Origin: an uncultured Bacilli bacterium
GTDB taxonomy: Bacteria; Bacillota_I; Bacilli_A; RF39; UBA660
NCBI GenBank assembly: GCA_944358675.1
Contig: CALVRN010000010.1
Coordinates: 1-37,705, forward strand
Length of the DNA: 37,705 bases
Direction: 5' to 3'
Below are positions 1 to 37,705 of the stretch, piece by piece. Position 1 is the stretch's first letter. Each line of letters starts with the position of its first letter. The notes below the pieces were generated by a model. It had not been told where the DNA came from, ran no database searches, and saw nothing but the letters and a program-made list of their open reading frames with translations. Position numbers and translations under genes: made by a program.

Positions 1-74
<74 letters not shown>

Positions 75-136
75 AACATTTCTTTACAGTGAGCAAGATA
101 ATTTCTAGTTATCTTACTTAAATCTTGCTTATTATC

Positions 137-1153
137 TTATTTATTTATTAAGTCTTTTTCTAAAACATATTCATAAACTTTTTTTAATTGATAACCAATT
201 TTCTTAATATCTCTAGCTTCCGCAACCTTATAACCTTCTTCGGTTAAATCGGGTAATTTACCCTTTAATATTAATTTAATTTTATATTCAAAATCATCAA
301 CATTTTTAGCTTTATAAACATTAACTCCATCTTTAAGCCAGTCATCATATATAGGAATATCACTAATTAAAGTCTTAGTTTTCATAGCTAATGCTTCTAA
401 CAAAACAATACCCTCTGTCTCTTCTTTAGTTGGAAATATATATAAATCACATCCTGAATAAGCATCTTTAAGTTCATCACTATTAACATACCCAGGAAAA
501 TAAACATTATCTGTTTTATTCTTAATAGCCTCACTTATTTTAATAGGAATAAGCGAAGGTTTAGTATAACCAAACCAAATAAATTTATATTCCGGCATTC
601 TTCTAGCTAACTCTAAAAATTCAAGTATTCCTTTTCTTTCAATATAAAGCCCAACTGCCATAATAACCTTATCAGAAGAAGTAAAACCATATTTTGTTCT
701 AAACCTTTTTGCTCCTTCTTCACTTCTTTTGAAAAACTTCAAATCAATACCATTAGAAATTGGAATAATCTCTTTACCTAAATCGTATTTTTCTAAAACT
801 CTTTTAGAATATTCAGTTGGGGTAATTAATAAATCAGCTGAACCATAACAAATTTTAAGCCACTGGCGAAATATTGGAGAAACCCCATTAGAAAGTTTAA
901 ATGAATTTCTAAAATCTTCCTCTGTAGAATGAGCATGAAAAATCACTTTTTTCCCCATTTGCTTGCACTTCTTCGCAAGCATTAAAGATTCTGGAAAAAT
1001 AGTATTAATATGAACTATATCAAAATCATCATTCAGATCAATAGTATAAGGAATATGCATCAAATCTAAAGCTTTCTTTTGATGAACAATAGCTCTTCCA
1101 ACACCACTTTTTTCAACATCTTTAAATTTACCTGTATGTAGTAATATTTTCAT
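137..1153 (-). CDS. Glycosyltransferase family 4 (GT-B fold), possible glycolipid synthase
   Basis: A 338-residue protein with the GT-B architecture of family 4. The N-terminal Rossmann domain opens with MKILLHTG followed by a glycine-containing SGVGRA loop. The C-terminal donor-binding half has AVGLYIERKG near residue 165 and the EX7E-type region EETEGIVLLEALA near 245-257, which contacts the nucleotide sugar. It has no signal peptide or transmembrane segment, so it probably acts on the inner membrane face. Relatives include diacylglycerol and polysaccharide glucosyltransferases of Bacillota; the acceptor cannot be told from sequence. It is the last gene of the run, 9 bases after ylmC, with an AGGAGG ribosome-binding site 5 bases before the ATG. 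Confidence 0.8.
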   Translation of the reverse strand: MKILLHTGKFKDVEKSGVGRAIVHQKKALDLMHIPYTIDLNDDFDIVHINTIFPESLMLAKKCKQMGKKVIFHAHSTEEDFRNSFKLSNGVSPIFRQWLKICYGSADLLITPTEYSKRVLEKYDLGKEIIPISNGIDLKFFKRSEEGAKRFRTKYGFTSSDKVIMAVGLYIERKGILEFLELARRMPEYKFIWFGYTKPSLIPIKISEAIKNKTDNVYFPGYVNSDELKDAYSGCDLYIFPTKEETEGIVLLEALAMKTKTLISDIPIYDDWLKDGVNVYKAKNVDDFEYKIKLILKGKLPDLTEEGYKVAEARDIKKIGYQLKKVYEYVLEKDLINK

Positions 1154-1162
1154 AACAACCTC

Positions 1163-1384
1163 CTAGGTATTTACATTTACTAGTATAACATCTTTACCAA
1201 TCTTGTCAATCTGGGACCATTTAATTTTAGAGGTAGAACCGCTAAAAAATATAAATCTTCTTCTTTGAACACTCATCTCGGTAATCTTACCATCTTTATC
1301 CAAACTAACATCAATTATTGAACCTACTTTTTTACCATCAAACACATTTATAACATCTTTACTTTGCAAATCAGAAAGCATCAT
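1163..1384 (-). CDS. ylmC: YlmC/YmxH family PRC-barrel protein
   Basis: This 73-residue protein starts MMLSDLQSKDVINV and carries the short PRC-barrel beta pattern (GKKVGSIIDV, then a hydrophobic core and an IKWSQIDKIG segment), typical of the YlmC/YmxH family. The family is annotated as sporulation-associated, but its biochemical role is not settled. In Bacillus subtilis ylmC lies just downstream of sigG. Here it lies three genes downstream, so the old synteny is partly retained and supports the name. Two adjacent ATG codons (1384 and 1381) could serve as the start; a GGGGGT stretch lies upstream. Length matches the family. Confidence 0.75.
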   Translation of the reverse strand: MMLSDLQSKDVINVFDGKKVGSIIDVSLDKDGKITEMSVQRRRFIFFSGSTSKIKWSQIDKIGKDVILVNVNT

Positions 1385-1421
1385 ACTACTACCCCCATAA
1401 AATTATATTAAACATAAAAAA

Positions 1422-1444
1422 AGAAAATGACAAAATCATTTTCT
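1422..1444 (-). terminator. Terminator after the serine hydrolase gene
   Basis: AGAAAATGA (1422-1430) and TCATTTTCT (1436-1444) form a 9-bp perfect stem with a 5-base loop. The stem overlaps the hydrolase stop codon and is followed on the minus strand by TTTTT. It separates the hydrolase from ylmC. Confidence 0.7.
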
Positions 1445-2833
1445 AAATACTCTTTCTTTTTCAAACACACGACTAATCTCATCATATAAAACACTACTTT
1501 GTTCACTTAATGCTTTATTTTCCAAAACATTTTTTGCAAATCTCAATTTAACTAAAGTATACACTTGAAATTCTTTTAAATCATTTGAAATTCTAGAAAA
1601 AGACATAGTCTGAATAACTTTTCCATCTTGAATAACTTTAGTCTTCTTACCTCTAATGGCATATTTTAAATCACCAACATCAATCACTCTCTCACTCATA
1701 TCAGAAAGCGGATTAGCCAAAATATTAGTACTAATTTCATTTTTCAAATCAAAAAGAGCATAAGAACCAGTAAACCCTGCAATTGCAAAACTTTCATCAC
1801 TCATAATATCAGGTATATCGCAAACTTTAATTCCCCCTGGATGTTTAAAATAAACACCCATCGCTCTATTAACATTTAAAGTTAAATCAGCCGATTTCAT
1901 CTTAACTGTACCATCTTCATTAAGTAAAATAGGTACATCTAAAATAGGTGTAATCATTTTTAAAATATATTGATGCTTTAAAAAACAATTATTCAAATTA
2001 TCAAATAACTTAATTAAATCTTTAGAAGTACTGAATATTCCCGCATGACCTGGATTCAAATTATATTTTTCTATCAGTCTTGCTTTAGGGTCATTAACCA
2101 AATTAAGTTCATCTGCTGCCCCACCAGTAAGTATTCCAAAACTTCTATCATAACTTGTTTGTAAAAGTCCCATTTCATCATTAAAATAATTTTGAAAATT
2201 TAAATCAGCTTGTGGTAATAAATATTTCAAAATAATAAAAGGTATATCACTATAAATAAAAGTATCACTTTCAATAACTTTAGTATTTAAAAGTCTTCTT
2301 TGAAGCTCATCTAAAGAAATATTGTCATCTAATCTACCATCAGTTCTTAAATTATAATAAAACTTAACCATTTTCTCAATAGGAATATCCAAATAATCAA
2401 ATTTTTTATAATCTGACACATTTCTATTTAAATCAAATTTCCCTTCCGACACTAATTTTAAGGCTAAAATAGTTGTAAAAAGTTTAGTAGTACTCGCTAA
2501 ATCAAAACGTGTATCTTCATCAACTAAAGTACCATCTTTTTTAGTAAAACCATTATAAGTAAAAATAGTAACTCCACTTTTTGAATCTTTAATTCCAGTT
2601 GTAAGTCCAGGTGTATACAAAGTCATATCAAAACATTTTTTTAAATATTCAAAAACTATATCATCATATATCTTTTGTGGATTCTCATTCATAAGCAAAA
2701 GCAAGCGGTTTTTCGCATCATCAAGTACATCAACTAAATCGTGATACTCTTTTAATTTACCATTTTTCAAAAACTCTAATACAATTTTATACTCTTCTAA
2801 ATTCATCATTAAAATATATTCTTCTTTTGTCAT
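1436..2833 (-). CDS. Serine hydrolase, beta-lactamase/penicillin-binding-like family
   Basis: 465 residues. The serine beta-lactamase-like fold (Pfam Beta-lactamase, class C/esterase type) is indicated by the nucleophile motif S114-T-T-K117 inside DLASTTKLFTTILALKLVSEG, a YSD triad at 194-196 in place of YxN, and an AGFTGSY stretch near residue 353 where the third KTG/HTG-type motif is expected. About 80 residues precede the catalytic domain, longer than usual, and no export signal is visible, so the protein may be cytosolic. Related proteins include esterases and D-amino-acid peptidases; substrate unknown. The gene has its own terminator at its 3' end and follows the C26 amidotransferase gene by about 50 bases. 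Confidence 0.7.
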   Translation of the reverse strand: MTKEEYILMMNLEEYKIVLEFLKNGKLKEYHDLVDVLDDAKNRLLLLMNENPQKIYDDIVFEYLKKCFDMTLYTPGLTTGIKDSKSGVTIFTYNGFTKKDGTLVDEDTRFDLASTTKLFTTILALKLVSEGKFDLNRNVSDYKKFDYLDIPIEKMVKFYYNLRTDGRLDDNISLDELQRRLLNTKVIESDTFIYSDIPFIILKYLLPQADLNFQNYFNDEMGLLQTSYDRSFGILTGGAADELNLVNDPKARLIEKYNLNPGHAGIFSTSKDLIKLFDNLNNCFLKHQYILKMITPILDVPILLNEDGTVKMKSADLTLNVNRAMGVYFKHPGGIKVCDIPDIMSDESFAIAGFTGSYALFDLKNEISTNILANPLSDMSERVIDVGDLKYAIRGKKTKVIQDGKVIQTMSFSRISNDLKEFQVYTLVKLRFAKNVLENKALSEQSSVLYDEISRVFEKERVFRK

Positions 2834-2885
2834 CTAAATCTTCCTTTACAAGGCTATATTATAATTATTTTTAAAGTATAGTCAA

Positions 2886-3608
2886 TCATTTAAAACATTT
2901 TAAAACAAAATTTTCAAATAACTTCAAATTTTCATCTTCTAATTCTGGATGAAATTGTACCCCCACACACCACCAATCACTATTACTTTCTATAACTTCA
3001 ATCTCACCATCATCACTTAAGCCCGTAACTTTAAAAATAAAGCTATTATAAAAGATTTCTTTTTTGGCAATAGATTTATGAAGTGATGGCATATCTAAAA
3101 CATCAGTATAAAAAATATCATAAAGCCTTGAATTTTTATCTATAAAAACCTTGTGTTTAGATTTTTTAATATCCTTTAAAACAAATGGATCTAACTTATC
3201 ATGTCCATCCTTATCAAATAAATAATAACTCTCACTATCGTAATCAAACTCTTTATTTATAATATCATAATTTAACTTACCTGAATGTTTTTGCCAAAAC
3301 CATTCATATCCCACCATTGTCTGCATTCCTAAACATACTCCCAAAACAGGAATTTTGTGTAAATAAGCATAATGAAGTGCACATATATGTGAACTACCTA
3401 AATGCGGTCCTCCTTGAATAATAAGTCCATCACACATTTTAATCTCATCCTCATTAAAAACTTCATTTGGAAAAAGTAAACCAATAGGAACACCTCCCGC
3501 TTTAATTATCTTTTTAGGATAATTATCAACAAACCTACTTTGGCATTCAAACGGATCTTCCTCATTAAATCTCCTTGGAGCCAAAATACCAATAACTGGT
3601 TTTCTCAT
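2886..3608 (-). CDS. Class I glutamine amidotransferase-like protein (peptidase C26)
   Basis: 240 residues from the chosen start, the ATG at 3608 (MRKPVIGILAPRR). It is preferred over an ATG 18 bases upstream because GAGGTG sits 6 bases before it and because it avoids overlapping the upstream gene. The C26 catalytic triad is visible: the nucleophile Cys in VLGVCLGMQ, and His and Glu in VQFHPELED close to the C-terminus. QGGPHLG forms part of the active-site wall. The family hydrolyses gamma-glutamyl bonds (for example gamma-glutamyl-GABA hydrolase PuuD) or supplies ammonia to a partner enzyme. No synthetase partner is adjacent, so a stand-alone gamma-glutamyl hydrolase is the likelier role. 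Confidence 0.8.
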   Translation of the reverse strand: MRKPVIGILAPRRFNEEDPFECQSRFVDNYPKKIIKAGGVPIGLLFPNEVFNEDEIKMCDGLIIQGGPHLGSSHICALHYAYLHKIPVLGVCLGMQTMVGYEWFWQKHSGKLNYDIINKEFDYDSESYYLFDKDGHDKLDPFVLKDIKKSKHKVFIDKNSRLYDIFYTDVLDMPSLHKSIAKKEIFYNSFIFKVTGLSDDGEIEVIESNSDWWCVGVQFHPELEDENLKLFENFVLKCFK

Positions 3609-3618
3609 AATATTCACC

Positions 3619-4164
3619 TCAACCATACCTCAAAACAAAACAAATAACAAATAACAAAATATATATTAATATATTCAAAAATACTAAAAATGCCCCATCC
3701 ACCTTATGATTAGCTAAAATATATCTATAGTTTTCAGGACTTTCTTTTTTTATCTTCAAAATTCTTTTTTTATCTAAATAAAGGACAAAAGTATAAAGAA
3801 AACCAGAAAGAATAAATCGCATAATCAAAAAATAAACAATCCAAAATACAAGTGAAAATGCAAACCCATATAAATAAGCAAACATACCAAAAAAATTAAA
3901 AAGATTAAAAGAAATTACCCATTCGATAGTATTCAAAATAAAACCAATTAGAAAATAACCTTTATAAGTTAAATATAAACTTCCAAGCAAAAACGGTTTA
4001 AGTAACCCTTTATTATGAATCATCTTATCATAATCTTTTTCAAACAGTTCTAAATCACTTTTCTTTTCATCATAATTAATTTGTACTTTTCCTCCACTTT
4101 TCATATATCCACATTTTATACAAACACCATCTATCATTTTACTCATACACTTTGGACAATTCAT
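3619..4164 (-). CDS. Zinc-ribbon membrane protein of unknown function
   Basis: 181 residues. The N-terminus is a short zinc ribbon made of two CxxC knuckles, CPKC at residues 3-6 and CIKC at 15-18. A charged linker to about residue 55 follows, then four to five hydrophobic segments (roughly 65-80, 85-95, 100-125 and 155-178), with a basic loop between the last two. Zinc-ribbon plus membrane proteins of this kind are common and poorly understood in Bacillota. The gene follows sigG after a terminator and precedes the amidotransferase gene. I do not recognise a specific function. Confidence 0.65.
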   Translation of the reverse strand: MNCPKCMSKMIDGVCIKCGYMKSGGKVQINYDEKKSDLELFEKDYDKMIHNKGLLKPFLLGSLYLTYKGYFLIGFILNTIEWVISFNLFNFFGMFAYLYGFAFSLVFWIVYFLIMRFILSGFLYTFVLYLDKKRILKIKKESPENYRYILANHKVDGAFLVFLNILIYILLFVICFVLRYG

Positions 4165-4203
4165 ATTCTCACCATTTCAATTGTATCATAATAGAAAGAA
4201 AAA

Positions 4204-4219
4204 ACATACCAAAGTATGT
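4204..4219 (-). terminator. Terminator after sigG
   Basis: ACATAC (4204-4209) and GTATGT (4214-4219) form a short perfect stem with a CAAA loop (plus strand), immediately past the sigG stop. Six T residues follow on the minus strand. Confidence 0.6.
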
Positions 4220-4993
4220 CTATTTAATCAACTTTTTAATTTTAGCTAAACCGTTTTTTTCTAAACGTGATATTTGAGCTTGACTAATTCCTATCTCTTC
4301 AGCCAATTCTGTCTGAGTTCTTCCAATCATATATCTTTGTAAAATAATATACTTTTCTTTCTCTTTAATCTGACTCAAAGCACCCTTTAAAGCAATCTTT
4401 GTTTCTAAATCATATGTCCCATCATCACTAGATAACTGATCCGACAAATATATTATATCTCCCCCATCACTATAAATAGGTTCAAACATACTAACAGTAT
4501 CTTTTAAAGAATTTAAAGCTTGAACAACCTCCCACTCCGAAATATTCATCTTCTGAGCAATCTCCAAAGCTGTAGGTTCCTTATTATTTAAAAAAGTTAG
4601 TTCATCTTTTACCTTAAGTGCTTTATAAGCTAAATCTTTAATACTTCTAGACACTCTTAAACTACTGTTATCTCTCAAATATCTCTTTATCTCCCCCAAT
4701 ATCATCGGAACAGCATAAGTACTAAAACGAACTTCGTGATTTAAATCAAAATTATCAATAGCTTTAATAAGACCAACAACACCAACTTGAAATAAATCAT
4801 CCAAATTATCCACTCTTCCAGAAAAACTTTTTAAAACTGATAAAACCAACTTTAAATTTCCTTGAATTAAATCATCCTTTGCCTTTAAATCACCACTTTG
4901 ATATTTATTAAAAAGTTCTAGCTGTTCATCTAAAGTTAAAACAGGAATATTAGCTGTATTCACATTCGCAATTTCTACCTTATGTCTTGCCAT
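4220..4993 (-). CDS. sigG: RNA polymerase sporulation sigma factor SigG
   Basis: 257 residues. SigG directs late forespore gene expression in sporulation. The start MARHKVEIANVNT, the segment LVLSVLKSFSGRVDNLDDLFQVG, then RFSTYAVPMILGEIKRYLRD (region 2), VSMFEPIYSDGGD and the region 4 helix-turn-helix EEIGISQAQISRLEK all match the Bacillus SigG pattern closely and in order. Length matches the family (about 260). The Bacillus-like N-terminus supports the start at 4993. The ribosome-binding site (GAGGTGA) and start lie inside a strong hairpin, listed separately. Unlike in Bacillus, the gene is not directly after sigE: four genes lie between them. Confidence 0.95.
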   Translation of the reverse strand: MARHKVEIANVNTANIPVLTLDEQLELFNKYQSGDLKAKDDLIQGNLKLVLSVLKSFSGRVDNLDDLFQVGVVGLIKAIDNFDLNHEVRFSTYAVPMILGEIKRYLRDNSSLRVSRSIKDLAYKALKVKDELTFLNNKEPTALEIAQKMNISEWEVVQALNSLKDTVSMFEPIYSDGGDIIYLSDQLSSDDGTYDLETKIALKGALSQIKEKEKYIILQRYMIGRTQTELAEEIGISQAQISRLEKNGLAKIKKLIK

Positions 4994-5033
4994 AATCTTC
5001 TCACCTCACCATTATAATGAGTGAAAAGATTAT
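4992..5033 (-). promoter_or_regulatory. Leader hairpin enclosing the sigG ribosome-binding site and start codon
   Basis: On the minus strand the arm at 5033-5021 pairs with the arm at 5004-4992 over 13 bp with one G-U pair and no mismatch, leaving a 16-base loop. The 3' arm ends inside the ATG of sigG, and the GAGGTGA ribosome-binding site is split between loop and stem. As no T tract follows the 3' arm, it is not a terminator for the minus strand. I infer that it lowers sigG translation on transcripts reading through from upstream. It would be less stable on an mRNA that starts inside the 5' arm. Confidence 0.6.
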
Positions 5034-5036
5034 TTT

Positions 5037-5582
5037 TTAAACAAATAACTTTAATAAAATCAAAATTAAAATAACTGGTATAACAAATATTGCCATAGAA
5101 ATAATTCTTTTTTTCTTATCTAAATTAAAAATTTTATCTAAACATTGATACAAACCAAATAAATAAAAACCAAAACATAAAATCAAAATAACATAAGTAA
5201 AAATAACAGATACACTTATAAATATACTTGATAATGCAAGACCAATTATTAAAACAATATTCAAAATAGAAAGTAAATTAAATATTTTAAAATAACTTTT
5301 TTTAGTATATAAATGCATAAGTAAAGAAATAATAAAGAAAAAACAAATTGAAATTAAAAGTATTATAACAAAATAATTAGTTTCCGAAGGTCTTCCTGTA
5401 GATTCTGTTATATATGCTGATAAAACCCCTGTACCTTCTAAAAAATCAGAAGCTGCTCTTTCAAACATATTATCTTTAAACAAATTATAAAAAACCCCAA
5501 AAAGCAAACTAGTAAAACCTGTTATAATAACTGAAATATAAAATAAATTCTTATTCAAATATTTTCTAACAACCTCAATCAT
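5037..5582 (-). CDS. Small multi-pass membrane protein, unknown function
   Basis: 181 residues from the ATG at 5582; upstream TTG/GTG codons at 5594-5588 are alternatives. The ATG start overlaps the end of the PAP2 phosphatase gene by 8 bases, which suggests coupled translation. There are about five hydrophobic segments: residues 15-30, a soluble loop of about 30 residues, then roughly 70-90, 100-115, 118-145 and 160-180. No family is recognised. Its position between the phosphatase gene and sigG, with the sigG hairpin starting at its stop codon, means its transcript probably reads into sigG. Confidence 0.6.
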   Translation of the reverse strand: MIEVVRKYLNKNLFYISVIITGFTSLLFGVFYNLFKDNMFERAASDFLEGTGVLSAYITESTGRPSETNYFVIILLISICFFFIISLLMHLYTKKSYFKIFNLLSILNIVLIIGLALSSIFISVSVIFTYVILILCFGFYLFGLYQCLDKIFNLDKKKRIISMAIFVIPVILILILLKLFV

Positions 5583-6195
5583 CCACACCACCAAACTTCA
5601 AATACTTTCTTATAAATGTAATATACAAAATCAAATAAGCACCTGATACCATATAACCTGCAAGTACATCACTCGCATAATGCACACCTAAATAAATTCT
5701 ACTCATACCTATCAATAAAATTAAAATAGAAAGCATGATAGAAAATAAAATTTTCATTCTTTTAGTTATATTAAAATGCCAAAGCAAATAAATTATAAAA
5801 CCATAAAAACCCAAAGAAGCCATTGCATGACCAGAAGGAAAACTATAACCCGACTCTGTAATAATCATCAAATCATACGGTCTATCTCTCATAAAAATAA
5901 GTTTAAGTAAAATATTTAAAATCAAAATACTAATCGCATTTAAAAGTGCGAAAGCGCCATATTTTTTATTTTTAAAAGCAATAATTAACACCAAAGATAC
6001 TAGTAAAATCATTACTTCACTGGCAAAGAAAGTAATAAACTTATAAAACCCTGTGAAATAATCAGTTTTAAAAAAAGTAACCATATTATAAACAAAGCTA
6101 TCAAAATCACCAGTTTGATGATTAATAACAAAATAAGCTATAATTCCAAATATAATAATAAAAACAGCAAAAAAATTCCACTTTAATTTTTTCAT
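5575..6195 (-). CDS. PAP2-family membrane phosphatase (undecaprenyl-diphosphatase-like)
   Basis: 206 residues with six predicted membrane segments and the complete PAP2 signature: KLIFMRDRP (motif 1), PSGH (motif 2) and SRIYLGVHYASD (motif 3, with catalytic Arg, His and Asp). Family members remove phosphate from lipid phosphates such as undecaprenyl pyrophosphate or phosphatidylglycerol phosphate on the outer membrane leaflet. The substrate is not resolvable here. Translation start follows AAGGTCGTGAT. It comes after the yitT terminator and overlaps the following small membrane protein gene by 8 bases, so those two form a unit. Confidence 0.88.
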   Translation of the reverse strand: MKKLKWNFFAVFIIIFGIIAYFVINHQTGDFDSFVYNMVTFFKTDYFTGFYKFITFFASEVMILLVSLVLIIAFKNKKYGAFALLNAISILILNILLKLIFMRDRPYDLMIITESGYSFPSGHAMASLGFYGFIIYLLWHFNITKRMKILFSIMLSILILLIGMSRIYLGVHYASDVLAGYMVSGAYLILYITFIRKYLKFGGVDD

Positions 6196-6220
6196 ATTAT
6201 CACGACCTTATATAATAACA

Positions 6221-6247
6221 AAAACCGTCATACAGTTTGACGATTTT
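6221..6247 (-). terminator. Terminator after yitT
   Basis: AAAACCGTCA (6221-6230) and TGACGATTTT (6238-6247) form a 10-bp stem with one G-U pair. It overlaps the yitT stop and is followed on the minus strand by TTTTTGTTATT. Confidence 0.65.
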
Positions 6248-7115
6248 TAATTTCCTTTGGTGTATTTTTAATATGATTACCAATAATTTCCGATACATCA
6301 AAGACTGTGACAAAAGATGATTCATCAACCTCATCTAAAATGTCTTTTAAAATAGAAACTTCAAACCTTGTAATAACTGTATACAAAACTCTTTTATCAC
6401 CATGAGAAATAATTCCTTCACCGGAAAGTACTGTAACTGTTCTACCTAACCTCTCTAAAATAGCTTTTGCAATTTCTTTTCCATCATCAGTAATAATAAA
6501 AGCCGCCTTCGCCCCATTAAGTCCATCAGAAACCATATCGATAACTTTATATGTGACAAAATAAGTTAATAAAGAATATAAAGCTCTTTCTACACCAAAC
6601 ACAAATATTGCCACACCATAAATAACAACATTAAAACATAAAACAACTTGACCTACAGATACACTTTTTTTTCTATTTATTAAAATTGCTACTATTTCTG
6701 TACCATCCAAACATCCACCTTCTTTAATAATAAGGCCGCATCCGACACCAAGTAAAATACCACCATAAACCGTTGCAAGTAAAACATCATCTATTAAAGG
6801 TGTATAACTATGAAATACTTCAAGCAAAATACTAAATAATATCATTCCATATCCGGCTTTTAAAACAAATTTTTTACCTAACTGCTTATATCCTAAAATT
6901 AAAAACGGTAAATTAACTATAAAAATAATCGCACCAAGTGAACCGCCGAATAAAGTATTTAAAATAATTGAAATTCCATTCATTCCACCATCTATCATCA
7001 AATTAGGTATCAAAATAAGTTCTAAAGCAATAGCAGACATAACCGCACCCAATGTAATTAAAATAAGTGATAAACAAAAATCCCAATCAAATAATCTGTA
7101 AGTTTTCCTTGCCAT
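6228..7115 (-). CDS. YitT family membrane protein (YitT_membrane + DUF2179)
   Basis: 295 residues. An N-terminal membrane domain of about five to six helices (residues 12-200) contains the family-typical stretches LILIPNLMIDGGMNGIS and IIKEGGCLDGTEI. A soluble C-terminal DUF2179 domain (about 205-285) has FIITDDGKEIAKAI and ends VFDVSEIIGNH. This is the common Bacillota YitT architecture; its transported substrate, if any, is not established. The gene has a GGAGG ribosome-binding site, a candidate promoter in front and a terminator behind, so it may be a single-gene unit inside the split spoIIG region. Confidence 0.88.
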   Translation of the reverse strand: MARKTYRLFDWDFCLSLILITLGAVMSAIALELILIPNLMIDGGMNGISIILNTLFGGSLGAIIFIVNLPFLILGYKQLGKKFVLKAGYGMILFSILLEVFHSYTPLIDDVLLATVYGGILLGVGCGLIIKEGGCLDGTEIVAILINRKKSVSVGQVVLCFNVVIYGVAIFVFGVERALYSLLTYFVTYKVIDMVSDGLNGAKAAFIITDDGKEIAKAILERLGRTVTVLSGEGIISHGDKRVLYTVITRFEVSILKDILDEVDESSFVTVFDVSEIIGNHIKNTPKEIKNRQTV

Positions 7116-7134
7116 ATCCTATCCTCCTATTAAT

Positions 7135-7163
7135 ATTATATAGGAAAACTACAAACATTTAAA
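7135..7163 (-). promoter_or_regulatory. Candidate sigma-A promoter for yitT
   Basis: On the minus strand, TTTAAA (7163-7158) lies 17 bases before a perfect TATAAT (7140-7135), about 20 bases upstream of the yitT start. The -35 matches 4 of 6 consensus bases. In a sequence this AT-rich some chance matches are expected. Confidence 0.4.
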
Positions 7164-7166
7164 GTG

Positions 7167-8243
7167 TTAAATATCCTCTTTACATTTTTTTAAAATAATT
7201 TCTCTATTTTTTAAAATTCTATCATCCTTTGTTATTTCTAAAGCTTTATCCACACATTTTAAAGCTTCATCATAATTATTCATATTATAATAACAAAGTG
7301 ATAAAAAATCATATATACTAAAATCTGTACTAAACCATTCAGTTATATAAGTTTTATATCCTTTTTTAATATTCAAAGCTTGTTTAAATAAAGCCACAGC
7401 TTTATTATATTCCCCTCTTTCATAATAAAAAATAGCAAGTTCTGTATAAGCTTCTTTCAAATGTGGAGCTTCCATCAAAGCTTTTTGATACCACATTTCA
7501 GCTTCTAATGGCCTATTCAAATTCTTATAACACCTTCCAATAAATCTCATTGAAGCGCATCTTTCATCTTTCCAAACAGCCTTTTCTAAATTCAAATGTC
7601 TCTCCAAAGTATCAATAGCTTCATTCCATCTTTCATAATACATATATTCTCTTCCCAAATAATGTGTATTTCTGTCATCTAAAGGATCTTCGTTCACAGA
7701 TAACTCTAAAAGTGGTAAATAACCTCCTCTTGATTTTTCTCTATCAGGATAATGATTTAAAACAATGTTTTCATCAAACACTCTTTTTTCTACACCATTA
7801 TACTCTAAAACCTCATGCACAGGTCTAGTCCACCTATACCCATTCCTCGCATGAATTTTATCAGAATAAAAACTAATTATTGGATTATCATCATCATCTA
7901 AACTCCAATTATAAGTATAACTAGCTCTAGTAGTCCCATCCTTCCAAACTTTCTCTAATTTATCTCTCCAACCTTTTTCAAACACTTCATCTAAATCGGT
8001 ACACACACATATATCAGCATCTTCATCAACCATATCTAAAGATAAATTTCTTGCCACATCAAATCTCCAAGGTTTTACCTCTTTAACCTCCACAATAGCC
8101 CCTAATTTTTTTAAAGTATTTGCACTTTCATCACTAGAACCAGTATCCAAAACAAACACCTTATCAGCTTCACTCATCGAATTATACCATCTTTCAGCAA
8201 ACTTCTCTTCATTTTTACATATCGCATAAACACATATTTTCAT
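7167..8243 (-). CDS. Glycosyltransferase family 2 with C-terminal TPR repeats
   Basis: 358 residues. The N-terminal GT-A domain (residues 1-160) starts MKICVYAICKNEEKF. It has the nucleotide-sugar motif VFVLDTGSSDES and CTDLDEVFEKGW as the DxD-type metal site. The C-terminal half (about 195-350) contains TPR helices such as AEMWYQKALMEAPHLKEAY and AVALFKQALNI. This GT2-TPR type is widespread in Bacillota and often associated with surface glycans or glycoproteins; acceptor unknown. It follows sigE by about 58 bases, with a GGAGGG ribosome-binding site. It lies where Bacillus has sigG, so it is part of the inserted block. Confidence 0.85.
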   Translation of the reverse strand: MKICVYAICKNEEKFAERWYNSMSEADKVFVLDTGSSDESANTLKKLGAIVEVKEVKPWRFDVARNLSLDMVDEDADICVCTDLDEVFEKGWRDKLEKVWKDGTTRASYTYNWSLDDDDNPIISFYSDKIHARNGYRWTRPVHEVLEYNGVEKRVFDENIVLNHYPDREKSRGGYLPLLELSVNEDPLDDRNTHYLGREYMYYERWNEAIDTLERHLNLEKAVWKDERCASMRFIGRCYKNLNRPLEAEMWYQKALMEAPHLKEAYTELAIFYYERGEYNKAVALFKQALNIKKGYKTYITEWFSTDFSIYDFLSLCYYNMNNYDEALKCVDKALEITKDDRILKNREIILKKCKEDI

Positions 8244-8301
8244 ATTCTATCCCTCCATAATAAGATATGAAAATATTCAAAAAATAATTATTTATAATAT
8301 C

Positions 8302-8991
8302 CTATTTTTTATCAAGTAACTTCAATCTTCTAATAACCTTTTTTTCAATTCTTGATATATAAGACTGACTAATCCCAAGTAATTTAGCCACATCTTTTTG
8401 TGTCATCTCTTCACTATTATATAATCCATATCTTAAAACCATAATTTTTTTGTCACGGTCGCTTAACTTTTCTATTTCTTCATATAAAAGTTTTTTATTT
8501 GTTTCCTCTTCCAACCCTTTAGTCACAATATCACTATCAGTACCTAAAATATCTTCTAAATGAAGTTCATTACCCTCAGAATCAAAACTTAAATTATCCT
8601 CAAAACTAATCTCTCCCTTTCTTCTTTTATTTTTTCTTAAAAACATCAGTATTTCATTATCAATACACCTAGAAGCATAAGTCGCAAGCTTAATATTTTT
8701 ATCCAATTTATAAGTGTTTACCCCTTTAATTAAACCTACACTACCAATACTAACTAAATCCTCTAAATCAACACCAGTATTCTCATATTTTTTAGCTAAA
8801 AAAACCACCAAACGAAGATTGTGTTCTATAAGTTTACTTCTAGCGTTCTTATCACCATCCATAGAAAGTATCACATACTTAACCTCATCTTCTTTTGAAA
8901 GTGGAGCTGGAAGCTTGTCCGCACTTCCAATAAAAAATATACTATCCTTTTCAAAAAATCTCTTAATTAAATGAATTATTTTTTTAATCAT
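8302..8991 (-). CDS. sigE: RNA polymerase sporulation sigma factor SigE (pro-form)
   Basis: 229 residues. SigE drives mother-cell gene expression and is made as an inactive precursor cut by SpoIIGA. Recognisable segments are LPAPLSKEDE, IEHNLRLVVFLAKKYENTG, IKLATYASRCIDNEILMFLR (region 2) and the region 4 element LLGISQSYISRIEKK. The basic, amphipathic pro-sequence (MIKKIIHLIKRFFEKDS) is shorter than in B. subtilis. By alignment with the Bacillus Tyr-Tyr-Ile-Gly site, the cut would fall between Phe19 and Phe20 in IFFIGSADK. The ATG overlaps the spoIIGA stop by 4 bases (ATGA), and an AAAGGGG ribosome-binding site lies inside spoIIGA. Confidence 0.95.
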   Translation of the reverse strand: MIKKIIHLIKRFFEKDSIFFIGSADKLPAPLSKEDEVKYVILSMDGDKNARSKLIEHNLRLVVFLAKKYENTGVDLEDLVSIGSVGLIKGVNTYKLDKNIKLATYASRCIDNEILMFLRKNKRRKGEISFEDNLSFDSEGNELHLEDILGTDSDIVTKGLEEETNKKLLYEEIEKLSDRDKKIMVLRYGLYNSEEMTQKDVAKLLGISQSYISRIEKKVIRRLKLLDKK

Positions 8992-9761
8992 TTTGTATCC
9001 CCTTTCATTAACCCATTTAATAAAACCTCTGCACCACCTAACTTAAAATCTTTACTAAACCCTAAATAAACATTTTCAAAAACGCCCAGACCTATAACTT
9101 CAACTCTCCTTACTTTTATACATTCTAAAAGTCCACTCCCTCCTATAACAATATATGGAATATATATTTTTTTATTTCTAAAATTATTATCAATATTAGT
9201 TAAAATAACCGGTCTATTTTTATAAATTAAAGTATTACCAGAATCCAAATATCCATTTAAATTTAAAACCTTTCTTCCTATATAAATATTAGTTTTAAAA
9301 CTAAAAACAATTTTTTGTTTAAACATCCTCATTTGTTTAACATAAAAATACAAAATAATTGGTGATACAATAATTAAAAATAAAACATTAATACTAAATC
9401 CATTATTAAAAAAAACAAGTCCATTATGTTTATAAGAAAAAGTAATATTTAAAAAATATAAAAAACCACCAAGTAAAATACTTACCATATAAAAAACTCC
9501 AACATTTGCCAAAAAGCTTTTTAAATTTCTATACCCAAAACACACAATACACATAATAAAACTCAAATAAATTTTAATAAAAAACAATTCCAAAGAACCA
9601 ATTTTAAAAAATAAAACCAAAATAGTTAAACTACCAATAAAAGCTCCAAAAATAATTCTAAACATCTTTACATTTCTCTTTAGTAAAATTACCACTGTAA
9701 GTAAAAGGAGGAAATCCAAATAAAAGTTTAAAAACAAAAGTCCATCAATATATACTGTCAT
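8988..9761 (-). CDS. spoIIGA: Sporulation sigma-E processing peptidase SpoIIGA
   Basis: 257 residues. An N-terminal membrane domain of about five helices (MTVYIDGLLFLNFYLDFLLL onward to about residue 145) is followed by a cytoplasmic aspartic-protease-like domain. The catalytic motif is visible as GYLDSGNTL near residue 172, and a second conserved stretch reads YIPYIVIGGSGLL. SpoIIGA dimerises in the septal membrane and cuts pro-SigE after a signal from the forespore. The gene is translationally coupled to sigE. Start: the ATG at 9761 behind GGTGGTGAT, matching the family N-terminus. The family is about 300 residues, so this one is on the short side. Confidence 0.92.
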   Translation of the reverse strand: MTVYIDGLLFLNFYLDFLLLLTVVILLKRNVKMFRIIFGAFIGSLTILVLFFKIGSLELFFIKIYLSFIMCIVCFGYRNLKSFLANVGVFYMVSILLGGFLYFLNITFSYKHNGLVFFNNGFSINVLFLIIVSPIILYFYVKQMRMFKQKIVFSFKTNIYIGRKVLNLNGYLDSGNTLIYKNRPVILTNIDNNFRNKKIYIPYIVIGGSGLLECIKVRRVEVIGLGVFENVYLGFSKDFKLGGAEVLLNGLMKGDTK

Positions 9762-9781
9762 ATCACCACCATTTTAAGTAT

Positions 9782-9814
9782 AAAAAAAATGACTCAAATA
9801 TAATGTCATTTTTT
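9782..9814 (-). terminator. Terminator after the first Rpn-type gene
   Basis: AAAAAATGAC (9784-9793) and GTCATTTTTT (9805-9814) form a perfect 10-bp stem with an 11-base loop. The stem reaches into the stop codon of the upstream gene and continues into a T tract on the minus strand. It separates that gene from spoIIGA. Confidence 0.8.
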
Positions 9815-10655
9815 ATTTTAAATTTTCAATTTCATCAAAAGATAGTCCAGTTGATTTAGAAATAATCTTCATATCAACCTTTTCTTTAAGTAAATTTTTT
9901 GCAATATGTCTTTTTTCTTCTAAAGCACCTATTTCAGCACCTTCTCTTCTTCCTATCTCTTTAAATGTATTATTTGTCTTTCTCATATCTTCTTCAGCTG
10001 ATAAAAATTCTTTATATCTCTTATTGTTATTTAAATTTTCTATTTTCTTCTTAAACTCTGTCATATATTTATCACCTGTTCCCACCTTTTTAAGCTCTTC
10101 CTTATCAAAATCAAATATGGCTAAAAACTCATATTCTTTATCTCCACTATACCATAATTCTTTTATTTTATCCATATGGTATTCGTAAATATTAAAATTG
10201 TCTACAAACTGGATTCCTGTTTTTACATCTATTGATGGGTACTCTCCTAATATTGGATATTTCTTTGGAAGCTCCCATGTAAAATTTATTTGTATAATAT
10301 CACCCATATCCAAATAACTCTCACCCACTTTTACTTCCTCACTATATTTCCCTCCTATATATCCAAAACTTTTCCTGTGCAAAGCTTCATAATATCCAGA
10401 GTTTATTTCTATATTGATTAACTTATTATCAGCTTTTACTAATACATCTAATCTTTGACCTTTCGCATATATATTTTCCTTTATCTTCTCTGGTGAATGA
10501 ATTTCTATCAGTTCTATTTTTGTTTTCAAACATCTTTCTATTAATGTTTTAAGTAAAAAAGTATCTTTTTCATCACAAAATATTGCTTTAAATACATTAT
10601 CGTTTTTTGCTGTATAAAATTTATTATCTATATCTTTAATTAATTCTTTATTCAT
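9813..10655 (-). CDS. Rpn-type PD-(D/E)XK nuclease family protein (putative transposase family)
   Basis: 280 residues. It matches the PD-(D/E)XK nuclease family often annotated as 'putative transposase' or recombination-promoting nuclease (Rpn). Typical stretches are NVFKAIFCDEKDT near the N-terminus and the catalytic region GQRLDVLV...LINIEINSGYY (residues 90-115). The Asp of RLDV and the E-x-N of NIEIN occupy the D...ExK positions. They are followed by the SEEVKVGESY helix and the family C-terminal tail AKNLLKEKVDMKIISKSTGL. Characterised Rpn proteins are DNA nucleases that stimulate RecA-independent recombination. It is a solo gene with a good ribosome-binding site (GGAGG) and its own terminator. 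No flanking inverted repeats were found. Confidence 0.8.
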   Translation of the reverse strand: MNKELIKDIDNKFYTAKNDNVFKAIFCDEKDTFLLKTLIERCLKTKIELIEIHSPEKIKENIYAKGQRLDVLVKADNKLINIEINSGYYEALHRKSFGYIGGKYSEEVKVGESYLDMGDIIQINFTWELPKKYPILGEYPSIDVKTGIQFVDNFNIYEYHMDKIKELWYSGDKEYEFLAIFDFDKEELKKVGTGDKYMTEFKKKIENLNNNKRYKEFLSAEEDMRKTNNTFKEIGRREGAEIGALEEKRHIAKNLLKEKVDMKIISKSTGLSFDEIENLK

Positions 10656-10724
10656 TTATTCCTCCTTCTAACTCCTACATAAATTAATATACGGCATTTA
10701 TTTTCCGTTTCCTTTTTTTCAAAC

Positions 10725-10750
10725 AAAAAAAGTTCAAAATCTGAACTTTT
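10725..10750 (-). terminator. Terminator after proS
   Basis: AAAAGTTC (10728-10735) and GAACTTTT (10743-10750) form a perfect 8-bp stem with a 7-base loop, overlapping the proS stop. On the minus strand it is followed by seven T residues and TTTG. Confidence 0.75.
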
Positions 10751-12434
10751 ATAAATATTTTTTTATCTCTTCGACTATTTTATCCATAGAAACTTCTGAA
10801 TCAATTTTACCATCACGAGATTTAATTTCTAAAATACCTTCACTAGCTTTCTTACCAACCGTAATTCTATAAGGAATACCTATAAGCTCTGCATCTTTAA
10901 ATTTAACACCAGCTCTCTCATCTCTGTCATCCAATAATACATCAATACCTTGTTTATTAAATTCATCATACAATTCTAAAGCAATTTTATTTTGAATCTC
11001 ATCTTTAATATTAATAACTGTAATACACACTGTAAAAGGTGCGACAGATACTGGCCATACTAAACCATGTTCATCAGCCTTTTGTTCAGCAAGCGCTGCC
11101 ATACATCTTGCAACCCCAATTCCATAACACCCCATATATACAGGTTTTAGCTGATTTTCTTCATCTAAATAATTTAAATTTAAAGCTTCAGAATATTTAG
11201 TGCCTAGTTTAAATGTATTACCAATTTCAATACCTTTTTTAAAATAAATCCTGCCACCGCAATGTGGACAAGTATCACCCTCACGAATATTTACAATATC
11301 ACCCTTCATATAAACATCAAAATCATTTAAATTAACATTTATATAATGATAACCTGTCTTATTAGCTCCACATACAAAATTACTCATATTGGCAACTTCA
11401 TTATCAATAACTATTTTAACATCTACTCCAATTGGACCTAAAAAACCAAATGAAGCATCTGTAACTTTTTTTAACTCTTCTTCAGTTGCCATCTCTACAC
11501 TTTGAGCTTTAAGTAACTTACGTAATTTAGTATCATTTAAATCTCTATCACCTTTAACTAAAGCGAATATAATTTCCCCATCTACATTATAAACTAAAGT
11601 TTTAACCGTTTTCTTAATATCAATATTTAAAAACTTAACAACATCCTCAATACTTCTAACATCAGGTGTTTCTATAAGCTCAATTTTTTTCTTATCTTCT
11701 CTATCAAATTTTTCTGCCTTTACAGGTGCGACTTCAATATTAGAGCCAAAATCACAGCTATCACACATTACTAAAACATCTTCACCAATATCCGTAACAG
11801 CTTGAAACTCTTCAGATAAATCTCCTTCCATAACACCAGTATCAGCACGCACAATTCTATAATCTATCCCCATTCTGTCAAACGAATTCTTATAAGCTGT
11901 AACCATCTTTTGATAACTAATTTCTCCAGTTTCATCATTAGTATCAAAGCTATAAGCATCTTTCATTGTAAATTCTCTTGTTCTAATCAAACCAAAACGA
12001 GGTCTCGCTTCATCTCTAAACTTATCTTGAATTTGATAAATATTAAAAGGCATATCTCTATAAGATTTGATTTTTTCCTTAGCCGCTATAACAAATAATT
12101 CTTCATGAGTTGGACCTAAACAAAATTCTCTATCATTTCTGTCATTTAATTTAAACATATCAGAGCCAAAAGAATCATATCTATGCGACATATGAAAAAT
12201 TTCACTAGGTATTAGGGCTGGCATCAAAACTTCATTCGCTCCTGCTTTATTCATTTCATCTCTAATAATATTTTCTATTTTTCTTTTAATCCTAAGTCCC
12301 ATTGGCATAAACATATAAACTCCACTGGCTTCTTTTTTTATCATGCCACTTCTTACTAATAAATTTCCACTTTTACTATCTTCATCTTTGATGTCATCTC
12401 TAATAGTATAAAAAAAACTGTTACTTAATTTCAT
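10749..12434 (-). CDS. proS: Prolyl-tRNA synthetase (bacterial type with editing domain)
   Basis: 561 residues, normal for bacterial-type ProS (about 570). It charges tRNA-Pro with proline. Class II motif 1 lies in SGVYMFMPMGLRI, motif 2 in FRDEARPRFGLIRTREFTMKDAYSFD and motif 3 in GCYGIGVARCMAALAE. Between motifs 2 and 3 is the INS/YbaK-type editing domain (about residues 225-385, with KTLVYNVDGEIIFALVKGD and VCGANKTGYHY), which removes mischarged alanine. The anticodon-binding domain follows (APFTVCITVINIKDE onward). The start has an AAGGAGGAG ribosome-binding site. Expression is controlled by the T-box leader at 12453-12647. Confidence 0.97.
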   Translation of the reverse strand: MKLSNSFFYTIRDDIKDEDSKSGNLLVRSGMIKKEASGVYMFMPMGLRIKRKIENIIRDEMNKAGANEVLMPALIPSEIFHMSHRYDSFGSDMFKLNDRNDREFCLGPTHEELFVIAAKEKIKSYRDMPFNIYQIQDKFRDEARPRFGLIRTREFTMKDAYSFDTNDETGEISYQKMVTAYKNSFDRMGIDYRIVRADTGVMEGDLSEEFQAVTDIGEDVLVMCDSCDFGSNIEVAPVKAEKFDREDKKKIELIETPDVRSIEDVVKFLNIDIKKTVKTLVYNVDGEIIFALVKGDRDLNDTKLRKLLKAQSVEMATEEELKKVTDASFGFLGPIGVDVKIVIDNEVANMSNFVCGANKTGYHYINVNLNDFDVYMKGDIVNIREGDTCPHCGGRIYFKKGIEIGNTFKLGTKYSEALNLNYLDEENQLKPVYMGCYGIGVARCMAALAEQKADEHGLVWPVSVAPFTVCITVINIKDEIQNKIALELYDEFNKQGIDVLLDDRDERAGVKFKDAELIGIPYRITVGKKASEGILEIKSRDGKIDSEVSMDKIVEEIKKYL

Positions 12435-12452
12435 AAAATCTCCTCCTTATAC

Positions 12453-12647
12453 AAAAAAAGAATGATACAAAAGAGTGCATAAGCACGGTACCATCCTTTT
12501 ATTTACTTAATTTAAGATAACGGTCTTACCCGGAAATGTTTGCATTTCTCTCAGAAAGTAGGAATTAAATACTATCATAACTTGCTTTCACCAACCAAGC
12601 TCGCTTTATATGAGGAAATATTTAATATTCTTTCTTCATTGATTTAC
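12453..12647 (-). promoter_or_regulatory. T-box riboswitch leader of proS (proline specifier)
   Basis: The minus-strand leader contains the T-box core GGATGGTACCGTG (complement of 12484-12496), which binds the uncharged tRNA acceptor end. The competing terminator pairs 12488-12496 with 12460-12468 (9 bp with two G-U pairs, enclosing a small GTGC/GCAC hairpin), followed by seven T residues at 12459-12453. Stem I is indicated by GGTTGGTGAAAGC and by the CTGAG element after the specifier. The specifier triplet reads CCT (12562-12560), a proline codon, which agrees with the gene controlled. Uncharged tRNA-Pro should favour read-through into proS. Confidence 0.88.
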
Positions 12648-12653
12648 AATTTA

Positions 12654-12683
12654 ATATTAACACATATATAACCATCTTGTCAA
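12654..12683 (-). promoter_or_regulatory. Sigma-A promoter of the proS T-box transcript
   Basis: A perfect TTGACA (minus strand, 12683-12678), an 18-base spacer and TAATAT (12659-12654). The predicted transcript start near 12647 leaves a leader long enough for the whole T-box. Confidence 0.7.
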
Positions 12684-12700
12684 AGATATTATATGATTAT

Positions 12701-13774
12701 TTAATATTTTTGTAACTTATAATGTTTTCTTCTACGTCTATTCATATTAATAATATCTTTTTTAAAATATTTAAATGTCGCAATCGCAATAATTGCAGCT
12801 GGAAGCGAAATAACAATTCCAAGTACCCCTAATAAAGCTCCTCCCGCAAAAACAGAAATAATAACTACTAAAGGATGTACTTGATTACTATTTCCATATA
12901 CAAAAGGATTGATTATATATCCATCAACAGCAGAAAACACAATAAACACAATACAAGTTTTAATAAATAATGCTGGACTTATAACAAAAGCTGTAATAGC
13001 CGCAATAACATTTGTAATGATTCCTCCAAAATAAGGAATTAAATTACCTAAAGCAGCCAAAGTTCCAAGCATTAAAGCATTTGGATGTCCAATCAAAGTA
13101 TAAGTAATGGTATATTCAAAAAATGAAATAATCACAATCTTCATAAATCCAACAATATACTTTCTCATCTCATCATCAATAGTCGCAACATAATTATAAA
13201 TTTTTCTAGATTTCTGTCCTAAATACTCTTTAACAAAAGCTCTAATTTTATCCATATCAGCCAAAAAATAAACAAATGAAGCAAGTATAATAAATATTTT
13301 AGATATATAATCGATTGATACTCCAATAAAGCTTAAAGCACCATTAGAAATATATGTACCAAGTTTTTCTAATGTATTATTAAATCCTGTAGACAAAGTA
13401 TTTTGAATATCTTTAAAATCAATATTATAATCGGTTGAAAGTTCCCTTAAAAACGAAATAATACCATTAAACAAACTAGTAAGCTGAGCCATAATTGTTG
13501 GAGTAATCAAAGCTAAAATCAAACAAATTACTCCAATAGTTCCACCAACAACTAAAAACATAGCTAAAGCTTTAGGCACTTTCTTATCAGTTAACTTCTT
13601 AACAATAGGATAAAATGCATATGCGAGTGCAAAAGCTATTAAAAATGGTAATAATATTTTAAATACCAAACTAATAACTCCAACCCATAAATCTCTAGCT
13701 TGATATACCAAATAAACAGCTAAAGCAAATAAAACAATATTAATTAGTTTAAAATCTATTCTATTTTTAATCAT
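12701..13774 (-). CDS. AI-2E family transporter-like permease (PerM/YdbI type)
   Basis: 357 residues with about eight membrane helices. N-terminal pairs (LINIVLFALAVYLVYQ, LLPFLIAFALAYAFYP) are followed by a soluble middle segment (about residues 100-145). A C-terminal bundle contains the family-typical ALGNLIPYFGGIITNVIAAI and GVLGIVISLPAAIIAI. Family members have been linked to autoinducer-2 export or sodium/proton exchange, but the substrate here is unknown. The start is the ATG at 13774 rather than an upstream ATG, because AAGGAG lies 7 bases before it. It overlaps the dtd stop by 8 bases, so translation is probably coupled. The C-terminus is strongly basic (NRRRRKHYK). Confidence 0.85.
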   Translation of the reverse strand: MIKNRIDFKLINIVLFALAVYLVYQARDLWVGVISLVFKILLPFLIAFALAYAFYPIVKKLTDKKVPKALAMFLVVGGTIGVICLILALITPTIMAQLTSLFNGIISFLRELSTDYNIDFKDIQNTLSTGFNNTLEKLGTYISNGALSFIGVSIDYISKIFIILASFVYFLADMDKIRAFVKEYLGQKSRKIYNYVATIDDEMRKYIVGFMKIVIISFFEYTITYTLIGHPNALMLGTLAALGNLIPYFGGIITNVIAAITAFVISPALFIKTCIVFIVFSAVDGYIINPFVYGNSNQVHPLVVIISVFAGGALLGVLGIVISLPAAIIAIATFKYFKKDIINMNRRRRKHYKLQKY

Positions 13775-14216
13775 GATTTTTCTCCTTTTCAAGCATAATT
13801 GTCACAGGACCATCATTTTTAATATTAACCATCATCTCTGCTCCAAACACTCCTGTCTCAACATGTACATACTCACCAAGCTTCTCATTAAATATTTTAT
13901 ATAATTTGATAGCTTTTATACTACTTAATGCTTTACAGTAACTAGGTCTATTCCCTTTTTTGGTGTCAGCATAAAGAGTGAACTGTGAGACACTTAAAAT
14001 TTCACCTGATACATCTAAAATTGACTTATTCATAATCCCATTTTCATCATCAAAAATACGTAAATTCAAAATTTTATTTACCAAATAATTTATTTCATTT
14101 TCACTATCATCTAAAGTAAAGCCTACAAAAAGAACTAACCCTTTATTAATTTTTCCTGTAATTTCACCAGCTACTGAAACAGAGGAATTTACACTTCTTT
14201 GAACAAGAACTCTCAT
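13767..14216 (-). CDS. dtd: D-aminoacyl-tRNA deacylase
   Basis: 149 residues, the standard length for DTD. The enzyme hydrolyses D-amino acids (and glycine mischarged on tRNA-Ala) from tRNAs, protecting translation. The signature SQFTLYAD near residue 80 supplies the conserved Ser-Gln-Phe-Thr, and VNIKNDGPVTIML near the C-terminus holds the NxGPVT motif with the cross-subunit cis Gly-Pro. The start ATG overlaps the rel stop by 4 bases (ATGA). The rel-dtd order is the same as in Bacillus. Confidence 0.95.
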   Translation of the reverse strand: MRVLVQRSVNSSVSVAGEITGKINKGLVLFVGFTLDDSENEINYLVNKILNLRIFDDENGIMNKSILDVSGEILSVSQFTLYADTKKGNRPSYCKALSSIKAIKLYKIFNEKLGEYVHVETGVFGAEMMVNIKNDGPVTIMLEKEKNHD

Positions 14217-16378
14217 TTAATAAGTCGCTCCACATCTGTTACTTCAGGTATCATTTTAATATCGTTCATAAGTTTTAAAAGTTGTTCTTTATTATTAACC
14301 AAAACGGTCATTTCAATTGCATCATCTTCTTTAGAATGATGATTATTAAATCTCCTAACTGGAATATCATTATTTGCAGCTTTAGAAATAATATCAATTA
14401 AAGAATTATTGTCATTACTAGCTCTTACCAATATATTAGTCGGTAGCTTACTGCAATCAATGTTCCATTTAACTTCAATTAATCTCTCATCCAATCTTGA
14501 AACATTAGGACAAACCATTCTATGTACTGTAACACCATAACCTTTTGTAACATACCCAACAATCCTATCTCCAGGTACTGGATTACAACAAGAAGCCAAA
14601 TTAATTTTAATATCATCTATACCAGCAACCCCGATTAAACTGTTATTTGTATTTTGTTTTTCACTACCCTTAGTTGCTTTTTCCAAAATTTTTTCTTCTT
14701 TAGAAATTTCTTTTTTTAAATAAGTATCTATAACCGCATTAACAGAAATTTTTCCACTACCTAAATTTCCATATAATTCATTTACTGAATTAAATTTTAA
14801 ATCACTAAGTAATTTCTTAATTTTATCATCAGCAAAAAAATCATCATTACTTATCTTTTGTTTACGTAATTCCTTACTTAAAACATCTTCACCTTTTTTT
14901 AAATTTTCTTCTTTGTTGGCTTTATTGAAAAATGCTTTAATTTTATTTTTAGCCTGCGTTGTTCTAACAATATTTAACCATTCCCTACTAGGACCAGATG
15001 AATTATTATTTGTAATAATTTTAACAATATCATCACTTTTAAGTTTATAATCCAAAGGAACCATATTAGAATTTACAATCGCCCCAGTTGCTTTATTCCC
15101 AACATTAGTGTGCACTTTATAAGCAAAATCTATCGGTGTAGAACCACTAGGAAGTTCAATTACATCGCCAAGCGGTGTAAATACATAAATAGTATTTTGA
15201 AAAACTTCTTTTTTTACTGTATTTACAAAATCTTCTGGATTATCCTGTTCCTTCTTTAAATCCATAATAGCTCTAAAAAATTGTAGTTTTTGCTCCATCT
15301 CATTTTGCATAACCGCCTTAACCGAACCTTTTTCTTTATAAGACCAGTGTGAAGCAATACCATATTCAGCTACTCTATCCATTTCATATGTTCTAATTTG
15401 AATCTCATATAACTGTCCATCTATACCAAATACCGTTGTATGTAAAGACTGATACATGTTAGTTTTAGGCATAGCAATATAATCTTTAAATCTTTTAGGT
15501 TTTGGTCTAAATTTCGAATGAATAATACCTAAAGCTTGATAACAATCTTGTTCAGTATCAACTAAAATTCGAAGAGCTAGTAAATCATATATCTCACTAA
15601 ATCTTTTTCCTTTTTCTAACTTTTTATAAATACTATAAATGCTTTTAGATCTACCAAAAATCTCATGTTTAATATCGTGTTTATTTAATAAATCAGATAC
15701 ACTTTCAATCATTTTTGCAACACTATTATCACGTTCTGCTTTAGTCGCATTTAATTTTTCTACTATATCATAATACTCACTAGGGTTTAAATAACGTAAA
15801 CAATACTCTTCCAAATCCTGTTTAATACTATTAATTCCAAGCCTATCTGCTATAGGGGTTAAAATGTCTAAAGTCTCTCTAGCTGTAGCTTTTTGTTTTT
15901 TCTCACTATGAACAAATAATGTCTGCATATTATTTAATCTATCAGCAAGTTTAATAATAATAACCCTAACATCTTCAGAAAGTCCTACAATTATTTTTCT
16001 CTGATTATTAATTAAAGCCTCCGTTGTTCCAGATAAATTTAATTTATTAATTTTTGTAACTCCATCAACCAAAACCGCAATATTATGTCCAAATTCCTTT
16101 TCGATTTCACTAGATGACACATTACAATCTTCAACAACATCGTGAAGTAAAGCTGCAGAAAGTGTTTCATAATCCGCACTTATCCTTGTTAAAATATATG
16201 CGACATTCAAAGGATGTATAATATATTCTTCACCAGTTAAACGTTTTTGCCCAAAATGTTTTTCAAAAGCAAATTTATAAGCTCGATCAATAATTGATAA
16301 CTCTTTTTCATCGGTAATATAAGTTTTAATCTTATCCATCAATTTTTCGATAGTCAAATCTTTTTGGTGTTTACTCAT
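14213..16378 (-). CDS. rel: Bifunctional (p)ppGpp synthetase/hydrolase Rel
   Basis: 721 residues with the full long-RSH domain order. The HD hydrolase domain has H55, the pair H79-D80 in AALLHDVVED, and D146 in KLADRLNNMQTL. The synthetase domain (about 240-350) contains FGRSKSIYSIYKK, LLALRILVD and NMYQSLHTTV. The TGS domain (about 395-460) reads VFTPLGDVIELPSGSTPIDFAY. A conserved-cysteine segment, SCCNPVPGDRIVGYV, precedes the C-terminal ACT domain. Both catalytic sites look intact, so it should make and degrade the alarmone and sense stalled ribosomes. The start follows AAGAAGGTGAT. It lies 12 bases after comN and overlaps dtd. Confidence 0.96.
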   Translation of the reverse strand: MSKHQKDLTIEKLMDKIKTYITDEKELSIIDRAYKFAFEKHFGQKRLTGEEYIIHPLNVAYILTRISADYETLSAALLHDVVEDCNVSSSEIEKEFGHNIAVLVDGVTKINKLNLSGTTEALINNQRKIIVGLSEDVRVIIIKLADRLNNMQTLFVHSEKKQKATARETLDILTPIADRLGINSIKQDLEEYCLRYLNPSEYYDIVEKLNATKAERDNSVAKMIESVSDLLNKHDIKHEIFGRSKSIYSIYKKLEKGKRFSEIYDLLALRILVDTEQDCYQALGIIHSKFRPKPKRFKDYIAMPKTNMYQSLHTTVFGIDGQLYEIQIRTYEMDRVAEYGIASHWSYKEKGSVKAVMQNEMEQKLQFFRAIMDLKKEQDNPEDFVNTVKKEVFQNTIYVFTPLGDVIELPSGSTPIDFAYKVHTNVGNKATGAIVNSNMVPLDYKLKSDDIVKIITNNNSSGPSREWLNIVRTTQAKNKIKAFFNKANKEENLKKGEDVLSKELRKQKISNDDFFADDKIKKLLSDLKFNSVNELYGNLGSGKISVNAVIDTYLKKEISKEEKILEKATKGSEKQNTNNSLIGVAGIDDIKINLASCCNPVPGDRIVGYVTKGYGVTVHRMVCPNVSRLDERLIEVKWNIDCSKLPTNILVRASNDNNSLIDIISKAANNDIPVRRFNNHHSKEDDAIEMTVLVNNKEQLLKLMNDIKMIPEVTDVERLIK

Positions 16379-16390
16379 TCTATCACCTTC

Positions 16391-16663
16391 TTAAATATCT
16401 AAATAAACTTTTCTATTTTTCTCATTTATTTTTTCTTTAAAATAAGCATCTATTAATGCATTATCACTATTTAAAATATCACTAACCATATCACTTAACA
16501 TTAAATCGTGACTACTCTTCCATTTTTTTTCTTTTAAATAATTCCAAATATCTTCTGGTTTCAAATATCCATAACCATTAGCTTCAAGTTCACTCATCTT
16601 TGTATTCAAAGCTGGTCTCAAACGATTATAAAGTTCTTCAAGTGAATTAAATTCTATATCCAT
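16391..16663 (-). CDS. comN: ComN-like post-transcriptional regulator
   Basis: 90 residues. The pattern SLEELYNRLRPALNTKMSEL, then GYGYLKPEDIWNYLKEKKWK and MLSDMVSDILN, matches the small Bacillota 'post-transcriptional regulator' family represented by B. subtilis ComN (YrzD), which affects comE mRNA and interacts with DivIVA. In B. subtilis the gene lies near relA and spoVB, as here. I chose the second ATG (16663). The first, 9 bases upstream, directly abuts the AAAGGGG ribosome-binding site with no spacer. Confidence 0.75.
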   Translation of the reverse strand: MDIEFNSLEELYNRLRPALNTKMSELEANGYGYLKPEDIWNYLKEKKWKSSHDLMLSDMVSDILNSDNALIDAYFKEKINEKNRKVYLDI

Positions 16664-16689
16664 ATCTCTCATCCCCTTTGTATATAAAC

Positions 16690-16718
16690 ATTATATATTA
16701 ATTTGATATATTTTTAAA
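16690..16718 (-). promoter_or_regulatory. Candidate promoter of the comN-rel-dtd-permease run
   Basis: On the minus strand TTTAAA (16718-16713), a 17-base spacer and a perfect TATAAT (16695-16690), about 27 bases before the chosen comN start. The spacing is ideal; the -35 is weak (4 of 6). Confidence 0.5.
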
Positions 16719-16748
16719 GTATCTTACCAAAAATTAGCATTTTAAAAT

Positions 16749-16777
16749 TTGCTTTTTAAAAAGAAAAGTGTTATTAT
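16749..16777 (+). promoter_or_regulatory. Promoter of the 131-residue hypothetical gene
   Basis: TTGCTT (16749-16754), a 17-base spacer and TATTAT (16772-16777) on the plus strand. They lie 26 bases before the start codon at 16804 and diverge from the comN promoter. Confidence 0.6.
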
Positions 16778-16803
16778 ACATAGGCAATGAAGGAGATGAA
16801 ATT

Positions 16804-17199
16804 ATGTTTAAAGTTAAAATAAATAATGGTGAAAAAGAAAATGAGTATTTAGTATTTAAAGAAAAAGAATTTACTGTAATTGGAAGCTCAGCTAACGTTT
16901 ATATTTCTTGCCCAAATTACTTTAGTTTAGAAGTCATTCCAGGTCAAACTCTAACAATTAAATATACAAACATTGAACCTGTAATTATAAATAGTAATTC
17001 AATTGAATATGATAATCTAAATCAAACAACCAACTTTTCTTTTGGACTCCCGCTTTCTTTAGATGAATATAAAAATCTATATGAATTATATTTAACTCAA
17101 ATGGAAGAAAATCCAACCCAAGAATATCAAGCTGAGCAAGAAATTCAAAATGATGTTGAATGTGCCAAAACATTAGTTAAAAATCACAAAAGAGCGTAA
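16804..17199 (+). CDS. Hypothetical protein, 131 residues
   Basis: No family recognised. The ATG at 16804 is preferred over one 36 bases upstream because AAGGAGATG precedes it and because the upstream ATG lies too close to the promoter. The protein is acidic with no signal or membrane segment. The first 75 residues look beta-rich (FKVKINNGEKENEYLVF, EFTVIGSSANVYISC), ending in a helical, glutamate-rich tail (EYKNLYELYLTQMEENP onward). The evenly spaced short strands recall a small beta-sandwich but are not diagnostic. It is one of three plus-strand genes, has its own promoter, and shares a terminator with the convergent Rpn-type gene. Confidence 0.6.
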   Translation: MFKVKINNGEKENEYLVFKEKEFTVIGSSANVYISCPNYFSLEVIPGQTLTIKYTNIEPVIINSNSIEYDNLNQTTNFSFGLPLSLDEYKNLYELYLTQMEENPTQEYQAEQEIQNDVECAKTLVKNHKRA

Positions 17200-17210
17200 A
17201 TAAACGCTCT
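17191..17210. terminator. Bidirectional terminator between convergent genes
   Basis: AGAGCGT (17191-17197) and ACGCTCT (17204-17210) form a perfect 7-bp stem with a 6-base loop. ATTTTAAT follows on plus, and AAAA precedes (TTTT on minus). It includes the last coding bases of the plus gene and reaches the stop of the minus gene. Confidence 0.75.
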
Positions 17211-18099
17211 ATTTTAATGCTTCAATTTCAGACTTTGAAAGTCCTGTTAATTTTGAAATCATCTCAGGTACCATTTTATTTTCTAACATGTTTTTCGCTA
17301 TTTCAATTTGTTTTTTTGTTTCACCCTCTTGAATACCAAGTTCTTTACCCTCTTGAATTCCAAGTTCTTTACCTTTTTGAAGTCCTATTTTTTCGCCATC
17401 ATTCCTCGCATCTTCAATGAGTGTCTTTTTTAATTTCTCTTCTTCCTCTTCTGCTGACATAAACTCTGTAAATTTGTGATCCTGATTTAATCTCTTTACC
17501 TCTTTTTCAAATAATTCCATATACTCATCACCTTCACATATCTTATTTAACTCTGCTCCCTCTAAATCAAGTGCTGCGACAAAATCAAATTCTTTATCTC
17601 CATTATACCATCCCTCTTTGATTTTATCTATATTAAATTCTGCTATAATTAAGTTGTCAATATATTTCTTATCTGTCTTCTCTCCTTTTAATGTATATAT
17701 CTCTAATGACAGATAATCCTTACTTAATCCTTTGGTAAAGTTTATTTGAATAAACATCTTCATCTTATTATATGTCTCACTTACTTTTACTTCCTCTGAG
17801 TATTTACTAAATATATACGATACATTCCTTTTATGCAAAGCAGGATAATAACTATTATTAAGTTCAATATTTAATATTTCATTTGGTGTTTCAGCTAATA
17901 TATCAACAGTTTTTCCTTTTATATTGACATTTGTTTTTGCTATTTCTGAAGATAAAATTACTAGTTCATCCAAATTAATCGGTAAAACTTGTTTTAAACT
18001 TCTTTTCAAAAACTCTTTCAAAAGTTCTCTATTTTTCTTTGGGGTAAATATTGCTTTAAACATATTATCATTAGTACCTTTAAAAAATTTCTTTTTCAT
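17209..18099 (-). CDS. Second Rpn-type PD-(D/E)XK nuclease family protein
   Basis: 296 residues, same family as the gene at 9813 but clearly diverged. It has DNMFKAIFTPKKNRELLKEF, the catalytic stretch GKTVDILAE...LNIELNNSYYPALHKR (Asp plus E-x-N), and the SKYSEEVKVSETYNK helix. Near the C-terminus an imperfect 8-residue repeat (GKELGIQE) occurs about three times before the usual AKNMLENKMVPEMISKLTGL tail; such Gly/Glu repeats are common in this family. The start follows AAAGGAGAG. It forms its own unit with a candidate promoter and a shared terminator. No terminal inverted repeats or target duplications were visible. Expected activity: DNA cleavage promoting recombination (inferred from family). 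Confidence 0.8.
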   Translation of the reverse strand: MKKKFFKGTNDNMFKAIFTPKKNRELLKEFLKRSLKQVLPINLDELVILSSEIAKTNVNIKGKTVDILAETPNEILNIELNNSYYPALHKRNVSYIFSKYSEEVKVSETYNKMKMFIQINFTKGLSKDYLSLEIYTLKGEKTDKKYIDNLIIAEFNIDKIKEGWYNGDKEFDFVAALDLEGAELNKICEGDEYMELFEKEVKRLNQDHKFTEFMSAEEEEEKLKKTLIEDARNDGEKIGLQKGKELGIQEGKELGIQEGETKKQIEIAKNMLENKMVPEMISKLTGLSKSEIEALK

Positions 18100-18122
18100 A
18101 AAATCTCTCCTTTCGGATTAGT

Positions 18123-18151
18123 AGTATATAGAAATATTTCTAACAAAACAA
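18123..18151 (-). promoter_or_regulatory. Candidate promoter of the second Rpn-type gene
   Basis: TTGTTT (18151-18146), a 17-base spacer and TATACT (18128-18123) on the minus strand, about 24 bases before the start codon. Confidence 0.45.
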
Positions 18152-18178
18152 AAAACCAAAATAAACATTTTAAATAAA

Positions 18179-18236
18179 AAAAACGACTTAAAATTAAGTT
18201 TCGTATTAAGAAAAATCTATAATTTAAGTCATTTTT
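18179..18236. other. Orphan terminator-like hairpin in a divergent intergenic region
   Basis: AAAAACGACTTAAAATT (18179-18195) is an imperfect inverted repeat of AATTTAAGTCATTTTT (18221-18236), with one mismatch/wobble and one bulged A. T-rich tracts lie on both sides. The neighbouring genes point away on both sides, so neither needs a terminator here. The rest of the 215-base gap (18100-18314) holds only the candidate promoter above and AT-rich sequence. Confidence 0.45.
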
Positions 18237-18314
18237 AATACTTAAAATTTAATTTTCACCATTTTTTAACTCTTGCATATGTAATGACTTTTTTTTAAAA
18301 GCATATATTCTAAT

Positions 18315-19613
18315 ATGAAAAAAAATATCTTCTTAAAATCAGTCATTTTATTATTAATCGGTGGTTTTATAACTAAAATTATCAGCATGTTTATAAAAAT
18401 TGTTTTAGCTAGATTAATTGGTACCGAAGGTATGGGAATATACATGTTAATATCCCCTACTTTTGTCATGTTAATGGCTTTAGCACAATTAGGTTTTCCA
18501 GTTGCCATAAGTAAACTTGTTGCCGAAGACACAAAAAACAATAAAAATCTTGTCTTTTCAGTAATTCCAATCTCTTTAACTCTAAATATAATAATTATTA
18601 TAATATTATTCCTAACTGCAGGATATATATCCCATAACTTACTTAACGAAGATAGGTGTTACTGGGCAATAATATGCATTGGGTTTGTTCTACCTTTTAT
18701 TAGTATATCTAGTATTTTAAGAGGATATTTTTTTGGAAAACAGCAAATGCTCCCACACGTTCTATCAAATGTCACCGAAGATTTTGTAAGACTTATTGCT
18801 ATAATAATTGGTATTCCAATTTTTTTAAAATATGGCATTGAATACGCTGTTGCCTTTATAGTATTAACAAACGTTATAAGTGAACTAACATCAATATTTG
18901 TTTTATTCTTCTTCATTCCAAAAAACTTTAAAATAACCAAACAAGATTTAAAACCAAACAAAGGAAACATCAAAGAAGTATTCGCAATAGGCATACCAAC
19001 AACCATGAGTAGAATAATCGGATCAGTAGGAGCATTCTTCGAACCAATAATTCTAACTTACGGTCTAATCAAAAGTGGATACACCAATAACTTCATAGTC
19101 AACGAATATGGAATCATAAACGGTTATGTTATGCCATTAATATTACTACCATCATTTTTTACAGGAGCTATATCCCAAGCCTTAATTCCAAACATAGCCA
19201 AAGCCCACAGCAGGAAACATTATAAATATGTCTGGAATAAAATTAAGTTTGCTATATTTATATCCCTATTAATCGGCGTACCTGCCACCATTATCTTTGA
19301 ATTAATTCCAAACATTCCAATGAAACTCATCTATAATACAACAGTTGGAATCAACTACATAAAAATTTTAGCCCCTATAGCCCTCCTTCACTATATTCAA
19401 GCTCCACTAACAGCTTCCCTTCAGGCTATGGGTAAAGCCAAAGAAGCCATGCATGGAACACTAATAGGAACAATAATTAGAACAATAACTTTATTAATAT
19501 TATGTTTCTCTCATATTGGTCTATGGGCTTTAGTGTGGGCAACTGGAATCAATATTGTAATTGTTACCTTACATCAATATAAACACGTTAAAAAAGCTTT
19601 AAATATGATATAA
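18315..19613 (+). CDS. spoVB: SpoVB-type polysaccharide/lipid II flippase family protein
   Basis: 432 residues, about 12 membrane helices, MOP superfamily (MurJ/SpoVB). The N-terminus FLKSVILLLIGGFITKIISM, then LARLIGTEGMGIYMLISP and LAQLGFPVAISKLVAED, follows the Bacillus SpoVB pattern. SILRGYFFGKQQM and GAISQALIPNIAKAHSR are further family stretches. Family members move lipid-linked glycan precursors across the membrane, and SpoVB is needed for the spore cortex. It is shorter than B. subtilis SpoVB (about 518), apparently lacking the last pair of helices. The start agrees with the family, but no ribosome-binding site precedes it. A general MurJ-like or capsule flippase role cannot be excluded. 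Confidence 0.8.
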   Translation: MKKNIFLKSVILLLIGGFITKIISMFIKIVLARLIGTEGMGIYMLISPTFVMLMALAQLGFPVAISKLVAEDTKNNKNLVFSVIPISLTLNIIIIIILFLTAGYISHNLLNEDRCYWAIICIGFVLPFISISSILRGYFFGKQQMLPHVLSNVTEDFVRLIAIIIGIPIFLKYGIEYAVAFIVLTNVISELTSIFVLFFFIPKNFKITKQDLKPNKGNIKEVFAIGIPTTMSRIIGSVGAFFEPIILTYGLIKSGYTNNFIVNEYGIINGYVMPLILLPSFFTGAISQALIPNIAKAHSRKHYKYVWNKIKFAIFISLLIGVPATIIFELIPNIPMKLIYNTTVGINYIKILAPIALLHYIQAPLTASLQAMGKAKEAMHGTLIGTIIRTITLLILCFSHIGLWALVWATGINIVIVTLHQYKHVKKALNMI

Positions 19614-19638
19614 TATTTTACAAGAAAGAGGTAATCAA

Positions 19639-20595
19639 ATGTTTGATTGTCATTATGATTTATTAACTTATATCCTAACCAAAAAAGATAATCCAGAATT
19701 TTTAAAAACCTACTGTACAAAAGTATATACAAAAAATAATATCATTGGAGGAATTTTCAACCTCTTCTACATGTCAGAAAAAGAAATGAAAGAAGAAATT
19801 GGTATTACTAAAAATCAAATCAATATTATAGATAACTTACGTAAAGCCAAAGAATACATTCAAAAATATAGTCTTTTATCAAATGATATAACCTACATAT
19901 TCGGCATCGAAGGTCTAGACTATTTAGAAAACATAGGTGATATTGATACTTTATATGAATTAGGTCTTCGTTCTACTAATCCAGTTTGGAATAATAAAAA
20001 CAAATTTGGTAGTGGAATAAATACTAATGAAGGATTAACAAGATTAGGTCAAAAATTAATAGAAAAATTAATTCAAAAGAAAATAGCAATCGACTTATCA
20101 CACTCTAATGAGCAGACATTTTGGGGTATCATAAAAATATGTGAAACAATGAAAAATCAGGGCTATAACCCAATAGTATTTGCCTCTCATTCAAATGTCA
20201 AAACTTTATGTAATATTAAAAGAAACTTAACCGATGAACAAATGTTAGCAATAAAAAACCTAAATGGTATAATTGGAATAACATCAATTAAAAGATTTTG
20301 CATCAAAGATGTAGATGTAAATGATAAAAATATTGACTTTGTTCAAAAATATATCGAACACATAAACTATCTCAAAAACCTACTTGGAAATGTCGATAAT
20401 ATTTCAGTAGCCACCGATGATATGAAATATTATTATATAGAACCCGAATATTATCAAAACGCAAATATATTTTCTCATGATAACATCAAAAAACCTCTAA
20501 CTATCGCTCTAAAAAATAATAATTACACAGAAAAAGAAATAAATCAAATTCTAAACACTAATTTTAAAGAAAAAATACTAAAAGCATTAAAATAA
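19639..20595 (+). CDS. Membrane dipeptidase family peptidase (M19)
   Basis: 318 residues. The zinc-dependent renal-dipeptidase fold (amidohydrolase superfamily) is shown by the N-terminal metal motif DCHYD (H5, D7), the bridging Glu in GIEGLD (E91), H155 in DLSHSN and H184 in ASHSNV, all in the expected order. A late Asp in VATDDM may be the catalytic acid. The family cleaves dipeptides, including D-amino-acid dipeptides. There is no signal peptide, so it is cytoplasmic like other bacterial members. It follows spoVB by 25 bases with an AAGAAAGAGGT ribosome-binding site, and probably shares its transcript. Confidence 0.88.
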   Translation: MFDCHYDLLTYILTKKDNPEFLKTYCTKVYTKNNIIGGIFNLFYMSEKEMKEEIGITKNQINIIDNLRKAKEYIQKYSLLSNDITYIFGIEGLDYLENIGDIDTLYELGLRSTNPVWNNKNKFGSGINTNEGLTRLGQKLIEKLIQKKIAIDLSHSNEQTFWGIIKICETMKNQGYNPIVFASHSNVKTLCNIKRNLTDEQMLAIKNLNGIIGITSIKRFCIKDVDVNDKNIDFVQKYIEHINYLKNLLGNVDNISVATDDMKYYYIEPEYYQNANIFSHDNIKKPLTIALKNNNYTEKEINQILNTNFKEKILKALK

Positions 20596-20620
20596 CTAGG
20601 ATATTTTCCTAGTTATTTTA
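20588..20620. terminator. Strong bidirectional terminator between dipeptidase and nifJ
   Basis: TAAAATAACTAGGA (20588-20601) and TCCTAGTTATTTTA (20607-20620) form a perfect 14-bp stem with a 5-base loop, covering the stop codons of both convergent genes. T-rich on both strands. Confidence 0.85.
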
Positions 20621-23600
20621 CTAAACTCTTATAAAAATTAAATCTTCTCATAGCTTCTTCTTTATTAATTTTAAGCATCTCATCAGCTTGATTTGGATTA
20701 ACTGTCTTAAGCATACTATATCTAGTCTGACTATTTAAAAATTCATCATATAAACAAAAATCAGGATTTGGACTATCTAAAGAAAATTCATCACTAGTTC
20801 CATCATATCTAAATATTGGAAAATATCCACATTTAGTAGCTAAAGCTTCCTCCTCTACTGAACAGCCCATACCAGCTTTAATTCCATGAGATATACAAGG
20901 ACAATATGCTATTATAATAGAAGGTCCATCATGCTTAATAGCTTCATTAAAAGCCTTAATTGTCTGCATCATATTAGCTCCAAGTGAAACTTGTGCAACA
21001 TAAACATTCGGATAAGCCATAGCAATTCTAGCTAAATCTTTCTTATAATTTTTTTTGCCAGAAGCAGCAAACTCTGCTACCATTCCTTCAGGCGTTGCTT
21101 TAGAAGCTTGCCCACCAGTATTAGAATAAACTTCAGTATTAAGCACTAATATATTTATATTAGAACCACTTGAAAGTACATGATCTATACCTCCAAAACC
21201 TATATCATAAGCCCAGCCATCACCACCGACAGCCCAAACATTTTTAGCCACAATATAATTTTTATAATCTTTTAATTTATAATGTTTTTCAAAATCTATA
21301 TTTTCATATACCTCTTTAGTAATATTATAATCATTAGAATTTTCTAACCATTTATCAAATAATTCATCCCTATGATTTAACATATATTCTCTAACAAAAT
21401 TTTTACCTTGTTCATAGCCCATTAAAATACCATAACCAAATTCTGCATTATCTTCAAACAAACTGTTTACCCAAGGAATACTATATGGTGCATTAGGAAG
21501 CTCTCCTCCATAAATAGATGAACATCCAGTTGCATTTGCAATTACTAAATTATCATCTGAAAGTTGTGTAAGCAATTTAATATAAGCTGTCTCTCCACAT
21601 CCCGCACATGCTCCATGAAAAGCAAATTTAGGTTTTACCAATTGACTTCCTTTAATGGTTTCCTTTTTAAAATTATCTTTTTCAGAAACATTACTAACTA
21701 AATAATCAAACACCATATCATTCTTACTATCCTTAAGTTTTTGAAAAACTAATGCTTTATTTCCCCGCATACCCGGACAAGTATTTATACATACAGAGCA
21801 TCCAGTACAATTTTTAGCTGAAATAGCTATTACATAATAATAATCAGGGGCTCCAAGGGCCGGCTTACAAACTTCTTTAACATAATCAGGAGCTTTATCA
21901 TATTCATCTTTATTAAGTAAAAATGGTCTAATTACTCCATGTGGACAAACAAGTGAACACATACTACATTGTATACAGTTATCTTTAATCCATTTAGGTA
22001 CAAATTCTGCAATATTCTGCATCTCTGGTTCTCTATGTTCAAATGAACCATCTTCAAACCCTTCAAAATCAGAAACTTTTAAATCGTTGCCCTTTCTATG
22101 AGCTAAAGCTTCATAAACACTACCACTAGAAAATTCTAAAGGCTCTTCCATCTCATCCAATTTAATTTTTCTTAACTGAACATCTCTAATAGCTTTAATA
22201 TTATTTTCTGCAACCTCTTTACTCTTAACTCCAAATTTTCTCATAACATAATCTTCTAATTTTTTTGTTGCTTTTTCCTCACTAACCAAATCAGTTAATT
22301 TAAAAATAGCTTTTTCCATAATCATACTTATTTTCATACCTAAATGATATTTTCTTGCAATCTCATCTGCATCAATCACATAAACTTCAATATTTTTTTC
22401 TCTTAAAAATCTCTTATATGGATTTAAAGCATCTAATAAACTACCATCATCCATAGTTGTATTAATTAAAAGTTGACCACCATCCACTAAAGATGTAATT
22501 GCATCAAAAGTATTCAAATAAGTATCTTTAGAAATAACAACAAGTTCTGGATTATGAACAAAATAAGTTGACCTAATAGGTTTATCAGAAAATCTTAGAT
22601 GACTACAAGTAACTCCTCCAGATTTTTTAGAATCATATTCAAAATAACCTTGAACATGCATTTCATCACCAACAATACCAAGTAGCGACTTACTACAGCT
22701 CACCATTCCATCACTACCATAGCCATAAATTAAAACTTCTTTATTATCAGTAACATTAATGTTTTCATATTTCAAAGACAAATTAGTTACATCATCATCA
22801 ATACCAATCGTAAATTCAGATTTGGGATTATCAAGCATATCATAAACAGCTTTTATCATACCAGGTGTTACATCTTTACTAGATAAACCATAACGACCAT
22901 GACAAATATAAATATTCTTGTCCTTTAAACAACTCGCAACATCTAAATATAAAGGTTCTCCTTCACTTCCAGCCTCTTTAGTTCTATCAAGAACCGCAAT
23001 CTTCTGAACACTATCAGGTAAAACATCTAAAAAATACTTATCACTAAATGGTCTATATAAATGAACTTCTATAAGTCCAATTTCATCACCTAAATAATCA
23101 ATAACTTCCTTAATGGTCTCACAAACAGAACCCATAGCTATAATTACTTTTTTAGCATTCAAACTACCATAATAATTAAAAGGTTTATAATTAGTTCCTG
23201 CAAGTTTATTTATATTAGTCATATAATCATTTACTATATCAGAAACCACATCATAAAACTTATTTCTAGATTCAGTCTCTTGAAAATAAATATCCCCATT
23301 TTGATTAGTACCTCTAGTAACTGGATATTCATTATTTAAAGCTCTTTTTCTAAATTTTTCTAACTCCTCATAAGGAATTAATTCTTTTACCTCTTCATCT
23401 TCTAAAATACTAATCTTATTAAGTTCATGACTAGTTCTAAAACCATCAAAAAAATGTAAAAATGGTAAAGATGCTTTTATACTAGACAAATGACTAACCA
23501 AGGCTAAATTATATGCATCTTGAACAGAAGAAGAGGCCATCATACAAAAACCCGTACTACGAGTCGCATACACATCTTGATGATCACCAAAAATACTTAA

Positions 23601-23954
23601 AGCATGTGTTGCTAATGACCTTGCAGCTACATGCATAACAAATGGCCACATTTCACCTGCTATCTTATACATATTTGGAATCATTAAAAGTAACCCTTGA
23701 CTGGCAGTATAAGTAGTTGCTAAAACACCTGTTTGCAAAACCCCGTGTACCAAACCAATAGCTCCTGCTTCACTTTGCATTTCTATAACTTTAGGTATTT
23801 CTCCAAATATATTCTTTTTACCTTTTCCTGACCACCTATCAATTAATTCAGGCATTGGACTTGAAGGTGTAATCGGATAAATTCCTGCAATCTCCGTAAA
23901 CAAATATGAAGCTCGCGCACATGCTTCATTACCATCACATGTTATTTTTTTCAT
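20613..23954 (-). CDS. nifJ: Pyruvate:ferredoxin (flavodoxin) oxidoreductase
   Basis: 1113 residues as one fused polypeptide, slightly short of the usual 1170-1200. It oxidises pyruvate with CoA to acetyl-CoA and CO2, passing electrons to ferredoxin. Domain I opens ITCDGNEACARASYLFTE with the YPITPSSPMPE stretch. Two 4Fe-4S ferredoxin motifs lie in the middle, CIQCSMCSLVCP and CTGCSVCINTCPG. The thiamine pyrophosphate domain contains HGACAGCGETAY, GGDGWAYDIGFGG and NTEVYSNTGGQASKATP. The gene starts 13 bases after the rpe-prepilin gene with an AGGGAGG ribosome-binding site, so it is likely on the same transcript. It indicates anaerobic pyruvate metabolism. Confidence 0.96.
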   Translation of the reverse strand: MKKITCDGNEACARASYLFTEIAGIYPITPSSPMPELIDRWSGKGKKNIFGEIPKVIEMQSEAGAIGLVHGVLQTGVLATTYTASQGLLLMIPNMYKIAGEMWPFVMHVAARSLATHALSIFGDHQDVYATRSTGFCMMASSSVQDAYNLALVSHLSSIKASLPFLHFFDGFRTSHELNKISILEDEEVKELIPYEELEKFRKRALNNEYPVTRGTNQNGDIYFQETESRNKFYDVVSDIVNDYMTNINKLAGTNYKPFNYYGSLNAKKVIIAMGSVCETIKEVIDYLGDEIGLIEVHLYRPFSDKYFLDVLPDSVQKIAVLDRTKEAGSEGEPLYLDVASCLKDKNIYICHGRYGLSSKDVTPGMIKAVYDMLDNPKSEFTIGIDDDVTNLSLKYENINVTDNKEVLIYGYGSDGMVSCSKSLLGIVGDEMHVQGYFEYDSKKSGGVTCSHLRFSDKPIRSTYFVHNPELVVISKDTYLNTFDAITSLVDGGQLLINTTMDDGSLLDALNPYKRFLREKNIEVYVIDADEIARKYHLGMKISMIMEKAIFKLTDLVSEEKATKKLEDYVMRKFGVKSKEVAENNIKAIRDVQLRKIKLDEMEEPLEFSSGSVYEALAHRKGNDLKVSDFEGFEDGSFEHREPEMQNIAEFVPKWIKDNCIQCSMCSLVCPHGVIRPFLLNKDEYDKAPDYVKEVCKPALGAPDYYYVIAISAKNCTGCSVCINTCPGMRGNKALVFQKLKDSKNDMVFDYLVSNVSEKDNFKKETIKGSQLVKPKFAFHGACAGCGETAYIKLLTQLSDDNLVIANATGCSSIYGGELPNAPYSIPWVNSLFEDNAEFGYGILMGYEQGKNFVREYMLNHRDELFDKWLENSNDYNITKEVYENIDFEKHYKLKDYKNYIVAKNVWAVGGDGWAYDIGFGGIDHVLSSGSNINILVLNTEVYSNTGGQASKATPEGMVAEFAASGKKNYKKDLARIAMAYPNVYVAQVSLGANMMQTIKAFNEAIKHDGPSIIIAYCPCISHGIKAGMGCSVEEEALATKCGYFPIFRYDGTSDEFSLDSPNPDFCLYDEFLNSQTRYSMLKTVNPNQADEMLKINKEEAMRRFNFYKSLVK

Positions 23955-23967
23955 TCAAATAACCTCC

Positions 23968-25011
23968 CTATCGATGACAAGCCTCATCGCTATCACCATA
24001 TATAACAGTATAATCAAAATCACTACCATTAGTTGTTGTAACTTTAATAGAAACACCAGCAGATGAATCCACATATGGTTTATCAGTCATCGGATTAATC
24101 ATTTCATTATCAATATAACCATTTTTAATTCCTAAAGAACTATCACCATCTTGAAGTTGATTTACACTGATTGTAAATGATGAACTAGAGGATTTAGGTA
24201 AAAGCTCGGGATGATCAATCATCACCATTTTAGCTCCTTCGATTAAATTAGTTTCTTGAACCTTACAACTATTATATCTACTTTTTTTCATGCTATTATC
24301 AATTGCAGTTACTGCCACCAAGCCTAAAATACTTAAAACAACAATAACACCTAAAAGTTCAGCTAAAGTAAAGCCATTTCTCAAACTTTTCTTTAATTTA
24401 TAAATTTGGCTTTGATAATTATCACTGTCTGTAACAAAAGAACCAACAACTACTATATCAACATCTTTCACTATTTTAATAGTAGTATCATTAATTCCAC
24501 CATCAACCTCAATCATATAAGACAAATTATTATCATCACGATACTTAATTAATCTATCAATTTTATAAGTAATATCAATAAATGGTTGTCCACTCGCACC
24601 AGCTTGAACACTCATTATTAATACCATATCTATATCAGATAAATAAGGTAAAATTTCATCAACCTTTGTATTAGGATTAATTGCAATACCTACTTTAGAA
24701 CCTTTAGAATGAATATAATTTATATATTCTAAAGGATTATCGCAAGCTTCCAAATGAAAAGTTATATAACTAGGTTTAAAAGGAATAACTGCATCAACAT
24801 ACTTTTCAATATTCTCAACCATCAAATGTACATCAAACGGTTTTTTTAAACTACAAATTGCCTCTTTCATTTTATTCAAAGAAAGAGTTGGTTTTTCTGT
24901 AAATTTACCATCCATAACATCAAAATGTATAAAATCACAAACACTATCCAATTTTTTAATTTTTTCAAAATCATTTTGGATTTTTAAAAATGATCCAGCA
25001 ATCTTTACCAT
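23968..25011 (-). CDS. rpe: Ribulose-phosphate 3-epimerase fused to a type IV prepilin domain
   Basis: 347 residues with two unrelated parts. Residues 1-210 are a full-length Rpe TIM barrel: the metal/catalytic HFDVMDG near 29-34, VHLMV (H62), ITFHLEA (H86), SGQPF and VDGGIN (D170). It ends DNYQSQIYKLKKSL, where free-standing Rpe proteins stop. Residues 211-347 are a complete prepilin-like domain. RNGFTLAELLGVIVVLSIL has the canonical processing site G213/F214 with Glu at +5 and one hydrophobic helix, then a soluble, disulphide-capable C-terminal region. No stop lies between the parts. The only plausible internal start is TTG at 24384, without a good ribosome-binding site. Rpe next to rsgA matches Bacillus synteny; a pilin there does not. 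Confidence 0.85.
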   Translation of the reverse strand: MVKIAGSFLKIQNDFEKIKKLDSVCDFIHFDVMDGKFTEKPTLSLNKMKEAICSLKKPFDVHLMVENIEKYVDAVIPFKPSYITFHLEACDNPLEYINYIHSKGSKVGIAINPNTKVDEILPYLSDIDMVLIMSVQAGASGQPFIDITYKIDRLIKYRDDNNLSYMIEVDGGINDTTIKIVKDVDIVVVGSFVTDSDNYQSQIYKLKKSLRNGFTLAELLGVIVVLSILGLVAVTAIDNSMKKSRYNSCKVQETNLIEGAKMVMIDHPELLPKSSSSSFTISVNQLQDGDSSLGIKNGYIDNEMINPMTDKPYVDSSAGVSIKVTTTNGSDFDYTVIYGDSDEACHR

Positions 25012-25022
25012 TAATAGTCACC

Positions 25023-25850
25023 TCATTTTAAAAAATTTAAATAATTATCATATCTACTTTTCAAAATTGTTCCATCCATAACCTTTTCTTTGACCTTGCA
25101 TTTTTTCTCATGAACATGAAAGCAATCTCTAAATTGACACTCATCTCTGTATAAATTAAATTCCACAAAATTATCACGAATATCTTCTTTACTCATACCT
25201 GTAAATTCCAAAGCTGAAAATCCAGGAGTATCTGCAACTAATCCATCACATAACTCGTGAAGTTCTGTATGTCTTGTTGTATGTTTACCTCTATTTAAAG
25301 CAAGTGATATTTCTCCAGTTTTTAAATTTAATTCTGGATTAATTTTATTTAAAAGTGTACTTTTCCCAGCTCCACTTTGACCAGTAAACACACATACATT
25401 ACCCTTAAAAATTTTTTTAATATTAGAAATATCATCATTCATATAAACTTCATAACCAATTTTTCTATAATAATCAATCACAAGTTTTATATTTTTTAAT
25501 TCTTCCTCATCAAGTAAATCTGCTTTTGTAAAAACAATAACCGGTTTTATTCTATTGTATTCACATATAACTAAAAATTTATCAAGTAAATTAGATGAAA
25601 AATCAGGTTTTTTTAAACTAGTAATAATTACCGCAATATCAACATTAGAAATAACTGGTCTTATAAGTTCGTTTTTTCTAGGTAAAACATTTAAAATATA
25701 TTTATTTTTCTCATCAAAATCAACTTCATCACCAACAATTGGAGAAAGGCCCATGTTTCTAAATTTACCACGGGCTTTACACACATATTCACTATCTAAA
25801 GTTTTAACTGTATAATCATTACTAATTAATTTTATTATCTTACCCTTCAC
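25023..25850 (-). CDS. rsgA: Small ribosomal subunit biogenesis GTPase RsgA
   Basis: 275 residues from the chosen GTG at 25850, which gives VKGKIIKLISNDYTV and matches the Bacillus CpgA N-terminus. Longer upstream reading frames would start at poor codons and overlap prkC by 60 bases. An OB-fold domain (about 1-65) leads into the circularly permuted GTPase: G4 FTKAD, G1 GQSGAGKSTLL and G3 DTPGF, with the switch stretch RGKHTTRH between them. The C-terminal zinc site is CQFRDCFHVHEKKC. The protein matures the 30S subunit; in Bacillus it is also a PrkC substrate. It overlaps the prkC stop by 11 bases, so translation may be coupled. Confidence 0.93.
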   Translation of the reverse strand: MKGKIIKLISNDYTVKTLDSEYVCKARGKFRNMGLSPIVGDEVDFDEKNKYILNVLPRKNELIRPVISNVDIAVIITSLKKPDFSSNLLDKFLVICEYNRIKPVIVFTKADLLDEEELKNIKLVIDYYRKIGYEVYMNDDISNIKKIFKGNVCVFTGQSGAGKSTLLNKINPELNLKTGEISLALNRGKHTTRHTELHELCDGLVADTPGFSALEFTGMSKEDIRDNFVEFNLYRDECQFRDCFHVHEKKCKVKEKVMDGTILKSRYDNYLNFLK

Positions 25851-27552
25851 TTTGAGTATCTCCAGTATCTGTAATATCTGTTGGCTCAGGATTCTTAACA
25901 ATTTTAATTCTCAAATTAGCACCTTTACTAACCTTAGAACCAGCAGCCATATTTTGATAAACAATAGCGCCATTTTCACTTTGAATATCTTGAACTTCTG
26001 TAACATTCAAAGTAATACCATTTTCATCACAGAATTTTTGAACATCCTCTCTTGTATAAGTTCCATCAGTAAAATTAGGATAACTAACATAAATATTCGG
26101 AATAGTAAATGTAATTGTATCTCCTTCACCTAATTTAGTTCCAACCTCTACATCTTGTTCTAATATGGTTCCTTCTTCAACATTTTCATCTTTAGAAACA
26201 TCCTTTTCATAACTTACAACATTAATACCAGCAGCTTCAAGCTCAGCTTTAACCTTCTCAAAATCTTCTCCAGTATAATCTTCAATTTCTATTTTCTCAG
26301 AACCAGTAGAAACAATAAGAGTTATTTCTGAACCCTCTTTTAAGGTTTCACCAATTTCTGGATCAGTTCCAATAACTTTATCCTCTTCTACATCATCACT
26401 AGCTTCTTTTTTGGTCTTACCACTAACCTCAAATCCTTTATCTTCTAAAGTACTTCTTGCCTGCTTAACAGTCATACCTTGAACATCCGGTATTTCAATA
26501 TCTGGTTTATCAGAAATCTTTGGCCATAAGATAAAGACAAATAATAATGCGGCTATTAAAACTCCTACTATTGTTCCAATTACAATTAAAGCCCTATTCA
26601 TTCTTTTATCTTTTTTATCTTCACTCTTTTCAGCATTTCTAATAGCTCTACCAACTCTAGGTATATCATTATCATCATCAAACCCTTTTTCTGGATATCT
26701 ATATTTAACCCTTGGTTCATTAAATCTATCTTTATCCAAAGCAGTTTCTAAATCTTCATGCATATCCCAAGCAGAATCATAACGATTCTTCGGGTTTTTA
26801 GCAGATGCTCTTAAAATAATGTTTTCAATAGATTGTGGCATTTCAGGATCATATTCACAAATGCTAGGTATTTCCTCATTCATATGTTTAATTGCTACTT
26901 CTACAGGATTATCTCCTTTAAAAGGAACATGACCTGTCACAAGTTCATACATCAAAATACCAAGTGAATATATATCACTTTTAGTAGTTGCTGAAGCACC
27001 ATTAGCTTGCTCAGGCGGAATATAATAAACAGTTCCCATTACACTATTAGTTTGTGTAAATTCTCCAGCATTTAAAGCCACCGCAATACCAAAGTCCATT
27101 ATCTTAACTCTTCCATCTTCTAAGATAATAACATTTTGTGGTTTAATATCTCTATGAATAATATAACTTTCATGTGCGTGAGCTACCGCACTAGTAAGCT
27201 GAAGCATAATATCTTGAACTTCTGGCAAAGTTAAACTTCCTCTTTTTTTAATTAATTGTTTTAAGGTTAAACCTTGAACATATTCCATAACAATAAAATA
27301 TTTACCATCATCTTCTCCAACATCGTAAACTTCAACAATATTAGGATCATTTAAAGAACTAGCTGAAATAGCTTCTCTTTGAAAACGTCTAACAAACTTT
27401 TCATCCTCAGCTAAATCTCCCCTTAATATTTTAACTGCAACTTTTCTATCTAAAATAGTATCCTGAGCTAAATAAACATTAGCCATTCCACCTTCACCAA
27501 TAGATCTAATAATTTCATAACGATCATTAATCATTTGTCCCCTTGTTATCAT
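25840..27552 (-). CDS. prkC: PASTA-domain Ser/Thr protein kinase PrkC/Stk1
   Basis: 570 residues. The N-terminal Hanks-type kinase has the glycine loop GEGGMANVYLA, catalytic Lys41, HRD at 133-135 and DFG at 153-155. A basic juxtamembrane region precedes the single helix at about 321-343 (ALIVIGTIVGVLIAALLFVF). The outside part carries three PASTA domains, about 351-416, 420-485 and 488-553, which in this family bind peptidoglycan fragments or lipid II. It senses cell-wall state and phosphorylates division, wall and dormancy-exit targets. ATG overlaps the prpC stop by 4 bases (ATGA), with GGAGG upstream. Its partner phosphatase is the adjacent gene. Confidence 0.96.
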   Translation of the reverse strand: MITRGQMINDRYEIIRSIGEGGMANVYLAQDTILDRKVAVKILRGDLAEDEKFVRRFQREAISASSLNDPNIVEVYDVGEDDGKYFIVMEYVQGLTLKQLIKKRGSLTLPEVQDIMLQLTSAVAHAHESYIIHRDIKPQNVIILEDGRVKIMDFGIAVALNAGEFTQTNSVMGTVYYIPPEQANGASATTKSDIYSLGILMYELVTGHVPFKGDNPVEVAIKHMNEEIPSICEYDPEMPQSIENIILRASAKNPKNRYDSAWDMHEDLETALDKDRFNEPRVKYRYPEKGFDDDNDIPRVGRAIRNAEKSEDKKDKRMNRALIVIGTIVGVLIAALLFVFILWPKISDKPDIEIPDVQGMTVKQARSTLEDKGFEVSGKTKKEASDDVEEDKVIGTDPEIGETLKEGSEITLIVSTGSEKIEIEDYTGEDFEKVKAELEAAGINVVSYEKDVSKDENVEEGTILEQDVEVGTKLGEGDTITFTIPNIYVSYPNFTDGTYTREDVQKFCDENGITLNVTEVQDIQSENGAIVYQNMAAGSKVSKGANLRIKIVKNPEPTDITDTGDTQSEG

Positions 27553-28286
27553 TCAATTTCCTCCTTTTGTAAATAAGCAACCGAGATATTATCTGTACCT
27601 CCACGATTATTTGCTTTATTAATTAATTTCTGCACTTTCGCATCTATATCTATATCACTATTTAAAACTGTTTCAATTTGGTTATTATCAAGCATATTAG
27701 TAAGTCCATCACTACAAAGTAATATTCCGCTAACATCTCTTTCCACATCAAATACATCCATCTCAACCGATATATTAGCACCTAATGCCCTCATCAAAAC
27801 ATTTTTTCTCGGATGATCCTTTGCTTCCTCTTCAGTAATTTCTCCAGATTTCACAAGCAAATTAACCAAAGTATGATCATTAGTTATTTTATATAATTTA
27901 TTATCTTTAATTACAAAACCTGAAGAATCACCAATATTTCCAAAAAGCAAAAACTCTTTAGTCAAAAGTGCCATTACAATAGTTGTACCCATACCAACAC
28001 TTTCAGGATTATTCTCAGTATATTTATAAAGTAACATATTAGCTTCACTAACAATTTCCTTTAAAAAATTAATCGCATCTTCTTTATTACCAACAGAAGA
28101 AGTATCGACAAATCTTTTACCAATATGAGTTATCGCAATTGATGAAGCAATCTCACCACCTTTATGACCACCCATACCATCAGCTACTGCCATAAGTATT
28201 TCACCTGCAGCATTTTTAACAATTGTCACACTATCTTCATTATGATCTCTGACCTGGCCAGGATCGGTTAAATATGAAAATTCCAT
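27549..28286 (-). CDS. prpC: PP2C-family Ser/Thr phosphatase PrpC/Stp
   Basis: 245 residues, standard for the family. The metal-binding motifs are clear: RDHNEDS near the N-terminus, AVADGMGGHKGGE, GNIGDSSGFV, LLCSDGLTNML and GGTDNIS near the end. It dephosphorylates proteins phosphorylated by PrkC; the kinase gene follows with a 4-base overlap. The start shares a base with the rlmN stop (TAATG), so the three genes are tightly coupled, in the same order as in Bacillus. Confidence 0.95.
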   Translation of the reverse strand: MEFSYLTDPGQVRDHNEDSVTIVKNAAGEILMAVADGMGGHKGGEIASSIAITHIGKRFVDTSSVGNKEDAINFLKEIVSEANMLLYKYTENNPESVGMGTTIVMALLTKEFLLFGNIGDSSGFVIKDNKLYKITNDHTLVNLLVKSGEITEEEAKDHPRKNVLMRALGANISVEMDVFDVERDVSGILLCSDGLTNMLDNNQIETVLNSDIDIDAKVQKLINKANNRGGTDNISVAYLQKEEIE

Positions 28287-29308
28287 TATTTTCCCTCCTC
28301 AAAGTTACTACGTAACTGCCCACAAGCTGCACTTACTTCACTACCGAACTCCTTGCGCACCGTCACATTTATTTTATTTTTCTTAAGTATATCATAAAAT
28401 CTCATTATTTTATCTCTATCAGTCTTTTTAAACTCTATATGACTTGTTTCATTATAAGGTATCAAATTGACATAAGCCGTTAATCCTTTTAATAAATTAG
28501 CAAGTTCCAAAGCACATTCATCGCCGTCATTCACATCTTTAAGCATAATATATTCAAAAGTAATCTTTCTATGATTTTCTTTTAAATAATCTCGAACCGC
28601 CTTCATTACTTCTTTTAAAGGATATACCTTATTAATCTTCATTATCTTATTTCTAATCTCATCATTAGGAGCATGCAGACTAATAGCTAAATTAACCTGT
28701 CTTTTTTCTTTTGTAAATTCTCTTATTTTAGGAACAATCCCGCAAGTTGATACCGTAATATGTCTAGCTCCTATAGCTATACCATGATCATCATTTATAA
28801 TATCAATAAATTTCATTACATTATCATAATTATCAAATGGCTCGCCAATACCCATCAAAACAACATGAGAAATTCTAATTTTTTGAATCTCTTCCACTAT
28901 TAATATTTGACTAACCATCTCATAAGTCTCTAAATTTCTAACTTTTTTAAGCCTACCACTTTCACAAAACCCGCATCCCATATTACAGCCAACTTGCGTT
29001 GAAACACATAAACTGTTGCCATAATCATGATTCATAAGTACTGCTTCAATCTTATTGCCATCCTCAAGTTCAAATAAATACTTATGAACATTTTTTCCAT
29101 TTTGAACTTTCAAAATATTAAGCTTATTTATACTAAAATCTTCTTTTAATTTTTCTATAACTAACTTCTTAACATTAGTCATCTCATCAAATGAATTAAC
29201 CCTTTTCTTATAAAGCCAATCATATACCTGAATAGCTTTAAACTTTTTTTCACCAATTAAAGTAAAATAAGTTTCTAAATCTTTAAGGGTTTTGCCATAT
29301 ATGTTCAT
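28286..29308 (-). CDS. rlmN: Dual-specificity RNA methyltransferase RlmN
   Basis: 340 residues from the ATG at 29308 (MNIYGKTLKDLETYF). An in-frame extension of 19 codons upstream is rejected because it runs through the conserved repeat carrying the terminator and promoter, and because AAGGTGGTC sits before this ATG. It is a radical-SAM enzyme that methylates C2 of A2503 in 23S rRNA and A37 of some tRNAs. The cluster is CNMGCGFC (CX3CX2C). Further conserved stretches are LMGIGEPFDNYDNV, SLHAPND, NLIPYN and a C-terminal Cys in VSAACGQL that takes part in catalysis. It heads the rlmN-prpC-prkC-rsgA-rpe run. Confidence 0.94.
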   Translation of the reverse strand: MNIYGKTLKDLETYFTLIGEKKFKAIQVYDWLYKKRVNSFDEMTNVKKLVIEKLKEDFSINKLNILKVQNGKNVHKYLFELEDGNKIEAVLMNHDYGNSLCVSTQVGCNMGCGFCESGRLKKVRNLETYEMVSQILIVEEIQKIRISHVVLMGIGEPFDNYDNVMKFIDIINDDHGIAIGARHITVSTCGIVPKIREFTKEKRQVNLAISLHAPNDEIRNKIMKINKVYPLKEVMKAVRDYLKENHRKITFEYIMLKDVNDGDECALELANLLKGLTAYVNLIPYNETSHIEFKKTDRDKIMRFYDILKKNKINVTVRKEFGSEVSAACGQLRSNFEEGK

Positions 29309-29327
29309 ATTGACCACCTTACCTTTA

Positions 29328-29333
29328 ATTATA
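29328..29333 (-). promoter_or_regulatory. -10 element of the rlmN promoter inside repeat copy A
   Basis: TATAAT preceded by TGG (extended -10, TGNTATAAT) on the minus strand, 19 bases upstream of the rlmN start. The -35 position falls in the terminator's T tract and has no clear consensus, as expected for an extended -10 promoter. Confidence 0.55.
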
Positions 29334-29342
29334 CCAAATTCC

Positions 29343-29396
29343 AAAAAAAAATAACAGAACCCCATTATATTTTTATTATAAGTTCCATTATTTTTT
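29343..29396 (-). terminator. Terminator after the first repeat-protein gene (repeat copy A)
   Basis: A 15-bp stem between 29382-29396 and 29346-29360, with two G-U pairs on the minus-strand RNA and a roughly 21-base loop, followed by T residues. Confidence 0.7.
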
Positions 29397-29509
29397 AACT
29401 AAAAACCTTCTATTTGACAATATATTTACCTATTTTTTATATCATAATCTCCAAATCCAATACAACTACTTATTAATATTTATAACATTTTTCTAACTTT
29501 TAAGAAAAA

Positions 29510-31744
29510 TTATTTAAAATGTTTACCCTTATATTCATTTTGATTTTCCCCATTATAATTATCCATTTCTTGAGCTAAATCTTCTAACAATCTATTCTTT
29601 GTCTCTTCTGTAAAATATTTAGCATTTACTATTTTCTCTTTCTCATTAGATAAATATTTTTCATTCTTGCTATCACTATTTTTTAAAATATGCTTTTTAA
29701 AATACTTTTCTGGATGGACTTCTATTTCTTCTATTATATTATCAGGCGCTAGCACTCTTTCTAAAGAAATATTTTCAGGTAATACTAAACCTTCAGCACT
29801 TGTTAAACTACTTAAATCAATGTATCCTCCTACTTTTTGCGGCAATACTAACCCTTTAGCACTGGTTAATCTAATTAACCTAAGGTCTCCTCCTACTGTT
29901 TCTGGCAATTTTAACCCTTCGGCACTTTTTAACCCATCTAAGTAAAGACTTCTTCCTACCATTTTTGGAAATTTTAACCCTTCGGCACTTGTTAAACCCC
30001 TTAAATAAAGGAATCCACCAATTGTCTCTGGTAACTTTAACCCTTCCGCACTTGTTAAACCACTTAAATCAAGAGTTCCTTCTACTGTTTGCGGTAATTC
30101 TAATCCTTTAGCACTTTTTAAACCACTTAAATCAAGAATTCCTTCTACTGTTTGCGGTAATTCTAATCCTTCAGCACTGGTTAATCTCCATAAATAAAGG
30201 TCTCCACCAATTGTCTCTGGTAACTCTAATCCTTCAGCACTTGTTAAACCATCTAAGTAAAGACTTCTTCCTACCATTTTTGGAAATTTTAAACCTTTGG
30301 CACTGGTTAACTTTCTTAAATAAAGATTTCCTCCAACTATTTCTGGTAATTTTACACCATCACCATTTGTTAACTCATAAAAATAAAGGTCTCCTACTAC
30401 AATTTCTGGTAATTTTAAACCTTTAGCACTGGTTAAATGACTTAAATTAATAAAACCATAATGAACTTTTTTCCCTTCTATCTCTTTTAAATCTCTCATG
30501 TTTTCTCCAATGCTAACTTCATCTTCAATACAATTAAATATTTGTGCTATATCTTGTTTTATATTTCTCTTACTTTTTATCTCTTCTATTCTAGGATCTT
30601 TATCATAACCAAAGCCTTCTATTTGATCATCTATCTCGTATAAAAATCGAAGTTCCTCTTTTGTTAATTCAAAGCCCTTTTGTACTTTATTATCTATTGT
30701 TGTTAAAAGCTGCATGTCATATTCTTTTTTCTTGTATTTATCCCTATCAGGAAACTCTTCTAGTTTCTTATCTAATATAGGCATCATTTCTACTTCCATA
30801 TTCTGATTTTCAGCTATTCCCCTAATCTCCCCTATTGTATCATGCCCATCCATTCTAATTGCTATTCTAGGAATCTTTGCCTCACCATTTTCATCAAATG
30901 TATAGTAAACATAAAAATCGCCATTTTCAAGCTGCCCTTTCGCAAAGTTCTCTCCAGCCGCTGTACACCATCCCGTATAATATCCTTGCAGGCTATCTCT
31001 TAATATATGATAATCTGATCCTTGTTCATACTTAACCCATTTTCCTTCAGTTGAACTATGTTTTTTCTCACCTTTGTGCATTATCGTTTTAATAGAATAC
31101 TCATATAAAGTTTTAAAATTTCCGCTACCTAAAGCACTTCTTATCTCATCATCACCTTTTCTATCCTTTATATAATCTTCCATTAATTTTAAAGTTGTAA
31201 ATATAGCTTCTCTTTCAACTGGTGGGAATGGATATACTGTATGTTTATCTCTTTTAGAAAATTTACCTGTTTCTTTATTAAATTTACCTAATTGTTGTAA
31301 TCCTTGAAATACCCAATATTTTTCCCACATCTCATAACTTTTACTCTCTTCATCAAATAAAAAATATTCTATCCATTTATCTAATGATTCTTCTTGGTCT
31401 TCAATTATTCGCTTGGTTAATATCTGCTTGCGCTCAGAAGTTATTTCTATATCTCCATATCCTCGTTCTCTCATTATTTGTTTTTCGTGTTCAAAATAAC
31501 TATCCGGTATATCTTCTGGCTTTATAACATATAACTTGTGATAAAAACTCTTAAGTAATTTTAAATCACTTTCTCTTCTACTTGCCGCAACCTTTTGATG
31601 AACTCTTTCTAATCTATCAAAATAATTAAGTATTCTATCTCTTTTTTTATCAGACTCTTTACTGCTATGCATAACCCTATCTGACATATGTAAATCCTTA
31701 TAAAGTTTAGTAATAATATCTATCCACATATTTCTCTCATCCAT
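29510..31744 (-). CDS. Repeat protein 1: conserved N-terminal domain plus 21-residue leucine-rich repeats
   Basis: 744 residues; I do not recognise a named function. Residues 1-430 form a conserved, mainly helical and charged domain. Its best-ordered part (about 235-325) contains TGWCTAAGENF (W259, C260), GDFYVYY, IPRIAIRMDGHD and EIRGIAENQN. The order Cys, small-hydrophobic strand, Arg, RG, NQN resembles the PcfJ-like proteins of phages and plasmids, but only loosely. Residues 432-656 are about 11 copies of a 21-residue unit, L-x-L-x-x-LTSAEGL-x-LP-x-x-V-x-G. An 88-residue charged tail follows. No signal peptide or membrane segment, so probably cytosolic. Start: the ATG at 31744 behind AGGAGG. 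Roughly 94% identical (hand count) to repeat protein 2 over the first 393 residues. Confidence 0.8.
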   Translation of the reverse strand: MDERNMWIDIITKLYKDLHMSDRVMHSSKESDKKRDRILNYFDRLERVHQKVAASRRESDLKLLKSFYHKLYVIKPEDIPDSYFEHEKQIMRERGYGDIEITSERKQILTKRIIEDQEESLDKWIEYFLFDEESKSYEMWEKYWVFQGLQQLGKFNKETGKFSKRDKHTVYPFPPVEREAIFTTLKLMEDYIKDRKGDDEIRSALGSGNFKTLYEYSIKTIMHKGEKKHSSTEGKWVKYEQGSDYHILRDSLQGYYTGWCTAAGENFAKGQLENGDFYVYYTFDENGEAKIPRIAIRMDGHDTIGEIRGIAENQNMEVEMMPILDKKLEEFPDRDKYKKKEYDMQLLTTIDNKVQKGFELTKEELRFLYEIDDQIEGFGYDKDPRIEEIKSKRNIKQDIAQIFNCIEDEVSIGENMRDLKEIEGKKVHYGFINLSHLTSAKGLKLPEIVVGDLYFYELTNGDGVKLPEIVGGNLYLRKLTSAKGLKFPKMVGRSLYLDGLTSAEGLELPETIGGDLYLWRLTSAEGLELPQTVEGILDLSGLKSAKGLELPQTVEGTLDLSGLTSAEGLKLPETIGGFLYLRGLTSAEGLKFPKMVGRSLYLDGLKSAEGLKLPETVGGDLRLIRLTSAKGLVLPQKVGGYIDLSSLTSAEGLVLPENISLERVLAPDNIIEEIEVHPEKYFKKHILKNSDSKNEKYLSNEKEKIVNAKYFTEETKNRLLEDLAQEMDNYNGENQNEYKGKHFK
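29777..30451 (-). repeat. Tandem 63-bp coding repeats in repeat protein 1
   Basis: About 10.7 head-to-tail 63-bp units encoding the 21-residue repeat. Individual units resemble one another to very different degrees: the pair at residues 474-515 recurs almost unchanged about five units later (GLKFPKMVGRSLYLDGL), which suggests duplication of multi-unit blocks. Confidence 0.85.
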
Positions 31745-31774
31745 ATAGTGCCTCCTAGTATAAATACCAATTTA

Positions 31775-31780
31775 ATTATA
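31775..31780 (-). promoter_or_regulatory. -10 element for repeat protein 1 inside copy C
   Basis: The extended -10 TGGTATAAT is conserved on the minus strand, about 30 bases upstream of the start codon and ahead of the AGGAGG ribosome-binding site. Confidence 0.55.
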
Positions 31781-31789
31781 CCAAACCAC

Positions 31790-31841
31790 AAAAAAAATAA
31801 TAGAGTTACATATATTTTTATTATAAATTCTATTATTTTTT
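31790..31841 (-). terminator. Terminator after repeat protein 2 (copy C)
   Basis: AAAAAATAATAGAGTT and AATTCTATTATTTTTT pair over 16 positions with one wobble. Positions that are G-U pairs in copies A and B are Watson-Crick pairs here, so the stem has been kept while the sequence changed. Confidence 0.7.
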
Positions 31842-31890
31842 AATTTAAAATTAATATATTTGACATATATTTTACCTATTTTATAAATCT

Positions 31891-34143
31891 TTATCTAAAA
31901 TGTCTACCCGTAAATTCACTAGAATTTTTATCTTCTTTCTTATCATTTTGCATATAATTCCTATAATGTTTCTCTGGATAATTTTCTATTTCTTTTATTA
32001 TATTATAAGGTGCAATTAAAGCATCTAATAAAAAATTTTCCGGCAAGACTAACCCTTCGGCACTTGTTAATCCCCTTAAATCAAGATCTCCTCCTATTGT
32101 TTGTGGCAATTCTAACCCTTCAGCACTTGTTAAATTATATAAATAAATGTCAGATTCTACTGTTTGCGGTAATTTCAAACCTTCAGCACTTGTTAACCTA
32201 TCTAAATCAAGGCTATCTCCTACTGTTTGTGGTAATTCTAACCCTTCAGCACTTGTTAAACCACTTAAATCAAGAGTTCCTTCTACTATTTGAGGCAACT
32301 TTAATCCTTCAGCACTTGTTAAATTTCTTAAAATAAGGTCCCCTCCTACTGTTTGAGGTAATTCTAACCCTTCAGCACTTGTTAAACCACTTAAATTAAG
32401 ATCCTCTCCTACTGTTTGTGGTAATTTTAACCCTTCGGCACTTGTTAAACCACTTAAATCAAGAGTTCCTTCTACTGTTTGCGGTAATTCTAATCCTTTA
32501 GCATTTGTTAAACCACCTAAATTAAGATCCTCTCCTACTGTTTGAGGTAACTTTAATCCTTCAGCACTTGTTAAACTTCTTAAAATAAGGTTTCCTCCTA
32601 CTGTTTGTGGCAATTTTAATCCCTCAGCACTTGTTAAACCCCATAATATAAGGTTTCCTCCTACTATTTGTGGTAATTCTAACCCTTCAGCACTTATTAA
32701 ATCATCTAAATCAAGATAATCTTCTATTGCTTGTGGTAAATCTAATCCTAGGGCAATTATAAAATCCCCTAATTCAAGAGACCCTCTTACTATTTGTGGT
32801 AATTTTAAACCTTTCCCTTTAAAATCAGAAAATGATGTTAATCTAATATTTCCACAATGCACAACCTTATCTTTAAGTTTACTTATATTAGAAGCATTAA
32901 TATCACCTATACTAATATCATCTTTTCCACAGCCAAATATAAACGACAAGTCCTGTACCAAATCTCTTTTACTTTTTATCTCTTCTATTCTAGGATCTTT
33001 ATCATAACCAAAGCCTTCAATTTTACCATCTATTTCATATAAAAATCGAAGTTCCTCTTTTGTTAATTCAAAGCCCTTTTGTACTTTATTATCTATTGTT
33101 GTTAAAAGCTGCATGTCATATTCTTTTTTCTTGTATTTATCCCTATCAGGAAACTCTTCTAGTTTCTTATCTAATATAGGCATCATTTCTGCTTCCATAT
33201 TCTGATTTTCAGCTATTCCTCTAATCTCCCCTATTGTATCATGCCCATCCATTCTAATTGCTATTCTAGGAATCTTTGCCTCACCATTTTCATCAAGTGA
33301 ATAATATACATAAAAATCGCCATTTTCAAGCTGTCCTTTCGCAAAATTCTCTCCAGCTGCTGTACACCAGCCTGTATAATATCCTTGCAGGCTATCTCTT
33401 AATATATTATAATCTGATCCTTGTTCATACTTAACCCATTTTCCTTCAGTTGAACTATGTTTCTTCTCACCTTTGTGCATTATCATTTTAATAGAATACT
33501 CATATAAAGTTTTAAAGTTTCCGCTACCTAAAGCACTTCTTATCTCTGCATCGCCCTTTCTATCCTTTATATAATCTTCCATTAATTTTAAAGTTGTAAA
33601 TATAGCTTCTCTTTCAACTGGTGGGAATGGATATACTGTATGTTTATCTCTTTTAGAAAACTTACCTGTTTCCTTATTAAATTTACCTAATTGTTGTAAT
33701 CCTTGAAATACCCAGTATTTTTCCCACATCTCATAACTTTTACTTTCTTCATCGAATAAAAAATATTCTATCCATCTGTCTAATGATTCTTCTTGATCTT
33801 CAATTATCTGTTTTACTAATATTTCTTTCCTCTCTGAAGTTATTTCAATATTTCCATATCCTCTTTCTCTCATTATTTGTTTTTCGTGTTCAAAATAACT
33901 ATCCGGTATATCTTCTGGTTTTATAACATAAAGATTATGATAAAAATTTTTAAGTCTCTTTAAATCTTCTGGATTTTTACTTTGAGCTACTTTTTGATGT
34001 ACCCTTTCTAACCTTTCAAAATAATTAAGTATTCTATCTCTTTTTTTATCAGACTCTTTACTACTATGCATTACTCTATCTGATGTATGAAGATCTTTAT
34101 AAAGTTTAGTTATTATATCTATCCACATATTTCTCTCATCCAT
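31891..34143 (-). CDS. Repeat protein 2: paralogue with the same N-terminal domain and a longer repeat array
   Basis: 750 residues from the ATG at 34143, which aligns with the start of repeat protein 1 (MDERNMWIDIITKLY). The reading frame extends 19 codons further upstream, but that stretch translates the terminator/promoter repeat and is rejected. The N-terminal domain is nearly identical to the paralogue through residue 393, including TGWCTAAGENF, GDFYVYY and AENQN, then diverges abruptly just before the repeats. Residues 433-701 hold about 13 units of the 21-residue repeat (mostly LTSAEGLKLPQTVGG-type), with degenerate first units. A shorter tail of 49 residues ends in GRHFR, against GKHFK in the paralogue. 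Function unknown; leucine-rich-repeat-like binding surface inferred. Confidence 0.8.
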   Translation of the reverse strand: MDERNMWIDIITKLYKDLHTSDRVMHSSKESDKKRDRILNYFERLERVHQKVAQSKNPEDLKRLKNFYHNLYVIKPEDIPDSYFEHEKQIMRERGYGNIEITSERKEILVKQIIEDQEESLDRWIEYFLFDEESKSYEMWEKYWVFQGLQQLGKFNKETGKFSKRDKHTVYPFPPVEREAIFTTLKLMEDYIKDRKGDAEIRSALGSGNFKTLYEYSIKMIMHKGEKKHSSTEGKWVKYEQGSDYNILRDSLQGYYTGWCTAAGENFAKGQLENGDFYVYYSLDENGEAKIPRIAIRMDGHDTIGEIRGIAENQNMEAEMMPILDKKLEEFPDRDKYKKKEYDMQLLTTIDNKVQKGFELTKEELRFLYEIDGKIEGFGYDKDPRIEEIKSKRDLVQDLSFIFGCGKDDISIGDINASNISKLKDKVVHCGNIRLTSFSDFKGKGLKLPQIVRGSLELGDFIIALGLDLPQAIEDYLDLDDLISAEGLELPQIVGGNLILWGLTSAEGLKLPQTVGGNLILRSLTSAEGLKLPQTVGEDLNLGGLTNAKGLELPQTVEGTLDLSGLTSAEGLKLPQTVGEDLNLSGLTSAEGLELPQTVGGDLILRNLTSAEGLKLPQIVEGTLDLSGLTSAEGLELPQTVGDSLDLDRLTSAEGLKLPQTVESDIYLYNLTSAEGLELPQTIGGDLDLRGLTSAEGLVLPENFLLDALIAPYNIIKEIENYPEKHYRNYMQNDKKEDKNSSEFTGRHFR
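32041..32847 (-). repeat. Tandem 63-bp coding repeats in repeat protein 2
   Basis: About 12.8 units of 63 bp. The inner units are more uniform than those of repeat protein 1, and the first two units are degraded (one is 23 residues). Several nucleotide blocks recur nearly verbatim within the array and between the two genes. Confidence 0.85.
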
Positions 34144-34162
34144 ATGAAACACCTTACCTTTA

Positions 34163-34168
34163 ATTATA
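34163..34168 (-). promoter_or_regulatory. -10 element for repeat protein 2 inside copy B
   Basis: Extended -10 TGGTATAAT on the minus strand, 19 bases before the start codon, the same layout as at rlmN. Confidence 0.55.
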
Positions 34169-34177
34169 CCAAATTCC

Positions 34178-34231
34178 AAAAAAAAATAACAGAACCCCAT
34201 TATATTTTTATTATAAGTTCCATTATTTTTT
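34178..34231 (-). terminator. Terminator after secG (copy B)
   Basis: Same 15-bp hairpin with two G-U pairs and T tract as in copy A, about 35 bases past the secG stop. Confidence 0.7.
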
Positions 34232-34264
34232 AACTAAAAACCTTCTATTTGACAATATATTTAC

Positions 34265-34483
34265 CTATTTTATAAAATTCATTGCAATACATATAGCAAA
34301 AAATATTACACCTAAAATAGCAGTTAATCTAGTAATGAATAACTCTCCGCCTCTTTCTTTACGGTTTGCGAATAATTCATCATTACCACCCATAATGTTA
34401 CTATCAGGGCTTACTGCTTTACCACTTTGTAAAAGCACAATCGCAATTAATAAAATAGATACAATAATTAAAAGTATTTCCAT
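34265..34483 (-). CDS. secG: Preprotein translocase subunit SecG
   Basis: 72 residues, normal length. It has two membrane helices (MEILLIIVSILLIAIVLLQ and ITRLTAILGVIFFAICIAM). The linking loop carries the family pattern: LLQSGKA, then a glycine-rich segment (SNIMGGNDELFA) and an RKERGGELFITR turn. SecG assists SecYE in protein export. The ribosome-binding site is GGAGGG. It follows rpoZ after a terminator and is the gene immediately upstream of the repeat-protein cassette. Confidence 0.93.
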   Translation of the reverse strand: MEILLIIVSILLIAIVLLQSGKAVSPDSNIMGGNDELFANRKERGGELFITRLTAILGVIFFAICIAMNFIK

Positions 34484-34526
34484 AGTATCCCTCCGACTTC
34501 TAATAATTTACCATAAAACCTAAGAA

Positions 34527-34560
34527 AAATCAACCATCACATTAATTATATGGCTGATTT
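34527..34560 (-). terminator. Terminator after rpoZ
   Basis: AAATCAACCAT (34527-34537) and ATGGCTGATTT (34550-34560) pair over 11 positions with one G-U pair and a 12-base loop, 2 bases past the rpoZ stop. The minus-strand T tract is modest (TTTTTC). Confidence 0.65.
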
Positions 34561-34562
34561 AT

Positions 34563-34763
34563 TTAATTTTTCTTAATATGAATTAAACCCTTGTTAATTT
34601 CCTCTAAAGCTCTACCAATGTTTTTAGATGATCTATATTCATTTTCTTTCATTTGAAAATAACCTGTTTCATCCATTTCTTTAGCTCTTTTAGAAGCAAT
34701 ATTAACAAGTAAGTATTTTGATTCAATTTTTTGAAGTAATGCATCGATTGATGGATATATCAT
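34563..34763 (-). CDS. rpoZ: DNA-directed RNA polymerase omega subunit
   Basis: 66 residues. MIYPSIDALLQKIESKYLLVNIASKRAKEM is the omega pattern, and SSKNIGRALEEINKGLI follows as in Bacillota RpoZ. It helps assemble the RNA polymerase core. I use the second ATG (34763): AGGAGG directly abuts the first ATG (34769) but sits an ideal 7 bases before the second, which also matches the family N-terminus. Confidence 0.9.
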   Translation of the reverse strand: MIYPSIDALLQKIESKYLLVNIASKRAKEMDETGYFQMKENEYRSSKNIGRALEEINKGLIHIKKN

Positions 34764-34834
34764 AACCATACCTCCTATAATTCAACTATATACCAAATTT
34801 TTATAAATTACAACAAACCCGCATAAATTTGACA

Positions 34835-36661
34835 TTATTTAACAGTCCTGCGTAGTCCATCTAAAACCGCAAACATCGCATAAGTGTCTTGCTGACAATA
34901 CTCTACTAACTTCTGATATTTATGTTTATAATCTAAAGGTAATAATTTAGGAAAAGATGCATAAGTAACCATAGCTTCTACCCCATTACCTACTTCCATT
35001 CCTTTATATGTCAAATCAGAAAACAAAGGCAAAACTTTTTTAATCGAAAATGATCCATCCATATCTGGATGATAATAATTAAACATCTTAGCCTCCTCCT
35101 TAGAATAACCTAATTTTTCATATAAAGAGGATTTTGTCTTAACAATATTCATTAAATCAAACACATTATCCCTAATTTTAAGTAACTTATCTTTGTATTC
35201 TGGGAAAATATAAGCAAGTTCCTTTAATCTAGTTTTCTCAAACGAATCATTATAAACTAAAACCATCTTATCACAAGGAATAAGCTCGCACATATATTTA
35301 ACTAAATCTAATCTATGATCTAAATGATCAGGAGCCAAATAACCATAGTGATCTTTCTCTTTATCACATACCCCAGGCTCTTTTTCAATATGTAAAGAAA
35401 ATTGAAACACTGACTGTGTGTATGGCCTTTCTCCTTTATATCTAGGAAGTGGACAAGGAAAAGTTTCAAAATCCAAATGATAAAGTGGATAAGTAATCTG
35501 TTTAATTCCATCTTTAATCTTTTTTTCATTTATATAAGGTTTACCACTAATTACTGCATCCTTTTGGATTTTATTTTTTTCCCTATTAAGCATATCATCA
35601 GGTATATCAAGCATACCTACCTTACCCTCATTAATCAAATCATATGTATCATATTTAACACTATCTTTCTTAAATCCAAAATTATTATTTATATAACACA
35701 AAATAGAATGTTTTTCAGGAAGTACATCAAAACAAAGTGGACAGTACTTACACTTAACAGTCTTCTTATACTCGCAAAACTCTCCAAGTGGTACCCTAGA
35801 ACCATTTAAATCATCAATATATCCTTTTATCTTTTTACTATCCAAATATATCTTATCCATCATATCCCTAGTAATACTAGTCACATCAATATATGAAATA
35901 ATATCCTCACCATTTACCTCATCATAAATAGCTTCCCCATTTTCATACTTACCATCAAACACATAATTACTATTTAAAACCGCCAAATAATACTTAACCA
36001 TTTTATTTTCATTATGACTTTTCATATCATTTTCGATAATAAACCTTTGAACTGCAATATCGTAAATATAATGACCTGCTCCAGTATACTTATCAAATAA
36101 CTTATTTCTATTTCTTTCATAAACTTTTAAAGGCATATAATCTTCTATATTTAAATTTAAATCCTCAAGTAAATAATATATTCCATCTTTCCCTTTTTCA
36201 AATATTGAATGATCTTTACTTCCTAAATCTAAATACTTTTTAGTTGTCGTTGCTTTAACTTCAATAATATTAATACCATCATCATTTTCATTATAAATAT
36301 CAACATAACATAAATACCTTATATTATCAATTACTGCATCAAAACTCTCCTGATTATAAGTACTTTTAGAAAATTTAAAGTTACCTTTAAAATATTTTGA
36401 AGCAAGTTCTCCGGCTAATATTTCAACTTTATTATAATATGGCATCATTGTCTCTAAGTGTTCATTCCTAACATCAATCAAATCATTACCACTATCATCA
36501 AACATATTGCCCAAAAGTTCTGTAATATGTTCCATTTCTTCTTCTTTTTTATACTCTTCTATTGAAATCATACTATCTAATTTTTCTTTTTTTAAATCAT
36601 CTAGTGCTACATATCTAGGACACCTAGAATAATTTATAAATTTTGTTTTTGTAATCGCCAT
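34835..36661 (-). CDS. DUF2779 protein: Cas4-like PD-(D/E)XK nuclease fused to a DEDD exonuclease-like domain
   Basis: 608 residues. The N-terminal half looks like a Cas4/RecB-type nuclease: ITKTKFINYSRCPRYVAL (C14), D121 in LCYVDIY and E134-x-K136 in IIEVKATT. The cysteine cluster C304, C307, C310 (with C296 nearby) could bind a 4Fe-4S centre together with C14. The C-terminal half (about 385-608) is RNase H-like: D397-x-E399 in YHLDFETFPCP, LVYNDSFEKTRL, and D592 in VEYCQQDTYAM, matching a DEDD 3'-5' exonuclease. This combination is the DUF2779 architecture; its physiological role is not established. Probable DNA repair or foreign-DNA processing (inferred). No CRISPR or defence genes are adjacent. 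Confidence 0.8.
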   Translation of the reverse strand: MAITKTKFINYSRCPRYVALDDLKKEKLDSMISIEEYKKEEEMEHITELLGNMFDDSGNDLIDVRNEHLETMMPYYNKVEILAGELASKYFKGNFKFSKSTYNQESFDAVIDNIRYLCYVDIYNENDDGINIIEVKATTTKKYLDLGSKDHSIFEKGKDGIYYLLEDLNLNIEDYMPLKVYERNRNKLFDKYTGAGHYIYDIAVQRFIIENDMKSHNENKMVKYYLAVLNSNYVFDGKYENGEAIYDEVNGEDIISYIDVTSITRDMMDKIYLDSKKIKGYIDDLNGSRVPLGEFCEYKKTVKCKYCPLCFDVLPEKHSILCYINNNFGFKKDSVKYDTYDLINEGKVGMLDIPDDMLNREKNKIQKDAVISGKPYINEKKIKDGIKQITYPLYHLDFETFPCPLPRYKGERPYTQSVFQFSLHIEKEPGVCDKEKDHYGYLAPDHLDHRLDLVKYMCELIPCDKMVLVYNDSFEKTRLKELAYIFPEYKDKLLKIRDNVFDLMNIVKTKSSLYEKLGYSKEEAKMFNYYHPDMDGSFSIKKVLPLFSDLTYKGMEVGNGVEAMVTYASFPKLLPLDYKHKYQKLVEYCQQDTYAMFAVLDGLRRTVK

Positions 36662-36708
36662 AAAACCACCTAATCTAATTATACATCTTTTTATATTTTT
36701 CCAAAAGG

Positions 36709-36730
36709 AAAAAGTGCCTAGGCACTTTTA
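36709..36730 (-). terminator. Terminator after the surface-protein gene
   Basis: AAAAGTGCCTAGGCACTTTT is a perfect 20-bp palindrome (about 36710-36729), just past the stop codon at 36733, with further T residues on the minus strand. Confidence 0.7.
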
Positions 36731-36732
36731 AA

Positions 36733-37605
36733 TTAAGCTAATTTTTTACGAGCTATAAATACTACTACCACACTTAAAGCTAAAGTAGCAAAAGTAATCA
36801 TAATTCCATCTGAAGTTTTTGGATTTTCTACTTCATCTTTAACATCTTCATCTTTGACATCTTCAGATGGTTCTGTAATTGAAACTGGGGTTTTAATTAA
36901 AGTATAACCATAAGCAAAATCACTACTTACTGCATCGCCAGAAATTGATGCATGGGTTTTATCATTTTCTCCTAATGCATAAGTAAATTTGTCACTATCT
37001 TTTTGTGCGACTACTAAGTTATCTTTAACATCAACAACTGTTGAATACACATTCGCATTTTCAAAAACATTTACTTTTACTTGTAGACCACTTTCTCCAT
37101 ATACAGATATATTTCCATATAAATTAGTTACACCTGTTCCCATATAAGTAGAAGCAGATCTAACCTCTAAATTACCAACAATATTTACAGTACCATTATT
37201 TGTAAATGTTGTAGGCGCTCCAGTAGTTAAAGCCATATTACCATACAAATTGAAAGTAGAGCCTTCATTAACTACAATATTAATTGGATACTTTTGACTA
37301 TTATATGTAACATACATTAAGTTTTTCATATGCCTTGTCTCAGCAACACCATCAACAGTCATAGTAATACCATTACCATCAAATGCTACTAAAACTTTTC
37401 CTTCAGTAATATTAATATAACCATCTTCTCCAATTAATTTTTCGCCAAGAGCTGTAAAAGTATCACCAGCCAAAAACTCTTTTGATGTTCCTCCCATTAT
37501 TTCAAGTGCTGTATCATCTGTATAATCAGCAGCCTTTACATTACCAAATGGCATTAAACAAACCCCTAAAACCAAAGTTCCTAAAAATAATCCTAGCTTT
37601 TTCAT
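36733..37605 (-). CDS. Cell-wall-anchored surface protein
   Basis: 290 residues. A signal peptide (MKKLGLFLGTLVLGVCLMPF, cut probably after VKA near residue 25) and a C-terminal sorting signal NPKTSDG (Asn261), followed by a hydrophobic helix and RKKLA. The motif is an LPxTG variant used by sortases in many Bacillota. The middle is a Gly/Asn/Thr-rich beta-strand region (NLYGNISVYGESGLQV, VNIVGNLEVRSAS), suggesting a short beta-solenoid. An acidic linker (EDVKDEDVKDEVE) precedes the anchor. No sortase gene is in the window. The promoter and the AGGAGGAGG ribosome-binding site are strong. Ligand unknown. Confidence 0.75.
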   Translation of the reverse strand: MKKLGLFLGTLVLGVCLMPFGNVKAADYTDDTALEIMGGTSKEFLAGDTFTALGEKLIGEDGYINITEGKVLVAFDGNGITMTVDGVAETRHMKNLMYVTYNSQKYPINIVVNEGSTFNLYGNMALTTGAPTTFTNNGTVNIVGNLEVRSASTYMGTGVTNLYGNISVYGESGLQVKVNVFENANVYSTVVDVKDNLVVAQKDSDKFTYALGENDKTHASISGDAVSSDFAYGYTLIKTPVSITEPSEDVKDEDVKDEVENPKTSDGIMITFATLALSVVVVFIARKKLA

Positions 37606-37640
37606 ATTTATTCCTCCTCCTAGGCTATCTTGCCACTTTT

Positions 37641-37669
37641 ATTATATCAAATGCACCTATAATTTTCAA
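37641..37669 (-). promoter_or_regulatory. Promoter of the surface-protein gene
   Basis: TTGAAA (37669-37664), a 17-base spacer and perfect TATAAT (37646-37641) on the minus strand, about 36 bases before the start codon. The best sigma-A match in the window. Confidence 0.7.
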
Positions 37670-37705
37670 TATTCAAATTATATTTTGATGTAACATTAAT
37701 GTAAA

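Follow-up and report, generated by a model that had tools for sequence, protein, structure and literature searches.

The open reading frame at 23968-25011 of the window (the whole 37,705-nucleotide stretch of contig CALVRN010000010.1, from an uncultured Bacilli bacterium, that was analysed) is a genuine in-frame fusion of a complete ribulose-phosphate 3-epimerase (Rpe) to a prepilin. The best explanation, to which a probability of roughly 0.75 is given, is that the Rpe part acts as a 213-residue cytoplasmic leader that is removed by the prepilin peptidase; this cleavage is inferred and no protein-level data support it so far. Three possibilities had been raised from the letters of the window alone: a real fusion released by the peptidase, a start at an internal TTG codon, and a recent deletion joining two genes. 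The first of these is the best supported, the cleavage again being an inference.

In Pfam, one and the same protein matched Ribul_P_3_epim (PF00834) over residues 8-193 (E 4.5e-47) and N_methyl (PF07963) over residues 211-233, both above the curated cut-offs, and in NCBIfam it matched the Rpe subfamily model NF004076 as well as the prepilin model TIGR02532, again above cut-off. The junction reads YKLKKSLRNG/FTLAELLGVIVVLSILGLVAVTAID. In the AlphaFold2 model of the whole chain (mean pLDDT 92.9) a full Rpe barrel is followed by an end helix (199-210), a break (211-215), a 51-residue helix (216-266) and a small head. Residues 1-213 of the model align with solved Rpe structures (best Z 32.5, rmsd 1.4 over 212 residues). 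The structure search with the pilin part alone gave only weak matches (best Z 5.0, rmsd 4.0 over 109 residues), 13 of its 19 rows being type IV pilins or pseudopilins, and Foldseek returned no match for this part at E 0.001, which is not evidence against a pilin fold. Coordinates of the features are collected in Table 1.

Table 1. Features of the fusion gene and its neighbours, in positions of the window.
Feature	Position	Strand	Remark
rpe-prepilin fusion gene, 347 aa	23968..25011	minus	one open frame, ATG to TAG
Rpe domain, proposed leader, residues 1-213, ending at Gly -1	24373..25011	minus	PF00834, match to solved Rpe, motifs kept
Predicted prepilin peptidase cleavage site G213/F214	24370..24375	minus	motif kept in 24/24; break in the model at 211-215
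Glu +5 of the mature pilin (E218)	24358..24360	minus	no exception among the aligned fused proteins
Prepilin N-terminal motif N_methyl, residues 211-233, with hydrophobic helix	24313..24381	minus	profile matches
Mature pilin part, residues 214-347: helix 216-266 and small head, Cys249 and Cys345	23971..24372	minus	
In-frame TTG (Leu210), start suggested earlier, not supported	24382..24384	minus	no ribosome-binding site
rsgA	25023..25901	minus	upstream neighbour; precedes rpe in the genus loci examined
por, pyruvate:ferredoxin oxidoreductase-like gene	20613..23954	minus	neighbour downstream of the pilin

The Rpe half has the full fold and the conserved catalytic motifs expected of the enzyme. 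Among the features that define a type IV prepilin, the small residue at -1 and the Glu at +5 are present, and the long N-terminal helix with a globular head is found in the predicted model, its structural ranking being weak. Another one, an N-terminal motif behind a short leader, is lacking, as the motif begins at residue 211. The part following the predicted cut is a pilin by sequence definition, while the precursor is not a classical prepilin.

The locus was compared across the genus, with one genome for each of 44 species. A full-length fused frame without a stop was present in 24 species, the window species included, whereas separate rpe and pilin genes occupied the same place in 19; in the last one (G060) the locus ends at a contig edge. 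The assignment of a full-length Rpe and a prepilin to one frame, made in the sequence-only reading, is thus borne out by Pfam, NCBIfam, the structure model and these 24 species. The search for the fusion in related genomes, which had been proposed as a check, found it in 23 other species of the genus, and the situation that would have refuted it, namely that all relatives have separate genes, does not obtain. In 43 of the 44 genomes the copy at this locus is the sole Rpe that was found. The rsgA-rpe context was recognised correctly: rsgA is upstream both in the window and in the genus loci examined, and almost every locus of sufficient length has the order rsgA-rpe-pilin-por. In other genera of the family the genes after rpe are mostly different. 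No Rpe-pilin fusion from elsewhere in the class was among the matches listed for 395 evenly drawn genomes, and no plasmid record covers 80% of the query.

Other arrangements were observed in some relatives. In genome G140 (L148/L087), which belongs to a different genus, there are four tandem separate prepilin genes, the first of them 67 nt downstream of rpe, with N-termini near-identical to each other. In three separate-gene relatives (L033 of G034, L064 of G059 and L029 of G016) the rpe-linked pilin frame is far longer, the shortest having 191 residues and the longest at least 486. The frames resemble modular pilins, and two or three of them continue up to the end of the retrieved sequence. 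Elsewhere in the window a 134-nt direct repeat (97% identical; 29306-29439 and 34141-34274) is situated upstream of two unrelated genes, an rlmN-like ORF (28286-29365) and a repeat protein (31891-34200), both of which take the same apparent N-terminus, MGFCYFFLEFGIIKGKV, from it; the repeat is probably a copied upstream region. Two paralogues are encoded in tandem at 29510-31744 and 31891-34200, and both contain many repeats of 63 nt (21 residues), of the type LTSAEGLELPQTVGGDLDL.

The cleavage site read from the window, G213/F214 with Glu at +5, is conserved throughout: each of the 24 fused proteins has G (A in one species) at -1 followed by FTLAEL. The Rpe motifs H-x-D-x-x-D-G, D-x-H-L-M and E-x-D-G-G are likewise present in 24 of 24. 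Counted from the conserved GS, the Rpe tail has 20-26 residues up to the cut in the fused proteins versus 17-23 in the separate ones, and since these lengths are similar, cutting at the site would release a near-normal Rpe. In close fused pairs the dN/dS values were 0.12-0.28 for Rpe, 0.09-0.30 for the pilin and 0.05-0.16 for its first 28 residues; they were obtained with a simple counting method, and in some pairs the synonymous changes are near saturation. On these estimates the Rpe half and the pilin half alike are under purifying selection. Since no other Rpe was found in 43 of the 44 genomes, the fused copy should be the working enzyme, although its epimerase activity is inferred only from its being the sole Rpe found.

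In the proposed mechanism, the housekeeping Rpe would occupy, within one chain, the position that a short leader has in other type IV prepilins. The Rpe half would fold in the cytoplasm, and the hydrophobic helix, with positive residues (KLKKSLRN) ahead of it, would insert in the membrane so that the pilin head is outside. The prepilin peptidase, with its active site facing the cytoplasm, would then cut after G213, which would free an Rpe of normal length into the cytosol and leave a mature pilin fit for a type IV filament. Membrane insertion, cleavage and the activity of both products are inferred. Class III leaders stay cytoplasmic, vary in length and end with Gly or Ala, and the prepilin peptidase has its active site on the cytoplasmic side and requires no other protein (PMC10191384; PMC6497953). 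Since leader and active site are both cytoplasmic, an enzyme in the place of the leader would be on the correct side of the membrane.

The search for a prepilin peptidase and an assembly ATPase elsewhere in the genome, also proposed beforehand, was successful, as peptidase, PilC and PilB were all found in the genome of the window. Its peptidase (L166:2048-2863) matches PF06750 and PF01478, lies directly after pilC and, as read from the translation, has two CxxC pairs and a GGGD motif. The PilC-type platform protein (L166:346-2091, contig C1) was observed to have about 170 extra N-terminal residues before the family match. On another contig a PilB/GspE-type ATPase gene lies with more prepilin genes; the genome also has a separate Tad-type locus, and 12 prepilin motifs were counted in it. 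Only the presence of the genes is observed; cleavage and methylation of the fusion by the peptidase and filament assembly by PilB and PilC are inferred. In the genus, the peptidase domain PF01478 (Peptidase_A24) was found in 42 of 44 species, among them every fusion-bearing one, and had no match in one high-quality separate-gene species and one incomplete species. Genome G013, where a Peptidase_A24 match was absent, is 92% complete and has 14 prepilin motifs and a separate rpe-pilin pair.

Several points speak against the removal of Rpe as a leader. The leaders of three S. sanguinis minor pilins are short (8-18 aa; PMC6497953), those of other pilins being longer, and the work on plasmid R64, as far as it is related where PMC6497953 cites it, indicated that the whole prepilin sequence mattered for processing. 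That a folded 23-kDa leader near the membrane would be accepted by the peptidase is not supported by any data, and this too counts against it. The main alternative is that the chain remains uncut, or mostly so, and that the pilin helix is a permanent anchor holding Rpe at the inner face of the membrane, with the head outside. A single chain with one hydrophobic helix would insert in just that way, and the action of the peptidase on the fusion has not been shown. However, an anchor alone has no need of Gly/Ala at -1 or of Glu at +5, and all 24 fused proteins retain the two; no part is more constrained than the first 28 pilin residues, the peptidase is there in each fusion-bearing genome, and in 19 sister species the same pilin is a normal stand-alone prepilin. 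A permanent anchor is therefore considered unlikely, without being excluded.

Less still can be said for the translation of the pilin from an internal start, which would yield two proteins and make the fused frame incidental. The genus does offer some ground for it: G023, G026 and G065, all of them fused, retain an in-frame ATG 3-5 codons before the site together with AAGG or AGGAG, and the fused G001 retains the ATG. In these four the pilin is likely to have dual expression, judging from the start signals alone; in G023, G026 and G065 it may be made both ways, and these three look like intermediates. In all 19 separate species an ATG lies 2-6 codons ahead of the site with a Shine-Dalgarno-like sequence of at least 4 bases, and 53 further prepilins from the genus served as a control, their nearest ATG being 3-9 codons before it. 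In the window's clade, however, an ATG with a ribosome-binding site before the pilin was found in none of the 16 fused species, and 8 of the 16 have no ATG, GTG or TTG within 24 codons of the site. The TTG suggested as a start in the sequence-only reading had to be given up, since only 4 of the clade's 16 fused species have TTG at this codon, most fused relatives having TTA, CTA or CTT instead, and no ribosome-binding site accompanies it. Thus an internal start is very improbable for the window; in its clade the pilin has lost its own start, and the best reading is that a single chain is made.

It is hardly credible that the pilin half is a decaying remnant attached to an essential enzyme: Rpe might tolerate a C-terminal tail, but the pilin dN/dS in close fused pairs is that of a constrained sequence, the signal motif is invariant, the frames are open in 24 species and neither stops nor frameshifts occur in the pilin half of the relatives. 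An error of assembly or sequencing, for which only the state of the window genome speaks (45 contigs, 1.2 Mb, 85% complete), is refuted by the recurrence of the same type of junction in 24 separately assembled species.

The separate genes indicate how the fused state could have originated. In 18 of the 19 separate species the start of the pilin overlaps the stop of rpe, by 4 nt (ATGA), 8 nt (ATGAATAA) or, once, 16 nt; the other one has an 81-nt gap. With overlaps such as ATGA or ATGAATAA, a small insertion or deletion would therefore suffice to join the two frames. A tree independent of the fusion was built from the locus neighbours RsgA and Por. On this tree the fused label requires at least 5 changes, and 0% of 200 bootstrap trees allow one. 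Among constrained RsgA+Por trees, a single clade of all fused species was rejected (p-AU 9.7e-07), as was a clade of the seven fused species of the second group (p-AU 1.2e-05). The number of changes by itself does not separate gains from reversals. Since the junctions differ between groups (LKKALRNG, LKALFQKG, LRGIFMNKG, LKKALG, LKEVFTG, LKSKA and LKNYMKG), several independent fusions are favoured over repeated reversals, although this remains an inference. The fusion in the window's clade is common to 16 species whose proteins differ at 30-40% of positions, and since species so diverged all carry it, it is old. The recent deletion at a shared KKSL-type sequence that had been considered for the window is therefore wrong. 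The joining of two neighbouring genes is upheld in so far as the neighbours were the source, but they were overlapping genes (ATGA or ATGAATAA) and were not joined via a shared sequence.

The fusion resembles type IV prepilins (PF07963, TIGR02532) in its Gly at -1, Phe at +1, Glu at +5, hydrophobic helix and small head, and in the peptidase, PilC and PilB of the genome, and differs from them in that its leader would be a whole 213-residue enzyme, not a short hydrophilic peptide. Like other Rpe proteins (PF00834; solved structure 2fli) it has the full barrel, the catalytic motifs and the rsgA-rpe order; unlike them, it has no stop codon there and runs on into a prepilin. A pilin joined to another functional module is known from the modular pilins PilB and PilC of Streptococcus sanguinis (PMC8179133, PMC6497953). 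In those, however, the added module sits at the C-terminus and is displayed on the pilus, whereas the module of the fusion sits at the N-terminus, in the cytoplasm, and its removal is expected. In another genus of the family, Rpe likewise has an in-frame C-terminal extension (L146 of G174 and L147 of G298; 338-339 aa), but the partner is DMP19-like (PF14300), without a prepilin site, and is not expected to be cut. The C-terminus of Rpe seems open to fusion in this family.

No description of an Rpe-prepilin fusion, or of a polyprotein resolved by prepilin peptidase, was found in the literature searched. A peptidase-resolved fusion, so far deduced from genomes only, would give bacteria a new means of accommodating a gene fusion. 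We regard it as rather doubtful that the polyprotein is favoured and not merely tolerated, an idea that takes in its repeated origin and retention, a 1:1 coupling of Rpe release to pilin supply, and a peptidase that would be needed for central metabolism.

Confirmed cleavage would mean that polyproteins can be resolved by the prepilin peptidase and that a folded enzyme is able to take the part of a prepilin leader. Joining a soluble enzyme to a membrane subunit would otherwise be harmful, and cleavage would account for how such a fusion can be neutral and so arise repeatedly. Pilin finders and annotation that expect an N-terminal motif would name such genes simply Rpe, and the pilin would be missed. 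Since the genus holds separate, fused-with-internal-start and fused-without-start forms side by side, the evolutionary path is directly testable.
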